From NCBI GenBank assembly GCA_016779935.1, contig JADHMQ010000001.1, forward strand, positions 316,369 to 380,368: a DNA stretch of 64,000 bases, given 5' to 3'. The position numbers and the translations under genes are program-made. This DNA comes from Flavobacteriales bacterium (GTDB lineage Bacteria; Bacteroidota; Bacteroidia; Flavobacteriales; UBA7312). Below, in pieces: positions 1-64,000 of this stretch. Within the stretch, counting starts at the first letter, position 1; the number at the start of each line of letters is the position of its first letter. The notes beneath the pieces are model-generated. The model saw only the letters and a program-made list of their open reading frames with translations. It made no database searches and was not told the DNA's origin.

Positions 1-248
1 CTGAAAGGAATGTTTACATCTCCCCACCATACGGAGTTTGCTGTTAAGTCGTCCTTAACAATAAATCTATCTTTAGGAGAACGACCAGTAAACTCACCAG
101 TATTTACAGTAATAGCACCATAACTTGTCAATTTTGCTTGCTCTTGTTCAATAGAAAGAGAGGTTAATTTTTCAGGGGAAAGGTTCCAATGAATGTTTAC
201 ATCAGAAATGCCCAATTTATATAACTGTGATTGAATTTCGTTATTCAT
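1..248 (-). CDS. pckA: Phosphoenolpyruvate carboxykinase (ATP), N-terminal part, cut by the window edge
   Basis: About 82 codons read leftward from an ATG at 246-248 and stay open to base 1, so only the N-terminus is present. The translation contains [14 protein letters not shown] followed by a WWGDVN stretch, which is the conserved start of the ATP-dependent PEP carboxykinase family. The enzyme decarboxylates oxaloacetate to phosphoenolpyruvate in the cytoplasm, a gluconeogenic or anaplerotic step. The kinase and metal-binding motifs lie outside the window, so integrity of the gene cannot be judged. A putative promoter lies 30-60 bases upstream. Confidence 0.88.
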
Positions 249-277
249 GAATCAAAACGTATATAGGGTTAGGCTGA

Positions 278-307
278 CAAATATTAGAATTAATCACTAA
301 CCCACAA
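278..307 (-). promoter_or_regulatory. Putative Bacteroidota-type promoter of pckA
   Basis: On the minus strand a TTG (305-307) is followed after 19 bases by AATATTTG (278-285). This is one base off the TAnnTTTG -7 consensus, about 29 bases before the pckA start. The assignment rests on the motif only. The rest of 249-430 is AT-rich and shows no ORF or hairpin. Confidence 0.3.
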
Positions 308-430
308 AAAATAAAGTGTTGATTTTTCATTTAATATATTTTATAAAACACTAGAGAAAATTAACATTTAAATATAGATTTTTAATGTGTAAATTATACA
401 CATTAAAAGCTGTATTGACGATTATTTAAC

Positions 431-820
431 TTATGAATTTTGTTTAATCGACATCATTTTTGTAAAAACAAATATCCAAGATAAAATAAACAGAAGTCCG
501 CCAATAGGAGTAATCGGACCTAGAAATTTCAAATCCATACCTATTAAATTTTGAATACTTAAAAAATAGATAGAAAATGAAAAACAAATTATACCAGAAA
601 TAAATAGTGCAATTATTGTTTTTGAAAGCTTAAGTTTAGAATAATTTAGACCTAAAATTAGTAGTGCTAATGAATGAAATAGATGATACTTAGTGCCTAC
701 CTTAAAACTTTGCAACTGTTCAAAACTAATGAGTTTTTTTAGAGCATGTGCACTAAAGGCATCTAGAATTATACCTAAAATAATTAGGCAATTGGCTATG
801 AGTAAAACTTTCTTATTCAT
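431..820 (-). CDS. DUF423 family small membrane protein
   Basis: A 129-residue hydrophobic protein with about four membrane segments. The family signatures are visible: a first helix ending in DAFSAHALKK (residues 20-29), a KYHLFHSLALLILG helix, and the closing LGPITPIGGLLFILSW segment. DUF423 (YgdD-like) proteins are inner-membrane proteins of unknown function. It starts at ATG 818-820 and diverges from the saccharopine dehydrogenase-like gene 54 bases away, so the two may share a promoter region. The family call is firm, but no function can be assigned. Confidence 0.85.
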   Translation of the reverse strand: MNKKVLLIANCLIILGIILDAFSAHALKKLISFEQLQSFKVGTKYHLFHSLALLILGLNYSKLKLSKTIIALFISGIICFSFSIYFLSIQNLIGMDLKFLGPITPIGGLLFILSWIFVFTKMMSIKQNS

Positions 821-874
821 CTGATTAGTAAAACACTAAAATACATATATTAGCCCTATTCAATACATCATTTT

Positions 875-2203
875 ATGAAAAGAATACTAATAGTAGGAGC
901 AGGCTTGTCGGCAACATCATTAATCGAATATCTTCTCATTAATTCAGAGGAAAATGACTGGAATATTGTTGTGGCTGATTATGACTTAAATTTAGCCGAA
1001 CAAAAAATTAACAATCACCCTAGAGGTACTGCCTTGTATTTTGATGTGTTTGATGTAGAGCAGCGTAATGATGCAATTCGAGAAGCAGATATAGTAGTGT
1101 CAATGCTTCCAGCTAGAATGCATGTTTTATTAGCTGAAGATTGTGTTATTCAAGGTGTAAATATGATTACAGCATCTTATGTTTCTGATGAAATTCTAGC
1201 TCTTGATGAGAAAGCTAAGGAAAAGGGTGTTTTGTTACTCAATGAAATTGGTCTTGACCCAGGAATAGATCATTTATCTGCCAAAAAAATTATTGACGAC
1301 ATACATTCAAAAGGAGGAGAGATTAGTCTTTTTAAGTCCTTTTGTGGTGGTTTAGTTGCTCCAGAGTATGATGACAACCCTTGGAATTATAAATTCACTT
1401 GGAATCCTCGTAATGTGGTTCTAGCTGGACAAGGAACTGCTCAGTTCATAAGAAACAATCTTTACAAATACATTCCTTACAACTCTCTTTTTAAAAGAAT
1501 TGATAACATTGAGGTTTTAAATGAAGGCAAATTTGAGGCATACGCTAATCGTGATTCATTATCTTACAGAGAATCATATAACCTTAATGACATACCTACA
1601 ATGCTAAGAGGAACGCTCAGAAGACCTGGCTTTTCGAAAGCATGGGATGTATTTGTACAATTGGGTATGACTGATGATTCATTTGAGCTATCCAATGTAT
1701 CAACTATGACGTGTAGAGAGTTCATAAATTCATTTCTAGAATACGATATTGTAAAATCTGTTGAAAGTAAAGTAAAAGACAATCTATCACTTGACAATGA
1801 AGTGATGGACAAATTGATTTGGCTTGGGCTTTTTGAAAACACAAAGATTGGTTTAGATAGAGGAACACCAGCACAAGTTTTACAACATATTTTAGAAAGT
1901 AAATGGTCTTTAAAAGCCAATGATAAGGATATGATTGTAATGCAACATTTGTTTGAGTATACCTTAAATGGAAAAGAGCATAAACTTAAGTCTTCATTAG
2001 TTTTGAGGGGTAAAGATCAAAGTAATACGGCTATGAGCATGACTGTTGGACTTCCAGTAGCTATAGCAACCGAACTTATTTTGACCAATAAAATAAATAT
2101 GTCAGGAGTAAAGATTCCCATTGACAAAGAAATTTACTTACCTGTTCTAGAAAGGCTTAAAGATTTTGGTATAGATTTTGTTGAAGAAGAAATTACAGTT
2201 TAA
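875..2203 (+). CDS. Saccharopine dehydrogenase family protein
   Basis: 442 residues with an N-terminal Rossmann nucleotide-binding motif (ILIVGAGLSATSL, residues 4-16), a segment reading ADIVVSMLPARMH, and LLNEIGLDPGIDH, all typical of the LYS9/saccharopine dehydrogenase group. These enzymes interconvert saccharopine with glutamate and aminoadipate semialdehyde in lysine metabolism; some relatives act on carboxynorspermidine. Here a lysine-catabolic role is likely but unproven. The length fits the stand-alone dehydrogenase without a fused ketoglutarate reductase. The last 11 bases overlap the convergent methyltransferase gene. Confidence 0.8.
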   Translation: MKRILIVGAGLSATSLIEYLLINSEENDWNIVVADYDLNLAEQKINNHPRGTALYFDVFDVEQRNDAIREADIVVSMLPARMHVLLAEDCVIQGVNMITASYVSDEILALDEKAKEKGVLLLNEIGLDPGIDHLSAKKIIDDIHSKGGEISLFKSFCGGLVAPEYDDNPWNYKFTWNPRNVVLAGQGTAQFIRNNLYKYIPYNSLFKRIDNIEVLNEGKFEAYANRDSLSYRESYNLNDIPTMLRGTLRRPGFSKAWDVFVQLGMTDDSFELSNVSTMTCREFINSFLEYDIVKSVESKVKDNLSLDNEVMDKLIWLGLFENTKIGLDRGTPAQVLQHILESKWSLKANDKDMIVMQHLFEYTLNGKEHKLKSSLVLRGKDQSNTAMSMTVGLPVAIATELILTNKINMSGVKIPIDKEIYLPVLERLKDFGIDFVEEEITV

Positions 2204-2894
2204 GGTAAAAGTCCTTGCATAAAAGGGTGTATTCATCCGTATATTTATGTCTTGCTTTTTCAATTGTTAGATGATTTTCTTTAAGTCTTTTTTTCTGTTT
2301 AGAGATTTTAAGTAATAGTCGTTTATATTTACTTTGCTCATTTCCTCTTACCCAACAAATTTCATTCAGAAATAAACCGAAAGCGTTTAAACTATTTTTA
2401 ATATCACTAATGTTTTCAGATGGATAGACTATCATCAGTTCTCCTTTTGAACTAAGAAGCACGTCCATTTTTTTAAAAATATCATTTGTAGATAAGCTAT
2501 TTGTATGTCTAGCTTTAGTTCGCCTTTCATCATTAGATGTAGTGGTGTTTTTAAAGTAGGGTGGATTGCATACTATTAAATCAAAAGAGTGATTAAAATT
2601 AGCATTTTGAAGCGACCTTTCACAGCAGCTAAGTCGTTTATACCATTGACAATTAGCCATATTTAATGTAGCCTCTTGTACAGCTTCAGAATCAATATCA
2701 ATACCAATGATGTTGGCATCTTCAAACCGTTGTGCCATCATAATAGCAATTAAGCCTGTACCAGTACCAATATCCAAAATATGTTTTGGAGGTGATGAAG
2801 GTGTGGCCCAAGCACCTAGAAGAACACCATCAGCACCTACTTTCATTGAAGATTTTGATTGTTCTATGTAAAAAGATTTAAATCGAAAAACCAA
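2193..2894 (-). CDS. yfiC: tRNA1(Val) adenine-37 N6-methyltransferase (YfiC/TrmN6 type)
   Basis: A 233-residue SAM-dependent methyltransferase. It shows the family N-terminus (FRFKSFYIEQSKSSMKVGADG), a SAM-binding loop DIGTGTGLIAIMMAQR, and the catalytic NPPY of N6-adenine methylases (VCNPPYF). It is expected to methylate A37 of tRNA-Val. The only start that keeps the conserved FxFKxF segment is TTG at 2892-2894: no in-frame ATG lies between the upstream stop and that codon, and the internal ATG would remove the motif. It begins one base after the stop of the upstream membrane-protein gene, so the two are probably co-transcribed. Confidence 0.83.
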   Translation of the reverse strand: MVFRFKSFYIEQSKSSMKVGADGVLLGAWATPSSPPKHILDIGTGTGLIAIMMAQRFEDANIIGIDIDSEAVQEATLNMANCQWYKRLSCCERSLQNANFNHSFDLIVCNPPYFKNTTTSNDERRTKARHTNSLSTNDIFKKMDVLLSSKGELMIVYPSENISDIKNSLNAFGLFLNEICWVRGNEQSKYKRLLLKISKQKKRLKENHLTIEKARHKYTDEYTLLCKDFYLKL

Positions 2895-2895
2895 A

Positions 2896-3474
2896 TCAAT
2901 CTGTTTTGGTAAATGCTCGAATCAAAAAATACAGAACCGCTAATTCTATAGCAACAAGTATAAAATGAATGTTGTACACCTGTTCTTGCTTGTCGATAAT
3001 TAGCTCATAATATTCTAAGCCTTTGTAGTAGAGGTAGGAGATAGCCATCCCAAGGAGGTAGCCTATTTGTTTAGCCATATCTATTTTGGTCAGAACTTCA
3101 TTGTCATTAAAGACTAGCGTCTCTGCTCTTACTAGATATGAACCAAATACAAATGTAATTTGATAGCCTATATATATGAATAATGCCGTCTGATAGCTGT
3201 ATGAAAAGATGAGAAAGCTAACAAGCATAGCCAATACAATCAATTCAACGAGTATGGATATTCTAAAAAAGTAATAAGCATTTAAAATTTTATAGTAAAA
3301 TTTAGCAACGATTATCATTATTAAGGCTAGAAAAATTCCACCTAAAGAATACACAGAGGGGTCAAGAGGCTCGTAAATTGTAAAAACACTCCCAATAGAA
3401 ACACCTAAAAACAAAGAGTTAAACCATTTGTAAATGATAAATGCTCTTTGATTAAGGTTTAGATTGGTCAACAT
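2896..3474 (-). CDS. Unrecognised multi-pass membrane protein
   Basis: 192 residues and no family recognised. The sequence is strongly hydrophobic with about five or six membrane segments separated by short polar loops, and it has no cleavable signal peptide. The loop between the fourth and fifth segments contains VRAETLVFNDNEVLTKIDMAKQ (shown in part), which resembles the cytoplasmic loops of major-facilitator-like half-transporters, but that is weak. It sits six bases downstream of the GAPDH gene and one base upstream of the tRNA methyltransferase gene, all on the minus strand, which suggests one transcript from the gap promoter. Confidence 0.6.
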   Translation of the reverse strand: MLTNLNLNQRAFIIYKWFNSLFLGVSIGSVFTIYEPLDPSVYSLGGIFLALIMIIVAKFYYKILNAYYFFRISILVELIVLAMLVSFLIFSYSYQTALFIYIGYQITFVFGSYLVRAETLVFNDNEVLTKIDMAKQIGYLLGMAISYLYYKGLEYYELIIDKQEQVYNIHFILVAIELAVLYFLIRAFTKTD

Positions 3475-3480
3475 AGTTTT

Positions 3481-4923
3481 TTAATAATAACAGTTTCTTC
3501 TAACCTTAGCAATATGCTTAGCTAAACGAAGAACTTGACGTGTGTAACCGTATTCATTGTCGTACCAAACATACAAAACAAAAGATTTGCCATCGCTAGA
3601 AACTTGAGTTGCTGGACTATCATAAATGGAAGGACAACTGTCACCAATAATATCAGAGGATACAAGTTCATTGTTAACGGAGTAACGAATTTGTTCAACC
3701 AAATCAGAATCAAAGGCTGCCTTTCTCATAAGCTCATTAATACCTTCTAAAGACGTTGCTTTTTTAGTCGTTAAGTTGAGAATAGCTAAAGAGCCATTTG
3801 GTGTAGGTACTCTAATAGCACTAGAAGTTAATTTTCCTTCTAACGATGGGATAGCTTTTGTAACGGCTTTACCAGCACCAGTTTCTGTAATAACCATATT
3901 AAGAGCTGCTGCACGACCTCTACGGTATTTCTTGTGCATATTATCCACAAGGTTTTGGTCATTGGTGTAGGCGTGAATAGTTTCTATATGACCTTTAACT
4001 ACACCAAATTCGTTTTCTATTACCTCTAGAACTGGTGTGATAGCGTTTGTAGTACAAGATGCTGCAGAAAATATATCTTGATTATCAACATCAACTTTAT
4101 GATTTACTCCAAATACAATATTCGGAACACCTTTTCCAGGAGCAGTAAGTAAAACTTTAGAAACGCCCTTTGATTTTAGGTGTAAACTCAAAGCTTCATT
4201 ATCTCTAAATACTCCAGTATTATCAATTACTAAAGCATTATTTATTCCGTATTGAGTATAATCTATAGAATCTGGACTATCAGCAGCAATCATTTTAACA
4301 GTTCTACCATTTATAATGATGGATTTATTCTCTAAATCTTCTATGACATTGGCGTTAAAAACACCATGAACGGAATCGGTTCTTAACAGAGAAGCCCTTT
4401 TGATTATATCATCATCAGAATTCTTACGCGTTACAATAGCTCTTAATCGAAGTTGATCACCAGCACCATCCTGTAAGGAAAGTTCACGAGCTACTAGCCT
4501 ACCAATTCTTCCAAAACCATATAAAATTATATCTTTAGGAGAAAGATCATTATCAGTAGTAATAAATGAGCCTAATTTTTTTGAAACGAATTCATTGATA
4601 TTGTTTTCAGTACCTTTTGCTTTTATCCATTCAAAAGCCAGTTTACCCAAATCTATTTTAGCGTTTTTTATACCGAGTTCAAGTATAGCTTTAGCGATTG
4701 GTAAGGTTTGTTTTGTACTTATATCTTGTTGAACAAATTTTCTGGCGTAATCATGCAAATTAAAAATTTCACTGATGCTAATATTCGTCATTCTGTTTCT
4801 AAACATTACTAGTTCAGTAGAGTGTTCTAGAACTAATTTACTGACGATGTTGGAGAGTTCAGCTGAGGCGTGTTCTTTACTTATCCATTCAGATAATTCT
4901 TTATTATAGTTTTCAATAGTCAT
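3481..4923 (-). CDS. gap: Glyceraldehyde-3-phosphate dehydrogenase, long form
   Basis: 480 residues, longer than the roughly 335-residue classical enzyme because of an N-terminal extension of about 130 residues before the NAD-binding motif GFGRIGR (136-142). The catalytic loop reads SAASCTTNAITP with nucleophile Cys290; the base is His317 in the IHAYTNDQ segment. The enzyme oxidises glyceraldehyde 3-phosphate to 1,3-bisphosphoglycerate or runs the reverse gluconeogenic reaction. pckA in the same window is consistent with gluconeogenic growth, but direction and cofactor preference cannot be read here. It has a -7 element 35 bases upstream of the ATG and is divergent from dapF. Confidence 0.9.
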   Translation of the reverse strand: MTIENYNKELSEWISKEHASAELSNIVSKLVLEHSTELVMFRNRMTNISISEIFNLHDYARKFVQQDISTKQTLPIAKAILELGIKNAKIDLGKLAFEWIKAKGTENNINEFVSKKLGSFITTDNDLSPKDIILYGFGRIGRLVARELSLQDGAGDQLRLRAIVTRKNSDDDIIKRASLLRTDSVHGVFNANVIEDLENKSIIINGRTVKMIAADSPDSIDYTQYGINNALVIDNTGVFRDNEALSLHLKSKGVSKVLLTAPGKGVPNIVFGVNHKVDVDNQDIFSAASCTTNAITPVLEVIENEFGVVKGHIETIHAYTNDQNLVDNMHKKYRRGRAAALNMVITETGAGKAVTKAIPSLEGKLTSSAIRVPTPNGSLAILNLTTKKATSLEGINELMRKAAFDSDLVEQIRYSVNNELVSSDIIGDSCPSIYDSPATQVSSDGKSFVLYVWYDNEYGYTRQVLRLAKHIAKVRRNCYY

Positions 4924-4958
4924 ATTAGTAAGTAGTTTTGGACGTATAAATTATTCGG

Positions 4959-4966
4959 CAAATTTA
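4959..4966 (-). promoter_or_regulatory. -7 promoter element (TAAATTTG) for gap
   Basis: The minus strand reads TAAATTTG, an exact match to TAnnTTTG, 35 bases before the gap ATG. A TTG lies 15 bases further upstream (4982-4984), slightly closer than usual for the -33 element. It is the divergent partner of the dapF promoter. Confidence 0.5.
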
Positions 4967-5004
4967 CATTTTTGGTCTTCACAATTGATAAAATATTTAT
5001 AAAA

Positions 5005-5033
5005 TTGACAAGACACTATTTTAATTAAATTTG
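5005..5033 (+). promoter_or_regulatory. Promoter of dapF, predicting a leaderless mRNA
   Basis: TTG (5005-5007), 18 bases, then TAAATTTG (5026-5033): a complete -33/-7 Bacteroidota promoter with ideal spacing. The -7 element ends four bases before the dapF ATG, so transcription should begin at or next to the start codon, leaving no leader and no ribosome binding site. Confidence 0.6.
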
Positions 5034-5037
5034 GAAA

Positions 5038-5811
5038 ATGAAAATACGCTTTTCAAAGTATCAAGGTGCAGGTAATGACTTTATCATTGTTGACAATAGA
5101 AATGTCCATTTCGATTTGTTAAATTATAAGCTAATTCGCAATTTGTGTGATAGACGAATGGGTATAGGTGCCGATGGTCTAATGCTTCTGAATTCATCGG
5201 ATGATTATGCCTTTGAAATGATATATTTTAATGCCGATGGTAAACTTGGTTCAATGTGCGGAAATGGAGCAAGGTGTATAGTTGCCTTTGCAAAGCAGCT
5301 AGAAATTTTTGAAAATGATTGTACGTTTTTAGCCTGCGACGGTCCTCATTATGCGGAATGGACGGAAGAATATGTCCGACTTAAAATGAATGATGTCACT
5401 GGCGTAGAATCAATAAATGAGTCTTATTTTATAGATACAGGCTCTCCACACTATGTTTCTTTTGTAGATAATCTAGAGGCTTTAGATGTAATGAAAGAAG
5501 GACAGTCCATACGATATAATGAACGTTTTAAACAAGAAGGGACAAACGTTAATTTTGTCCAATTGACAGAGGCTAATATATCTATTCGAACATATGAAAG
5601 GGGTGTGGAGTCAGAAACATTAGCATGTGGAACTGGAGCAGTAGCATCTGCTATTGCTACATTTGAAAAGGGATACACTCAAAATAAATCACTAGAAGTT
5701 AAGGTTTTAGGAGGTTGGTTAAAAGTAGATTTTCAAAAAAATGAACACTATTCAGAGGTGTTTTTAACAGGTCCTTATAAAGAGGTATTTAAAGGAGAGC
5801 TAGAATGCTAA
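5038..5811 (+). CDS. dapF: Diaminopimelate epimerase
   Basis: 257 residues. Cofactor-independent racemase that converts LL- to meso-diaminopimelate for lysine and peptidoglycan synthesis in the cytoplasm. The start KYQGAGNDFIIVDN and both catalytic cysteines are clear: Cys74 in GSMCGNGARC and Cys197 in ETLACGTGA. The two halves of the pseudo-dimeric fold are complete. It is the first gene of a plus-strand run (acetyltransferase, multihaem cytochrome, mltG) in which neighbours overlap by 1-10 bases, so it probably leads an operon from the promoter at 5005-5033. dapA of the same pathway lies separately at 30.9 kb. Confidence 0.95.
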   Translation: MKIRFSKYQGAGNDFIIVDNRNVHFDLLNYKLIRNLCDRRMGIGADGLMLLNSSDDYAFEMIYFNADGKLGSMCGNGARCIVAFAKQLEIFENDCTFLACDGPHYAEWTEEYVRLKMNDVTGVESINESYFIDTGSPHYVSFVDNLEALDVMKEGQSIRYNERFKQEGTNVNFVQLTEANISIRTYERGVESETLACGTGAVASAIATFEKGYTQNKSLEVKVLGGWLKVDFQKNEHYSEVFLTGPYKEVFKGELEC

Positions 5812-6320
5812 GAGGAGAAAACATTATTTTAAGAGCTTTAGAGCCATCAGACCTAGATGTTCTGTATAATTGGGAAAATGACACTACTATTTGGAAAGTT
5901 AGTCAAACCATTGCTCCCTTCTCCAAAAATATACTAGCTAAGTATTTAGAAAATGCACATCAAGATATTTTCACTGCTAAGCAGTTGAGATTAATGATTG
6001 AAAAGGATAATACTCCAATAGGAACGATTGAATTGTTTGATTTTGACCCTGTTAACTTGATGTGTGGTATAGGTATATGGATAGTTGATAAAGAAAACAG
6101 AAGAAAAGGCTACGCTAAAGAAGCATTATTGTTGATTATAAATTATGCCTTTACCAACCTTCATCTTAATCAGATATATTGTAACATATCGTCAAGAAAC
6201 CAAGCGAGTATAAATCTATTTGGCTCACTTGACTTTCAGCTTGTAGGCGTAAAAGCAAAATGGAATAAAACTATAGATGGATGGGAGGATGAACTATTAT
6301 TTCAACTGTTGTGCGAATAG
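5805..6320 (+). CDS. GNAT family N-acetyltransferase (RimJ/RimL-like)
   Basis: 171 residues. It begins MLRGENIILRALEPSDLDVLYNWE, the typical start of RimJ/RimL-type acetyltransferases. The acetyl-CoA-binding motif A region is IWIVDKENRRKGYAKEAL (around residues 92-109), followed by YCNISSRNQASINLFGSLDF of motif B. These enzymes move an acetyl group from acetyl-CoA to an amine, often a protein N-terminus or a small molecule; the substrate cannot be deduced. The start codon lies inside the last codons of dapF (7-base overlap), and the stop overlaps the next gene, showing tight co-translation. Confidence 0.82.
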   Translation: MLRGENIILRALEPSDLDVLYNWENDTTIWKVSQTIAPFSKNILAKYLENAHQDIFTAKQLRLMIEKDNTPIGTIELFDFDPVNLMCGIGIWIVDKENRRKGYAKEALLLIINYAFTNLHLNQIYCNISSRNQASINLFGSLDFQLVGVKAKWNKTIDGWEDELLFQLLCE

Positions 6321-8161
6321 TATACATTGCCATATTATTTACTATTGTGAGTTGTTCTGCAAAAGTAGAACCATACACTGAATATTTGAATCATAATGAT
6401 ACGGTTAAATATGTTGGGATAGAAAGCTGCATGGCTTGTCATTACGATATTTATGAGACTTATATTCAGACAGGAATGGGGCAATCCATGTCGCTAGCAA
6501 CTTTAGAAAATAGTGAAGCAGTTTTCAATCATTCCTTTTTATTAAAAGACAGTTTTAACAATCTTACTTATCATCCGTTTTGGGAGGATAGTCTTCTTAA
6601 AATTAAAGAAATACATGCCCACAACCAAAGAACTGAAATAGCGGATTATATTGTGGGTTCTGGACATCATACTAATTCCCATTTATGGGATGAAAATGGT
6701 TATGTACATCAAATGCCATTTACCTATTATACTCAAGATGGAAAGCTCGATTTTCCACCTGGCTTTGAAAACGGTTTCAATAGTCGTTTTTCCAGAACCA
6801 TAGGGCTAGAGTGTATGAGTTGTCACAATGCTATGCCTGATTTTGTAATGGGTTCTGAAAATAGATTTAATAAAGTGCCTCATGGAATTGACTGTGAGCG
6901 TTGCCATGGTCCTGGAGAGTTACATGTTAAACGAATGATGAATGGAGAAACTATTGATACCTCTAAACACATTGATTATTCAATTGTTAACCCAAGAAAA
7001 CTATCATTAGAAGCTCAATTTCAAATTTGTATGCGTTGCCACTTGCAAGGAAACACAGTATTAGAAGAAGGAAAGAGTTTTAAAGACTTTAAACCTGGAA
7101 TGGAATTATCTGATTATATGACGGTATTTGTTCCTCGCTATGAAGGCGATAATACCTTTATTATGGCTTCGCACGTGGATAGGTTTAAACAAAGTGCTTG
7201 TTTTACTAATTCACAAATGAATTGTACCACTTGTCACAACCCTCATCATTCTGTTCAGAAAGAACGTCCTAACTTCTTTAATGACAAGTGTTTATCCTGT
7301 CATGATGATTGTAAAGATGAGTTTAGAGAAAGTAATAATTGTGTGGAATGCCATATGCCATCTTCATCAACCATTGATATTCCTCATGTTAGTATACATG
7401 ATCATAAAATAGGCATACACCCACAAAATGATAGTGTATTAACCAAAGGAGAATTTATCGGTTTAGAGGCTATAAATAACTCTAAACCAGCCTTGTTGAC
7501 TAGAGCAAAAGCTTATTTATATCAATATGAAAAATTTGATGCTCAAGGCTATCTTTTAGACTCGGCTTCATACCTATTACAAAAAGTTGATATTGAATCC
7601 TCATATCACGATTTAATCCATTTGTATTATCTAAAAAAAGACTTTTCTTCTCTAATTAATGTAAGTAAATCTATAGAAGATTTATTATCAAAAATTAATA
7701 AAACATCCTATTCTAATTCACATGCTTGGACGTCATTTCGAATTGCTTATTCATACGATAAACTCAATTCTAATCTAGCTTTAGACTATTATAAAAAGGC
7801 AGTTGAATTAGCCCCTTATGTGCTTAATTTCAGATTAAAGCTAGGAGATTTCTATTCCAAAACTCAAGATTTGGATAATGCCGAACAGCAGTATCGACTT
7901 CTTTTAGAAGAGTTCTCTAAAAATGAAAATGCATGGTGTAATTTAGGTTATGTTTTAGCTCAGAAAAGTAATTTTGAAGAAGCTAATCAGTGTTACGATA
8001 AAGCACTGTCTTTAAATCCTGTACATATTCAAAGTTTACTAAATAAAGCAAGTTTACTGATTATACAAGGGGAAATTGACAAAGGAAAGCTATATTTGAA
8101 TCGTATTTTAGAGATTGATAGCAACAATCAAAAAGTAATAGGCATAATGTCCTCGTTATAA
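6311..8161 (+). CDS. Seven-haem cytochrome c / TPR lipoprotein
   Basis: 616 residues from a GTG start that overlaps the preceding stop by ten bases; the GTG is required to keep the lipoprotein signal (IAILFTIVSC, lipobox Cys15). Seven CxxCH haem motifs lie at residues 40-44, 168-172, 195-199, 240-244, 305-309, 327-331 and 344-348, with extra histidines (GHHTNSH, HVSIHDHKIGIH) as possible axial ligands. The layout around CMSCH...CERCHGPG recalls the cytochrome c554 family. Residues from about 450 to 616 form tetratricopeptide repeats. It is likely a periplasm-facing lipoprotein in electron transfer; the redox partner and substrate are unknown. Confidence 0.85.
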   Translation: MRIVYIAILFTIVSCSAKVEPYTEYLNHNDTVKYVGIESCMACHYDIYETYIQTGMGQSMSLATLENSEAVFNHSFLLKDSFNNLTYHPFWEDSLLKIKEIHAHNQRTEIADYIVGSGHHTNSHLWDENGYVHQMPFTYYTQDGKLDFPPGFENGFNSRFSRTIGLECMSCHNAMPDFVMGSENRFNKVPHGIDCERCHGPGELHVKRMMNGETIDTSKHIDYSIVNPRKLSLEAQFQICMRCHLQGNTVLEEGKSFKDFKPGMELSDYMTVFVPRYEGDNTFIMASHVDRFKQSACFTNSQMNCTTCHNPHHSVQKERPNFFNDKCLSCHDDCKDEFRESNNCVECHMPSSSTIDIPHVSIHDHKIGIHPQNDSVLTKGEFIGLEAINNSKPALLTRAKAYLYQYEKFDAQGYLLDSASYLLQKVDIESSYHDLIHLYYLKKDFSSLINVSKSIEDLLSKINKTSYSNSHAWTSFRIAYSYDKLNSNLALDYYKKAVELAPYVLNFRLKLGDFYSKTQDLDNAEQQYRLLLEEFSKNENAWCNLGYVLAQKSNFEEANQCYDKALSLNPVHIQSLLNKASLLIIQGEIDKGKLYLNRILEIDSNNQKVIGIMSSL

Positions 8162-9216
8162 TGGCTAAGAAAAAAAGTTTTTTATACAAGTTTATTTGGA
8201 GTTTGATAGGTGTTTTTTTTGTAAGTGGCGGAATTACAGCTTCCGTTTTTTATGGAAGAATATACCAACCTAATGTTTCCCTTAATACGGATAAAGAAGT
8301 ATTTGTTGATATTCCAACAGGAGCAACTTTTGAAGACGTTCTTCAAATCCTTTCTGATGAAGGTATAATCATCAATTCATCTTCTTTTGTATGGATCGCC
8401 GAGCGTAAACGATACAATGATTTTTCTATAAAGTCAGGACGTTATTTGCTTAAAGACAAAATGAGTAATAACGAATTAGTAAACCTATTACGTTCAGGAA
8501 GACAAACCCCCATAAATGTAGTTTTCAATAACCTAAGAACAAAAGAAGAGTTTGCAGGTAAAATAGCATCCCAATTGGAAATGGATTCAATTGAATTATT
8601 GGAAGCTATTCTAGATACGGCATTCCTCAACCCATTGAACTTAAACGCATTTACAGTCAGCTCATTATTTATTCCCAATACCTATGAGTTTTATTGGAAT
8701 ACACCTGTAGAGAGTTTCTTGTCAAGAATGGTGGCAGAACACCATCACTTCTGGAACGATAGTAGAAAGGCAAAAGCAAGGGATATAAATCTTTCTCAAG
8801 AAGAGGTAACTGTATTAGCATCCATAGTAGAAAAAGAATCTTATCGTAAGTCGGAGCAGCCTTGTATTGCAGGATTATACCTTAATCGTTTACGCAAAGG
8901 CATGAAATTACAATCTGATCCCACAGTAATTTATGCTCTTGGCGATTTCTCTATCAAGAGAGTACTCAAAAAAGATTTGAAAGTTGATTCGCCATACAAC
9001 ACATATAAGTACAAAGGCTTGCCCGTAGGGCCAATTTCTTTACCCTCAATTCAAGCCATAGATGCTGTTCTTAACTACGACAAACACCAATATCTTTACA
9101 TGTGTGCTAAAGAAGACTTTACAGGATACCATAATTTTGCAGAAAATGCTATTCAACATTATGCCAATGCTGCTAAATACAGAAAGGCATTAAACATTAG
9201 AAATATAAAACGATAA
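8161..9216 (+). CDS. mltG: Endolytic peptidoglycan transglycosylase MltG
   Basis: 351 residues with one N-terminal membrane anchor (about residues 10-30), a LysM-like region, then the YceG catalytic domain. The active-site segment reads LASIVEKES with the likely catalytic Glu224, followed by AGLYLNRLRKGMKLQSDPTVIYALG, the family hallmark. The enzyme cuts nascent glycan strands at the inner membrane and helps set their length. Its ATG shares a base with the stop of the multihaem gene (TAATG), so translation is coupled. Together with dapF upstream this gives the operon a cell-wall theme. Confidence 0.93.
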   Translation: MAKKKSFLYKFIWSLIGVFFVSGGITASVFYGRIYQPNVSLNTDKEVFVDIPTGATFEDVLQILSDEGIIINSSSFVWIAERKRYNDFSIKSGRYLLKDKMSNNELVNLLRSGRQTPINVVFNNLRTKEEFAGKIASQLEMDSIELLEAILDTAFLNPLNLNAFTVSSLFIPNTYEFYWNTPVESFLSRMVAEHHHFWNDSRKAKARDINLSQEEVTVLASIVEKESYRKSEQPCIAGLYLNRLRKGMKLQSDPTVIYALGDFSIKRVLKKDLKVDSPYNTYKYKGLPVGPISLPSIQAIDAVLNYDKHQYLYMCAKEDFTGYHNFAENAIQHYANAAKYRKALNIRNIKR

Positions 9217-9219
9217 TTA

Positions 9220-10605
9220 ATGAAGATTAAATTTGGAACTGATGGATGGAGAGCCATCATAGCAAAAGAATATACAGTTGACAATGTTGCTCGAGTAACG
9301 GTAGGTGTTGCTGAATGGTTAAACGCTAATTTTGAAAACCCTTCAGTCGTAGTAGGCCACGATTGTCGATTTGCTGGTCAATTATTTACAGAAACTACCG
9401 CTAAAGTTCTTACCCATCATGGAGTAAAGGTGACTATAGCTGACCGATTTGTGAGTACACCAATGCTATCGTTAGCGGTTGTAGAACATAAAGCCGATTT
9501 AGGGGTAGTTATTACAGCCAGCCACAACCCACCAGAATATAATGGTTATAAGCTAAAAGGAAACTTTGGAGGACCATTGTTATCTGATGATATACAAGCT
9601 GTTGAAGATTTAATTCCTGATACTCATGGTTTAGATTTAAATAGCTTGAGTCTTGATGGGGTTGATGTAGCTGATTTCACTCAACTATACCTAGATAAGG
9701 CAAAGCAAGCCTTTGATTTAGATGCCATTAATAACTCTGGTTTACAATTGGGTTATGATGCTATGTATGGAGCTGGACGAGAAGCTGTTCCATCTTTACT
9801 ACCAAAAACAACACTTTTTCATTGCTCTAATAATCCTGGTTTTAATGGTACAGCACCTGAGCCTATTCACAGAAATTTGACAGAATTTTCTGATTATATC
9901 AAAATTACTGGAGAAATAGATTGCGGATTAGCCACTGATGGCGATGCAGATAGAATAGGCTTGTACAATGCTAAAGGAGAATTTATTGACTCTCACCATA
10001 TCATACTTCTTTTAATTCACTATTTGGTGAAGTATAAAGGGATGAGTGGTAAAATCGTTACCGCTTTTTCATGTTCAGTGAAGGTAGAGCAGATGTGTGC
10101 TCACTATGGTCTTGAGCATGAAATTGTGAAAGTAGGCTTTAAGCACGTGGCAGGTGTAATGCTAAAAGAAGATGTATTACTTGGAGGAGAAGAATCAGGC
10201 GGTGTTGCTATCAAAGGACATATTCCAGAAAGAGACGGTATCTGGATGGGCTTAGTGATTTGGGAATACATGGCTAAAACCGGCAAAAGTCTAGATGATT
10301 TAATTCAGGAAGTATACGATATAGTAGGGGAGTTTGCCTTTGAACGTATAGACTTGCACTTGCAAGAGGCTAAAAAATTAGAGATAGTAGAGAACTGTAA
10401 GCAAGGCGTATATACAGCTTTTGGCGATATGCCTATTGTAAAAACAGAAACGATTGATGGTTTCAAGTATTACTTTGATGAAGACAGTTGGATTATGATT
10501 CGCCCTTCAGGAACAGAACCAGTATTGCGTACCTATGCTGAAGCTAAAAATCAAGCCAAGTGTTTCGAGATTCTTGAAAAGGTACACAAATCTCTACTCG
10601 ATTAA
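9220..10605 (+). CDS. Phosphoglucomutase/phosphomannomutase family protein
   Basis: 461 residues of the alpha-D-phosphohexomutase family, with all four signature loops: the N-terminal FGTDGWR, the phosphoserine loop TASHNPPEYNG (Ser101), the metal loop DGDADR (240-245), and the C-terminal phosphate-binding RPSGTEP. It isomerises hexose 1- and 6-phosphates; whether glucose, mannose or glucosamine phosphate is preferred cannot be decided from these motifs. It starts three bases after mltG, so it may be the last gene of the dapF operon. Confidence 0.88.
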   Translation: MKIKFGTDGWRAIIAKEYTVDNVARVTVGVAEWLNANFENPSVVVGHDCRFAGQLFTETTAKVLTHHGVKVTIADRFVSTPMLSLAVVEHKADLGVVITASHNPPEYNGYKLKGNFGGPLLSDDIQAVEDLIPDTHGLDLNSLSLDGVDVADFTQLYLDKAKQAFDLDAINNSGLQLGYDAMYGAGREAVPSLLPKTTLFHCSNNPGFNGTAPEPIHRNLTEFSDYIKITGEIDCGLATDGDADRIGLYNAKGEFIDSHHIILLLIHYLVKYKGMSGKIVTAFSCSVKVEQMCAHYGLEHEIVKVGFKHVAGVMLKEDVLLGGEESGGVAIKGHIPERDGIWMGLVIWEYMAKTGKSLDDLIQEVYDIVGEFAFERIDLHLQEAKKLEIVENCKQGVYTAFGDMPIVKTETIDGFKYYFDEDSWIMIRPSGTEPVLRTYAEAKNQAKCFEILEKVHKSLLD

Positions 10606-10674
10606 ATTAGAGTTAACAATCTATTTGCTTTTAAGGAATTAACCTAAAGGGCTTAACCCATTCATTCTTTACCT

Positions 10675-11946
10675 ATGAAATTTGAAGATTTAAAATTAAT
10701 TCCTTCAATACTAAAAGCTTTGGAGTATCAAAACTACACTAAACCTACTAGTATTCAAGCAAAAGCCATTCCTCTTGTCCTTCAAGGCAAGGATATATTG
10801 GGTAGTGCCCAAACCGGAACTGGTAAAACAGCTGCTTTTTCAATTCCTATTGTTCAACATCTTGAAAATAAAAAACAACACCATAAAGGACATAGAAAAA
10901 TTTCTGCTTTGATAGTTACTCCAACCAGAGAGTTAGCTATACAGATTGGTGAAAGCTTTTCAGCATACTCTAAGTTTACAAACCTTAAAAATACAGTCAT
11001 TTTTGGAGGAGTAGGTCAAGGAATACAAGTCAAAGCACTAAATAAAGGGGTCGATGTGCTAGTGGCTACTCCAGGTCGTTTACTCGACCTCATCAATCAA
11101 GGGTATATCTCATTAAATGATATAAAATACTTTGTGTTGGATGAAGCTGACAGAATGCTTGATATGGGTTTTATTCACGACATAAGAAAGCTGTTGGCTT
11201 TATTACCTAGAAAAAGGCAATCTTTATTTTTCTCGGCCACTATGCCAAAAAATATTCTGGAACTGTCCAATCAGATTTTGAACAAGCCAGAGAAGGTAGT
11301 TGTCAATCCAGTATCTTCAACGGCAGAAACCATTCAGCAGTTTGTTTATATGACCAATAAATACTGCAAGAAAAACCTTCTATTACATATTCTTGACAAT
11401 CCTGAAATTGAACAAGTATTGTTGTTTTCAAGAACCAAACACGGCGCGGATAAAATTGTGAAAAATCTTATCAAGGAGAATATTCAAGCTGCAGCTATTC
11501 ATGGTAATAAGGGTCAAAGTCAACGCCAAAAAGCATTGAAGAATTTCAAAGACGGTCAAATCCGAGTTTTAGTCGCAACGGATATCGCAGCTAGAGGAAT
11601 AGATATAGACAAACTGCGGTTTGTAATTAATTATGATATCCCTAACGAGTCTGAAACCTATGTACACCGTATCGGACGATGTGGCCGAGCAGGAGAAGAA
11701 GGCATTTCCATATCCATTTGTGAGCCAGAAGAAATTGTGTTTTTAAAAGACATAGAAAAGCTCACCAAACAAAGTCTTACTGTAGTAGACGATAATCCCT
11801 TTCCACAGACTGACAAACCCATGACTTCAGTCCAAAGAAAAGAAGCTCAAAAAGAAAAACAAAGAAGAAAACAAGAGTTTTTTGACAATAGAAAGAAGAA
11901 AAATGAAGGTGGTAAATTAAAACCCAATAAAAGCAGAAGAAGGTAG
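10675..11946 (+). CDS. DEAD-box RNA helicase, RhlE-like
   Basis: 423 residues with the full motif set: Q motif (TKPTSIQAKAIP), Walker A GSAQTGTGKT (GTGKT at 47-51), PTREL, DEAD at 156-159, SAT, and the C-terminal HRIGRCGRAG. The tail after residue 385 is short and rich in lysine and arginine (NKSRRR at the end), as in RhlE-type helicases that remodel ribosomal RNA. The second helicase in the window (55.7-57.4 kb) instead carries a DbpA-like C-terminal domain. A 9-base perfect inverted repeat spans the stop codon. Confidence 0.88.
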   Translation: MKFEDLKLIPSILKALEYQNYTKPTSIQAKAIPLVLQGKDILGSAQTGTGKTAAFSIPIVQHLENKKQHHKGHRKISALIVTPTRELAIQIGESFSAYSKFTNLKNTVIFGGVGQGIQVKALNKGVDVLVATPGRLLDLINQGYISLNDIKYFVLDEADRMLDMGFIHDIRKLLALLPRKRQSLFFSATMPKNILELSNQILNKPEKVVVNPVSSTAETIQQFVYMTNKYCKKNLLLHILDNPEIEQVLLFSRTKHGADKIVKNLIKENIQAAAIHGNKGQSQRQKALKNFKDGQIRVLVATDIAARGIDIDKLRFVINYDIPNESETYVHRIGRCGRAGEEGISISICEPEEIVFLKDIEKLTKQSLTVVDDNPFPQTDKPMTSVQRKEAQKEKQRRKQEFFDNRKKKNEGGKLKPNKSRRR

Positions 11947-11980
11947 CTTAATACTTTGAATTTTAGAGAAGATTAAGCTA
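11944..11980 (+). repeat. Nine-base inverted repeat spanning the helicase stop codon
   Basis: TAGCTTAAT (11944-11952, containing the TAG stop) and ATTAAGCTA (11972-11980) are perfect inverted copies separated by 19 bases. No T-tract follows, so a strong intrinsic terminator is unlikely. It could protect the 3' end of the mRNA or be chance in AT-rich DNA. Confidence 0.35.
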
Positions 11981-12010
11981 ATGTTATTCGTTTAATATTA
12001 CTTCTTTTTA

Positions 12011-12018
12011 TATTTTTG
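12011..12018 (+). promoter_or_regulatory. -7 promoter element (TATTTTTG) before the DUF2141 gene
   Basis: An exact TAnnTTTG match 16 bases before the ATG at 12035. No convincing TTG sits at the expected -33 spacing. It suggests the DUF2141 gene has its own promoter, separate from the helicase gene. Confidence 0.4.
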
Positions 12019-12034
12019 CTGTAAATGTATTGCC

Positions 12035-12466
12035 ATGAAATCTAAAGGACTGCTTTATATCCTTGTATTGCTATTGTTAGCTCTTTTCCCCAATAAAAAA
12101 ACAGTTGATTTAGAAGTAATCGTTCGTAATATTATTGAAAAGTCTGGCAACATTGAATTAGCTGTTTTTTATAACCCTAGATTATTTATAAAAAAGAATA
12201 AAGCTCTTAGAAATTACTCTAGAAAAGTAAAGGGCGACACCCTTATCTTTAGGATAAATGCTTTAAGTAAAGGAGAATATGCTATTTCACTTTACCACGA
12301 TATAAATTCAGACAAGGAATGTAATCTAACTATTTTGGGTATTCCTAAAGAACCCTATGGTTTTTCTAATAATGTAAAACCACGGTTTAATAAACCTAAA
12401 TTTAAAGACTGTAAGTTTAAACTTAAAGAAAATACATCAATTGATATTAAACTTATACGATATTAG
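12035..12466 (+). CDS. DUF2141 domain protein, exported
   Basis: 143 residues. A short hydrophobic N-terminus (LLYILVLLLLALF) suggests export to the periplasm. The remainder is one DUF2141 domain: VDLEVIVRNI, GNIELAVFYNP, GEYAISLYHDINSD and LGIPKEPYGFSNN. The HD.N and GFSNN segments are the family's most conserved points. The domain is common in Bacteroidota envelope proteins, but its molecular role is unknown. It stands alone with its own likely promoter. Confidence 0.82.
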   Translation: MKSKGLLYILVLLLLALFPNKKTVDLEVIVRNIIEKSGNIELAVFYNPRLFIKKNKALRNYSRKVKGDTLIFRINALSKGEYAISLYHDINSDKECNLTILGIPKEPYGFSNNVKPRFNKPKFKDCKFKLKENTSIDIKLIRY

Positions 12467-12480
12467 ACTGATAGAATTAA

Positions 12481-12517
12481 AAACAACTTCTCTAATATTG
12501 TGCTAGAGAAGGTGTTT
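12481..12517 (-). terminator. Rho-independent terminator of the candidate small gene
   Basis: A 14-base stem with one mismatch (12481-12494 with 12504-12517) and a 9-base loop. Read on the minus strand it ends in TTTTT (12483-12479), the usual U-tract. On the plus strand no T-run follows, so it mainly serves minus-strand transcription, ending ten bases after the 32-codon ORF. It might also form at the 3' end of the DUF2141 mRNA. Confidence 0.6.
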
Positions 12518-12526
12518 GTTGCATGC

Positions 12527-12625
12527 TTATTTCCAATAGAATAGGCTTTCGTAATCGGGTAGGCTAGTCTGATAGTCGGCATCGCCAGTATTGGAGAGTA
12601 ATAAAAGAAAGAGTATGTTTTTCAT
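12527..12625 (-). CDS. Candidate 32-residue small protein, unrecognised
   Basis: ATG (12623-12625) to TAA (12527-12529) encodes 32 residues: MKNILFLLLLSN, then a polar acidic stretch and the end LFYWK. No family is recognised. The hydrophobic run is only about ten residues, too short to be sure of membrane insertion. Support comes from context: an intrinsic terminator in the right orientation ten bases beyond the stop, an FNR-like palindrome 64 bases upstream of the start, and insulation from the peroxiredoxin gene by that gene's own terminator. It could instead be a small regulatory RNA with a chance ORF. Confidence 0.4.
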   Translation of the reverse strand: MKNILFLLLLSNTGDADYQTSLPDYESLFYWK

Positions 12626-12688
12626 GGCAAGCCTATTTAAGAATTAAAATTTTGGCTCGAATCTTAGTAATAAATCAGTATAAGAAGT

Positions 12689-12702
12689 ATGACCTACATC
12701 AC
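12689..12702 (-). promoter_or_regulatory. FNR-like palindrome upstream of the candidate small gene
   Basis: The plus strand reads ATGACCTACATCAC, nearly identical to ATGACCTAAATCAT beside the Crp/Fnr gene at 49.8 kb, and close to the FNR/DNR pattern TTGATnnnnATCAA. On the minus strand a weak -7 match (AAGATTCG, 12658-12665) would put the site near -41, the usual position for an activator of this family. The link to the 49.8 kb regulator is inference. Confidence 0.4.
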
Positions 12703-12730
12703 ACTTTATTAAAAGAATTTCATAAAAAAA

Positions 12731-12750
12731 GCCCGAGCATTTGCTCGGGC
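12731..12750 (-). terminator. Strong intrinsic terminator of the peroxiredoxin gene
   Basis: GCCCGAGC and GCTCGGGC form a perfect 8-base GC-rich stem around a 4-base loop. On the minus strand seven Ts follow directly (12730-12724), starting 25 bases after the peroxiredoxin stop. Four Ts follow on the plus strand, so it may also work that way. Confidence 0.9.
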
Positions 12751-12774
12751 TTTTATACTAAAAAGACAATCGTT

Positions 12775-13404
12775 TTAGTGCTTTGAAAGGTAATCGGCAA
12801 CACCTGAGAAACTTTCTTTCATAGCGTCTTTTCCTTTAGACCAGTTAGCCGGACAAACCTCACCTTCTTCTTCAAAATGTTGTAAAGCATCTACCATTCT
12901 TAGAGCTTCATCTACATTTCTTCCTAATGGAAAGTTATTTACGATTTGGTGTTGTACTACACCTTCTTTGTCGATAAGGAATAATCCTCTGTAAGCAGTC
13001 ATTGGGCCTTCAGCTTCTAACTCATCGTTTTCATTGATGAAATAGTCACCTGCCAATACACCGAAGTTTACAGCAACTGTTTTAGCAACATCAGCAACGA
13101 TAGGGTAGGTAATACCTTTAATACCACCGTTGTTTTTATCTACTTGTAACCATCCCCAGTGACTTTCTGGAGTGTCTGTAGAACATGCAACGACTTCTAC
13201 GCCTTTAGCTTGGAATTCGTTAAGTTTAGCCTGAAAAGCGTGAAGCTCTGATGGGCAAACAAAGGTAAAATCTTTAGGGTAGAAGAAAAATAACACGTGC
13301 TTCTTACCGATGAATTGTTCTAGTGAGAAACCGTCAACGATTTTACCACCATTTACGACAGCTTTAGTGCTGAATTTAGGGGCTTTTTTTCCTACTAATA
13401 CCAT
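12775..13404 (-). CDS. Typical 2-Cys peroxiredoxin (AhpC/Prx1)
   Basis: 209 residues. It reduces hydrogen peroxide and organic peroxides in the cytoplasm using a thiol pair. The peroxidatic cysteine is Cys50 in FYPKDFTFVCPSE, and the resolving cysteine is Cys184 in GEVCPANW, so it is the typical 2-Cys class. The GVLAGDYFIN region and the C-terminal KESFSGVADYLSKH tail fit the family. It appears monocistronic: a -7 element lies 41 bases upstream and a strong terminator follows. No ahpF reductase gene is adjacent. Confidence 0.93.
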   Translation of the reverse strand: MVLVGKKAPKFSTKAVVNGGKIVDGFSLEQFIGKKHVLFFFYPKDFTFVCPSELHAFQAKLNEFQAKGVEVVACSTDTPESHWGWLQVDKNNGGIKGITYPIVADVAKTVAVNFGVLAGDYFINENDELEAEGPMTAYRGLFLIDKEGVVQHQIVNNFPLGRNVDEALRMVDALQHFEEEGEVCPANWSKGKDAMKESFSGVADYLSKH

Positions 13405-13445
13405 AGTTTATGAGTTTTATATTGTTTTCTGTTATTTTAAAGGGA

Positions 13446-13453
13446 CAAATTTA
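13446..13453 (-). promoter_or_regulatory. -7 promoter element (TAAATTTG) for the peroxiredoxin gene
   Basis: An exact TAnnTTTG match on the minus strand, 41 bases before the ATG. No TTG is found at the expected -33 distance, which could mean dependence on an activator. No OxyR-like site was recognised. Confidence 0.45.
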
Positions 13454-13464
13454 AGCATAAAGTA

Positions 13465-14040
13465 CTAATTATTGAAACTTATTTCCTGTATTTCTTGGTG
13501 TCTGTAGCAATCAATGGTGTGGTCATTAACGATACCTGAGGCTTGCATAAAAGCATAACAAATGGTGCTGCCTACAAACTTAAAACCTCTGGCTTTTAAG
13601 TCTTTACTTACAATATCGGATAATGGCGTACTGCTAGGAATTTCTGATAAATGTTTATACTGATTATGTATTGTTTTACCCTCAGTAAATTGCCAGATGT
13701 ATGTGTTAAATGAACCGAATTCTTCTTGAACTCTAATAAAGGCTTGAGCATTGGTAATAGTAGCTTTTATTTTTAGTTTATTTCTGATAATGCTCTTGTC
13801 TTCTTTGAGTCTAGCCACATCATCATCTGTCATATGAGCAACCATTTGTACATCAAAATCATAAAAAGCTTTTCTAAAGCCCTCTCGTTTTTGAAGAATA
13901 ATTTTCCAACTTAGTCCTGCCTGAAAACTATCTAAAAGTATGTATTCAAACCATTTTTTGTCGTCAGAAACAGGTACACCCCATTCCGTATCGTGGTAGT
14001 TCATCTCTATGTCGGAAGGCCATTGGCAACGTTTTTTCAT
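13465..14040 (-). CDS. tag: DNA-3-methyladenine glycosylase I
   Basis: 191 residues. It removes 3-methyladenine from alkylated DNA and starts base excision repair. The N-terminal CQWPSD...YHDTEWGVPV signature is present. The zinc-binding set matches E. coli Tag: Cys5 and His16 near the start, His174 and Cys178 in NDHTIDC near the end. The active-site region LLDSFQAGLSWKIILQKR is intact. It lies 60 bases upstream of the peroxiredoxin gene, with a promoter for the latter in between, so they are probably separate transcripts. Confidence 0.92.
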   Translation of the reverse strand: MKKRCQWPSDIEMNYHDTEWGVPVSDDKKWFEYILLDSFQAGLSWKIILQKREGFRKAFYDFDVQMVAHMTDDDVARLKEDKSIIRNKLKIKATITNAQAFIRVQEEFGSFNTYIWQFTEGKTIHNQYKHLSEIPSSTPLSDIVSKDLKARGFKFVGSTICYAFMQASGIVNDHTIDCYRHQEIQEISFNN

Positions 14041-14127
14041 ATTTAGCAGATATTTAGTTTAAAACTATTCGTCTTTTTCAGTAGCATATTTTTCAAAATA
14101 ACGATATTTGTGGGAAATATTCTAATT

Positions 14128-15813
14128 ATGTCCGATCAGCAAATAATTTTCTCAATGAATAGGGTAAGTAAGACTTTCCCTTCTAACAATAAACAAGTTT
14201 TAAAAGATATACACCTATCGTTTTTCTACGGTGCAAAAATTGGAATTATCGGTCTTAATGGTTCTGGTAAATCTACACTTTTGAAAATTATCGCAGGTAT
14301 AGATAAATCCTTTCAAGGGGATGTTCATTTCTCTAAAGACCATAGCATTGGCTATTTGGCTCAAGAGCCTGAAATGGATGAAACGAAAACTGTCATTGAA
14401 ATTGTAAAGGAAGGAATGCAAGAGGCTGTTGATCTTATTGCTGAATACAACGACATAAACAATCAGTTCGGATTGCCAGAAGTGTATGAGAATCCTGATA
14501 AGATGGAGAAGCTTATGGCAAAGCAAGGGGAATTGCAAGACCAAATTGATGCTGTAGGAGCTTGGGACTTAGAAACAAAGTTGAATATAGCTATGGACGC
14601 CCTAAGGTGTCCTGAAAGTGATAAGTCCATCTCTGTATTATCTGGAGGAGAAAAAAGACGAGTAGCCCTTTGCCGTTTGCTCTTAAAAGAGCCGGACATT
14701 TTACTACTCGATGAGCCTACCAACCACTTGGATGCCGAATCGGTGCATTGGTTAGAGCAGCATCTACAACAATATAAAGGTACGGTAATAGCCATTACTC
14801 ACGATAGGTATTTCTTAGATAATGTAGCCGGTTGGATATTGGAATTGGATAGAGGAGAAGGCATTCCATGGAAAGGGAATTATTCCTCTTGGTTGGACCA
14901 AAAATCGAAGCGATTGGCACAAGAAGAAAAACAAGCCAGTAAACGTCGCAAAACCTTAGAAAGAGAGTTGGAATGGGTGAGAATGAGTCCCAAAGGAAGA
15001 CAATCTAAATCTAAAGCTCGTTTAAGCAATTACGATAAGTTGCTAAGTGAAGAAAATAAGCAACAAGAAGAAAAAATAGAATTATACATTCCTGCAGGCC
15101 CTCGTTTAGGTACAAATGTTATAGAAGCAAGCTCGGTTTCTAAAGCCTTTGGCGATAAACTTCTGTATGAAGACCTAAACTTCAAGTTACCTCCTGCAGG
15201 TATCGTTGGAATAGTTGGTCCTAACGGTGCTGGTAAAACCACCTTATTCCGAATGATAATGGGTAAAGAAGAAGCCGATTCAGGTTCTTTTTCAATTGGT
15301 GAAACAGTAAAAGTATCTTATGTTGACCAACAACACGCTGATATTGACCCTGAAAAAACCATATGGGAACAAGTGACTGGTGGTAACGAATTATTAGAAG
15401 TAGCTGGCAAAAAAATAAACTCACGTTCGTATGTAGCTAAATTTAATTTTCAAGGCTCTGACCAAAATAAAAAAGTTGGTGTATTGTCAGGTGGTGAGCG
15501 AAACCGTTTGCACCTTGCCATGACCTTAAGAGAAGAGGGTAATGTATTACTTCTCGATGAACCTACTAACGACCTTGATGTCAATACTTTACGAGCATTA
15601 GAGGAAGGGCTTGAAAACTTCGGAGGTTGTGCTGTAATTATCTCACACGACCGTTGGTTCTTGGATAGAGTATGTACTCATATTCTAGCCTTTGAAGGCA
15701 ATTCTCAGGTCTATTTCTTTGAGGGTGGTTATTCGGACTATGAAGAAAATCGTAAAAAACGATTAGGTGATGTGGGTCCTACACGAATTCGATACAAGAA
15801 GTTGGTACGTTAA
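14128..15813 (+). CDS. ettA: Energy-dependent translational throttle protein EttA (ABC-F)
   Basis: 561 residues from ATG at 14128; an in-frame GTG at 14110 would add six residues, but family members begin close to IIFSMNRVSKTFP, so the ATG is preferred. Two ABC cassettes are complete: Walker A GLNGSGKST with signature LSGGEKRRVAL, and GPNGAGKTT with LSGGERNRLHL. The interdomain linker (about residues 245-305) carries the charged RELEWVRMSPKGRQSKSKARL P-site tRNA-interaction motif region. There are no membrane segments. EttA binds the ribosomal E site and gates the first peptide bond according to the ATP/ADP ratio. The stop overlaps the convergent permease gene by four bases. Confidence 0.92.
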   Translation: MSDQQIIFSMNRVSKTFPSNNKQVLKDIHLSFFYGAKIGIIGLNGSGKSTLLKIIAGIDKSFQGDVHFSKDHSIGYLAQEPEMDETKTVIEIVKEGMQEAVDLIAEYNDINNQFGLPEVYENPDKMEKLMAKQGELQDQIDAVGAWDLETKLNIAMDALRCPESDKSISVLSGGEKRRVALCRLLLKEPDILLLDEPTNHLDAESVHWLEQHLQQYKGTVIAITHDRYFLDNVAGWILELDRGEGIPWKGNYSSWLDQKSKRLAQEEKQASKRRKTLERELEWVRMSPKGRQSKSKARLSNYDKLLSEENKQQEEKIELYIPAGPRLGTNVIEASSVSKAFGDKLLYEDLNFKLPPAGIVGIVGPNGAGKTTLFRMIMGKEEADSGSFSIGETVKVSYVDQQHADIDPEKTIWEQVTGGNELLEVAGKKINSRSYVAKFNFQGSDQNKKVGVLSGGERNRLHLAMTLREEGNVLLLDEPTNDLDVNTLRALEEGLENFGGCAVIISHDRWFLDRVCTHILAFEGNSQVYFFEGGYSDYEENRKKRLGDVGPTRIRYKKLVR

Positions 15814-17174
15814 CTTCTCTTCAAAAATCTAAATTTAGGAAAAGAGAATAAATGCGAATCCGAATTGGCTTTGTAGATTAAGTATATGCCAATGGGAAGT
15901 AGGATGATGTTAGCCGACCACATTCCTTGCAAAACAGCTATTTCAGCTTCCTTAACCATCTTTTCAGATGTTACCGATATAATATGGTAGGTGATAAAAA
16001 ATCCTACAGAAATAATTACTGGCATTCCGAAGCCACCTTTTCGGATAATAGCACCAAGAGGGGCGCCAATTAAAAAGAAAATAATACATGCTATCGCTAG
16101 AGTAATTTTTCGATGCCATTCCACCTTATGTTTAATAGCAATTTCGGTAGAATATTTATAATCTCTTATATGACTTGTCAGTAATGACTGAAGGTATTTC
16201 ACAGAGCTTATGGCGTTTGAATTTACCTTGGTGGTATAAGTCGGAGAATTAGGAAGATTGGATTTATAACCTAACGCTAAAGATTCAAATTCAACATTGT
16301 TTTTTTCAGTGATTTGATGACTGAAAGCCGCTGATTTTAAGTTCATATTATGATTAATAGAATCAATAGCATTCAGAAGTTGTTTGTTATTCATCATAGC
16401 ATAGTGATTGCGGTATAAGTCTTCACTACTTCTTTTCATACCAAAATCAGATAAATCAAAACGTAAAATATCTTCTTTGAAAGAGGCTCTTTGAAAGGGT
16501 TTATTCTCCTTTTTTAAGTCCAGTTCATTATAGCTATATCCATTTTCCAATGCAATGACAAAGTACTGTTCATTTTCGGCAAGGTACATTTTGCCCTTTT
16601 CAGCTACAATAACCTTATCATTACCTTTTTCAGACTTATGGTCATAAATCATTATACCTTCCAAATCGGTACCATTTTCTAGCTTCTTATCAATTTTAAT
16701 ACTATATCCACTTAGTTCGTTATAGAACATACCTTCTTTGATATTCAGCGCAGGTTTTTGTTTTCTTATGTCGTATAATAATGAGCCTGCCTTCAGATTA
16801 GCATAAGGCATATAATAATTTGAAAATAAAAAGGAAAAAGAAGCTATAAAAATTACTAGAGCAAATAGGGGAGTCATGCATTTTCTTAATGATACTCCAG
16901 CAGACCTTATAGCCATCAGCTCATTTTTCTCGGCAATATTACCAAAAGTCATAATTGATGAAAGCAATACGGATATTGGCAATGCCATAGGAACGAATCG
17001 AGCAGCAGCGTAGAAAAGAAGTTTGGTAATGACCATCATTTCCAATCCTTTACCAACCAAATCATCAATGTATTTCCAAAGAAATTGCATCAATAATAAA
17101 AAAATAGCCAGTAAAAAGGTGAATATAAAAGGACCTATGAAGGATTTAACAATGAAAAGGTGTAGCTTTTTCAT
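15810..17174 (-). CDS. LptF/LptG family lipopolysaccharide export permease
   Basis: 454 residues. Three N-terminal membrane helices (about 10-35, 50-75, 100-120) include the family segment KNELMAIRSAGVSLRKCMTP. A long periplasmic beta-jellyroll region follows (about 125-360), then three C-terminal helices (from about 365). LptF and LptG form the membrane part of the ABC machine that lifts lipopolysaccharide from the inner membrane to the Lpt bridge. A single sequence cannot be placed as F or G here. The next gene downstream on the opposite strand, ettA, overlaps its stop by four bases. Confidence 0.88.
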   Translation of the reverse strand: MKKLHLFIVKSFIGPFIFTFLLAIFLLLMQFLWKYIDDLVGKGLEMMVITKLLFYAAARFVPMALPISVLLSSIMTFGNIAEKNELMAIRSAGVSLRKCMTPLFALVIFIASFSFLFSNYYMPYANLKAGSLLYDIRKQKPALNIKEGMFYNELSGYSIKIDKKLENGTDLEGIMIYDHKSEKGNDKVIVAEKGKMYLAENEQYFVIALENGYSYNELDLKKENKPFQRASFKEDILRFDLSDFGMKRSSEDLYRNHYAMMNNKQLLNAIDSINHNMNLKSAAFSHQITEKNNVEFESLALGYKSNLPNSPTYTTKVNSNAISSVKYLQSLLTSHIRDYKYSTEIAIKHKVEWHRKITLAIACIIFFLIGAPLGAIIRKGGFGMPVIISVGFFITYHIISVTSEKMVKEAEIAVLQGMWSANIILLPIGIYLIYKANSDSHLFSFPKFRFLKRS

Positions 17175-17190
17175 TCAGTCAAATAGGGAT

Positions 17191-17565
17191 TTATGATCCT
17201 ATTAAGTGTTTTAAATTGTCAATTTGAGTATCCCATAAGTTGGTAGCATCTTCTTTATCGTCTTCATCATCGGCAAAATCAGAAACAATAAGCGACACAT
17301 CACTTGTAAGTTCATCAATTTGAATTCTAAATTCAAAATACTCATCTTCCTCAGAGTCTAACCATCTGAATCGAATGTGTTCTCCCTTTTTCTTACTAAT
17401 TAATACTGCATCTTGTGAGCTTCCTTCCCATGTAAATGTATAGATACCATCTCTACTAACATTAACGTCATCGGCAAACCATTCTGACAAACCACTTAAG
17501 GTGCTAAGTCTTTCATATAGGATTTTTATGGATGAATGTATGGGGTATTCTAATTCGTATAACAT
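17191..17565 (-). CDS. START-like domain protein (AHSA1-type fold)
   Basis: 124 residues. The order YELEYPIHSSIKILYERLSTLSGLSEWFADDV, then YTFTWEGSSQDAVLI and IRFRWLDSEEDEYFEFRI, matches the small START-like/AHSA1 proteins conserved in Bacteroidota, with their acidic loop (DFADDEDDKEDA) before the final helix. The fold usually binds a hydrophobic ligand, but no substrate is known. It ends 16 bases before the LptF/G gene, which fits co-transcription. Confidence 0.75.
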   Translation of the reverse strand: MLYELEYPIHSSIKILYERLSTLSGLSEWFADDVNVSRDGIYTFTWEGSSQDAVLISKKKGEHIRFRWLDSEEDEYFEFRIQIDELTSDVSLIVSDFADDEDDKEDATNLWDTQIDNLKHLIGS

Positions 17566-17622
17566 AAGGTTTGTGTTTAAACGTTGGTAATATATATATA
17601 ATTAAATGAAAAAATCAATGTT

Positions 17623-18333
17623 TTAGTATTTGTGGATTAAAAAAACACTAGGTTTTTTATTTAAATCGTAATTTTTTGACTTTATATTTTTTACTTTTCC
17701 TCTAATAATCTGTTCATTTTCTGTACTTAAGTTGGTAGCAATACAAATAGTTGTATTTGATTGACAATGCTTACATAAGTCTTCAAGCATATGGTTATTC
17801 CTAAAAGGCGTTTCAATAAATATCTGAGTCTGATTCTGTCTAAACGATAAATTCTCTAAAAATTGTATGCGTTTAATGCGTTCAGATTTATCCTTAGGAA
17901 GATATCCAATAAAAGCAAAATTTTGCCCGTTCATGCCAGATGCCATTAAGGCTAATAGGATAGATGAGGGGCCAACCAATGGAACCACTTGAATATTATT
18001 AGAATGTGCTAATTTTACGATATCTGAACCTGGGTCTGCTATACCTGGACAACCAGCCTCGGAAAGAAGTCCAATATTTTCGCCTTTAAGTGCTGCATTT
18101 AGCATTGTATGCAAGTCTGATTGGTCAGTATGCTTGTTGAGTAAATGAAAGTGTAAATCGTCAATTTTGGTCGTAATACCAGCTTTTACCAGATAACGAC
18201 GTGCTGACCTAAGATTTTCAACGATAAACGTGTTACAGCTATTTATTTCATTGATATTGTCTGGAGGCAAGACAGAAGACACTTCACTATTGCCAAGTGT
18301 GCAAGGAATTAATATTAGTTTACCTTTTTTCAA
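17623..18333 (-). CDS. SAM-dependent methyltransferase, RsmI/tetrapyrrole-methylase family
   Basis: 236 residues. The family signatures LSEAGCPGIADPGSDIVKLA (SAM-binding loop, about residues 94-113) and VVPLVGPSSILLALMASG are clear. RsmI 2'-O-methylates C1402 of 16S rRNA. This is the shorter Bacteroidota form, whose site has not been read from sequence here. It starts at TTG (18331-18333): the upstream codons CAA and ATT are followed by a stop, so no ATG is available. The start overlaps the phosphatase gene by 14 bases. Confidence 0.78.
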   Translation of the reverse strand: MKKGKLILIPCTLGNSEVSSVLPPDNINEINSCNTFIVENLRSARRYLVKAGITTKIDDLHFHLLNKHTDQSDLHTMLNAALKGENIGLLSEAGCPGIADPGSDIVKLAHSNNIQVVPLVGPSSILLALMASGMNGQNFAFIGYLPKDKSERIKRIQFLENLSFRQNQTQIFIETPFRNNHMLEDLCKHCQSNTTICIATNLSTENEQIIRGKVKNIKSKNYDLNKKPSVFLIHKY

Positions 18334-18754
18334 TTGAATTTAAAATTTGTTGGCAAGCATTAAAAAGTAATTGATATACCTTTTCAAAACCTTCTTTACC
18401 TCCAAAATAGGGGTCAGGAACATCTTTATTTTCTTCTAATGCAAATTTAACTTTGCATTTATCATTATCATCTTTAGCCAATCGAATAACGTTCCTGTAA
18501 TTAGCAGCATCCATTACAATTATCCTATCAAAATAGTCAAAATCTTTTTTGGTGAATTGTCTTGCAGCTAATCCTGAAATATCAATATCATACTGTTTGG
18601 CAGTTTCTATCATTCTATAATCAGGCTGACTGCCAATATGAAAGTTACTTGTGCCGGCTGAATCTATTTCTAGTTCTGGGGATAATTTCCTAAGGATGCC
18701 TTCAGCTAAAGGGGAACGGCATATATTTCCTAAGCAAACAAACAGTATTTTCAT
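18320..18754 (-). CDS. Low-molecular-weight protein tyrosine phosphatase
   Basis: 144 residues. The P-loop is at the very N-terminus, VCLGNICRSP, with nucleophile Cys7 and Arg13 (CX5R), and the general-acid loop VPDPYFGG follows near residue 120. These cytoplasmic enzymes dephosphorylate phosphotyrosine on proteins, in some bacteria on capsule kinases; no kinase gene lies nearby. It sits between dnaA (21 bases upstream) and the RsmI-like gene (14-base overlap), so it is probably read from the dnaA transcript. Confidence 0.9.
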   Translation of the reverse strand: MKILFVCLGNICRSPLAEGILRKLSPELEIDSAGTSNFHIGSQPDYRMIETAKQYDIDISGLAARQFTKKDFDYFDRIIVMDAANYRNVIRLAKDDNDKCKVKFALEENKDVPDPYFGGKEGFEKVYQLLFNACQQILNSIEKR

Positions 18755-18775
18755 AGTACTGAAGTTTGATTAGGA

Positions 18776-20209
18776 TTAGTTAAGTGTTAACTTTTTTTCA
18801 ATGTCGTTAACAAATGCTCTGAATTGTTTGTCCGTATCAATTAGATTATTGACGGTTTTGCAAGCATGTAGAACAGTGGCATGATCTTTATTTCCACAAT
18901 GTATTCCAATATTCGCAAGAGAGTTTTTGGTTAGCTGTTTAGAGAAATACATGGCCAATTGTCTGGCTTGTACAATTTCTCGTTTTCTTGTTTTGGATTT
19001 CATTAATTCAATTGGGATGTCGAAATAATCACACACTACTTTTTGTATGTAATCGATAGATATTTCTCTTGCCGTATTTTTGACAAATTTATCTAACATT
19101 TCTTTAGCTAAATCAATAGTAATATTTTTCTTGTTTAGAGAAGATTGAGCTAAAAGTGAAATTAATGCGCCTTCTAATTCTCTAACGTTAGTAGTGATAG
19201 AGTAGGCGATATATTCTACAACTTCGTATGGCATTTCAATACCATCGTTGTATAATTTTTTCTTGAGAATAGCAATACGTGTTTCTAAATCTGGCGATTG
19301 CAAATCGGCAGATAAACCCCATTTGAATCGAGAAAGTAATCGCTGTTCTACGCCTTGCATATCTACAGGTGCTTTGTCAGAAGTTAGAATTATCTGTTTG
19401 CCGTTTTGGTGCAAGTGATTGAAAATGTGGAAGAAAGCATCTTGAGTTTTTTCTTTTCCAGCAAAAAACTGAACATCATCAATAATTAATACATCTATTG
19501 ATTGGTAGAAATGAATAAAGTCATTCTTCTTGTTATCCATTATGGAGTCAACAAATTGTGTTTGAAATTTGTCGGCTGAGACATATAAAACGGTCTTTTC
19601 TGGAAATAGATTCTTTACTTCAATTCCAATTGCATTGGCAAGGTGTGTTTTTCCTAATCCACCGTTCCCATAAATTAATAATGGGTTAAAGGATGTTCCA
19701 CCAGGTTTTTGAGCTACTGCATAGCCAGCTGAACGTGCTAGTCTGTTGCAATCTCCTTCAACAAAAGTGTTAAAAGAGAAGTTTGCATTAAGCTGTGGAT
19801 CAACTTGTATTTTCTTTAGGCCTGGAATAACAAATGGATTTCGTATTGAAGTCTCATTAATGTTAATAGGCATATGAATAGGTGTATTCTTAAGGTTACC
19901 TCTTCCTGAGCTAGGAACTTTAGTCATATAAGGTTTGGTGTTATAGTTATTGTCCATAACTATACTGTATTCTAATTTACCGTCTTCACCTAATTCTTTT
20001 CTTACGGTTTTCTTTAGCAAGTCAATGTAATGTTGTTCAAGCCACTCATAGAAGAACTGAGAAGGTACTTGAATAGTAAGGATGCTAGACTTTAAACGAA
20101 TAGCTTTTATGGGTTCAAACCAAGTTTTATATGACTGTGGGCTAACATTATCTTTTATTATACTTAAACAATTTCTCCATACAATCTCGAAAACTTTTTC
20201 TTCTACCAT
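18776..20209 (-). CDS. dnaA: Chromosomal replication initiator DnaA
   Basis: 477 residues from ATG at 20207-20209; a GTG two codons upstream (20213-20215) is possible but adds only two residues. Domain I is seen in CLSIIKDNVSPQSYKTWFEPIKA, then a variable linker, then the AAA+ domain with Walker A YGNGGLGKTH and Walker B LIIDDVQF. The C-terminal DNA-binding domain carries the signature GNKDHATVLHACKTV. DnaA binds and melts oriC. The 177 bases upstream are AT-rich, but no TTATCCACA-type DnaA boxes were seen there, so oriC is probably elsewhere. Confidence 0.96.
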   Translation of the reverse strand: MVEEKVFEIVWRNCLSIIKDNVSPQSYKTWFEPIKAIRLKSSILTIQVPSQFFYEWLEQHYIDLLKKTVRKELGEDGKLEYSIVMDNNYNTKPYMTKVPSSGRGNLKNTPIHMPININETSIRNPFVIPGLKKIQVDPQLNANFSFNTFVEGDCNRLARSAGYAVAQKPGGTSFNPLLIYGNGGLGKTHLANAIGIEVKNLFPEKTVLYVSADKFQTQFVDSIMDNKKNDFIHFYQSIDVLIIDDVQFFAGKEKTQDAFFHIFNHLHQNGKQIILTSDKAPVDMQGVEQRLLSRFKWGLSADLQSPDLETRIAILKKKLYNDGIEMPYEVVEYIAYSITTNVRELEGALISLLAQSSLNKKNITIDLAKEMLDKFVKNTAREISIDYIQKVVCDYFDIPIELMKSKTRKREIVQARQLAMYFSKQLTKNSLANIGIHCGNKDHATVLHACKTVNNLIDTDKQFRAFVNDIEKKLTLN

Positions 20210-20386
20210 TATCACAATTAATTAATAATTCAACTTTCAATTTAAGTGAGTTATCATTGGCTTATGTAGAAGGGGCAAATGTGTTAACAAAAAAGTTAAA
20301 AAAAAAATAATTTAGGTATTGACTTTTATTTTTTTTTTACAGTATTGAAAAATAATATTCTAGTTAAGAATGGTCAAAAATACTGC

Positions 20387-21313
20387 TTATGAAAACACAT
20401 CAATGGAAGCAGCTTTAAAAGTATGAATTGAATTGGTAATTGACAAGTTTTTTTTGTTAAAATAAAAATCAATTTTTCCCAGTTTTATTGCACCAAAGCC
20501 AACCTGACTAATAAGCACGTCATTTTGGTTCTTATTTTTGATAATTACTGGTTTATTTAGAAAGGAATGAGTGTGTCCACCAATGATTAAATCAATATTA
20601 GATGTTTGCTCTGCTAACTTGATATCGCTTATTTTTTCAGACTTATACTTGAATCCTAAGTGTGAAAGACAAACGACTATATCGCAGTGTTCTTTAGTTT
20701 TTAAGTATTTCGCTTTAGCATTGGCAATACTTACTGGGTCAATGTACTTTACGCCTTCACAAAGGCTAGCATCAACAAGTCCGTCAAGTTCAATACCAAT
20801 GCCAAATATTCCAATTTTTATTCCTTCTTTTTTAAATATTTGATGGGGTAATACTTTCCCTTCTAATTCAGTATCCGTAAAATCATAGTTAGACGATATG
20901 AAAGAAAAATTGGCATGCTTCATTTGTTTAACCAATCCGTCAATACCATTATCGAAATCGTGATTACCTAAAGTGATGGCATCGTAACCCATTTCACTCA
21001 TTAATTTAAACTCTAATTCGCCGCCAAATAAATTGAAGTAGGGGGTTCCTTGAAAAACATCACCAGCATCAAGTAGTAGAATATTGCTTTCTTCATTCCG
21101 TATTTTTTTAATCATTGACGATAGTTGCTGCATACCACCTAAGCCTTTATTTCTTCCAGAAGTAAAGGGCTCAATGTTGCTGTGCATGTCGTTTGTATGA
21201 AGTATACTTATTTTCACTAATTCTCTGTCAGATGCGAAAGCTCTTAAAGGCGACAGTCCAACTAGTGTACTTCCAAAGAGTATGTTTTTTACAAATTTTC
21301 TTCTAGTTGTCAT
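20387..21313 (-). CDS. 5'-nucleotidase/UshA-type metallophosphatase with Tat signal
   Basis: 308 residues. The start TTRRKFVKNILFGSTLVGLSPLRAFA is a twin-arginine signal, so folded export to the periplasm is likely. The calcineurin-like metal motifs follow: HTNDMHSN, DAGDVFQG, TLGNHDFD, LSHLG and GGHTH. This is the catalytic half of a UshA-type nucleotidase that releases phosphate from nucleotides. The substrate-binding half is a separate gene directly upstream (11-base overlap), the reverse of the order in the fused enzyme. Confidence 0.88.
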   Translation of the reverse strand: MTTRRKFVKNILFGSTLVGLSPLRAFASDRELVKISILHTNDMHSNIEPFTSGRNKGLGGMQQLSSMIKKIRNEESNILLLDAGDVFQGTPYFNLFGGELEFKLMSEMGYDAITLGNHDFDNGIDGLVKQMKHANFSFISSNYDFTDTELEGKVLPHQIFKKEGIKIGIFGIGIELDGLVDASLCEGVKYIDPVSIANAKAKYLKTKEHCDIVVCLSHLGFKYKSEKISDIKLAEQTSNIDLIIGGHTHSFLNKPVIIKNKNQNDVLISQVGFGAIKLGKIDFYFNKKNLSITNSIHTFKAASIDVFS

Positions 21314-21980
21314 TGAATAATATTAAATGTCTTGAATCAAAAGATGATGAAATTGTATCGTTTTTTAGGCAGTATTCTATTAGTGCATCTCGCATTTTCA
21401 CGCCTACTTTATGTTGCTCTTTGTTATTAAAAAAACTCATCTTATCTCCACCATTTGCTAAATAATCGGTTGTGAGGACCTGAAAAACAGAGTCTTCAAT
21501 TGAGAAGTTATCAGAAAATGCAATGGGCTGACCTTCGGTATAAGTAAAATAACTCTTTAAAGACATAAATTCTTCTTTATTAAGTTCTAAAACAACAAGT
21601 TCATTTTCAAAAGGCATAAGCTTATAAATATCTCGTTTTGTAATATTTCCCTGAGCTAATGAACTCCTTAGACCACCAGTATTGAAAAAAGAAATGTCTA
21701 TATCAAAATCGTCAGTCATTTCTTGAGCTATATCTAAGCAAGCGTCAGACGTCCAATTTCCAAGCAAACTTTCTGGTTTTCCTTTTCCTAAATCTGTTGC
21801 TGCATAACACAATACCACATTCATAAGAGAGTCAAGCTGTTGCTTGTAAGGCAATATGGTGTAGTGCATAGAGCTATCTATAACGGATTGTACATCAAAT
21901 ACGTTTCGATCCATTGAATTGTATTCAAAAGAAGGCTGATTGAGTAATGCTAAAGCAAGAAGTAGGTAAATGAACTGCAT
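21303..21980 (-). CDS. 5'-nucleotidase C-terminal domain protein
   Basis: 225 residues with an N-terminal Sec-type signal (MQFIYLLLALALLNQ). The remainder matches the 5_nucleotid_C domain: DLGKGKPESLLGNWTSDACLD, FFNTGGLRSSLAQGNITKRDIYKLMPFEN and LTTDYLANGGDKM. In UshA this domain binds the nucleotide base and closes over the metal site. It is encoded before the metallophosphatase gene and overlaps it by 11 bases, so the pair probably assembles into one periplasmic enzyme. A -7 element ends four bases before its ATG. Confidence 0.87.
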   Translation of the reverse strand: MQFIYLLLALALLNQPSFEYNSMDRNVFDVQSVIDSSMHYTILPYKQQLDSLMNVVLCYAATDLGKGKPESLLGNWTSDACLDIAQEMTDDFDIDISFFNTGGLRSSLAQGNITKRDIYKLMPFENELVVLELNKEEFMSLKSYFTYTEGQPIAFSDNFSIEDSVFQVLTTDYLANGGDKMSFFNNKEQHKVGVKMRDALIEYCLKNDTISSSFDSRHLILFNDN

Positions 21981-21984
21981 GACA

Positions 21985-21992
21985 CAAATCTA
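21985..21992 (-). promoter_or_regulatory. -7 promoter element (TAGATTTG), predicting a leaderless nucleotidase mRNA
   Basis: An exact TAnnTTTG match on the minus strand, ending four bases before the ATG at 21980. Transcription would begin at or beside the start codon. No TTG lies at the usual -33 spacing. Confidence 0.45.
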
Positions 21993-22070
21993 ATTATTTA
22001 AACAATATGGTATGTTAAAAAAATATTGATTATTTAATATTGAAAATTACTAACGGGCTAACTAATTATT

Positions 22071-22078
22071 TAGATTTG
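22071..22078 (+). promoter_or_regulatory. -7 promoter element (TAGATTTG) for the SPFH operon
   Basis: An exact TAnnTTTG match 26 bases before ATG 22105, and only two bases before an in-frame GTG at 22081. The expected start of transcription falls at about that GTG, so the ATG is the better start codon. It faces the nucleotidase promoter across 78 bases. Confidence 0.45.
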
Positions 22079-22104
22079 TTGTGAACCAAAATTTTCTAAA
22101 TATT

Positions 22105-23043
22105 ATGAACTCATTTATTATTTTCTCTGTACTTGCGGTTGTATTACTTCCGCTAATTTTCTTTATTGTAAAACAACAAACTTCAGCTGTTATTGAACGT
22201 TTTGGTAAATTCACTTCTATTCGTCATTCGGGTTTACAATTAAAAATACCTGTTATTGATAGAATTGCGGGTAAGCTAAGTTTAAAGATTCAGCAATTGG
22301 ATGTAGTTGTTGAAACTAAGACTAAAGACGATGTATTTGTTAAACTGAAAGTTTCGGTTCAATTTCAGGTTATAAAAGATAAAGTCTATGAAGCTTTTTA
22401 CAAGCTCGATTATCCTCATGATCAAATTACCTCTTATGTATTTGATGTTATTCGTGCTGAAGTACCAAAGATGAAGTTAGATGATGTTTTTGAAAAGAAA
22501 AACGATATTGCTATTGCCGTTAAGTCTGAACTAAATGATGCTATGATTGAATACGGTTACGACATCATCAAGACGCTAGTTACTGATATTGATCCTGATG
22601 CTCAAGTAAAAAATGCGATGAATCGTATCAATGCTGCCGAAAGAGAAAAGGTAGCGGCTCAATATGAAGGTGATGCAGCTCGTATTTTGATTGTTGAAAA
22701 GGCTAAGGCAGAGGCAGAAAGTAAGCGTTTGCAGGGGCAGGGTATTGCTGATCAAAGACGAGAAATTGCCAGAGGTTTGGAAGAATCTGTAGAAGTTCTT
22801 AATAAAGTGGGAATCAATTCTCAAGAGGCTTCGGCACTAATTGTAGTAACCCAACACTATGATACTTTACAGGCAGTGGGAGCAGATACTAATAGTAATT
22901 TGATTTTACTTCCTAATTCTCCTCAAGCAGGTTCGGATATGCTTAATAATATGGTGGCTTCATTTACGGCAAGTAATCAGATTGGTGAAGCGATGAAGAA
23001 GCAAGAGGAGAAGAAAAACAATAATCCTAAGTCTGAAGAGTAA
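22105..23043 (+). CDS. SPFH/Band 7 (stomatin-like) membrane protein
   Basis: 312 residues from ATG 22105. One N-terminal membrane anchor (IIFSVLAVVLLPLIFFIV) precedes the Band 7 domain: QQTSAVIERFGKF, LSLKIQQLDVVVETKTKDDV. A charged, alanine-rich coiled coil follows (NAAEREKVAAQYEGDAAR, KAKAEAESKRLQGQG). Such proteins form oligomeric scaffolds in the membrane and often modulate membrane proteases; no NfeD or FtsH partner is adjacent. The start at GTG 22081 is less likely because it sits on the predicted transcription start. The thioesterase gene begins two bases after its stop. Confidence 0.88.
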   Translation: MNSFIIFSVLAVVLLPLIFFIVKQQTSAVIERFGKFTSIRHSGLQLKIPVIDRIAGKLSLKIQQLDVVVETKTKDDVFVKLKVSVQFQVIKDKVYEAFYKLDYPHDQITSYVFDVIRAEVPKMKLDDVFEKKNDIAIAVKSELNDAMIEYGYDIIKTLVTDIDPDAQVKNAMNRINAAEREKVAAQYEGDAARILIVEKAKAEAESKRLQGQGIADQRREIARGLEESVEVLNKVGINSQEASALIVVTQHYDTLQAVGADTNSNLILLPNSPQAGSDMLNNMVASFTASNQIGEAMKKQEEKKNNNPKSEE

Positions 23044-23045
23044 TA

Positions 23046-23453
23046 ATGTTTTCACACCAAACCAACATACGAGTTCGATATGCCGAAACGGATAAGATGG
23101 GCTATGTCTATTATGGTAACTACGCTACTTATTTTGAAGTAGCCAGGGTAGAAGCTCTCAGAAGTTTGGGGGTTAGTTATAAGGAAATGGAGGACAGTGG
23201 CGTTATGCTTCCTGTCCTTTCCTATTCTACTAAGTTTTTTAAACCTGCTTTTTACGATGAAGAGTTAACAATAAAATTGTTCATCAAGGAAATGCCAAAA
23301 GCTCGTATTCATTTTTATTTTGAAACCTTTAACTCATCTGATATCAAAATCAACGAGGCACAAGTCGTATTAGTTTTTGTTGATATGCAAAAGAACAAAC
23401 CTTGTTCAGCACCTACCGACTTAATTAATCAGTTAAAATCTTTTGGTTTATGA
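23046..23453 (+). CDS. Acyl-CoA thioesterase, 4-hydroxybenzoyl-CoA thioesterase (YbgC/FadM) fold
   Basis: 135 residues. The hot-dog fold signature VRYAETDKMGYVYYGNYATYFEVAR (residues 10-34, shown in part) carries the catalytic Asp of the DxxGxVxxxxY pattern. These cytoplasmic enzymes hydrolyse acyl-CoA or acyl-ACP thioesters; chain-length preference is not readable. It lies between the SPFH gene and the aquaporin gene with a 2-base gap and a 4-base ATGA overlap, which indicates a three-gene operon. Confidence 0.87.
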   Translation: MFSHQTNIRVRYAETDKMGYVYYGNYATYFEVARVEALRSLGVSYKEMEDSGVMLPVLSYSTKFFKPAFYDEELTIKLFIKEMPKARIHFYFETFNSSDIKINEAQVVLVFVDMQKNKPCSAPTDLINQLKSFGL

Positions 23454-24109
23454 AAAAGTATTGGGCAGAATGTTTAGGAACCTATATTATGGTTTTTGCT
23501 GGTACAGGAGCCATGATTGTCAACGACGTTTATGGATCTGTATCTCATTTAGGTATCGGATTGACTTTTGGATTGGTGGTCATGGCGGTTATTTATTGTA
23601 TAGGAAGTATTTCAGGGGCTCATATTAATCCCGCCGTGAGTATTGCTTTTTGGGTAAGCAAACGCTTTAGTGGTAAGGAAGTTTTGCCGTATTTAGTATC
23701 TCAATTTACTGGCGCAATTTTAGCCAGTTTAACGCTCTCTTTTATGTTTCCTCAACACGAATTGCTTGGAGCAACATTACCTGCAGGCAATTGGGAGCAA
23801 AGCTTCATAATGGAATTCATATTGACATTTATATTGATGTTCGTTATTCTGCTTATGTCAGAAGGAAGCAAAGAAGTGGGAGTGATGACAGGTTTTGTAA
23901 TTGGAATGGTGGTGGCTTTTGAAGCTATTTTTGCTGGACCTGTTTCAGGAGCCTCCATGAATCCAGCACGTTCATTAGCACCAGCATTGGTTTCTGGACA
24001 TCTAGCTCACTTGTGGATCTATATTACAGCTACAACCTTAGGAGCATGCGCTTCTGTTTTTGCTATTCGTTTAATTACAGATTCTTCATTAGATAATCAT
24101 ACATCTTAA
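23450..24109 (+). CDS. Aquaporin/glycerol facilitator family (MIP) channel
   Basis: 219 residues with six membrane helices and two re-entrant NPA loops: [13 protein letters not shown] (around residue 60) and [14 protein letters not shown] (around residue 170). The Arg after the second NPA is the usual selectivity-filter arginine. The channel passes water and possibly small solutes; deciding between aquaporin and glycerol type needs the other filter residues. It starts in the ATGA overlap with the thioesterase. Its final 35 bases overlap the convergent peptidase gene, an unusually long 3' overlap. Confidence 0.9.
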
Positions 24110-24995
24110 GCATAGATTCAATATCTGATTTATGTACCTTTTCATCAGGACTATGAACATTATCTTCAGGAGCACCAATAAAGCACCAATCAAAAGGGTA
24201 GGGAGAACGTTGTAAAGCATTACCATCGCTGCCACCTGCATTTTCTACTTCTAGTTGAAAAGGAATTTGACTTTGTTTAGCTAAATTGATGATTTTATTG
24301 ACATAGCTTTTTCTTGGAATACCGCTATCACGCATTGATATAGCTACGCCTTTTCCATGTTTTACCCCTTCGGTGACCCATGTAATATCTGAAATAAGGG
24401 CTTGCTTTACGCCATACTTTTCATAAATGAATTTAGCAAGATAACCTACTGAACCACCACCATGTTCTTCCCAGGATGAAAAACAAATTATACCATTTTC
24501 TAGTGTTTCAGCCACTTTTAGAGCATTCCATACACCCAAACGATTATCCATATAGCAACATTCAACAAAATCGTCAGACTCTCTAAAATCAGGTTTAAAG
24601 GTTAAACTTGTACCTCTTTCTACAAATCGTCCTCCAATATGTAAAGATTTATTGCCTTTTTCATCTTCTTTATGGATAATGTTTTCTTCAATCTTTCCTT
24701 CAGAATCCTCTCCGATAAGTGTTATACCTTCAGTAGTGACAGGACCGCCAATCTTTACAATTTCATTTTCGTACTTTGCTGTAAATCCAATACTATCCAT
24801 ATGAGCAAAAATTGCTGTAGTGGGCTTCCCAAAAACAAGTACAATACAATCTTGAAAGCCATCGCCATTGTAGACTTTAGGCTGAATCTTCCAAGAAGAC
24901 TTGTTAGAGTTAATGTAATTCAGTAAAAATTCTGAAAGTGCAGATTCTTCTCCTGAAGGAGCATGAATATGACATAAGGTTTTGAGTAATTCCAT
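24075..24995 (-). CDS. M42/M20-type zinc aminopeptidase family protein
   Basis: 306 residues. It begins [15 protein letters not shown], the usual start of the family. The dinuclear metal ligands are visible in order: His65 (AHMDSIG), Asp150 (CYMDNR), the Glu176-Glu177 pair (SSWEEHGG), Asp203 (ISDIT) and His281 (DNVHSPDE). It is probably a cytoplasmic aminopeptidase, though it is short for M42 and could be a relative with another amide substrate. The ATG overlaps the stop of the yigZ-like gene (TAATG), which indicates coupled translation. Confidence 0.8.
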
Positions 24996-25609
24996 TAAAT
25001 CGTTTTTATGAATTTTAGAGTCAATAAATGATTGAGGGCAAATATACTTTGTATTTTTTCAGACTGACTCTTTTTAACACAAAAGGTAAGAGCGCATTCT
25101 AATTCAAAATCTTGTTTAATTATTTCCAAGCCATTGTCTTTTACCAAGCGCATAACATTGTTCATCTCTGGGTATTTAAAATGAACGGTAAAGACATCTT
25201 TTACAAAACGTTTTTCAATAGTGATATTCTCTAGTGCTTCTGAAGTTGCTGCTCTATATGCAGTAATGAGACCGCTAACGCCTAATTTTACACCGCCAAA
25301 GTATCGCACAACTACTACCAAAGTGTTGGTTATTTCTCTAGAAAGTAACTGTCCTAAAATGGGTTTCCCTGCTGTATTGGATGGCTCGCCATCATCGCTA
25401 TCACGTTGTGTCGATTTATCAGGGTTTATGATGTAAGCATAACAATGATGACGCGCAGCATATTCTAGTTTTTTCACATCGGCAAGGCGCTGTTTAACCT
25501 CTTCCTCAGTTTTTACGGAATATGCATAAGCGATAAATTTACTGCCTTTGTCTTTAAATAGGCCTTTTGAACTGCCAACAACTTCAAGATATGAATCGTC
25601 AATACTCAT
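24995..25609 (-). CDS. yigZ: YigZ/IMPACT family protein
   Basis: 204 residues. The IMPACT N-terminal domain is seen in [58 protein letters not shown] and [23 protein letters not shown] (shown in parts). The smaller C-terminal domain has an EF-G-IV-like fold. The molecular role in bacteria is not settled; the eukaryotic relative IMPACT modulates GCN2. The gene begins one base before the DMT transporter's stop codon region ends, in a compact minus-strand operon with ribD and the peptidase. Confidence 0.88.
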
Positions 25610-26449
25610 TTAGGCGTATATCAAGATGTAGATGGATGAAATTGCCAATGTAACACCTAGCCAATTAAGCCTTGAGAGATGTTCTTTGTAATAACCCCAT
25701 CCAATTAATGCAGATAAAATAACAACCCCAATATTAAGAATAGGAAAAACCAAACTCGACTCCATAGAATCTAAGCTTCTTAACACAAAAAATATACTAA
25801 AGTAATTGGGTATTCCTAGAAGTATACCTGCAATTATGTTTTTTACTGTTAGTTTTTGCTTTTTAATTAATAATAAAAGTCCACCAACACCAAAAGCAAC
25901 TAAAAACACAGTAGAAGTGAAGTAATCTTTAGATTGAGGAGAATCCAAATATAAATACTGAATATGTGATAAAACTGTATCTAGTAAACCTGCACCAATA
26001 AATAATACCAGAGCTAAATATATTGGTCCTTTTTGATGCTCGTCTTTTTTAACGGTAAGGTAAACGGATACAAGTGCTATAGAAATACCAATAACCTTTA
26101 GTAAAGTCCATTTATCACCTTGAAACAATAAAGCTGCTAGAACAGGTATTATTAATGACATTTTACTAGCTAATGAACCAACTGTTACGCCTAGTCGTTG
26201 TGTAGTCAATGCCATTACATTAAACATAACGATAAAAAATATTCCTAGAAGAAATGTCGGTAAAAACCAATCCGTAGAAATTATATTTTCGTAATTATAC
26301 CCAGAATGACCTAAAAGAACGGATAAGATACCAGCACTCAAGTAATTAAAGGTAATAGCTTGTAAGGTGTTTATGTTTCTTCTATCAAACTCTTTAAAAA
26401 ATAAGAATAAACAGATAGTGAAAACAATTGATAAGGTTAAGTCTATCAT
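25610..26449 (-). CDS. EamA/DMT-superfamily transporter
   Basis: 279 residues with about ten hydrophobic helices in two homologous halves of five, as in EamA-type drug/metabolite transporters. The second half ends with the recognisable SLVFPILNIGVVILSALIGW and a WLGVTLAISSIYILI closing helix. The substrate is unknown; family members export amino acids, nucleobases or other metabolites. The ATG overlaps the ribD stop (ATGA), so the two are translated together. A riboflavin link is possible but unsupported beyond position. Confidence 0.8.
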   Translation of the reverse strand: MIDLTLSIVFTICLFLFFKEFDRRNINTLQAITFNYLSAGILSVLLGHSGYNYENIISTDWFLPTFLLGIFFIVMFNVMALTTQRLGVTVGSLASKMSLIIPVLAALLFQGDKWTLLKVIGISIALVSVYLTVKKDEHQKGPIYLALVLFIGAGLLDTVLSHIQYLYLDSPQSKDYFTSTVFLVAFGVGGLLLLIKKQKLTVKNIIAGILLGIPNYFSIFFVLRSLDSMESSLVFPILNIGVVILSALIGWGYYKEHLSRLNWLGVTLAISSIYILIYA

Positions 26450-27456
26450 AAATTGTAGTAATAATCTAATTTATCTTCTCCAATCCAACTCGAATTCATT
26501 ATATCTTTCTCTATTACAGGACTTTGTATACCGTTTTCTAATTCTATTTTAGAGGTGAAAACCTTGGCCTCATCCCAATAATTTGATGCTATAAATGAAT
26601 TAAGAGTTTTTGCTCCACCTTCTACAATTAACGATTGAATACCTCTTGAATGCAAAACATTCATTAAAGAAGGAAAAAATGAATTGAAATCAATTTTTAT
26701 GTGCGTATCGTTTTCAGTATGAGCATTCACTGTAAGGGTAGTAGAGTCAGAATTAAAAATAGCATGTTTTGAATCTAAAGAAAGGTCTTTGTCAATAACA
26801 ATTCTAATAGGGTTTTTCCCTTTAATTTCTCTAGTAGTTAGCAATGGATTATCTTTAATTACAGTATTTTTTCCTACCAAAATGGCAGCTTCTTCACTTC
26901 GCCATTGATGAACTAATTTTTTTGATTCTTTTCCTGTCATCCAAAAGGGTTCAGACTGATTAATTGGAGCTATGAAACCATCAATTGATTTCGCCCATTT
27001 TAAAATGATATAAGGACGTTTTTTCTCATGAAATGTAAAAAATCGTTGATTTATGGCTCTGCATTCATTTTCCAAAACAGATGTTTTTACATTAATTCCA
27101 CCATGCTTTAAAGTTTCAATCCCTTTACCATTTACCTCTGAGAAAGTATCCAAACTACCAATTACAACTCTAGGAATATTTGATTTAACGATTAAGTTAG
27201 CACAGGGCGGTGTTTTACCAAAATGAGCACATGGTTCTAGAGTAACATAAAGGGTAGAATCACTCAAAAGAGATTTATCTTCAACATTATTTATAGCATT
27301 TACTTCAGCGTGATGTTCTCCATGTTTCTGATGGTAACCTCGACCAATAATTTTATTTTGATGTACAATGATACAACCTACTAGAGGATTTGGCATGGCG
27401 TGTGGAAAACCTTTTAAAGCCAAATCAATACTCATCTTCATATATTTTTCGTCCAT
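26446..27456 (-). CDS. ribD: Bifunctional riboflavin biosynthesis deaminase/reductase RibD
   Basis: 336 residues from ATG at 27454-27456; a TTG four codons upstream is less likely because it lies on the predicted promoter. The N-terminal deaminase domain has the zinc set HAE (49-51), Cys76 and Cys85 in EPCAHFGKTPPC. The C-terminal reductase domain starts near residue 145 (RPYIILKWAKSIDG). It performs the second and third steps from GTP towards riboflavin. No other rib genes are in the window. Confidence 0.92.
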   Translation of the reverse strand: MDEKYMKMSIDLALKGFPHAMPNPLVGCIIVHQNKIIGRGYHQKHGEHHAEVNAINNVEDKSLLSDSTLYVTLEPCAHFGKTPPCANLIVKSNIPRVVIGSLDTFSEVNGKGIETLKHGGINVKTSVLENECRAINQRFFTFHEKKRPYIILKWAKSIDGFIAPINQSEPFWMTGKESKKLVHQWRSEEAAILVGKNTVIKDNPLLTTREIKGKNPIRIVIDKDLSLDSKHAIFNSDSTTLTVNAHTENDTHIKIDFNSFFPSLMNVLHSRGIQSLIVEGGAKTLNSFIASNYWDEAKVFTSKIELENGIQSPVIEKDIMNSSWIGEDKLDYYYNL

Positions 27457-27465
27457 CAACACGCA

Positions 27466-27473
27466 CAAAAATA
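27466..27473 (-). promoter_or_regulatory. -7 promoter element (TATTTTTG) for ribD
   Basis: An exact TAnnTTTG match on the minus strand, ending nine bases before the ribD ATG, so the leader would be only about six bases. That leaves no room for an FMN riboswitch, and no such structure was seen in the 31 bases between ribD and prmC. Confidence 0.4.
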
Positions 27474-27487
27474 ACTAAATTGGTCGG

Positions 27488-28327
27488 ATGAAAATGTCCA
27501 AAGATATATTGCCTTTATTTAAATCCGAATTACAGTCTATTTACTCTGATAATGAAATTGATGGCTTGGCATATTGGTGCATAGATTCACTCTTAGAATA
27601 CAGTAGATCAGAATGGCTATTAAAGGCTAATTATCCTCTTCCTGATAACGTTATAAATTCCTTTGAAGATATTATTTCAAGATTAAAAAAACATGAGCCT
27701 ATTCAATACATTTTTGGAGAATGTAACTTTTATGGACTTACGTTTAAGGTTAGTCCAAAGTGTTTGATTCCTAGACCTGAGACGGAAGAGCTTATCAGAT
27801 GGATTCAAAAAAGTACGTTCAAAAGAGGTTTAGACATTGGTACAGGAAGTGGTTGCATAGCTATTTCATTGGCTAAATTTTCAAATATAAAGATGAGTGC
27901 TTTAGATATTTCATCAGATGCACTAGAAATAGCAATGTATAATGCTAAGGTAAATAATGTATCTGTAAACTTTTCATTACACGATATTTTTGAAGATAAA
28001 ACGTTTGACAATAAATTTGATTTAATAGTAAGTAATCCGCCATATGTTTTGGAAAGTGAAAAAGCTCAAATACAAAAAAATGTTTTAAAGTATGAGCCTG
28101 ATTTAGCTCTTTTTGTAAATGACGATAACGCTCTACACTACTATAAACGAATTATTGAATTTTCTAAAGAAAATTTAGAAGATGGAGGAGTGTTATTTTT
28201 TGAAATAAATGAACAAAAAGGCTTTGAAGTAAAGGATTTATTAGAGAAGAATTCATTTCATGATATCTTAATAAAAAAAGATATGCAAGGCAAAAATAGG
28301 ATGGTAAAAGCCGTTTGGAAGTTGTAA
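27488..28327 (+). CDS. prmC: Release factor glutamine methyltransferase PrmC
   Basis: 279 residues. It has an N-terminal helical domain with the conserved HEPIQYIFGECNFYGL and IPRPETEEL segments. The SAM-binding loop is LDIGTGSGCIAISLA, and the catalytic NPPY occurs in IVSNPPYV. PrmC methylates the glutamine of the GGQ motif in release factors RF1 and RF2. It is divergent from ribD and leads a plus-strand group with ligA, a DUF6913 gene and dapA; ligA starts 12 bases after its stop. Confidence 0.93.
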   Translation: MKMSKDILPLFKSELQSIYSDNEIDGLAYWCIDSLLEYSRSEWLLKANYPLPDNVINSFEDIISRLKKHEPIQYIFGECNFYGLTFKVSPKCLIPRPETEELIRWIQKSTFKRGLDIGTGSGCIAISLAKFSNIKMSALDISSDALEIAMYNAKVNNVSVNFSLHDIFEDKTFDNKFDLIVSNPPYVLESEKAQIQKNVLKYEPDLALFVNDDNALHYYKRIIEFSKENLEDGGVLFFEINEQKGFEVKDLLEKNSFHDILIKKDMQGKNRMVKAVWKL

Positions 28328-30330
<2,003 letters not shown>

Positions 30331-30331
<1 letters not shown>

Positions 30332-30888
30332 TGCCAATTCAGTTTATTGAAGATATAAAACAAAAAGTAGGAGAGTATGTTTTTAAACGCGATTTAAAAC
30401 ATAACAATCGTATTAGAGAAGTTCACAATTTTAATACAGCAAAATCGATTGGAATATTATACGACGCTACAGACATTGATGATATGATGATGGTGAGTGA
30501 ATTTGCAAATGAGCTTTTTCAATCTAAAAAGGACGTTAAAGCACTTGGCTTTGTCAATAAAAATGAATTGACGCATCATCATATGCCAATGCTACAATTT
30601 GATTTCTTTTTTCTTAAAGATTTAAACTGGTATTACAAACCTCAGAATTATATCATTAAGAATTTTCTGGAGAAAGATTACGACATTTTAATAAATCTAT
30701 GTACAAGTAATTGTGTGCCAGTAAAGTACCTTGCAGGAGGGTCAAGAGCAAAATTTAAGGTGGGTAAGTACGAACAAGATTTATCAATTTACGATATGAT
30801 GATAGATGTTAAAAAAGACACTCTATCAGCATTAATAAATGAAGTAAAACACTATTTGAACTTAATAAATAAAAAACATGCATCCTAA
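30331..30888 (+). CDS. DUF6913 family protein
   Basis: 185 residues from ATG 30331, which overlaps the ligA stop; a TTG one codon earlier is also in frame. It is a soluble protein with KSIGILYDATDIDDMMMVSEFANEL and VKALGFVNKNEL, then ILINLCTSNCVPVKYLAGGSRAKFKVG (shown in parts). This pattern resembles the Bacteroidota DUF6913 family, but the name is recalled and not searched. The function is unknown. It is wedged between ligA and dapA with overlaps at both ends, an arrangement of co-translated genes. Confidence 0.62.
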
Positions 30889-31765
30889 AATTTTTGGCAC
30901 AGGAGTAGCATTAGTTACTCCTTTTAAAACAGATTTATCAATTGATTTTGATGGTTTAACTCGATTAATTAATCACTGTATTGCCGGTAACATAGATTTT
31001 TTAGTTGTAATGGGTACAACTGGAGAAAGTGTTACTCTATCAAATGATGAAAAAAGTCAAGTTCTAGAACATGTAAAAAAGATTAATGACAATAATTTGC
31101 CCATTATCTTAGGTATTGGTGGTAACAATACTTCTGCTGTAATAGAATCATTTTCTAACTATAATTTAAATGGTGTTGACGCCATACTTTCCGTTTCGCC
31201 ATCTTATAACAAACCTACTCAAGAAGGTATTTACCAACATTTTAAGGCTATTTCAGAAAAGTCACCATTACCAATCATTTTATACAATGTACCTGGCAGA
31301 ACATCTTCAAATATGTCTGCAGAAACCACATTACGACTGGCAAATGATTTTGATAATATTATAGCTATTAAAGAAGCTAGCGGAGATATGTCTCAAATAA
31401 TGGATATAATTAAAAATAAACCTTCAGGTTTTAATGTGCTTTCTGGTGATGACGCTATTACACTTCCTATTATAGCAATGGGAGGAAAAGGAGTGATTTC
31501 AGTACTTGGACAAGGCTTACCTAAAGAATTTTCAACAATGGTAAGCTATGCCCTAGATGATAATAGTGTAGAGGAAGCTAGAGAATTACACTACAAAATA
31601 TTAGATTTTGTTAATCCATTATTTTCTGAAGGAAACCCTGCGGGTATTAAGAAGATGTTAAAGCTACTCAATATCTGTGGGGATAATGTTAGATTGCCTT
31701 TAGTGAAAGCCTCTGACTCGATTGAAAATACAATTAAAAAGGGTTTAGATAATCTTAAAAGCTAG
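30878..31765 (+). CDS. dapA: 4-hydroxy-tetrahydrodipicolinate synthase
   Basis: 295 residues. It condenses pyruvate with aspartate semialdehyde, the first committed step to diaminopimelate and lysine. The TIM-barrel residues are in place: GTTGES (46-51), Tyr110 (SPSYNKPTQEG), Tyr136 (YNVPGRT) and the Schiff-base Lys165 (IAIKEASGD). It overlaps the DUF6913 gene by 11 bases at the start and the convergent PLP enzyme gene by 11 bases at the end. Confidence 0.95.
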   Translation: MHPKIFGTGVALVTPFKTDLSIDFDGLTRLINHCIAGNIDFLVVMGTTGESVTLSNDEKSQVLEHVKKINDNNLPIILGIGGNNTSAVIESFSNYNLNGVDAILSVSPSYNKPTQEGIYQHFKAISEKSPLPIILYNVPGRTSSNMSAETTLRLANDFDNIIAIKEASGDMSQIMDIIKNKPSGFNVLSGDDAITLPIIAMGGKGVISVLGQGLPKEFSTMVSYALDDNSVEEARELHYKILDFVNPLFSEGNPAGIKKMLKLLNICGDNVRLPLVKASDSIENTIKKGLDNLKS

Positions 31766-32996
31766 CTAACTTTTCAGAAATATATTCTCCATTTTCTAGT
31801 TTATCTTTAATGGAAGTAAAGGATTCAATGGTATATTGAACGTCTTCAAGCGTATGTATAGCTGTAGGAATTAATCGTAATAAGATTACACCTTTAGGAA
31901 CAACAGGATATGTGACTATCGAACAAAATATGCCATAATTTTCTCTTAAATCTAAAGTAAGATTAGTTGCTTCACCAACACCGCCAGATAAGTAAACTGG
32001 TGTAACAGCAGATTCAGTATTTCCTATGTTAAATCCTGCATCCTTAAGTCCAGATTGGAGTTTATTGGCAATATTCCATAACTGATCTTTTAATTCAGTC
32101 TTATTTTGCAATAACTCTAATCGTTTAATAGCTCCAATAACTAGTGGAGTAGGAAGTGATTTAGCGAAAATTTGAGAACGCATATTATATCTCAAATACT
32201 CAACAACATCTTCAGTAGAGGATATAAAAGCACCTATGCTAGCCATTGACTTGGCAAATGTTCCAAAGTAAATATCAATTTCGTCATGGCATTGAAGGTG
32301 TTCACCCGTTCCGTAGCCATGCTCACCCATAGTACCAAAACCATGAGCATCATCAACAAATAATCTGAAGTTAAATTTGGATTTTAATTGAGAAATTTCT
32401 CTGATTTTACCTAAATCACCAGACATACCGAAAACTCCTTCAGTAATAACAAGTATTCCTCCACCAGTTTCCTCAACTATTTTATTAGCCCTTTCTAGCT
32501 GTTTCTCAAAGTTATCAATGTTATTGTGTGGGAATACAAAGCGTTTTCCTTGATGAAGACGAACCCCGTCAATAATACAAGCATGGCATTCACTATCATA
32601 TACAATAACGTCTTTACGGTCAACGAGAGCATCAATTGAAGATAACATACCTTGATAACCAAAGTTTAAAAGGATGGTATCTTCTTTACGCATGAAAGCA
32701 GATAAATTATTCTCTAGTTCTTCGTGGTAATTGGTGTTACCAGACATCATTCTGGAACCCATTGGATAACCAAGTCCCCATTCCTTGGAAGCTTGTTCAT
32801 CTGCTTTTCTAACTTCAGGCTGATTTGATAAGCCTATATAGTTGTTTACACTCCATACCAGTACCTCTTTACCTCTGAAAAACATTTTATTAGAAATTTC
32901 ACCTTCTAACTTAGGGAAAGTAAAGTACCCGTGTGTACTTTTGGCATATTGTCCTAGAGGACCTCTGTTGTTTTTTATCTTTTCAAAAAGATCCAT
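31755..32996 (-). CDS. PLP-dependent alpha-oxoamine synthase family acyltransferase (serine palmitoyltransferase-like)
   Basis: 413 residues of the fold-type I alpha-oxoamine synthase group. The PLP lysine is Lys249 (GTFAKSMASIGAF), the cofactor Asp-His lies in DDAHGFGTMG (215-224), and NFGYQGMLSS marks the active-site entrance. The group includes KBL, BioF, serine palmitoyltransferase and cysteate acyltransferase. The N-terminal GPLGQYAKSTHGYFTFPKLEG and context in Bacteroidota favour a sphingolipid or sulfonolipid role, but substrate residues were not resolved. It overlaps dapA tail to tail. Confidence 0.75.
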   Translation of the reverse strand: MDLFEKIKNNRGPLGQYAKSTHGYFTFPKLEGEISNKMFFRGKEVLVWSVNNYIGLSNQPEVRKADEQASKEWGLGYPMGSRMMSGNTNYHEELENNLSAFMRKEDTILLNFGYQGMLSSIDALVDRKDVIVYDSECHACIIDGVRLHQGKRFVFPHNNIDNFEKQLERANKIVEETGGGILVITEGVFGMSGDLGKIREISQLKSKFNFRLFVDDAHGFGTMGEHGYGTGEHLQCHDEIDIYFGTFAKSMASIGAFISSTEDVVEYLRYNMRSQIFAKSLPTPLVIGAIKRLELLQNKTELKDQLWNIANKLQSGLKDAGFNIGNTESAVTPVYLSGGVGEATNLTLDLRENYGIFCSIVTYPVVPKGVILLRLIPTAIHTLEDVQYTIESFTSIKDKLENGEYISEKLASF

Positions 32997-33108
32997 TTAA
33001 ACTTTATAAAATTAAGTCGGCTAAGATAATAATTTAGAATTTATAACACAATATTCAACTTAATTGAATGATGACGAAATAAAGTATTTCAAAACTCGTT
33101 CCATTTAC

Positions 33109-33116
33109 TATCTTTG
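33109..33116 (+). promoter_or_regulatory. -7 promoter element (TATCTTTG) for the bamD operon
   Basis: An exact TAnnTTTG match ten bases before the bamD ATG at 33127. A TTC sits 18 bases upstream where TTG is expected. It supports ATG 33127 over a TTG 63 bases upstream, which would lie before the promoter. Confidence 0.55.
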
Positions 33117-33126
33117 CACAACTAAA

Positions 33127-33915
33127 ATGAGAATAGTTATCTACATATCTTTCATTGCAATCCTTTTTTCCTGCAATGGATATCAAAAAGTTTTAAAAAG
33201 CAGTGATGTGGATTTAAAATACCACATGGCAAAAAAATATTATGATGAAACAGAATATTTTAAAGCACTGCCGTTACTTGATGAATTACATATTTTATTT
33301 AAGGGTACTAGTAAGGCTGAAGAGGTAGATTATCTTCTTGCTTATACACACTTTGGTTTAGGAGCAAATATGTTAGCCAGTTACCATTTCAAGATATTTA
33401 CTCTTACCTATCCTAACAGTAAACACAATGAAGAGCTGGCTTACATGGCTGCTTACTGTTATTTTTTAGAATCTCCTTCTCCCACACTAGATAAAACAAA
33501 TACCTTAAAGGCTATTGAAGAATTACAAGCCTTCATCGATAAATATCCTGACAGTGAGAAGATTGATAAATGTAACGATCTGATAGATGAACTCACTATA
33601 AAAATACACAAAAAAGCATTTAAGATAGCTAAGCTTTATTACGATATTTCTGATTATAAAGCTGCAATTACATCTTTAAATAATTTAGTTCTTGATTATC
33701 CAACAATTGATAATCAATCTGAAATTCAATTTCTTATACTAGATGCTAATTACAATTTAGCCATCAATAGTGTAATGACTAAAAAAGAGGATAGACTAAA
33801 CAATACCTTAGCCGCATTTAATTTTTTCAAGAATAATTATTCAGATGATAAATTAATGAAACTTGCTCAAGGTATTCACGATAAAACAATTAAACAACTA
33901 GAAAAGTTTCAATAA
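33127..33915 (+). CDS. bamD: Outer membrane assembly lipoprotein BamD
   Basis: 262 residues from ATG 33127. The lipoprotein signal ends at Cys16 (FIAILFSC). The mature part is tetratricopeptide-like: YHMAKKYYDETEYFKALPLLDEL, LAYTHFGLGANMLASYHFKIFTLTYPNS and further repeats typical of BamD (shown in parts). BamD is the essential partner of BamA in inserting outer-membrane beta-barrels. The next gene begins inside its stop (TAATG), opening a tight run of bamD, rpoZ, coaBC, porD and recN. Confidence 0.88.
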   Translation: MRIVIYISFIAILFSCNGYQKVLKSSDVDLKYHMAKKYYDETEYFKALPLLDELHILFKGTSKAEEVDYLLAYTHFGLGANMLASYHFKIFTLTYPNSKHNEELAYMAAYCYFLESPSPTLDKTNTLKAIEELQAFIDKYPDSEKIDKCNDLIDELTIKIHKKAFKIAKLYYDISDYKAAITSLNNLVLDYPTIDNQSEIQFLILDANYNLAINSVMTKKEDRLNNTLAAFNFFKNNYSDDKLMKLAQGIHDKTIKQLEKFQ

Positions 33916-34259
33916 TGACAGATTTTAAAAAATCAAAAGCAAACAACACAACGGAAACAAAAAACATAAAAGATATTGCTGGTAAAACAGGGAACCTTTA
34001 TGAAGCAGTTGCCGTTATGTCTAAAAGAGCTGTTCAAATTAATAAGGATATTAAAGAAGAATTGCTTTCAAAACTTGCTGAGTTTGCAACACCAAGTGAA
34101 TCAATCGAAGAATTATTCGAAAACAGTGAGCAAATAGAGGTATCTAAGTTTTACGAAAAACTTCCAAAAGGTACTTTAATAGCAGTTCAAGAGTTTTTAG
34201 AGGACAATATCTATCACAGAAATACAAAATTAGATAACGAAGAAGAATCTGCTGCTTAA
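33915..34259 (+). CDS. rpoZ: RNA polymerase omega subunit (RpoZ-like)
   Basis: 114 residues. The segment DIAGKTGNLYEAVAVMSKRAVQINKDIKEEL resembles the omega core helix bundle (the ANRRA-like region is here SKRAVQI), with a C-terminal extension common in Bacteroidota (shown in part). Omega helps assemble and stabilise RNA polymerase. The identity leans partly on the conserved position between bamD and coaBC. Start and stop both share bases with neighbours (TAATG at each end). Confidence 0.78.
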   Translation: MTDFKKSKANNTTETKNIKDIAGKTGNLYEAVAVMSKRAVQINKDIKEELLSKLAEFATPSESIEELFENSEQIEVSKFYEKLPKGTLIAVQEFLEDNIYHRNTKLDNEEESAA

Positions 34260-35461
34260 TGTCTCTTTTTAGAGATAAAAATATTCTCATAGGTGTTAGC
34301 GCAAGCATAGCCGCTTACAAATCGGCACATTTAGTTAGAGAATTTATTAAACTTGGCGCAAACGTTCGTGTTGTAATGACTCCTGATTCAAAAGAGTTTA
34401 TTACGCCCTTAACACTTTCAACCTTATCTAAAAATCCAGTACTTTCTACTCTAGTTAAAGAAGAAAATAATGAAGAGTGGAATAATCATGTCAAAATAGG
34501 CTTGTGGGCAGATGTAATGATTATTGCACCGGCTACAGCTAAAACTTTATCAAAAATGTCTAGTGGTGAGTGTGACAACTTGCTTTTAACGACTTATCTC
34601 TCTGCTACATGTCCAGTGTTTTTTGCGCCAGCTATGGACTTAGATATGCTTTCACATCAATCGACCCAAGAAAATATTCAAAAATTAATTTCTTTCGGCA
34701 ACCATTACATACCAGTTTCAGATGGAGAATTGGCAAGTGGTTTAGTTGGTAAAGGAAGAATGGCTGAGCCTGAAGAGATAGTTAGTTTTGTTCGTGATGA
34801 ATTGTACAAAACCCTTCCTTTGAAAGGTAAAAAATTACTTATTACAGCTGGGCCTACTTTTGAAGCCATTGATCCAGTCCGATTTATAGGAAATCATTCA
34901 TCAGGTAAAATGGGGTATTCTTTAGCTTTACACGCTGCAGATTTAGGAGCTTATGTTACCTTAGTTTCTGGTCCAACACATCAAGAAATTAATCACCCTA
35001 ATGTTTTAGAAATTAAAGTAACTAGTACTCACGAAATGCACACCGAATGCGACAAATATTTTGACAGTACTGATGCTGCAATATTAAGCGCTGCAGTTTC
35101 TGATTACACCCCTTCAGAAGTGTCATCTTCAAAACTTAAAAAATCTGATGAAGAATTAGTTCTAAAATTGAAAAAAACTACTGATATTTTAAAAACATTA
35201 GGACAAAAGAAATCACATCAAATCCTTGTTGGTTTCGCTCTAGAAACGGATAATGAAATAGAAAATGCTAAAAGTAAACTGACAAAAAAGAATTTAGATT
35301 TTATTGTTCTAAATTCATTAAATGATAAGGGGGCTGGTTTCAAACATGACACAAACAAAATTACTATCATTGATAATGATAATAATTTGCATAAATTTGA
35401 GTTAAAATCAAAGACTGATGTAGCTGTTGACATTATCAACCATTTGATTAAAAAGCTTTAA
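34259..35461 (+). CDS. coaBC: Bifunctional phosphopantothenoylcysteine decarboxylase/synthetase
   Basis: 400 residues. The N-terminal flavin-dependent decarboxylase (CoaC) shows ILIGVSASIAAYKSAHLVRE, NNEEWNNHVKIGLWADVMIIAPATA and the PAMDLDM loop. The C-terminal synthetase (CoaB) starts near residue 193 with LLITAGPTFEAIDPVRFIGNHSSGKMG and has VSGPTH (shown in parts). It makes 4'-phosphopantetheine for coenzyme A in two steps. The next gene begins directly after its stop. Confidence 0.94.
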   Translation: MSLFRDKNILIGVSASIAAYKSAHLVREFIKLGANVRVVMTPDSKEFITPLTLSTLSKNPVLSTLVKEENNEEWNNHVKIGLWADVMIIAPATAKTLSKMSSGECDNLLLTTYLSATCPVFFAPAMDLDMLSHQSTQENIQKLISFGNHYIPVSDGELASGLVGKGRMAEPEEIVSFVRDELYKTLPLKGKKLLITAGPTFEAIDPVRFIGNHSSGKMGYSLALHAADLGAYVTLVSGPTHQEINHPNVLEIKVTSTHEMHTECDKYFDSTDAAILSAAVSDYTPSEVSSSKLKKSDEELVLKLKKTTDILKTLGQKKSHQILVGFALETDNEIENAKSKLTKKNLDFIVLNSLNDKGAGFKHDTNKITIIDNDNNLHKFELKSKTDVAVDIINHLIKKL

Positions 35462-36397
35462 ATGATTAATAAAATAGTCCTTATATTTTTTGTTTTCTTT
35501 TATAGTAGTTCTGAGCTTCTATCTCAGGAAGTTTTATGTAATGTTAGGGTGATACCAGACAAGGAAATACAAATCAGCGATAGGCAAAAGCTTCAAACTC
35601 TTCAGAAATCTGTAAGAGAATTTGTCAATAATAGAAAATGGACAAATGAAGTATTTACCGAAGACGAGCGAATAGAGTTTAACATATCGTTTAATATTTT
35701 AAGTAAAGTATCAACAGATAGATATGCCGGAACACTTCAAGTACAGTATTCTCGTCCTATTTTTAACAGTTCGTATTACTCTCCAATATTAAACTATCTA
35801 GATGACGAAATAGAATTTGACTACATCGAAACCCAACCACTAGATTATAACGAAAATACACACGAATCAAATTTATCAGCCATCTTATCTTATTACACAT
35901 ATATCATTATAGGACTTGATTATTCAACCTTTAGTTCTAACGCTGGTAATGTCTATTTACAAAAGGCTAAGAAGATTGTAGAAAATGCTCAGTCAGCTCC
36001 TGAAGGTGGTTGGAAAGCCTTTGAAAGTAATAAGAATCGTTATTGGCTTGCTGAGGAATTATTAGATGCTAAGTACAGTTCATTTCATGATGTTCTTTAT
36101 AATTATCACCGACAAGGCTTAGATATTATGAATGAGGATAATGAAAAAGGTAGAGGATATGTTACTGAAAGCATTGAGTCCATGAGGAAAATTAAACAAC
36201 TTAACCCTACAGCCTTTATCTTACAGTTGTTCTTTAACTCTAAAGCTGATGAAATTTCTAATATTTATTCAAATGCTTACCAAGAAGAAAAGAATCGTGT
36301 ATATAAACTTCTCTCTGAATTAGACCCTGCTAATCTTAATAAGTACAATAAAATTAAGGAAAAAAATTCTATTAACGCACTCCCAACTTCAAGATAA
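35462..36397 (+). CDS. porD: Type IX secretion protein PorD (DUF4835)
   Basis: 311 residues with a Sec signal peptide (IVLIFFVFFYSSSELLSQE). The mature start VLCNVRVIPDKEIQISDRQKLQTLQKSVREFVNNRKWT is the hallmark of DUF4835/PorD (shown in part), as are IEFNISFNIL and YSRPIFNSSYYSPILNY. PorD is required for the type IX secretion system of Bacteroidota; its exact place in the machine is less clear. The position between coaBC and recN is typical of the phylum. No other T9SS gene is in the window. Confidence 0.85.
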   Translation: MINKIVLIFFVFFYSSSELLSQEVLCNVRVIPDKEIQISDRQKLQTLQKSVREFVNNRKWTNEVFTEDERIEFNISFNILSKVSTDRYAGTLQVQYSRPIFNSSYYSPILNYLDDEIEFDYIETQPLDYNENTHESNLSAILSYYTYIIIGLDYSTFSSNAGNVYLQKAKKIVENAQSAPEGGWKAFESNKNRYWLAEELLDAKYSSFHDVLYNYHRQGLDIMNEDNEKGRGYVTESIESMRKIKQLNPTAFILQLFFNSKADEISNIYSNAYQEEKNRVYKLLSELDPANLNKYNKIKEKNSINALPTSR

Positions 36398-36399
36398 AG

Positions 36400-38058
36400 A
36401 TGATAAAGCGTTTATCCATTAGTAACTATGTATTAATTGATAAACTATCAATAGAGTTTAATGAAGGCTTTACTTCTATTACTGGAAAAACAGGAGCTGG
36501 AAAGTCCATACTTTTAGGTGCTCTTGGCTTAATTCTTGGAGATAGAGCCGATACTCAGAGTTTAGCAAACGATAAAAGAAAGTGTATTGTTGAAGCAGAA
36601 TTCCAAATTAATAAATATACCCTTCAGAGCTTTTTTAAAGAGAATGATCTTGACTATTTTGATTTAGCTGTTGTTCGAAGAGAAATAAGCCCAAATGGGA
36701 GGAGTAGAGCGTTTATAAACGATACTCCAGTAAATCTAAATTTACTTAAGCAAATCAGTCAATTTTTAGTTGACATTCATTCTCAACATCAAACCTTGCT
36801 TATTAACAAACAAGACTATCAATTGAATATCATTGATTCTTATTGTAACAATGATACCTTGATTCAAACCTTCAAAGAAAAATTTAGTTTTTATAAGCAA
36901 CAATTGTCAGATCTTAAAACTCTAATTGACAAAGAAAATACTTTAAAAAATGAAATTGATTATAAGACGTTTTTGCTAAATGAAATAGAAGAGGTGAAAG
37001 TCACAAAATCTGACGATGATATTGATGATGAATTGATTCAACTTGAAAATTTTGAAGAGATAAATAGTAAACTATCCTTATCAACTGAATTATCTGAAAC
37101 AAATGAATATTCAATTCTTTCATTATTAAATGAGTTAGTATCAAATTTGGAAAGTATCAAAGATAAGGATCGAAATATTTTACCAGTAAGTGATAGAATC
37201 AATAGCCTTTATATTGACTTCAAAGATTGCTTGTACGAGCTCAATGCCTTGAACGAATCGTATAACGATGGCTTCGACAATAAACGTTTGGCTTTCCTTC
37301 AAGAAAGAAGTAATTTAATTAATAGATTGCTTTATAAACATTCACTAAAAGATGTAAATCAACTCATTTCTTTTAAGGAGCAATTAAAGACAGACTTAGA
37401 AAAAATAGGTTCTATTGATGAAGAGATAGAAACTCTCAAAAAGGTATGTGAATTAAGCTATAAACAGGCAAACGAACTAGCTATTGAATTAAGTAGCAAA
37501 AGGTTAAAAGGAATCCCTACACTTGAAAAAGAAATCATTTCTCTAGCATCTGATTTAGGAATGCCAAACTCAACATTGATAATAAGTCAAAAATCAAAAA
37601 GTGAATTATCCTCAACTGGAATTGATGATTTCAGTTTTAATTTTTCTGCTAATAAAGGAGTAGAGGCAATGGAAATTTCAAAAATTGCTTCTGGTGGAGA
37701 ATTATCTAGATTGATGTTGTGTTTTAAATACATTCTAGCTCAAAAAGCGAATTTATCATGCATACTTTTTGATGAAATTGATACAGGTGTTTCTGGTAAT
37801 ATTGCTCATAAAATGGCTAAATTAATGAAGAAAATGTCTTCAAACATGCAAGTCATTAGTATAACTCATCTTCCTCAAGTAGCAGCAAAAGCCAATAGTC
37901 AGTTATTAGTGTCTAAGATTGAAAATGAGGATAAAACCATTACCACTATCAAAGAATTAAGTAAAGATGAAAGAGTAGTAGAGTTGGCTAATATGTTGAG
38001 TGGTCACTCTGTTACAGAATCATCATTAAAGAATGCAGATGATTTATTGAATACTTGA
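36400..38058 (+). CDS. recN: DNA repair protein RecN
   Basis: 552 residues of SMC-like architecture. The N-terminal half-ATPase has the Walker A ITGKTGAGKSILLGAL (residues 27-42) and HSQHQ of the Q-loop region. A coiled-coil middle part follows, and the C-terminal half has the signature IASGGELSRLML and Walker B CILFDEIDTGVSG. RecN acts at double-strand breaks. It begins two bases after porD, and its last codons contain the -33 element of the fabI promoter. Confidence 0.94.
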   Translation: MIKRLSISNYVLIDKLSIEFNEGFTSITGKTGAGKSILLGALGLILGDRADTQSLANDKRKCIVEAEFQINKYTLQSFFKENDLDYFDLAVVRREISPNGRSRAFINDTPVNLNLLKQISQFLVDIHSQHQTLLINKQDYQLNIIDSYCNNDTLIQTFKEKFSFYKQQLSDLKTLIDKENTLKNEIDYKTFLLNEIEEVKVTKSDDDIDDELIQLENFEEINSKLSLSTELSETNEYSILSLLNELVSNLESIKDKDRNILPVSDRINSLYIDFKDCLYELNALNESYNDGFDNKRLAFLQERSNLINRLLYKHSLKDVNQLISFKEQLKTDLEKIGSIDEEIETLKKVCELSYKQANELAIELSSKRLKGIPTLEKEIISLASDLGMPNSTLIISQKSKSELSSTGIDDFSFNFSANKGVEAMEISKIASGGELSRLMLCFKYILAQKANLSCILFDEIDTGVSGNIAHKMAKLMKKMSSNMQVISITHLPQVAAKANSQLLVSKIENEDKTITTIKELSKDERVVELANMLSGHSVTESSLKNADDLLNT

Positions 38059-38075
38059 TAAAACATTTATATTTG
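38047..38075 (+). promoter_or_regulatory. Promoter of fabI
   Basis: TTG (38047-38049), 18 bases, then TATATTTG (38068-38075), 23 bases before the fabI ATG. It is a full match to the Bacteroidota -33/-7 pattern; the -33 part lies inside the last recN codons. Confidence 0.6.
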
Positions 38076-38098
38076 TATCATCATAAACTTTAAACACA

Positions 38099-38911
38099 AT
38101 GTCAAATAATTTATTGAAAGGAAAAAGAGGTATTATTTTTGGTGCCTTAGATAGCAAGTCTATCGCATGGAAAGTAGCAGAAAACTGTAAAGAACAAGGT
38201 GCAGAGTTTGTCTTAACTAATGCACCTATTGCTTTAAGAATGGGTACAATTAATGAGCTTGCTGAAAAGACAGGTGCTCAAGTAATTCCAGCTGACGCTA
38301 CTAGTGTTGAAGACTTAGAGAATCTAATGACAAAATCAATGGAAATTCTTGGCGGAAAAATTGATTTTATTCTTCACTCAATTGGAATGTCAGTAAATGT
38401 TAGAAAAGGCAGACATTATACTGATCAGAATTATGATTTTACTGTTAAAGGTTTAGACGTTTCAGCGATGTCATTCCACAAAGTAATGCAAGCTGCATGG
38501 AAACTAGAGGCAATGAACGATTATGGTTCAATTTTAGCTCTATCATATATAGCTGCACAACGAACTTTCCCAGATTACAATGACATGGCTGATAATAAGT
38601 CATTCCTTGAAAGTATTGCAAGAAGTTTTGGTTATCACTTTGGTAAGAAGAATAATGTGAGAGTAAATACCATTTCACAATCACCTACAATTACTACAGC
38701 TGGGAGCGGAGTTAAAGGCTTTGATGGTTTTTTTAAGTATGCTGAACAAATATCACCTTTAGGAAATGCTTCTGCAGATGATTGTGCAAAATATTGTGTC
38801 ACTTTATTCTCAGATTTAAGCCGTTCAGTGACTATGCAAAACTTATTCCATGATGGTGGTTTTTCTAATACTGGAGTAAGCGAAGAAGTGTTAGAAAATT
38901 TCTTGAAATAA
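38099..38911 (+). CDS. fabI: Enoyl-ACP reductase FabI
   Basis: 270 residues of the short-chain dehydrogenase fold. It has LLKGKRGIIFGALDSKSIAWKVA at the cofactor site (shown in part) and the catalytic Tyr150, Tyr160 and Lys167 with the FabI-specific Y-x6-K spacing (YNDMADNK). It reduces trans-2-enoyl-ACP in the last step of each fatty-acid elongation cycle. The triclosan-site region looks ordinary. It has its own promoter and ends before a shared bidirectional terminator with clpC. Confidence 0.93.
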   Translation: MSNNLLKGKRGIIFGALDSKSIAWKVAENCKEQGAEFVLTNAPIALRMGTINELAEKTGAQVIPADATSVEDLENLMTKSMEILGGKIDFILHSIGMSVNVRKGRHYTDQNYDFTVKGLDVSAMSFHKVMQAAWKLEAMNDYGSILALSYIAAQRTFPDYNDMADNKSFLESIARSFGYHFGKKNNVRVNTISQSPTITTAGSGVKGFDGFFKYAEQISPLGNASADDCAKYCVTLFSDLSRSVTMQNLFHDGGFSNTGVSEEVLENFLK

Positions 38912-38928
38912 TTTAAATTATACTCAAT

Positions 38929-38958
38929 AAAAAAGCCCTTTTTTCAAAGGGCTTTTTT
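38929..38958. terminator. Bidirectional intrinsic terminator between fabI and clpC
   Basis: AAAAAAGCCCTTT and AAAGGGCTTTTTT form a 13-base stem around a 4-base loop. T-runs appear on both strands, so it can end fabI on plus and clpC on minus, which stops at 38961. Confidence 0.9.
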
Positions 38959-38960
38959 TA

Positions 38961-41522
38961 TTATTCATTACTTTTCGGTTTCCTTTTTTTGACAGCTTTT
39001 TTAATGTCTACTTCAAGAGCAGTTTCACTATCATTTAATGTAATTGATATAGTGTCTCCTTCAGATAAGTTTGCATTAACAATTTCTTCAGCAAGAATAT
39101 CTTCTAAGTATTTCTGTATAGCTCTTTTTAATGGCCTAGCACCAAATTGAGAATCATAACCTTTATCGGCAATAAAGTCTTTTGCTTTGTCATCTAAATT
39201 TAAACTAAAGCCAAGATCATCAACTCTATTATATAGAGATTGCAACTCAATATCAATAATTTCATGTATATGCTCGTTAGAAAGAGAGTTGAACATGATT
39301 ACATCATCAATTCTGTTTAAGAATTCAGGAGCAAAAGCCTTTTTAAGTGCTTTCTCAATAACGCCTTTAGTATCAGAACTTACCGACTCTTTTTTAGCGT
39401 TTGTAGCAAATCCAACACCTTGACCAAAGTCCTTCAATTGACGTGAGCCAATGTTGGAAGTCATGATAATAATGGTGTTTTTAAAGTTTATCTTTCTTCC
39501 TAAGCTATCGGTCATATAACCATCGTCCATTACTTGCAATAGAAGATTAAATACATCAGGATGAGCTTTTTCTACTTCATCGAGCAATACAATGGAGTAT
39601 GGTTTTCTTCTAACTTTTTCAGTTAATTGTCCACCTTCTTCATATCCTACATAGCCTGGAGGTGAGCCAACTAAACGTGATACAGCAAATTTTTCCATGT
39701 ATTCACTCATGTCAATTCTTATTAAAGAATCCTTGGAGTCAAACATAAGTTTCGCCAATTCCTTAGCTAGTTGAGTTTTTCCCACACCAGTAGGTCCTAA
39801 AAATATAAAGGAGCCTATTGGTTTTTCAGGATCTTTCAATCCAACACGATTTCTACGTATTGCCTTTACAATTTTGCTAATAGCCTCATCTTGTCCAATT
39901 ACTCTACCTTGTAAGTCACTTTCCATCTGAACAAGTTTTTTACTTTCTTGTTCAGCTATACGTTGAACAGGCACACCTGTCATCATAGCAACTACTTCAG
40001 CAACATTATCTTCAGAAACGGTTTCGCGATGGCTCTTTAGTTCTTCTTCCCAAACCGATTTAGCTTGTTTTAGATTGTTTTCAATCTGACGCTCTTCATC
40101 TCTGAGTTTAGCAGCTTCTTCAAAACGCTGTTTTTTAATGACTTGTCCTTTTTGAGATTTGATAGCATCAAGGTCCTTTTCAAGTTTAAGAATGTTTTCA
40201 GGAACATTGATATTGTTGATATGAACTCTAGAGCCAGCCTCATCAAGTGCATCAATAGCTTTATCTGGAAGATATCTGTCACTTAAATATCTATCAGTTA
40301 AGGCAACACAAGCTTCTAAAGCCTCATCGGTATAGGAAACATTGTGATGCTCTTCATACCTTTCTTTAATGTTTTTAAGAATTCGATATGTTTCATCAAT
40401 AGAAGTTGGGTCGACAATTACTTTTTGGAAACGTCTTTCAAGAGCACCGTCTTTTTCTATATTTTGTCTGTATTCATCAAGAGTAGTAGCTCCAATACAT
40501 TGTAGCTCGCCTCTAGCTAAAGCAGGTTTAAACATATTAGAAGCATCAAGAGAACCAGAGGCACCACCAGCACCAACAATTGTATGAATTTCATCTATAA
40601 ATAATATGATATCACTATTTGTTTCAAGCTCATTAAGGATAGCTTTCATTCTTTCCTCAAATTGACCTCTGTATTTAGTGCCAGCTACCAAAGCAGCCAA
40701 ATCCAATGAAATAATTCTTTTATTAAACAATACTCTTGAGACCTTTCTCTGAACAATTCTTAAGGCTAAACCTTCTGCAATTGCGGATTTACCAACACCT
40801 GGTTCGCCAATCAATATTGGATTATTTTTTTTTCGTCTACTAAGAATTTGTGAAACTCTCTCTATTTCTTTTTCTCTTCCAACAATTGGGTCTAATTTGT
40901 CTTCAGTAGCCATTTTAGTTAGATCTCTTCCAAAATTATCAAGAACTGGAGTAGAAGATTTTGTGTTTGATCGATTTGGTTTTTTTGGATTATTTGAAAA
41001 GAATTCTTCTTCAGAATCTGACTCGCCTAAGCTAGACGAAGGAGAGGTAAAATCAACGTCATTTGATTCGTTGACATCACCGTTTTCTATCATTGAAGAA
41101 AATTCATTTTTAACAGTGTCGTAATCAACATTAAACTTTAATAGAGAAAGAGTAACTATACTATCGGAATCTTTAAGCATAGATAACAACAAGTGTATCG
41201 TTCTTATCTCTGTGCTTTTAAAAACCATTAATTCTAAATTGGCAAGTTTTACAGCTTTTGCAGCTTGTTTTTTAAGTTCTAAATTGTTCGAATTAGAATA
41301 ATCGCTTTTTTCATTATTACTTATAGAGTTTTCAACCACTTTCCTCAAAGCTGTAAGATCAACATCCAATGCTTTAAGAATCATTGCCGCTGAACCTTTT
41401 CCATCCCTCAATATTCCTAGTAAAAAATGTTCTGGACCGATAGCACTATGTCCAAGTCTGAGAGCTTCCTCTCGACTATAACTCAGTACATCAGTTAGCC
41501 GTGGGGAGAATTTTGAATCCAT
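38961..41522 (-). CDS. clpC: Clp protease ATP-binding subunit ClpC
   Basis: 853 residues. Domain order: Clp N-terminal repeats ([34 protein letters not shown], shown in part), first AAA+ with Walker [10 protein letters not shown], a middle region with the UVR motif ([17 protein letters not shown]), second AAA+ with GPTGVGKTQ, and a C-terminal region near [10 protein letters not shown]. It unfolds proteins for ClpP. An acidic, serine-rich linker (residues about 145-190, [14 protein letters not shown]) between the N-domain and first AAA+ is longer than usual. Confidence 0.94.
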
Positions 41523-41701
41523 ATTTTTATAATTAAATTTATGATAGGCAAATTAGTAATAACATTAGAAAGCTGATCAAAAAAAAGACCTTGATTTATC
41601 AACATTTTTTCTGTTAATAATTATTGTTTTTTTTTTAGGTAAAGCAGAGTCTGATTACTTAAATTCGTCAAATAATATAACTTTTTAAATTTTAAAATAG
41701 T

Positions 41702-44206
41702 ATGGCTGAGGGAGAAAAAATTATTCCTATCAATATCGAGGAAGAAATGAAAGCAAAGTACATCGATTACTCGATGTCAGTAATCGTTTCTAGAGCTTTA
41801 CCAGATGTAAGAGATGGTTTAAAACCTGTACATAGAAGGGTTTTATTTGGGATGCACGAATTAGGTGTAACTTCAACTAAAGCCTATAAAAAATCTGCAC
41901 GTATTGTGGGGGAAGTATTGGGTAAGTTCCATCCTCATGGAGACACCTCTGTTTACGACACAATGGTGAGAATGGCTCAAGAGTGGTCATTGAGGTATAT
42001 GCTTGTAGATGGTCAAGGTAACTTTGGGTCAATTGATGGTGATAGCCCTGCTGCTATGCGTTATACAGAAGCTAGACTTCGTAAGCCTGCTGAAGAATTA
42101 CTTTCTGATATTGAAAAGAACACAGTTGATTATCAACTGAACTTTGATGATACCATCAAAGAGCCAGTAGTTTTACCCGCAAGAATCCCTAACTTATTAT
42201 GTAATGGAACATCTGGTATTGCTGTTGGTATGGCAACTAATATGGCTCCTCATAATTTGTCAGAAGTTGTTGATGCTACAATTGCTTACATAGACAACAG
42301 AGATATTGATACAATGGGGCTTATGCAACATATCAAAGCACCTGACTTCCCAACAGGTGGTATTATTTATGGTTATGAAGGCGTAAGAGAAGCTTTTGAA
42401 ACTGGAAAAGGAAGAGTAGTAATCCGTGCCAAAACTTCATTTGAAGAAGTAGGAAATAGAGAAGCTATTATTGTATCTGAAATTCCTTACATGGTCAATA
42501 AGGCCGATATGATTAAGAAAACAGCCGACTTAATCAATGATAAAAGAATTGACGGAATTCATGATATTAGAGATGAGTCAGATAGAAATGGGATGAGAGT
42601 TGTATATGAACTAAAAAGAGATGCTATACCTAATATAGTATTAAATAAACTGTTCAAATACACTCAACTTCAATCTTCATTTAGTGTAAATAATATTGCA
42701 TTAGTTAAAGGGAGACCTGAGCAGTTAAATCTTAAACAAATCATTGCGCACTTTGTTGAGCATAGACATGAAGTTGTTGTTAGAAGAACCCAATTTGAAT
42801 TAGAACAAGCTGAAAAACGCGCACACATATTAGAAGGTCTACTAATAGCTATTGATAGTCTCGATGAAGTAATATCATTGATTCGATCTTCAAGAACGCC
42901 AGAGGACGCTAGAAACGGCTTAATCAACACCTTCAAGTTGTCAGAAGTTCAAGCACGAGCTATTCTTGATTTAAGACTTCAAAAATTAACGGGTCTTGAA
43001 AGAGATAAGTTAAAAGAAGAATACGATGAGCTCATGAAAACTATCACTTTTTTGAAGAATATTCTTGATAATGAAGATGTAAGAATGGATATCATCAAAA
43101 CAGAACTTCATGAAGTAAAAGAAAAGTATGGTGATGAAAGACGTTCTACTATTGAATATGATGGTGGAGATTTCAGAATCGAAGATATGATTCCAAATGA
43201 AGAGGTGGTAATAACAATTTCTCATTTAGGCTATATTAAGAGAACTAAACTTACAGAATACAAATCTCAAAATAGAGGTGGTATTGGTTCTAAAGGAGCA
43301 TCGACTAGAGATTCCGATTTTTTAGAAGACATTTTTGTGGCAAATAATCACGATTATATGCTGTTCTTTACTGAAAAAGGACGTTGTTTCTGGTTAAGAG
43401 TGTTTGAGATTCCTGAAGGAGCTAAAGCTACTAAAGGAAGAGCTATTCAGAATATGATTAATATTCCTTCTGATGATAAAGTGATGGCCTTTATCAACAC
43501 TAAGGACCTTAAGGACGAGGAATACGTGAACAATCATTTTGTAGTAATGTGTACTAAGAAAGGGGTTATTAAAAAGACCTCATTAGAATCATATTCAAGA
43601 CCTAGACAAAATGGAATTAACGCTATTACAGTAAGAGATGAAGATCAACTTCTTGAGGCTAAACTAACTACTGGAAATTCTCAAATTATGTTAGCTGTAA
43701 AATCTGGTAAAGCTATTAGATTTGAAGAAGAAAAAGTAAGACCTATGGGAAGAACTGCTTCTGGTGTTAGAGGTGTTACACTTTCTAATGAAAAAGATGA
43801 AGTTGTTGGAATGATTTGTGTTAATGATTTTGAATCTGATGTACTTGTTGTCTCTGAAAATGGGTATGGTAAACGTTCAAGTATTGAAGATTACCGAATT
43901 ACAAACAGGGGAGGTAAAGGTGTTAAAACCATTAATGTTACCGATAAAACAGGTAAACTTATTGCTCTTAAAAATGTTACTGATGAAAATGATTTAATGG
44001 TTGTTAATAAATCAGGAATAACAATAAGAATATCAGTTGCAGACCTACGTCAAATGGGACGAGCTACTCAAGGAGTTAGAATCATTAAACTAAGAGAAAA
44101 TGATTCTATCGCTGCAGTAGCACGTGTACCAGCTGCTAGTCTAGAAGAAGAGACAGAGGACGGAGTAGAAAATACTAATGAAAACGAAACAACATCAGAA
44201 GAATAA
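41702..44206 (+). CDS. gyrA: DNA gyrase subunit A
   Basis: 834 residues. The catalytic tyrosine is Tyr121 ([12 protein letters not shown]), and the quinolone-determining region reads [10 protein letters not shown], where Thr82 replaces the Ser83 of E. coli. The C-terminal beta-pinwheel starts near residue 510 and includes a GyrA-box-like QNRGGIG; a second similar NRGGKG follows. The gyrase-box match supports gyrase over topoisomerase IV. The acidic tail is rich in Glu and Asn. No gyrB is nearby. The 179 bases before it show no exact -7 motif. Confidence 0.94.
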
Positions 44207-44259
44207 AATATATTATTTAACGTTCTTTTGCTGATGAAATAATTAATCAAATATTCAAA

Positions 44260-47067
44260 ATGAAAAATTTCCTTTTAGTTTTCGCTGCTCTATCAGTGAG
44301 TGTTAATTTTGCTTTCTCTCAAACATTATTGCATAAAATTGAACCTCAAAATGATTATGATATTGCTTATGAGGTTTGGCAATTAGACAATGGTCTTACT
44401 ATTATTGTTCATGAGGACAATTCAGATCCAATGGTTCATGTTGAAGTTACATATCATGTAGGTTCGAACAGAGAGCAAATTGGTATGACAGGTTTCGCCC
44501 ACTTTTTTGAGCATATGATGTTTCAGGGTTCTGAAAATGTAGGTGATGATGAACACTTCAAAATCATCTCAGAAATTGGTGGTACAATGAATGGCACAAC
44601 CAACAGAGATAGAACAAACTATTTTGAAACATTACCCAGTAATCAGTTAGAAACTGCATTATGGCTTGAAGCTGATAGAATGGGATTCTTACTGGAAGCT
44701 GTAACTCAAAAGAAATTTGAAAATCAAAGAAATGCTGTAAAGAATGAAAAAATGCAGAATCAGGTAAATGTTCCTTATGGAATGCTTTACGAAGTTATGG
44801 GACAAACGTTATATCCTGATGGTCACCCTTATTCATGGCCAATTATTGGTTATGTAGACGACCTAGATAGAGTAACAGTTGAAGAATTAAAAGATTTCTT
44901 CAAACGTTGGTACGGACCTAATAATGCATATCTAGTGGTTGCTGGTGATGTAAAAACCAGTGATGTAGTTAACATGGCTAATAAATACTTCGGACCAATT
45001 CCTAGAGGGCAAGAAGTAAGAAAGCTAAGAGTACCTAGAGTAAATCTTCCACAAAATAAATATAGAAAGTTTGCTGATAGAATCTATTTTCCTCTTGCAG
45101 CCTTTGTTTATCCAACAGTTGGAAATTACCACAAAGACGAGCCTGCATTAGATGCATTAGCTGACATGATCGGTGGAGGAAATAACTCTTTATTTTACAA
45201 AGAGTTTGTTAAAACAGAAAAAGCCGTTCAAGCATCTGTAAGTCACCCATGTTATGAACTTTCTGGAGAGTTTTCTATTCAAGTAGTTTCTTATCCAGAC
45301 TTTACGTTTGCAGAAACTGAAAATAAAGTGAGTGAATTAGTCAATAACTTTGAATCATACATTACACAAGAGGCTCTAGACAGGTTTAAATCTACAATGC
45401 GTTCCGCTATTATAGATGGCCTTTCAAGTGTTGCCGGAAAAGCTGGTCAATTGACAATGTGGTCATATTTACTTGATGAGCCATACAACTTTGGCAAAGA
45501 AATTGAAAGATATGAAAACGTTACTTTAGAGGAAGTAAAAAAGGTTTATTTAAAATACATTAAGAATAAAAAATCTGTAGGTATTGATTATTTTCCATTA
45601 CCTCCATTCTCAGAAGACTCTGTACAAAGCATTAATCCATTCGCACATGTTCCTTTCAAAAAGGATCCACAATATGAAGGGCTTACTTACAATAAACCAA
45701 CAGATTCATTTGATAGGTCAGTAAGACCAACACCTTCAGCTGCTAAGTCAGTTTCAATTCCAATATATTATGAAACGAACATCAATAAAATGGCTTCTGA
45801 AGGAGGGGGTTCAATTCCAGTAATTGGTGCAGAGAATAAAGAAGTGCCAAAAGTTAATATTTTAATCACTCTTGAAGGAGGTGATTTACTTATAGAAAAC
45901 ACTAAAAAAGCAGGTATTTCAGACTTAACAGCAATGATGTTAAATGAAAGTACTAAAAATTACACTACTGAGGAGATGAGCTCAAAGTTAGATGAATTAG
46001 GAAGTTCTATTTCCTTTAACTCATCAGATAGAACTTCGTCTATATTTATTTCTAGTTTAGTAAGTAATATCGACGAAACCGTTAAATTACTAGAAGAAAA
46101 ACTATTTAACCCAGCCTTTAGTGAAGAAGACTTCGAGCGTAATAAAAAGCAACTGAAAGAATCTATCAATAATGATAAAAAGTCAGCTAGAAATATGTCT
46201 AGTCAAGCATTAGCGGAATTAATGTATGGAAATACAATTAGAGGGGTAATGCCTTCTGTAAAAGGTGTTGAAAAAATTAAACTTTCTGAAATTGAAGAGT
46301 TTTATAAAAAACAATACAATGCTTCATTAGCTAGTGTTGTAGTTGTTGGTGACTTAACTAAGGAAGAGATTATGCCACGTTTACAATTCCTAAATAAATG
46401 GGAGAGAAGTGATGTAAGTATTAATAAGAACCTTTCAATGGAGCCAATAGAAGGTAAAACTATCTATTTAGTTCATAAACCAGGCCCTCAATCTATAATT
46501 ACTCTTGCTCATAAAGGTTTAAAATACGATGTTGAAGGAGAGTATTACCGTGCAAATATTATGAACTTCCTGCTTGGGGGCACATTTAGTAGTAGACTTA
46601 ACCTAAATTTAAGAGAAGACAAGGGTTTTACCTATGGAATTCGTTCAGGATTTAGTGGGAACGATACAGACGGTATGTTTTTCATTAATGCCTCTGTAAG
46701 GTCAGAAGCAACGGACAGTGCGCTTACAGAGATTTATTATGAGTTAAATAAGTATTTAAATGAAGAAATTAGTGATGAAGAATTAGAATTCACCAAAAGT
46801 TCACTAACAAACTCTGATGCCTTGAAATATGAAACCGCTTTTCAGAAAACTAGATTTCTTGCCAGAATTCAACGTTATGGACTTGATAGGGACTACACAA
46901 AAAGACAGAAAACTATTCTTAATAGTTTAACAACTTCAGACATAAAATCTTTAGCTAATAAATACTTAGATGAAGAAAATCATGTTGTAGTAGTTGTAGG
47001 TAACAAATATGCTCTAAAAGATAAATTAGAGAAATTTGGTAAAGTAGTTGAAATGAAAATTAAATAA
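44260..47067 (+). CDS. M16 family zinc protease, two-domain, exported
   Basis: 935 residues with a Sec signal peptide ending near AFSQ (residue 21). The first domain holds the inverted zinc motif HFFEH (81-85) with a downstream NEKMQ glutamate. The second half (from about residue 530) has the M16 fold, including the R/Y-type GGTFSSRLNLNLREDKGFTYG segment but no HxxEH, as in pitrilysin-type proteins where it is non-catalytic. It is expected to act on peptides in the periplasm or at the outer membrane. The TPR gene follows after nine bases. Confidence 0.9.
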   Translation: MKNFLLVFAALSVSVNFAFSQTLLHKIEPQNDYDIAYEVWQLDNGLTIIVHEDNSDPMVHVEVTYHVGSNREQIGMTGFAHFFEHMMFQGSENVGDDEHFKIISEIGGTMNGTTNRDRTNYFETLPSNQLETALWLEADRMGFLLEAVTQKKFENQRNAVKNEKMQNQVNVPYGMLYEVMGQTLYPDGHPYSWPIIGYVDDLDRVTVEELKDFFKRWYGPNNAYLVVAGDVKTSDVVNMANKYFGPIPRGQEVRKLRVPRVNLPQNKYRKFADRIYFPLAAFVYPTVGNYHKDEPALDALADMIGGGNNSLFYKEFVKTEKAVQASVSHPCYELSGEFSIQVVSYPDFTFAETENKVSELVNNFESYITQEALDRFKSTMRSAIIDGLSSVAGKAGQLTMWSYLLDEPYNFGKEIERYENVTLEEVKKVYLKYIKNKKSVGIDYFPLPPFSEDSVQSINPFAHVPFKKDPQYEGLTYNKPTDSFDRSVRPTPSAAKSVSIPIYYETNINKMASEGGGSIPVIGAENKEVPKVNILITLEGGDLLIENTKKAGISDLTAMMLNESTKNYTTEEMSSKLDELGSSISFNSSDRTSSIFISSLVSNIDETVKLLEEKLFNPAFSEEDFERNKKQLKESINNDKKSARNMSSQALAELMYGNTIRGVMPSVKGVEKIKLSEIEEFYKKQYNASLASVVVVGDLTKEEIMPRLQFLNKWERSDVSINKNLSMEPIEGKTIYLVHKPGPQSIITLAHKGLKYDVEGEYYRANIMNFLLGGTFSSRLNLNLREDKGFTYGIRSGFSGNDTDGMFFINASVRSEATDSALTEIYYELNKYLNEEISDEELEFTKSSLTNSDALKYETAFQKTRFLARIQRYGLDRDYTKRQKTILNSLTTSDIKSLANKYLDEENHVVVVVGNKYALKDKLEKFGKVVEMKIK

Positions 47068-47076
47068 TAACTAGAT

Positions 47077-48234
47077 ATGAAAGGTTTAAATAATTTATTT
47101 GTAGCACTATTAGTTTTTTCTAGCGTAAATGTATTTGCTCAGAAAAATAATGTTCAAAATGCATTTCGTGCTCTTGAAAAAGAAAATATTGAAGAAGCTG
47201 TTAACTATATAGAATTAGCTGCTGAAAATTCCAGTACAGCCAATGACGTTAAGATGCATAATTATAGAGGAAAGATATATTTTGAGGTATATTCCAATGA
47301 AAAGTTTAAGGCTCTTGATGATATGGCAATTTTAAAATGTGCCGAAAGCTGGGAAGTTGTATATAACCATCCAAAAGCTAAGAAATGGTTCGATGAGGAC
47401 GAATTGACTAATAACATTACAAAAGCAGGAGTAGGGTTATTTAATAAAGGCGTTGAGATGTACAACAAAAAGAATTTTGACGCATCTAAAAAGATTTTTA
47501 ATAAGATTTTTGATTTATTACCATTATCAGAAGAAAACTTACAAAGAAGCAATGTAACTAAAGAGAGTATTTGGTTAAACTTGTTCTATGTATCATATGC
47601 TGAAAAGAATAACAGTGCATCTAAAGAGTATTTACAGAAATTAATTGATGTAAATTATCAAGACCCTCAGATTTACTCATATTATTCAAATATTCTAGTT
47701 GAGGAAGGAAAACAAGATGAGGCCTTAGAAATACTTAAAACTGGAAGAGAATTTTTTGATACGGATGTAAATCTAATTATCGCTGAATTAAATTATTATC
47801 TAGGACAAGAGGATTTTTCTAAAGCTGAAGAGCTTTTAACTTTAGCTGTTGAAGAAGATCCAAACAATCACCAGTTGTTTTTTGCATTGGGAAGTAGTTA
47901 CGATAATTTAGGAAACTTTGAGAAAGCGGAAAATGCTTACAAAGAAGCTGTAAATATTAAACCAGACTTTTACGATGCTTTATACAATTTAGGCGTAATG
48001 TACTACAATAAAGGTGGTGATATGCTTAAAAAAGCTAATGAAATTCAAGATTATAAAAAATACGAGATAGAGAAAAAGAAAGCCGATGATACTATGCTGA
48101 AAGGCTTACCGTACATTGAGAAATGTTATTCTTTAGAACCAGACGATAGAAATATACTTTTAGTCTTAAAGGAATTATACTACAGAAATGGTAATGATGA
48201 TGGTTATAAAACAGTAAGTGATAAACTAAAATAG
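47077..48234 (+). CDS. Exported tetratricopeptide-repeat protein
   Basis: 385 residues with a signal peptide (LNNLFVALLVFSSVNVFAQ). The rest consists of tetratricopeptide repeats; the clearest is at about residues 265-302, HQLFFALGSSYDNLGNFEKAENAYKEAVNIKPD (shown in part), followed by another from FYDALYNLGVMYYNKGG. It is likely a periplasmic adaptor; the partner is unknown. It starts ten bases after the M16 protease gene, so it may support that protease. Confidence 0.8.
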   Translation: MKGLNNLFVALLVFSSVNVFAQKNNVQNAFRALEKENIEEAVNYIELAAENSSTANDVKMHNYRGKIYFEVYSNEKFKALDDMAILKCAESWEVVYNHPKAKKWFDEDELTNNITKAGVGLFNKGVEMYNKKNFDASKKIFNKIFDLLPLSEENLQRSNVTKESIWLNLFYVSYAEKNNSASKEYLQKLIDVNYQDPQIYSYYSNILVEEGKQDEALEILKTGREFFDTDVNLIIAELNYYLGQEDFSKAEELLTLAVEEDPNNHQLFFALGSSYDNLGNFEKAENAYKEAVNIKPDFYDALYNLGVMYYNKGGDMLKKANEIQDYKKYEIEKKKADDTMLKGLPYIEKCYSLEPDDRNILLVLKELYYRNGNDDGYKTVSDKLK

Positions 48235-48247
48235 AGTAGAAGAAAAA

Positions 48248-48270
48248 AAGGAAGTACTAAATACTTCCTT
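48248..48270. terminator. Hairpin terminator after the TPR gene
   Basis: AAGGAAGTA and TACTTCCTT form a 9-base perfect stem with a 5-base loop, 14 bases after the TPR stop. The longer T-run is on the minus strand, so it could also end transcription coming from the M48 gene. Confidence 0.65.
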
Positions 48271-48347
48271 TACTTTCATTATGTCTACTTAACATAATAT
48301 TAATTATCGTTAATAAAAGAATGTTTTGAAAAAGATTATAATTGTTT

Positions 48348-49169
48348 TTACTTAAAAGTTGTTACTCCAAATTTCTTTGCCTCAGCTTTAGCCTCTAGAG
48401 CCCATTTAGTAAGATTTTTAATTCTCGTATCGTTTGATGGATGTTTACTCAAAAACTCTGGCGTAGAACTTCCGTGTGCTGATTTCATTCTTACCCATAA
48501 CTTCGCAGCTTCGTCAGGATTATATCCAGCAATTGCCATAATGTTTAATCCAATTTTATCAGCTTCTGTTTCGTGACTTCTGCTAAATGGTAACATAACA
48601 CCTAAAGTGGTTCCAATTCCATACAAAGAATTAAACGTTTCTCGTTCAGCGTCTTTTTCACTTAATGCTACATTTCCTGCAATTGCTACAGCTTGTTGAA
48701 CAGTTCCGGCACTCATTCGCTGAGCTCCATGATCAGCCAAAGCATGAGCTACTTCATGTCCCATAACTACAGCAATACCTGTTTCTGACTGTGTAATCGG
48801 TAAAATACCAGTGTAAAAAACGATTTTTCCTCCAGGCATACACCATGCGTTTACATTTTCATCTTCTACTAGGTTGTATTCCCATTTGTAATCTTTTAAA
48901 TAATCGGGGTATCCATTTGCTTTTAGCCATTTATCAGCGGCATTAGCAATTTTTTGTCCTACCGTTGTAATCATTTGACTTTCCTTAGTATTTTTTATTA
49001 CGGTATTTTCTGAAATAAACTTATCGTATTCTTGAAATGCCATGGGAAATAATTGTTCACTAGATTGGTACATATTCAAGTTGCTTTTTCCAGTAAAAGG
49101 ATTGACTTTACACGCAATGAGAAATGCAATAACAGAAAGTAAAATCAGCAAATAGTAGTGTTTTTTCAT
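48348..49169 (-). CDS. M48 family zinc metalloprotease lipoprotein
   Basis: 273 residues. The lipoprotein signal ends at Cys20 (VIAFLIAC). The zinc motif is HEVAH (138-142), and a third ligand lies in HETEADKIGLNIMA. The order matches the LoiP/BepA-like M48B proteases that act on outer-membrane proteins in the periplasm. It has no C-terminal TPR, so it is closer to LoiP than to BepA. It lies downstream of the Crp/Fnr gene by 51 bases on the same strand, but a functional link is unproven. Confidence 0.88.
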   Translation of the reverse strand: MKKHYYLLILLSVIAFLIACKVNPFTGKSNLNMYQSSEQLFPMAFQEYDKFISENTVIKNTKESQMITTVGQKIANAADKWLKANGYPDYLKDYKWEYNLVEDENVNAWCMPGGKIVFYTGILPITQSETGIAVVMGHEVAHALADHGAQRMSAGTVQQAVAIAGNVALSEKDAERETFNSLYGIGTTLGVMLPFSRSHETEADKIGLNIMAIAGYNPDEAAKLWVRMKSAHGSSTPEFLSKHPSNDTRIKNLTKWALEAKAEAKKFGVTTFK

Positions 49170-49220
49170 GTTTTAAAGGGTTTTAATTATAATCAACAAA
49201 AGTAAAAATTCGGACTAATT

Positions 49221-49817
49221 TCATCTAAAAATTTTGTGTTTAATTAATTTGATTTTATTCTGAGCTTCAAGCTTTTTAATAGTTCTAATTACTGTTTCTA
49301 CTCTTAGACCTATTAAGTCTGCCAATTGCTGCCTGCTTAACCTTACTTTATATTCAAATGGTTCATGTATTTTATAAATATCATTCTTCAGGTAATCAAT
49401 AAGTGCAATTATTTTATGCTCTGGGTTTTCAATAGATATTTCTGATGATATAACTGCTTTATAGTGCAAGTGTTTTGAAATGGCTTTAGATACTTCAAAA
49501 TGTACATTCATGTTTTCCTCTAATAAGGATAAAAAACCCTTTTTGGGAAGTAACCAAACTTTACTTTCTTCAAGAGCTATACAATTTGCAGGGTATTTAT
49601 ATTCTCCTAATAGGGCCGATTCTCCTACTCCTCTTCCTTCTGAAAAAATGGATTGTATAAACTCTTTTCCAAATGAGTTTGTATTGCAAACTTTGACTTC
49701 ACCTTTATCCAATTGAAAATAATATCTAGGAATATCGTTTTGTCTAAAAAGAAAGTCTCCTTCTTTGTATTCTTTTAAACGAGCGTTGTACCTTATAAGT
49801 AAGTCGCTTGATATCAT
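49221..49817 (-). CDS. Crp/Fnr family transcriptional regulator
   Basis: 198 residues: an N-terminal cyclic-nucleotide-binding-type beta-barrel (DKGEVKVCNTNSFGKE, GVGESALLGEYKYPANC) and a C-terminal winged helix (LSRQQLADLIGLRVETVIRTIKKLE). Only two cysteines occur in the sensory domain (Cys44, Cys79), so it lacks the four-cysteine iron-sulphur cluster of FNR. A haem or other ligand as in DNR-type NO sensors is possible. It is divergent from a truncated-haemoglobin cluster, with an FNR-like palindrome in the gap, which suggests it controls that cluster and itself. Confidence 0.87.
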   Translation of the reverse strand: MISSDLLIRYNARLKEYKEGDFLFRQNDIPRYYFQLDKGEVKVCNTNSFGKEFIQSIFSEGRGVGESALLGEYKYPANCIALEESKVWLLPKKGFLSLLEENMNVHFEVSKAISKHLHYKAVISSEISIENPEHKIIALIDYLKNDIYKIHEPFEYKVRLSRQQLADLIGLRVETVIRTIKKLEAQNKIKLIKHKIFR

Positions 49818-49831
49818 GGCTAATAAGTTTT

Positions 49832-49845
49832 ATGACCTAAATCAT
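49832..49845. promoter_or_regulatory. FNR-like palindrome in the Crp/Fnr-haemoglobin intergenic region
   Basis: The plus strand reads ATGACCTAAATCAT; the outer flanks extend the symmetry by one base each side. It resembles TTGATnnnnATCAA. It lies 15 bases upstream of the Crp/Fnr ATG and is centred near -41 relative to a likely start site downstream of GAATTTTG (49868-49875) for the haemoglobin cluster. Confidence 0.55.
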
Positions 49846-49908
49846 ATAATAAGTACGCTTTAAGTCAGAATTTTGATATCGTAAAGTTAACTAAATATTT
49901 AAAAACGT

Positions 49909-50208
49909 ATGAGTTTAATTGAAAAATATAACGATTCTCAATTCTGGAAAGAAATGGAATTCTATAGATTTTCCATTATGATGTTTACCATCACATTTGG
50001 AACAGCACTAGCATCTATTGCTATTTACTATCTATTTGAGTTGAATCAAAGTGCCTTTTTTATTCCTGTAGCTATCGTAGCTTTTTTTGCAATGGGTGCT
50101 AATGCAGCAGCTATTGCTCAATCACCATTAAAGTGGGTAGTTAGTATTTTCACTTCTTCAGTAATTTTATCTATTTTATTTATTTTTTATGCTTTTTTAG
50201 TGGCATAG
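49909..50208 (+). CDS. Unrecognised small membrane protein of the haemoglobin cluster
   Basis: 99 residues with a polar N-terminus (SLIEKYNDSQFWKEMEFYRF) and three hydrophobic helices of about 20 residues each. No family is recognised. It is the first gene of a tight plus-strand cluster with the cupin-like and truncated-haemoglobin genes (gaps of four and five bases), under the FNR-like palindrome. The position suggests a part in oxygen or nitric-oxide physiology, but there is no direct sequence evidence for binding of a cofactor. Confidence 0.65.
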   Translation: MSLIEKYNDSQFWKEMEFYRFSIMMFTITFGTALASIAIYYLFELNQSAFFIPVAIVAFFAMGANAAAIAQSPLKWVVSIFTSSVILSILFIFYAFLVA

Positions 50209-50212
50209 AGTA

Positions 50213-50482
50213 ATGGCAAAACCTGTTACTAACCTTCTTTGGAAAAAAGAAAATTCTAAAGTAATCCTTATAGAACTTTCAAAAGGTGTTGAGTTAAAAG
50301 AGCATAAAATTCCTAGTACTAATGATTTAGCAATTCTGAGAGTTTTAAAGGGTAAAGTTGAGTACAAAACTTCACATAAGGATATTACATTAAATAGTTT
50401 AGAAAAAGTAGATATTCCAAAAGAAGAATTGCATTCTGTTGTTGGTATTGATGACTCTATCTGTCTATTAATATTAGATTAA
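50213..50482 (+). CDS. Unrecognised small protein, possibly cupin-like
   Basis: 89 residues, soluble, no signal peptide. The sequence alternates short hydrophobic strands (VILIELSKGVEL, LAILRVLKGKVEY, LEKVDIPKEELHSVVG, ICLLILD) in a way that fits a single small beta-barrel such as a cupin. The cupin metal motifs are not clear: only His-rich fragments such as EHKIP and EELHSV can be seen. It sits between a membrane protein and a truncated haemoglobin with gaps of four to five bases, so it belongs to the same transcript. Confidence 0.6.
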   Translation: MAKPVTNLLWKKENSKVILIELSKGVELKEHKIPSTNDLAILRVLKGKVEYKTSHKDITLNSLEKVDIPKEELHSVVGIDDSICLLILD

Positions 50483-50487
50483 AGCGA

Positions 50488-50865
50488 ATGAGAAATATTA
50501 AAACATATGAGGATATCAAACAATTAGTAGATTCATTTTACCAAAAAGTTGTAAGTGATGACATGATTGGATATATCTTTACAGAAATCCAAAGAGTGAA
50601 TTGGGATTATCATTTACCTCGCATGTATTCCTTTTGGCAAACGGTATTATTTGGTGATGTCTCTTACAAGGGGAATCCAATGCTGAAACACTTTTATGTC
50701 AATAAAAATGAACCCTTAAAAGCAGAATATTTTCAGAGGTGGTTGTTTTTATGGGAAAACACTATAAACGATTTGTTCAAAGGTGAAGTAGCAGAAAAAG
50801 CTAAATATAGTGCCAAAAACATGGCTGTAGGACTTCAAAACACTTTGAAAATACCTTTACATTAA
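50488..50865 (+). CDS. Group III truncated haemoglobin
   Basis: 125 residues. It matches group III truncated globins: B10 tyrosine in SFYQKV (Tyr18), HLPRMYSFWQTVLFG, GNPMLKH with probable proximal His68, and YFQRWLFLWENTI with the G8 tryptophan. Such proteins bind haem and handle oxygen, nitric oxide or peroxide, as Ctb does in Campylobacter. The stop overlaps the convergent ABC-F gene by nine bases. The FNR-like site and the Crp/Fnr gene next door suggest induction at low oxygen or under nitric oxide (inference). Confidence 0.85.
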   Translation: MRNIKTYEDIKQLVDSFYQKVVSDDMIGYIFTEIQRVNWDYHLPRMYSFWQTVLFGDVSYKGNPMLKHFYVNKNEPLKAEYFQRWLFLWENTINDLFKGEVAEKAKYSAKNMAVGLQNTLKIPLH

Positions 50866-52728
50866 TTCATCTAGCTCAAGCCATCTTAAGGTCTTATCGT
50901 CAAGTGTTTGGATAATCTTTCCCAGTTCTTCACTTTTAGTGTTGATATCATCGAAAGTCAAGCCTTCTTTTTGCAATTCATTTTCAAGTTCTTGCTTTTG
51001 TTTTTCCAATATTTCAATATCTTTCTCTAGCTGTTCGTACTCAAACTTGTCTTTATAGCTTACTTTATTGGTCTTTTTTTCAACTGTCTTTTCTTCTGGA
51101 GCTTTTACTTTTTGTTCTTTAGTGAGTTTTTCTTCTAAGATTTGCTTTTCTCTATACTCACTATAACTACAATACTCATCTTTAATTTCGCCATTTCCCT
51201 TAAAGACAAAAAGATGGTCGGTGAGTTTATCCATAAAGTATCTGTCATGAGATACGATAATAAGACAGCCTGCAAATTGTAATAAAAACTCTTCGAGTTC
51301 ATTTAGTGTCAATAAATCTAAATCGTTTGTAGGCTCATCAAGGATTAAAAAGTTTGGATTTTTCATGAGTACCATAAGAAGATATAGTCTTCTTTTTTCT
51401 CCACCACTTAGCTTGGATACAAAGGTGTGTTGTGTTTTTGGCGGAAACATAAAGTGGGTAAGCATTTGAGAAGCTGTTATTTTTTTGCCGTCAGCCATAA
51501 TAATAACTTCAGCAATATCTTTAAGTGAGTCTATTACCCTTCTATCCTCTTTCAACTGTATGCCTTTTTGAGTAAAATAACCATATACAATAGTTTCACC
51601 AACATTTACTTTTCCGGAATCTACTGTTTCATTTCCAGTTAGTATATTTAGAAATGTAGATTTCCCTACTCCATTTTTACCGACAATGCCTATCCTCTCT
51701 CCTCTTTTAAATGTGTAATCAAAGCCTTTTAGAATATCAATTTTATCGTAGGATTTATATATCTTCTTTAGCTCAAGTATCTTGCCCCCTATTCTACTCA
51801 TCTTGATTTCTAAGTTCAGCTCTTGTTTCACTTTCTTATTGGTAGCCTTTTCTTTTATAGTCTCGAAATTGGTTATACGTGATTTAGATTTGGTTGTACG
51901 AGCTTTTGGAGACCTTCTCATCCACTCTAGCTCTTTTTTCATCAACTTATTAGCTTTTGATAATTCAGTGTTGTAAACCGCTTCTCGTTCAGCACGTTTT
52001 TCTAAGAAATAAGCATAATTACCTGTATGATGGTATAATTTTCCATCTTCCATCTCTAGTATATGGTTACAAACTCTATCAAGGAAATACCTATCATGAG
52101 TAACCATTAATAGGGTGATTTTCTGTTGCTGAAGATATTTTTCTAGCCACTCTATCATATCAACATCTAAATGGTTGGTAGGTTCATCAAGTAAAAGTAA
52201 TTCAGGCTCATCAAGCAATAACAATGCTAGAGATAAACGTTTTTTCTGTCCACCTGATAAATCACCCACTTTTTGTGAAAGATTATTGATGTTGAATTTT
52301 GATAGGATTTGTTTTATTCTTCTTTCGTAATCCCATGCATTTGCATTATCCATTTTAGCAGTTAAATCCTCTAAAGTATTGCTGTTCAGTAATTTATTAT
52401 TTGAAAAATCTTCTAAAGCTTGTTCGTATTCTTGTATTAGTTGATTAGTATTTGTTTGGCTTTGTGTTAGTAATTCATCAATAGTAAGCGAGTTGTCAAA
52501 GTTAGGTTCTTGTGCTAAATAACCTGTTCTTATGCCTTTTCTTAGAGATACACTACCTTCATCTGCGATGTCTTCAGATGCTATTATTTTAAGTAAACTA
52601 GATTTCCCTGTTCCATTATTTGCAATAAGGGCCATTTTATCACCTTGGCTAAGTCCAAAAGTTAGAGATTCAAAAAGAATGCGTTCACCATAGTTTTTGC
52701 CTAAATTTTCTACTGATAAATAGTTCAT
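50857..52728 (-). CDS. ABC-F ATPase, Uup-like
   Basis: 623 residues with two ABC cassettes (Walker A NNGTGKSS and GKNGVGKST; signatures LSGGQKKRLSL and LSGGEKRRLYL), no membrane helices, and a C-terminal coiled coil (FEYEQLEKDIEILEKQKQELENEL, shown in part), the layout of Uup. The linker between cassettes carries LEWMRRSPKARTTKSKSRI. ABC-F proteins act on ribosomes; Uup relatives may assist in ribosome assembly. It is distinct from ettA at 14.1 kb. The ATG overlaps the stop of the flavoprotein gene (ATGA). Confidence 0.88.
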   Translation of the reverse strand: MNYLSVENLGKNYGERILFESLTFGLSQGDKMALIANNGTGKSSLLKIIASEDIADEGSVSLRKGIRTGYLAQEPNFDNSLTIDELLTQSQTNTNQLIQEYEQALEDFSNNKLLNSNTLEDLTAKMDNANAWDYERRIKQILSKFNINNLSQKVGDLSGGQKKRLSLALLLLDEPELLLLDEPTNHLDVDMIEWLEKYLQQQKITLLMVTHDRYFLDRVCNHILEMEDGKLYHHTGNYAYFLEKRAEREAVYNTELSKANKLMKKELEWMRRSPKARTTKSKSRITNFETIKEKATNKKVKQELNLEIKMSRIGGKILELKKIYKSYDKIDILKGFDYTFKRGERIGIVGKNGVGKSTFLNILTGNETVDSGKVNVGETIVYGYFTQKGIQLKEDRRVIDSLKDIAEVIIMADGKKITASQMLTHFMFPPKTQHTFVSKLSGGEKRRLYLLMVLMKNPNFLILDEPTNDLDLLTLNELEEFLLQFAGCLIIVSHDRYFMDKLTDHLFVFKGNGEIKDEYCSYSEYREKQILEEKLTKEQKVKAPEEKTVEKKTNKVSYKDKFEYEQLEKDIEILEKQKQELENELQKEGLTFDDINTKSEELGKIIQTLDDKTLRWLELDELM

Positions 52729-53927
52729 TGTACACTGTTTTTACCAGCTAAAAAACCGGTTGTCCATGCTGCTTGAAAATTAAATCCCCCTGTAATACCG
52801 TCTATATTTAGTACTTCACCACAAAAATATAATCCATCATATAATTTACTTTCTAATGTTTTTGGATTAACTTCATCTAGCGATACTCCTCCACAGGTTA
52901 CAAATTCCTCTTTGAAGGTTGTTTTACCCTTTACTTCATATGAGTCATTAAGTAAGGCATTTAATAGTCTATTAGTCGCTTTTTTAGATATGTTATTCCA
53001 AGTAGAATCAGTGGGAATATTTACTTTTTCTAGTAAAAATCTCCATAACCTATTAGGTAAATCAAAGGGGTTTTTATTAGAAATGGTTCTATTACTGTTT
53101 TTATTCTCAGAGAGAATTGAAATATATTCTTGTTCTGAAAGGTTAGACCAATTAATATTAATCTTGAAATTATAGCTTTTAGACTCTAACTCTCTAGCAT
53201 ACCATGCTGATGCTTTTAGTATTGCTGGTCCACTCATTCCCCAATGTGTAATTAATAATGGACCATATTGTTTTTGCTTTACACCTTGAATGCTTACTGA
53301 GGTGTTGTGCGCAACTACCCCCATTAAATCCTTTATCTTTTCACTAGGCATATTGAAAGTGAATAATGAAGGTACGGGATCAACGATTGATATTCCTAAT
53401 TCGGACAACCAATCAAATCCTTGTTTTTTTGGACTTCCTCCAGTGGCAATTATTACTCTATCAACTTTGATGATTTCATCGTTAATTTCTAGATTAAAGC
53501 AAGCATCAGTTTTTGTGATTTTATTTAAAGTTTTTTTTAGTTTAATTTCTACACCTACTTTTTTACATTCATTTAATAAACAATCAATAATCGTCTGTGA
53601 ATTATCAGTAATGGGAAACATTCTGTTATCATTTTCAGCTTTTAACTGAACGCCTCTATCCTCAAACCACTCGATAGTATCTTTAGTAAAAAAATAGGGA
53701 AAAGACTTCTTGAGAAAAGCTCCTCCTCTAGGGTAATTTTTTGATAATTCTGAAATACTAAAACAGGCATTGGTGACATTGCACCTTCCACCACCTGAAA
53801 TCTTTACTTTTGATAATAGCTTGTTAGATTTTTCGAATAATAATACCTCAGATATAGGGGAAGAATGTTTTGCTGAAATAGCAGCCATAAAACCTGCTGC
53901 GCCTCCTCCTATTACTGCTATTCTCAT
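52725..53927 (-). CDS. HI0933/BaiN-type FAD-dependent oxidoreductase
   Basis: 400 residues. The FAD-binding start is IAVIGGGAAGFMAAISA, then the family signature SKVKISGGGRCNVTN (residues 39-53) and, at the end, CGGVSLDEVNPKTLESKLYDGLYFCGEVLNIDGITGGFNFQAAW (shown in parts). Family members are NAD(P)H or FAD-dependent; the physiological substrate of this one is not known. It is close to the Uup-like gene (ATGA overlap) and ends a minus-strand chain with typA and the helicase. Confidence 0.87.
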   Translation of the reverse strand: MRIAVIGGGAAGFMAAISAKHSSPISEVLLFEKSNKLLSKVKISGGGRCNVTNACFSISELSKNYPRGGAFLKKSFPYFFTKDTIEWFEDRGVQLKAENDNRMFPITDNSQTIIDCLLNECKKVGVEIKLKKTLNKITKTDACFNLEINDEIIKVDRVIIATGGSPKKQGFDWLSELGISIVDPVPSLFTFNMPSEKIKDLMGVVAHNTSVSIQGVKQKQYGPLLITHWGMSGPAILKASAWYARELESKSYNFKININWSNLSEQEYISILSENKNSNRTISNKNPFDLPNRLWRFLLEKVNIPTDSTWNNISKKATNRLLNALLNDSYEVKGKTTFKEEFVTCGGVSLDEVNPKTLESKLYDGLYFCGEVLNIDGITGGFNFQAAWTTGFLAGKNSVQ

Positions 53928-53970
53928 AATTCAAAGATAACTAAAGAATAAAGAGTGTTGAGTTTTGAAA

Positions 53971-55728
53971 TTAAATCTTTCTCATTCTCAAACTTTCTGG
54001 TGTAACCTCCAAGTATTCATCTTCAGCAATGTATTCCATTGCTTCTTCTAGTGAAAATTGAATTTTAGGAGCAATTTTCATAGCGTCATCAGTTCCTGAT
54101 TTTCGCATATTAGTCAATTGCTTTCCTTTTACTAGGTTAACTTCTAAGTCGTTATCTCTCGAGTGTTCTCCAATTACTTGTCCTTTGTATATTACATCAG
54201 CAGGAGCTACAAAGAATCGCCCTCTATCTTGTAATCTATTTAATGCAAAAGGAGTAGCTGGACCTTGTTCTGAAGAAATTAAAGAACCCTTTAACCTTGA
54301 AGGAATTTCCCCTTTGTAAGGTTTGTATTCTCTAAATCGGTGAGTCATTACAGCTTGACCTGAAGTAGAGGTCAGCATATTATTTCTTAATCCGATTAAA
54401 CCTCTTGAAGGTATATCAAATTCCAAATGTTGTAAATCGCCTTTTGGTTCCATAACCAAGAGGTCACCTTTTCGTTGAGTAACAAGTTCTATTGCTTTTC
54501 CAGAAAAGTTTTCTGGAACGTCAATCACTAATGTTTCAAATGGCTCATGCTTTTGCCCATCTATTTCTTTAATGATAACCTGAGGCTTTCCGACTTGAAG
54601 TTCATAGCCTTCTCTCCTCATTGTTTCTATTAATACTGATAAGTGAAGTATACCTCTTCCATATACATTAAATTTATCTTCAGTATCGGTAGCCTCAACC
54701 TTTAGTGCCAAGTTCTTTTCAGTTTCTTTATAAAGTCTATCTCTCAGGTGTCTTGAAGTGACAAATTTTCCTTCTTTTCCAAAAAATGGAGAATTGTTAA
54801 TGGTAAACAACATACTCATGGTTGGTTCATCCACTTTTATTCGTGACATGGCTTCAGGGTTTTCTAAATCAGCAAGTGTATCACCAATCTCAAAATCATC
54901 TAAGCCTATTATAGCACATAAATCGCCACTACGAACAGTTTGTACTTGCTCCCTACCTAATCCACTAAAAACAAATAATTCTTTTATACGGACTTTCTTT
55001 TGGTTTCCTTTTTTGCAAAGCAGGTAGTCTTTGCCAGTACTTAAGTCACCTCTAAAAACTCTACCAATAGCAATACGTCCTTTGAATGAAGAATAATCAA
55101 GAGAAGTAATCTGCATTTGAGGAGTTCCTTCATTATAAGGAGCTTCAGGTATATTTTCTAGAATGGCATCTAAAAGAGGAAATATGTTGTCATTTGGATT
55201 TTTCCAATCGGTATTCATCCATCCCATCTTAGACGAACCATAAATAGTAGTGAAGTCTAATTGATCTTCTTCAGCTTCTAGGTTAAACATCAACTCAAAA
55301 ACTGCTTCATTGACAATATCAGGAGTACAATTTTCTTTGTCTACTTTATTGACAACAACAATAGGTTTTAATCCAAGTTCGATAGCTTTTCCTAAAACAA
55401 ATCGTGTTTGCGGCATTGGGCCTTCAAAAGCATCAACTAATAGAAGTACACCATCTGCCATTTTTAATACACGTTCTACTTCTCCGCCAAAATCGGCGTG
55501 ACCTGGAGTATCAATAATGTTTATTTTTACATCTTTATAAGTTACAGAAACGTTTTTAGACAGAATTGTAATTCCTCTTTCTCTTTCTAAATCGTTATTA
55601 TCTAGTATAAGTTCAACTGTATCTTTTCTACTGTCTAATATTTCGCACGATTGAATTATCTTATCGACTAGCGTAGTTTTACCATGGTCAACATGAGCAA
55701 TAATTGCTATGTTTCTTATTGATTGCAT
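53971..55728 (-). CDS. typA: Translational GTPase TypA/BipA
   Basis: 585 residues. The GTPase motifs are in order: AHVDHGKTTLVD, the switch RERGITI, DTPGHADFG and NKVDK. The C-terminal domain has PSRGLIGLRNNMLTSTSGQAVMTHRF, the TypA-specific segment (shown in part). TypA binds the ribosome near the elongation factor site and helps with stress and 50S assembly. The helicase gene ends three bases before its start, which gives a helicase-typA transcript. Confidence 0.95.
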   Translation of the reverse strand: MQSIRNIAIIAHVDHGKTTLVDKIIQSCEILDSRKDTVELILDNNDLERERGITILSKNVSVTYKDVKINIIDTPGHADFGGEVERVLKMADGVLLLVDAFEGPMPQTRFVLGKAIELGLKPIVVVNKVDKENCTPDIVNEAVFELMFNLEAEEDQLDFTTIYGSSKMGWMNTDWKNPNDNIFPLLDAILENIPEAPYNEGTPQMQITSLDYSSFKGRIAIGRVFRGDLSTGKDYLLCKKGNQKKVRIKELFVFSGLGREQVQTVRSGDLCAIIGLDDFEIGDTLADLENPEAMSRIKVDEPTMSMLFTINNSPFFGKEGKFVTSRHLRDRLYKETEKNLALKVEATDTEDKFNVYGRGILHLSVLIETMRREGYELQVGKPQVIIKEIDGQKHEPFETLVIDVPENFSGKAIELVTQRKGDLLVMEPKGDLQHLEFDIPSRGLIGLRNNMLTSTSGQAVMTHRFREYKPYKGEIPSRLKGSLISSEQGPATPFALNRLQDRGRFFVAPADVIYKGQVIGEHSRDNDLEVNLVKGKQLTNMRKSGTDDAMKIAPKIQFSLEEAMEYIAEDEYLEVTPESLRMRKI

Positions 55729-55731
55729 ATT

Positions 55732-57420
55732 TTATTTTGAATCTCTATTAACTCTTAATTCTCTTCCATCTATATAAATACCTCTAAAACTGTTTGAGAT
55801 ATTTTTAGAATGACGACTATCGACTTCAAAAAAGCTACAGTTTTTTTGAAGGTCAACGTTACCTAAGTCTGATTTACGAATTTTGGCTGTATCTGCAATA
55901 AAGTCAATCATATCTGATTTACTAACTCCATCCATTTTACCAACATTAATAAAAAATCGTGTTCCTTTTTTTGATGATTTTTTACCTTTTATATCGTCTT
56001 TGCGTTTGAAGTCAGATTTAGAACGGTCTCTTCTATCCTCTCTACCCTTATCACTTCGTTTCGAGTCCTTACTTGAACGTTTGGAAGCTCTTTCGCTTTC
56101 GTTAAGGTTTTTACGACTATTATTATAGTTTAAGCCATCTATTTCTTGAGAGACTAACTTCTCTACAAGTTCTTCAAAACTCATAGAGCCAAGTAACATT
56201 TGTATTTCTGTAAGGAGTTTACCATTAAGCTCCTTTTTTACTGGCAATTCAGTGATACGTTTTGCCCAATTAGTTAAACGAATATTTAAAATGTCATCAA
56301 CTGATGGAATGCTTATTTTATCAATTTTCAGTTTTAGACTTTTCTCTAAATTATCTAGCTTCCTCATATCTCTATTGGTTAATAGTGACAAGGAAATTCC
56401 TTTTTTACCAGCTCTAGCAGTTCGGCCACTTCTGTGTGTATAATATGAAGGGTCATCAGGTAGTGCATAATGGATAACGTGTGTTAAGTCGTTCACATCA
56501 ATACCTCGAGCTGCAACATCAGTGGCTACAAGTACCTGAAGAGTGTGATTTTTAAATCTCTTCATTACCCTGTCCCTCTGCGCTTGCGATAAATCGCCAT
56601 GCAGTGCTTCTGATTGATAGCCGCTTTTATTTAAATCATCGGCTAATTGCTGAGTTTTAATTCTAGTACGGCAGAATATTACTCCTCTAAAACCTTCTTC
56701 GACGTCTAAAACTCTTTTTAAACCTTCAAATTTGTCTGAAGACTTCACAACAGCATACTGGTGTTCTATATTTTCATTTACTTGGTTTCCAGTAGATACC
56801 TTTACTTCTACTGGATTAGACATATAACTTTTTACAATATGTCTTATTTCTTTAGGCATTGTGGCCGAAAATAACCATGTATTTTTAGTATCTCCAGTGT
56901 AAGCTAAAATATCATCCAAATCTTCTTTGAATCCCATATTAAGCATTTCATCTGCTTCGTCAAGAACTACAAATCTAATGGTGCTTAAGTCTAACACTTT
57001 TCTTCTCATTAAATCTAATAATCTACCTGGTGTAGCAATTACAATTTGTGGCGTTTTTCGTTTGATGTCCTTCATTTGAACAACAATAGAAGCACCACCA
57101 TAAACAGATTGAATAGTAATATTTGGCAGATACTTTGCGAAAATTTCTAATTGACCAGCTATTTGCTGACCTAATTCTCTAGTTGGAGCTAAGATTAGAG
57201 CTTGTGTATCTTTTTGATCTGGATTTACCCGATCAAGTAGTGGTAAACCAAACGCGGCTGTTTTACCTGTACCAGTTTGTGCTAAACCAATGAAGTCTTG
57301 TGGTTTTTCATTAAGTAAAGGAATAGATTGTTCTTGTATAGGTGAGGGAGTTTCAAAACCAAGTTCAGGTAGAACTTGCAATAATGATTTAGAAAGTCCT
57401 AATTCTGAGAAACTTTTCAA
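55732..57420 (-). CDS. DEAD-box RNA helicase with DbpA-like C-terminal domain (DeaD-like)
   Basis: 562 residues. It starts at TTG (57418-57420): the family start FSELGLSKSLLQVLPELGFETPSPIQEQSIPLL fits here and no ATG precedes it (shown in part). Motifs: AQTGTGKTAA, DEAD near residue 154, SAT, and HRSGRTARAG. A charged Ser/Arg/Lys linker (about 435-485) precedes a DbpA-type RNA-binding domain (RFFINVGKMDGVSKSDMIDFIAD...). This fits a CsdA/DeaD helicase in cold adaptation or ribosome assembly. A -7 element lies 29 bases upstream. Confidence 0.87.
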   Translation of the reverse strand: MKSFSELGLSKSLLQVLPELGFETPSPIQEQSIPLLNEKPQDFIGLAQTGTGKTAAFGLPLLDRVNPDQKDTQALILAPTRELGQQIAGQLEIFAKYLPNITIQSVYGGASIVVQMKDIKRKTPQIVIATPGRLLDLMRRKVLDLSTIRFVVLDEADEMLNMGFKEDLDDILAYTGDTKNTWLFSATMPKEIRHIVKSYMSNPVEVKVSTGNQVNENIEHQYAVVKSSDKFEGLKRVLDVEEGFRGVIFCRTRIKTQQLADDLNKSGYQSEALHGDLSQAQRDRVMKRFKNHTLQVLVATDVAARGIDVNDLTHVIHYALPDDPSYYTHRSGRTARAGKKGISLSLLTNRDMRKLDNLEKSLKLKIDKISIPSVDDILNIRLTNWAKRITELPVKKELNGKLLTEIQMLLGSMSFEELVEKLVSQEIDGLNYNNSRKNLNESERASKRSSKDSKRSDKGREDRRDRSKSDFKRKDDIKGKKSSKKGTRFFINVGKMDGVSKSDMIDFIADTAKIRKSDLGNVDLQKNCSFFEVDSRHSKNISNSFRGIYIDGRELRVNRDSK

Positions 57421-57449
57421 AGTGTTAAATAGGTTAATTAATGAGTTTG

Positions 57450-57457
57450 CAAAACTA
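57450..57457 (-). promoter_or_regulatory. -7 promoter element (TAGTTTTG) for the helicase-typA operon
   Basis: An exact TAnnTTTG match on the minus strand, 29 bases before the TTG start codon. It supports a transcript that begins after the terminator of the 66-residue gene and runs into typA. Confidence 0.45.
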
Positions 57458-57503
57458 ACCTTTTTTATTTCTAGAGTATTATAAAAAGCATTAAATAAAA
57501 AAA

Positions 57504-57525
57504 AGCCCCTTCACATGAAGAGGCT
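57504..57525 (-). terminator. Intrinsic terminator of the 66-residue protein gene
   Basis: A 9-base stem with one mismatch and a 4-base loop. Read on the minus strand, eight Ts follow (57504-57497). It starts 26 bases after the stop of the 66-residue gene and separates it from the helicase promoter. Confidence 0.85.
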
Positions 57526-57551
57526 CTTATTTATTAGATATATAGTTTAAA

Positions 57552-57752
57552 CTACGCTTTCTTTAGGAAAGGAAGTCCAGTTTTTGAATTTTCTACAACC
57601 TTCTTTCCTGCAGGAACTGCGTCTAAACCAGTACTACGCTCGTCTTTTGAGAAATAATAGATTGTTTGAACTCTACCTGTTGACTTTAAAGTTACATCTT
57701 TAGAGTTTAAAAAATAAGTTTGACCTTTAGTATTAGTGTGCGAAAATGCCAT
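57552..57752 (-). CDS. Small conserved protein of unknown function
   Basis: 66 residues: AFSHTNTKGQTYFLNSKDV, GRVQTIYYFSKDER and a C-terminal LPFLKKA. It resembles a family of 60-70-residue proteins (HTNxKGxTYxLN ... QTIYYFSKD) that I recall from several bacterial phyla, but I know of no function. It is basic, soluble and without cysteine. It is a stand-alone gene with its own strong terminator, so it is likely expressed at a good level. A DNA- or RNA-binding role is only a guess. Confidence 0.72.
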   Translation of the reverse strand: MAFSHTNTKGQTYFLNSKDVTLKSTGRVQTIYYFSKDERSTGLDAVPAGKKVVENSKTGLPFLKKA

Positions 57753-58255
57753 AATTATAAAATTTTAATTAATGATTAATATATTTCTTTGTCGAGTACA
57801 ATTTATAAAAAATTATATCTCTCTTCTCTTTTCGGGTAAAAAAAACATTATTAATTATTGACAATAAAAATCACATTTTTGAGAGCTATAGATTTGATGC
57901 AGTTTAGAACTTTTGAAAATGAAAGATAAAGCCATTACTTTTTCATATTCTTGTGTTAAAAAGTTGTGAAATTCTAAAAAACTTTAAATTATATATTTAA
58001 TAACATAAAGAACTATAAATCAATTATTTACATTAATTAAAAACCTTTAAATAAGGTTAAATTATTTTAAATAGATAAACATTTATTTAGCATATGATGA
58101 ATGCTTAATTATGACAATTTATAAATGGCTAGAGAAGAATGTAATTTTTTCAAAGATAGTCCTTCTAGAAAAAGTTATTAACAATATTTGTGATGTTTCA
58201 AAAGCTAATTTTAGGTAATTACATCAGTTTTCCTACCGTATTAAATGCATAAACA
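57753..58255. other. 503-base AT-rich region without a convincing gene
   Basis: The longest gene-free stretch of the window, very AT-rich. No tRNA, no long ORF and no strong hairpin were seen. A plus-strand TAGATTTG (57889-57896), an exact -7 match, has no ORF behind it and could start a small RNA. A 32-codon ORF at 58111-58209 has no support. The upstream part should hold the promoter of the 66-residue gene, which was not resolved. Confidence 0.5.
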
Positions 58256-59029
58256 CTATTGCCTTCTTGTAAAAGTGAAAGGTTTATCATTTGATAAATT
58301 GGAGTCATAAGTATATCCTTCATAATCAAAGCCTTTTAAGTCTTCAGGACTTGACAATTCATTATCAATGAAATAACGCCCCATAAGTCCTCTGGCTTTT
58401 TTAGCATAAAAACTTATAATCTTATACTCTCCATTCTTCCAATCTTTAAAAATAGGCGAAATGACTTCAGCATTTATATTTTTAAAATTGATAGCTTTTG
58501 AGTATTCGTTAGATGCTAAATTCAAAACATATGTAGATTTACTTTCTTTTAACTCGTTATTTAGCTTATTAGTAAGGGTTTCCTTCCAAAATGAATATAG
58601 ATTATCATGTGCATCACTAAATTGCATTCTGGTACCCATTTCAAGCCTGTAAGCTTGCATTAAATCTAAAGGTTTAAGCATTCCGAATAGTCCAGATAAT
58701 ATTCTAAATTGTTTTTGACAGAATTCTAAATTCTTTTCTGACATGCTTATTGCATCCAAGCCTTTATATACATCACCAGTAAATGCAAAAATTGATTGTT
58801 TAGCATTTTCTACATTAAATGGTCTATTCCATTCTTGATACCTCTCACAGTTTAATGTCCCTAGATCTAAACTTATCTTCATCAATTTTGATAATTGAGA
58901 TGGTGAATATGTTCTTAGAACATCAACAAGCTCTTGACTTTTATCCAAAAACTCAGCTTGACTATACTTAGAAGTAGGTGTAGAACTTTTAAAATCTAAG
59001 GATTTTGCTGGAGAAACTATTGCTATCAT
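58256..59029 (-). CDS. yaaA: Peroxide stress protein YaaA (DUF328)
   Basis: 257 residues. The family pattern is visible at the start (IAIVSPAKSLDF) and in RILSGLFGMLKPLDLMQAYRLEMGTR (shown in part), NLASNEYSKA, and the end KKARGLMGRYFIDN. YaaA limits free iron and oxidative damage to DNA under peroxide stress in E. coli and binds DNA. The length is standard. It is divergent from the DMT transporter gene, with a CAAAC-G-GTTTG palindrome in the 62-base gap. Its peroxide role could complement the peroxiredoxin at 12.8 kb. Confidence 0.92.
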   Translation of the reverse strand: MIAIVSPAKSLDFKSSTPTSKYSQAEFLDKSQELVDVLRTYSPSQLSKLMKISLDLGTLNCERYQEWNRPFNVENAKQSIFAFTGDVYKGLDAISMSEKNLEFCQKQFRILSGLFGMLKPLDLMQAYRLEMGTRMQFSDAHDNLYSFWKETLTNKLNNELKESKSTYVLNLASNEYSKAINFKNINAEVISPIFKDWKNGEYKIISFYAKKARGLMGRYFIDNELSSPEDLKGFDYEGYTYDSNLSNDKPFTFTRRQ

Positions 59030-59091
59030 GATTATTTAACTTGTATTATTAAAAACAAACGGTTTGATTTGCATGTTAAAATTAGAAAAAT

Positions 59092-59976
59092 TTGAGGGAT
59101 TTCATTCATAAAAACAGTTTATTATCGATGCACTTTATTGTCATTCTACTTGGCTTTACTGGTGTTCTAGGTAAATTAATTGATTGTGGGTCAACAGTGT
59201 TGGTGTGGTACAGAATGCTTATTGCATTTGTTTTTCTTCTAGCTTACATTTATTTCACATCAAATTTTAAGATATCAAAAAATAATTTTATTCAAATACT
59301 TGGAATAGGCTTCGTTGTTGCTGCTCATTGGTTATTTTTCTTTGAGAGCATAAAAGTTTCTAATGTGTCTGTTGCCGTAGTTTGCATGGGTACATCCTCT
59401 TTATTCTCCTCATTTTTAGAGCCTCTGATTCTCAAGCGAAAAATACAATTTAGAGAATTGATTTTAAGCATCGTTGTTCTTTTTGCAATAGGGTTAGCAT
59501 TAAATGCTGATTTCTCCTATGTATTGGGTTTTGTTTATGGTGTAATAGCTGCTTTTCTCGCTACATTATTTACCATTTTGAATGCTCTTTATGTCAATAA
59601 GGTAAGTTCTGAAAAAATTACACTTATTGAAATGTTAGGCGGTTTTTTAATAATATCAGTCTACCTTTTATTTTCAAACAATATAGCTTTCAGTGACCTT
59701 AATATTAGCTCTAAAGATATTTTATACCTGATTATTTTAGGCGGTATTTGCACAAGTTTTGCTTTTGTAATAAGTGTTGAAGTAATGAAGTTTTTATCTC
59801 CTTACAACGTTATTATGGCTGTGAATTTAGAACCAGTATATAGTGTGCTATTAGCACTACTTATTTTTGGTGAGTCAGAAAACATGAATTTATCATTTTA
59901 TATTGGTGGTTTACTCATTATAACTACTGTATCTGTAGATGCTTACCTCAAAAAAAATAGCAAACAAAAAAAATAG
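59092..59976 (+). CDS. EamA/DMT-superfamily transporter, second copy type
   Basis: 294 residues from a TTG at 59092; the first in-frame ATG (59128) would remove 12 residues just before the first helix (MHFIVILLGFTGVLGKLI), and either start leaves the fold whole. It has ten helices in two EamA halves with the conserved LVWYRMLIAF, WLFFFESIKVSNVSVAVVCMGTSSLFSSFLEPL and LEPVYSVLLALLIFGE (shown in parts). The substrate is unknown. It differs clearly from the transporter beside ribD. The TlpA-like gene follows with its own -7 element. Confidence 0.8.
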   Translation: MRDFIHKNSLLSMHFIVILLGFTGVLGKLIDCGSTVLVWYRMLIAFVFLLAYIYFTSNFKISKNNFIQILGIGFVVAAHWLFFFESIKVSNVSVAVVCMGTSSLFSSFLEPLILKRKIQFRELILSIVVLFAIGLALNADFSYVLGFVYGVIAAFLATLFTILNALYVNKVSSEKITLIEMLGGFLIISVYLLFSNNIAFSDLNISSKDILYLIILGGICTSFAFVISVEVMKFLSPYNVIMAVNLEPVYSVLLALLIFGESENMNLSFYIGGLLIITTVSVDAYLKKNSKQKK

Positions 59977-60017
59977 AATTGTTGATTACACGTTATGTAA
60001 GTTAATGTTTAAACTCT

Positions 60018-60025
60018 TATTTTTG
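60018..60025 (+). promoter_or_regulatory. -7 promoter element (TATTTTTG), predicting a leaderless mRNA
   Basis: An exact TAnnTTTG match, ending four bases before the ATG at 60030. This is the same spacing as at dapF and the nucleotidase gene. No TTG is found at the -33 position; a TTA lies 21 bases upstream. Confidence 0.45.
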
Positions 60026-60029
60026 CAAA

Positions 60030-61484
60030 ATGAATAAAAACACACTTTTACTACTTTTCACATTGCTACCATTTTTTAGCATCTATTCTCAGGGTTTTAA
60101 ATATGATGGTCAAGTAGTCGGCTTGAATGATTCCACTTGTATGCTAGCGTACTATTATGGCGATAAACAATATGCTAAGGATACTGCTGAAATTGATGAT
60201 AATGGCAAATTTGTTTTTGAAGGTGAGGAAGCCTTAGACCACGGTATGTACATGGTCGTTCTTCCTGATGGCAACTACTTTGAAATGGTAATTACTGAAG
60301 ATGAATTTTCTTTTTCAACTTCGATAGATAATCTAATAGGTAATATGAAATTTACCAACTCCATTGAAAATGAAAAATTCTATGGATATATGCAGTTTAT
60401 ATCTGAAAAACAAAGTGCCTTAAAAGATCTACAGGATAAAAAAGAATCAGCAACGGAAAATGAGAAGAAAAGCATTGACACTCAAATTGAATCAATGAGT
60501 TCAATTGTAATGGACTTTCAAGAAAACTTTACTAAAGAAAATCCAGATATATTATTTTCAAAAATATTACTCGCAAGTAAAGAAATTGACATTCCAGAAC
60601 CTCCAGTTAATAGTGATGGTAGTATTGATAGTACCTATCAGTTTAATTACTATAAATCACACTTTTTTGACAATCTCGATTTTTCGGATGACAGAATGTT
60701 AAGAACACCTGTATTTCATAGTAAAATCAATACATATTTGGAAAATCTAACAGCTAAAATGCCCGATTCTTTAATTGTTTCTTGTGACTACTTGATTAGC
60801 AAGTCAAAAGCAAACCCTAAAGTGTTTAGGTATTTAGTTTCTTACCTTACCTCTAAGTACGAGCGATCTAAAATTATGGGACTTGAAAAGGTCTTTGTTC
60901 ATCTAGTAAAAAAACATTATGCCACCAATGAAGTGGATTGGATTGATGAAGCCCAAATGTTTAAAATAGTCGATAGAGCTGAAACTATTGAGCCGCTTAT
61001 GATAGGCTCTAAGGCTCCTAATTTAGTGCTAAGAGACTCCTCTGAGGTGATTCATAATATGTACCAGTTTCCAACGGATTTAACTATGATCATTTTTTAT
61101 GATCCAGACTGTGGACATTGTAAAAAAGAAATCCCTGTTATCAAACAAAACTATGATGAATGGCTTGAAGATGGAATTAGTATTTCAGTAATGGCTGTAT
61201 GTGTAGAGTTAGATAGAGAAAAATGGGTGGACTTCATTGACACATATGATATAGGCGATTGGATAAATGTTGCTGAATTTAGAACTTTTGTTGATGGTGA
61301 GTACAACAGAGATAATGACCCATATGTAACGCCATTTCCATACATAAAGCAATTGTATGATATTAATGGTACTCCAAAGGTGTATTTACTAGATAAAGAT
61401 AAAAACATTTTAGTTAATGCCATTAAAGGTAATATTGGCGTAGAACAACTCTCAGAATTAATTATTAATGAATCAAAAAAATAA
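60030..61484 (+). CDS. Exported thioredoxin-fold protein (TlpA-like)
   Basis: 484 residues with a signal peptide (LLLLFTLLPFFSIYSQ). An N-terminal beta-sandwich resembling DUF4369 (FKYDGQVVGLNDSTCMLAYYYGDKQYAKDTAEID, shown in part) is followed by a helical middle region (about 110-320) resembling DUF5106 and a thioredoxin domain with the redox motif CGHC (361-364) in FYDPDCGHCKKE. It is likely a periplasmic thiol reductase tethered in a larger scaffold, a family expanded in Bacteroidota. Partners are unknown. Confidence 0.83.
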   Translation: MNKNTLLLLFTLLPFFSIYSQGFKYDGQVVGLNDSTCMLAYYYGDKQYAKDTAEIDDNGKFVFEGEEALDHGMYMVVLPDGNYFEMVITEDEFSFSTSIDNLIGNMKFTNSIENEKFYGYMQFISEKQSALKDLQDKKESATENEKKSIDTQIESMSSIVMDFQENFTKENPDILFSKILLASKEIDIPEPPVNSDGSIDSTYQFNYYKSHFFDNLDFSDDRMLRTPVFHSKINTYLENLTAKMPDSLIVSCDYLISKSKANPKVFRYLVSYLTSKYERSKIMGLEKVFVHLVKKHYATNEVDWIDEAQMFKIVDRAETIEPLMIGSKAPNLVLRDSSEVIHNMYQFPTDLTMIIFYDPDCGHCKKEIPVIKQNYDEWLEDGISISVMAVCVELDREKWVDFIDTYDIGDWINVAEFRTFVDGEYNRDNDPYVTPFPYIKQLYDINGTPKVYLLDKDKNILVNAIKGNIGVEQLSELIINESKK

Positions 61485-61505
61485 TATAACTTGACAAAGT
61501 TATAG

Positions 61506-61513
61506 TATATTTG
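61506..61513 (+). promoter_or_regulatory. -7 promoter element (TATATTTG) for the OmpA-family gene
   Basis: An exact TAnnTTTG match 28 bases before the ATG at 61542. A TTG (61491-61493) lies only 12 bases upstream, shorter than usual, so the -33 part is uncertain. Confidence 0.45.
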
Positions 61514-61541
61514 CCTCACTATTAATTAACTTATTTAAAGC

Positions 61542-62255
61542 ATGAAAAAGATTCTACTATTAGGATTAATGGTGTTATATGCCATTAGTTCTTTCTCGCA
61601 AGATTTACCTGAAAATCCAGAAGCTGGAAAGTGTTATGTCAGATGTACAACACCAGATGTTTATGTAAATGAAGAAGTAAAAGTTCAAGTTAAACCTTCT
61701 TACAAAATCATCAAAACGATACCTGCTAAATTTGAAAAAAGAACTGAAAAAGTTTTAGTCAAATCAGAAGAAAAAAAGCTGAGAGTTATTCCTGCAAAAT
61801 GGGGTAAAGAAACTGTTGATTACATCAAAAAAGAAGGTGCCTCTAATCTAACTGTAACCCCAGCAACTTTTTATGATGATTCGGAGACGATTGAAATAAA
61901 ACCAAAATATGCACAATGGGAAATGGGCGCTTCAAATCCTGATTGTGAATCAAACAATCCAGATGATTGTAAATACTGGTGCTACAAAGGCTACCCAGCT
62001 GAGTATAAAACCGTAAATACAAAAAGATTAAATCAAAATGCAACTATTAAGAGAACACCTACTAATGAACAAAAATCTAACTATACAAGAAAAGTAATCA
62101 CTGAGCCAGCAAGAGTTGTAGAAGAGATTATTCCTGCTGAATACTCTACTATTACTAGAACAGTTAAAGTTCAAGATGCAAAAACAATTGAAGAAGTTGT
62201 TCCAGCTGAATACATCACTGTAACTAGAGAAGTATTATCAAAAAAGGTGGATTAA
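61542..62255 (+). CDS. OmpA-family protein, N-terminal part (frameshifted)
   Basis: 237 residues before an early stop. It has a signal peptide (LLLGLMVLYAISSFSQ), a GKCYVRCTTPDVYV start, and repeated units with PAKF/PAKW/PAEY cores (for example EIIPAEYSTITRTVKV then EVVPAEYITVTREV) that fit an envelope-spanning beta-repeat. The frame ends in SKKVD-stop. A -1 shift at 62240-62246 (A AAA AAG) gives SKKGGLTSWKEVDC and joins the OmpA domain of 62285-62644. Together they would form one envelope protein of about 367 residues with a usual Bacteroidota OmpA layout. This part alone lacks the peptidoglycan-binding domain. Confidence 0.8.
   Translation: MKKILLLGLMVLYAISSFSQDLPENPEAGKCYVRCTTPDVYVNEEVKVQVKPSYKIIKTIPAKFEKRTEKVLVKSEEKKLRVIPAKWGKETVDYIKKEGASNLTVTPATFYDDSETIEIKPKYAQWEMGASNPDCESNNPDDCKYWCYKGYPAEYKTVNTKRLNQNATIKRTPTNEQKSNYTRKVITEPARVVEEIIPAEYSTITRTVKVQDAKTIEEVVPAEYITVTREVLSKKVD
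62240..62246 (+). other. A AAA AAG slippery heptamer at the OmpA frame break
   Basis: In the reading frame of the upstream part the codons are TCA AAA AAG, so the heptamer is in the exact register for -1 frameshifting known from E. coli dnaX and some insertion sequences. A -1 slip continues into the OmpA domain. One extra A in the six-A run would have the same effect. No strong downstream hairpin was found. Confidence 0.6.
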
Positions 62256-62284
62256 CAAGTTGGAAAGAGGTTGATTGTAGTCTT

Positions 62285-62644
62285 GTGGAGTATCAAGTCC
62301 TTCCTATAAACTGGAACTTAAATAGTTATGTATTAACACAAGAGGCAAAAAACATTATCGACACTAAATTATTACCAATTTTAGCAAATAATCCAACAGC
62401 TAAACTTGAGATTGCTTCACATACAGATTCAAGAGGAACAGACGAGTCAAATCAATTACTCTCAGAAAGAAGAGCACAAGCTGTTGTTAACTATCTTCAA
62501 CAAAGAAAAATTAACTCTAGTTTATTAGTTGCAAACGGCTATGGTGAAAAGAGGTTAAAAAACAGATGTTCTTATGGAGTTTCATGTACTGAGCGCGAGC
62601 ATTCTGTAAATAGACGAACTGAATTTAGGTTAATTAATAATTAG
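62285..62644 (+). CDS. OmpA-family protein, C-terminal peptidoglycan-binding part (frameshifted)
   Basis: 119 residues from a GTG at 62285, but the frame is open upstream into the slippery site, so this is most likely the second half of the gene at 61542. The OmpA domain is complete: the NNPTAKLEIASHTDSRGTDESNQLLSERRAQAVVNYL core with the HTDSRG Asp and the SERRA Arg that bind diaminopimelate of peptidoglycan (shown in part), and the closing NRRTEFR. Separate translation from the GTG is possible but would give a protein without a signal peptide. A terminator follows at 62674. Confidence 0.8.
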   Translation: MEYQVLPINWNLNSYVLTQEAKNIIDTKLLPILANNPTAKLEIASHTDSRGTDESNQLLSERRAQAVVNYLQQRKINSSLLVANGYGEKRLKNRCSYGVSCTEREHSVNRRTEFRLINN

Positions 62645-62673
62645 GCTATTTATATTAGGTTCTAAGTTCTGAA

Positions 62674-62700
62674 AAGGGGTTGACATATTGTTAGCCCCTT
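62674..62700 (+). terminator. Intrinsic terminator of the OmpA-family gene
   Basis: AAGGGGTTGAC pairs with GTTAGCCCCTT over 11 base pairs (two of them G-T) with a 5-base loop, followed by five Ts. It lies 29 bases after the stop. Confidence 0.85.
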
Positions 62701-62703
62701 TTT

Positions 62704-63234
62704 TTATCTAAAAAATACATCTGTTGCCCCACCAGAATATTTTAAATAATCAGAGTCTTTAAAATCTAAACGGAATGAATATAATAAATGATGTACTTCT
62801 CTCCTTAATACCCCCTGCCCTTTTCCATGAATAATAACAAGTTTATGTATTTTTGACTGAAGTGCTTTGTGTAGTATTTCTTCACACTTTTCTAATTGGT
62901 AGTTAACAATTTCATAATTACTCAAATGATAATAATTATCTACTAAATTTTCAATATGAATGTCAATCTCCCAAATCAATTTACTTTTTGATTTAAAAAT
63001 GGAATTCTTGTCAGTTTTTATACTGACTTTTTTAAATCCGTTAGGGATATGCGTCGATTTTAGGGTTTTATTAAGGTCATAATTAACTTTAACCAGCTTA
63101 GTCAGAAGATGCTCTTCCTCAAAGCCATCTTTAGTTAAAATTATTGCATTTTGGTTATGTACAGAAATAACCTCTCCACCACCCTGACTATCAAGGAAGT
63201 CAACATAATCTCCTACCTTTATGTTATTGTCCAT
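62704..63234 (-). CDS. Smr-domain protein (DUF2027/MutS2 C-terminal type)
   Basis: 176 residues. The N-terminal part has a barrel-like KVGDYVDFLDSQGGGEVISVHNQNAIILTKDGFEE (shown in part), as in DUF2027 proteins. The C-terminal Smr domain has IDIHIENLV and KLVIIHGKGQGVLRREVHHLL with the HGKG loop. Smr domains nick or bind nucleic acids. The middle region of DUF2027 proteins is much reduced here, so this is a short form. The start overlaps the stop of the DUF2279 gene by 11 bases. Confidence 0.8.
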   Translation of the reverse strand: MDNNIKVGDYVDFLDSQGGGEVISVHNQNAIILTKDGFEEEHLLTKLVKVNYDLNKTLKSTHIPNGFKKVSIKTDKNSIFKSKSKLIWEIDIHIENLVDNYYHLSNYEIVNYQLEKCEEILHKALQSKIHKLVIIHGKGQGVLRREVHHLLYSFRLDFKDSDYLKYSGGATDVFFR

Positions 63235-64000
63235 AGTGAATTAGGTAAAAATAAATTTTCTCTTTAGAAAATTTAAAAGCAGGCATAGGCACTTTAATAA
63301 AGCTCAATATTTTCAGTGTTTTACCTAAAAAGCCTGATTTAGTTTTAATCTTTCTTAAATTAACATCAAGACTTAAATAAAACTCTCGTTTTGTGTTTAC
63401 TTCATCAACATTACCATTTAGCATACCATCAGCTCCATAACCAATAGTAACATTTAACCAATCTGGAACAGTAGTTTGCCTAAAGCTATTGATGTTAAAC
63501 GACAACCAGTATACCTGACCATTATAATCTTTTATAGATTGTTGAAGAAAGTTTTCACCTAGTAAATTTGGATTTTGCTTAGCATATTCTGAGGGTGCAA
63601 AAGAATATTTCAATTGAACTTTTTGCTCATTGAAAAGTAATTCCTGTCCAATAAACAGCAACGTACCAGTAGTATTCGCAACTAAATCTCCCCATGAGGC
63701 GCCCCATTCTTCTGAAAAACCATCTAGTATTTCTATAGTTGTCAAGAAAAAAGAACCATAAAGCCCCCCAAACCACAAGGCTTTTTTCTTAGGAACTCCA
63801 GCCCACAACATTAAATCTCTTCCTTGAAGTCCAACACTATATGCAGTAGTTGCATGTCCAATCTTATCCATTTGTAACCAATTTGAATTGTCATTGTACC
63901 AATGAAAACTACTTCTGGGGTAATCTTTATACCATAAATCATTTAAAGCATACATGGTAGCAGAATACATTACGATTTCAGTACCTAAAGCATATCGAAA
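63224..64000 (-). CDS. DUF2279 family protein, N-terminus cut by the window edge
   Basis: The frame is open to base 64000, so the gene starts outside; an ATG at 63970 lies inside a conserved segment (ALGTEIVMYSATMYALNDLWY) and is not the true start. The rest shows the family core YPRSSFHWYNDNSNWLQMDKIGHATTAYSVG and WGASWGDLVANTTGTLLF (shown in parts), with several hydrophobic segments, and a C-terminal half with alternating strands that may be a beta structure. The family is common in Bacteroidota envelopes; the function is unknown. Overlap with the Smr gene suggests one transcript. Confidence 0.8.
   Translation of the reverse strand, partial: FRYALGTEIVMYSATMYALNDLWYKDYPRSSFHWYNDNSNWLQMDKIGHATTAYSVGLQGRDLMLWAGVPKKKALWFGGLYGSFFLTTIEILDGFSEEWGASWGDLVANTTGTLLFIGQELLFNEQKVQLKYSFAPSEYAKQNPNLLGENFLQQSIKDYNGQVYWLSFNINSFRQTTVPDWLNVTIGYGADGMLNGNVDEVNTKREFYLSLDVNLRKIKTKSGFLGKTLKILSFIKVPMPAFKFSKEKIYFYLIHYGQ

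Follow-up and report, generated by a model that had tools for sequence, protein, structure and literature searches.

A probable lineage-specific small gene or regulatory RNA behind a predicted Crp/Fnr-type operator in a convergent gap of a Flavobacteriales genome

The convergent gap and its minus-strand features

The locus is a 308-bp gap between two convergent genes (12467-12774) in the genome of a Flavobacteriales bacterium; positions are those of the window, the whole stretch of 64,000 nucleotides analysed here. On the plus strand, the gene for a DUF2141 protein (PF09912; 12035-12466) has its 3′ end toward the gap, as has the minus-strand gene for a peroxiredoxin (AhpC/TSA with 1-cysPrx_C; 12775-13404). 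The two genes have a bidirectional terminator in common (12725-12757), which is kept in relatives. About 94% of the DNA is coding in the 380-kb stretch of the contig that was analysed, where only 3 of the 49 convergent gaps measure at least 300 bp, and DNA in convergent gaps accounts for 0.7% of the contig.

Three features follow one another on the minus strand of this gap. A palindrome at 12688-12703 comes first, then an ORF of 32 codons at 12625-12527, and last an intrinsic terminator at 12511-12487. All three had been named in a preliminary description of this DNA, and all three are present. The terminator had been described as having a T-tract ten bases after the stop codon. It is better delimited as a core stem CTTCTCTAGCACAATATTAGAGAAG (12511-12487) followed by TTGTTTTTAA, and what begins about 10 bases past the stop codon is an outer AACAA/TTGTT stem, the whole structure covering 12477-12511 on the minus strand. 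Terminator-like sites are enriched around the gap (3 in 12000-13200 versus 0.5 expected), and the T-tract of the 12511-12487 hairpin is better on its minus-strand side.

Most of the gap is moreover specific to the genome studied. In two genomes of the same family (G003 and G006), the same two neighbour genes are separated by roughly 90 and 70 bp, and these gaps contain just the bidirectional terminator equivalent to 12725-12757. A segment of about 235 bp (approximately 12484-12720; the borders are approximate) is thus either extra in the lineage of the window or lost in the lineages of these relatives. The only genome of the same genus (G001, 66% complete) has no match to the peroxiredoxin or the DUF2141 protein, so that insertion and loss of the segment are not polarisable within the genus. 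The 234-bp unit has no DNA homologue in 397 other genomes of the order, and the 32-codon ORF has neither a significant match in a protein search of 98 other genomes nor a Pfam match. Conservation of the ORF or the palindrome in close relatives, which the preliminary description had looked to, therefore does not hold, and the lack of homologues in the order precludes a test for selection. We also considered and rejected a repeat or mobile element for the extra segment: no second copy was found in the same genome, and the one significant partial match is to the start of a patatin-like gene, described below. Separately, a comparison of the DUF2141 C-terminus (12440-12484) with G006 showed an apparent one-base indel just 5′ of the stop codon, adjoining the border of the extra segment. 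Searching the genome contigs with the DUF2141 protein returned one distant locus, in Brumimicrobium.

The predicted operator, its probable regulator and the promoter geometry

The best extent of the palindrome is 16 bp, TATGACCTACATCACA (12688-12703, centre 12695.5; reverse complement TGTGATGTAGGTCATA), and we regard it as a predicted Crp/Fnr-family operator. Its earlier reading as FNR-like did not stand, as the resemblance to the FNR consensus is not significant. The FNR operator (TTGATNNNNATCAA) was rejected as evidence for the 12688 site, which differs from it by 3 mismatches; the window contains 730 matches to the generic consensus TTGATN4ATCAA with 3 mismatches versus 661 expected.

A far closer counterpart is found elsewhere in the window. 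A minus-strand gene at 49221-49817 encodes a regulator of the Crp/Fnr family (cNMP_binding and HTH_Crp_2 domains), and between it and a divergent plus-strand operon (49909-50865), which encodes a 99-aa membrane protein, an 89-aa small protein and a truncated globin (PF01152), lies the operator TATGACCTAAATCATA (49831-49846). This operator and TATGACCTACATCACA are identical at 14 of 16 bases. In G006 and G013, the orthologues of the regulator gene have TATGATATAAATCATA and TATGACTTAGGTCACA, respectively, at the same place, before the regulator/globin pair; G006 has the regulator orthologue yet lacks the gap segment. A pattern search of the whole genome with TRTGAYNTARRTCAYA returned exactly two places with zero mismatches, the 12688 site and the regulator's own operator.

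We then scored sites with a matrix for which other genomes alone had supplied the sites. In the 767 kb scored, out of a genome of 1.68 Mb, the globin site reached 22.7 bits, the 12688 site 19.1 bits and a site before hemN 18.6 bits, and the next best site reached 13.1 bits. The 12688 site thus ranks second in 767 kb and is one of three outliers, and the relatives-only matrix also recovers hemN, an expected target. In first-order simulated DNA, 0.2 sites as good as 12688 are expected by chance per 1.68-Mb genome; with 0.7% of the contig lying in convergent gaps, about 0.0014 such sites per genome are expected there. Pure chance had been the first reading of the palindrome, and it was dropped after the regulator's own operator, the operators of the orthologues and the relatives-only matrix. 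Both neighbour genes end at the gap, which leaves a promoter within the gap as the only one that the 12688 site could serve. From these matches, the regulator at 49221-49817 is the probable binder of 12688-12703.

This regulator is not FNR. Its translation contains two isolated cysteines and no N-terminal cysteine cluster, and it scores far below the cut-off of the PRK11161 Fnr model, on which grounds the oxygen-sensing, [4Fe-4S]-type FNR was rejected. Sites for the operator in the same genome precede the globin operon and hemN (TIGR00538, above cut-off), and sites with one mismatch each are found at an IscA-like Fe-S gene and a CBS-domain gene. In relatives, sites are found at a hemerythrin-domain gene adjoining a NarK-like transporter, at a molybdate-type regulator adjoining MoeA and at ccoN (TIGR00780, above cut-off). 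Globin, hemerythrin, HemN, cbb3 oxidase and molybdenum-cofactor targets would make up a low-oxygen or nitrogen-oxide set. As the regulator lacks the FNR cysteine cluster, we infer its signal from this set, which points to low oxygen or nitric oxide. The proposal that a small minus-strand unit is under oxygen- or NO-type control is thus strongly supported with respect to a Crp/Fnr-type operator, by motif, position and regulon, but not with respect to FNR as the matching regulator. Together, the regulator, the small membrane protein, the 89-aa protein and the truncated globin, with the conserved operator TATGAYNTARRTCATA, apparently represent an undescribed Bacteroidota regulon of the low-oxygen/NO type.

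The hemN site is a perfect palindrome, TATGATATATATCATA (G000:C1:153918-153933), whose distance to the hemN ATG is 41.5 nt, so that with such a promoter geometry either the hemN message would be leaderless or the site would act in another way. A one-mismatch operator between aldehyde dehydrogenase-like and CBS-domain genes is kept in this genome and in G003, and no orthologue of the regulator was found in G003.

The position of the 12688 site can be compared with that of the promoter. In Flavobacterium johnsoniae, the first base of the -7 element TAnnTTTG is at -12 (PMC6847099). A degenerate version of this Bacteroidota element, TAAGATTCG (12658-12666, minus strand), is located 29.5-30.5 nt from the operator centre, and with the first base at -12 this spacing puts the operator at -41.5 or -42.5. 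The element matches at 4 of 6 positions at each of two adjacent offsets, which is expected 16% of the time and is weak by itself, in agreement with the weak -7 match described before. Among 12 other gene-ward promoters with this operator, 7 have a -7 match of at least 5/6 at 29.5-30.5 nt from the operator centre (chance 3% each). The centre of the 12688 operator is therefore about -41.5 from the predicted start (12654 or 12653), close to the value of about -41 given earlier, a predicted spacing that would be like that of those seven promoters. From the operator/-7 geometry and the terminator, a minus-strand transcript of about 176 nt (12479-12654) is predicted.

The 32-codon ORF and a patatin-like gene start

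The 32-codon ORF MKNILFLLLLSNTGDADYQTSLPDYESLFYWK occupies 12527-12625 on the minus strand. An ATG ORF of at least 30 codons occurs somewhere in a shuffled gap of the same make-up 46% of the time, so the existence of the ORF alone is weak evidence; such an ORF starts in a given 16-nt interval in 2.7% of the shuffled gaps. Its codon-usage score falls in the usual range of random short ORFs and does not discriminate, and its start codon has no A at position -3. Its ATG is 70.5 nt from the operator centre, a distance identical to that in the genome's own globin operon.

The start of the ORF resembles that of another gene. The segment 12590-12631 (minus strand) shares 86% identity over 42 nt (E = 3.7e-7) with the leader and first 12 codons of the single patatin-like gene in the genome (counterpart G000:C1:275314-275355). 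The alignment score of the two starts is 63, whereas the maximum in 4851 pairs of signal-peptide-type gene starts is 51, and 0.0075 matches as good are expected from a Gumbel fit. Similarity beyond codon 12 or upstream of the segment is not above that of shuffles. The patatin-like gene, which adjoins lgt (C1:274365-275349), differs from the ORF in encoding 327 residues and in having another promoter setting. These results suggest that the ORF start is a copied initiation and signal-peptide segment joined to unrelated sequence. Read by eye, the N-terminus consists of MKN, the hydrophobic core ILFLLLL and SNTGDA followed by D, and signal-peptide cleavage after A16 (between GDA and D) is possible, but the core is only 7 residues long. 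As a separate observation, the patatin-like gene adjoining lgt in G001 (C29:9653-10251) has apparent stops or frameshifts, whereas the copy in the genome studied here is intact.

Interpretation and relation to known systems

The gap probably holds a real, tiny, stand-alone and lineage-specific unit, a stress-induced small gene or regulatory RNA. With an operator and a terminator around a correctly placed ORF, an inducible minus-strand transcript is the best reading, and to its full form, a lineage-specific unit of about 176 nt with class-II activation by the regulator at 49221-49817 and the ORF peptide as the likely product, we give a probability of roughly 60%. Starting from the operator match, its geometry, the ORF, the terminator, the absence in relatives and the patatin-start resemblance, all of which are seen directly in the DNA, we would predict regulator binding, its signal, transcription, translation and a function of the unit. 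The active regulator would bind 12688-12703, as at a class-II promoter, some 41.5 bp upstream of a start near 12654. RNA polymerase would then run leftwards and halt at the hairpin 12511-12487, leaving an RNA of about 176 nt. The signal, judged from gene neighbours and predicted targets, would be low oxygen or nitric oxide. The RNA would contain the correctly placed ORF, whose leader and first 12 codons may be a duplicated piece of the patatin-like gene start. As the ORF start looks copied from that gene, the most likely primary product would be a short exported or membrane-directed peptide, and the RNA itself may also have a role.

A start without a patatin-like continuation, a hydrophobic stretch of just 7 residues and the lack of conservation in relatives could also be explained by decay. 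The unit would then be what is left of a former operator-controlled gene for a secreted protein, whose body was lost by internal deletion and whose promoter, signal-peptide start and terminator persist without function. We hold this explanation as possible, at a tentative level. In a genome of about 94% coding density, useless DNA should vanish fast, yet the operator, ORF and terminator are intact; moreover, the rest of the ORF has no protein relative in the 98 other genomes searched, and at this locus the DNA of relatives shows no trace of a parent gene.

About as tentative is the explanation that the operator-controlled transcript is a non-coding sRNA, comparable to FnrS of enterobacteria or the gonococcal counterpart, with an incidental or vestigial ORF. 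The predicted anatomy of the unit is that of the anaerobically induced fnrS of Neisseria gonorrhoeae, which has a class-II Crp/Fnr site at about -41.5, a short transcript and a Rho-independent terminator (PMC3032703), and about half of such gaps would contain an ORF of this length by chance alone. However, RNA folding of both strands was not more stable than that of shuffles (z about -0.5), and duplex prediction with 611 predicted gene starts yielded strong matches mainly at doubtful starts and no clear target. No Rfam family matched in the window at the gathering threshold, and sub-threshold matches in 12300-12900 were centred mostly on the flanking terminator hairpin. The ORF start, in addition, resembles a real gene start and is at the distance typical of the regulon. 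The gap unit also differs from FnrS and fnrS in lacking any sequence relation to them (no Rfam match), in its operator, TATGAN6TCATA rather than TTGATN4ATCAA, in a regulator without the FNR cysteine motif, in its Bacteroidota promoter and in its 32-codon ORF with a signal-peptide-like start.

A further reading, in which a newborn gene arose when a copied patatin-like initiation and signal-peptide segment came under the low-oxygen/NO operator and was fused to non-coding DNA, and now yields a regulated, exported peptide of 16-32 residues in this lineage only, we consider somewhat doubtful. Quite unlikely is an accidental palindrome in a gap without a transcription unit, where the hairpin, about 20 nt past the DUF2141 stop codon, would be an additional terminator of that gene: the non-significant generic FNR match, the equally good folding of shuffles and the absence of the segment in relatives would agree with it, but the 0.2 sites expected per genome and about 0.0014 in convergent gaps, the recovery of hemN by the same matrix and the better T-tract on the minus-strand side speak against it. 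Our confidences in these explanations overlap and do not sum to one, because the decayed gene and the regulatory RNA involve the same transcription unit.

Related circuits are known in other systems. SnoA of Bacteroides thetaiotaomicron is likewise a small Bacteroidota transcript tied to a nitrosative-stress circuit of the Crp/Fnr family, described in a preprint; it lies antisense to the hcp promoter, and HcpR does not influence its level (PMC13370916). The gap unit differs in being located in a convergent gap and in being a predicted direct target of the regulator at 49221-49817. That regulator is similar to HcpR, DNR and NnrR, which belong to the Crp/Fnr family, have no FNR cysteine cluster and have neighbours and predicted targets of nitrogen-oxide or low-oxygen metabolism (PMC1274295). 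In contrast to HcpR, it is paired with a truncated globin and not with hcp, and its operator TATGAYNTARRTCATA is unlike the HcpR2 motif GTAACN4GTTAC and the HcpR1 motif TTGACN4GTCAA.

Small transcripts under Crp/Fnr control are known mainly from Proteobacteria. If the reading of an inducible minus-strand unit is true, the same circuit design would have arisen a second time in a Bacteroidota, there with another operator and another promoter. With the operator motif and the small predicted regulon, comprising the globin, HemN and the gap unit and, in relatives, hemerythrin/NarK-like, cbb3 oxidase and Mo-cofactor genes, oxygen/NO control in this group becomes open to direct tests, and the patatin-like start is a concrete test case for how short ORFs gain translation and export signals.
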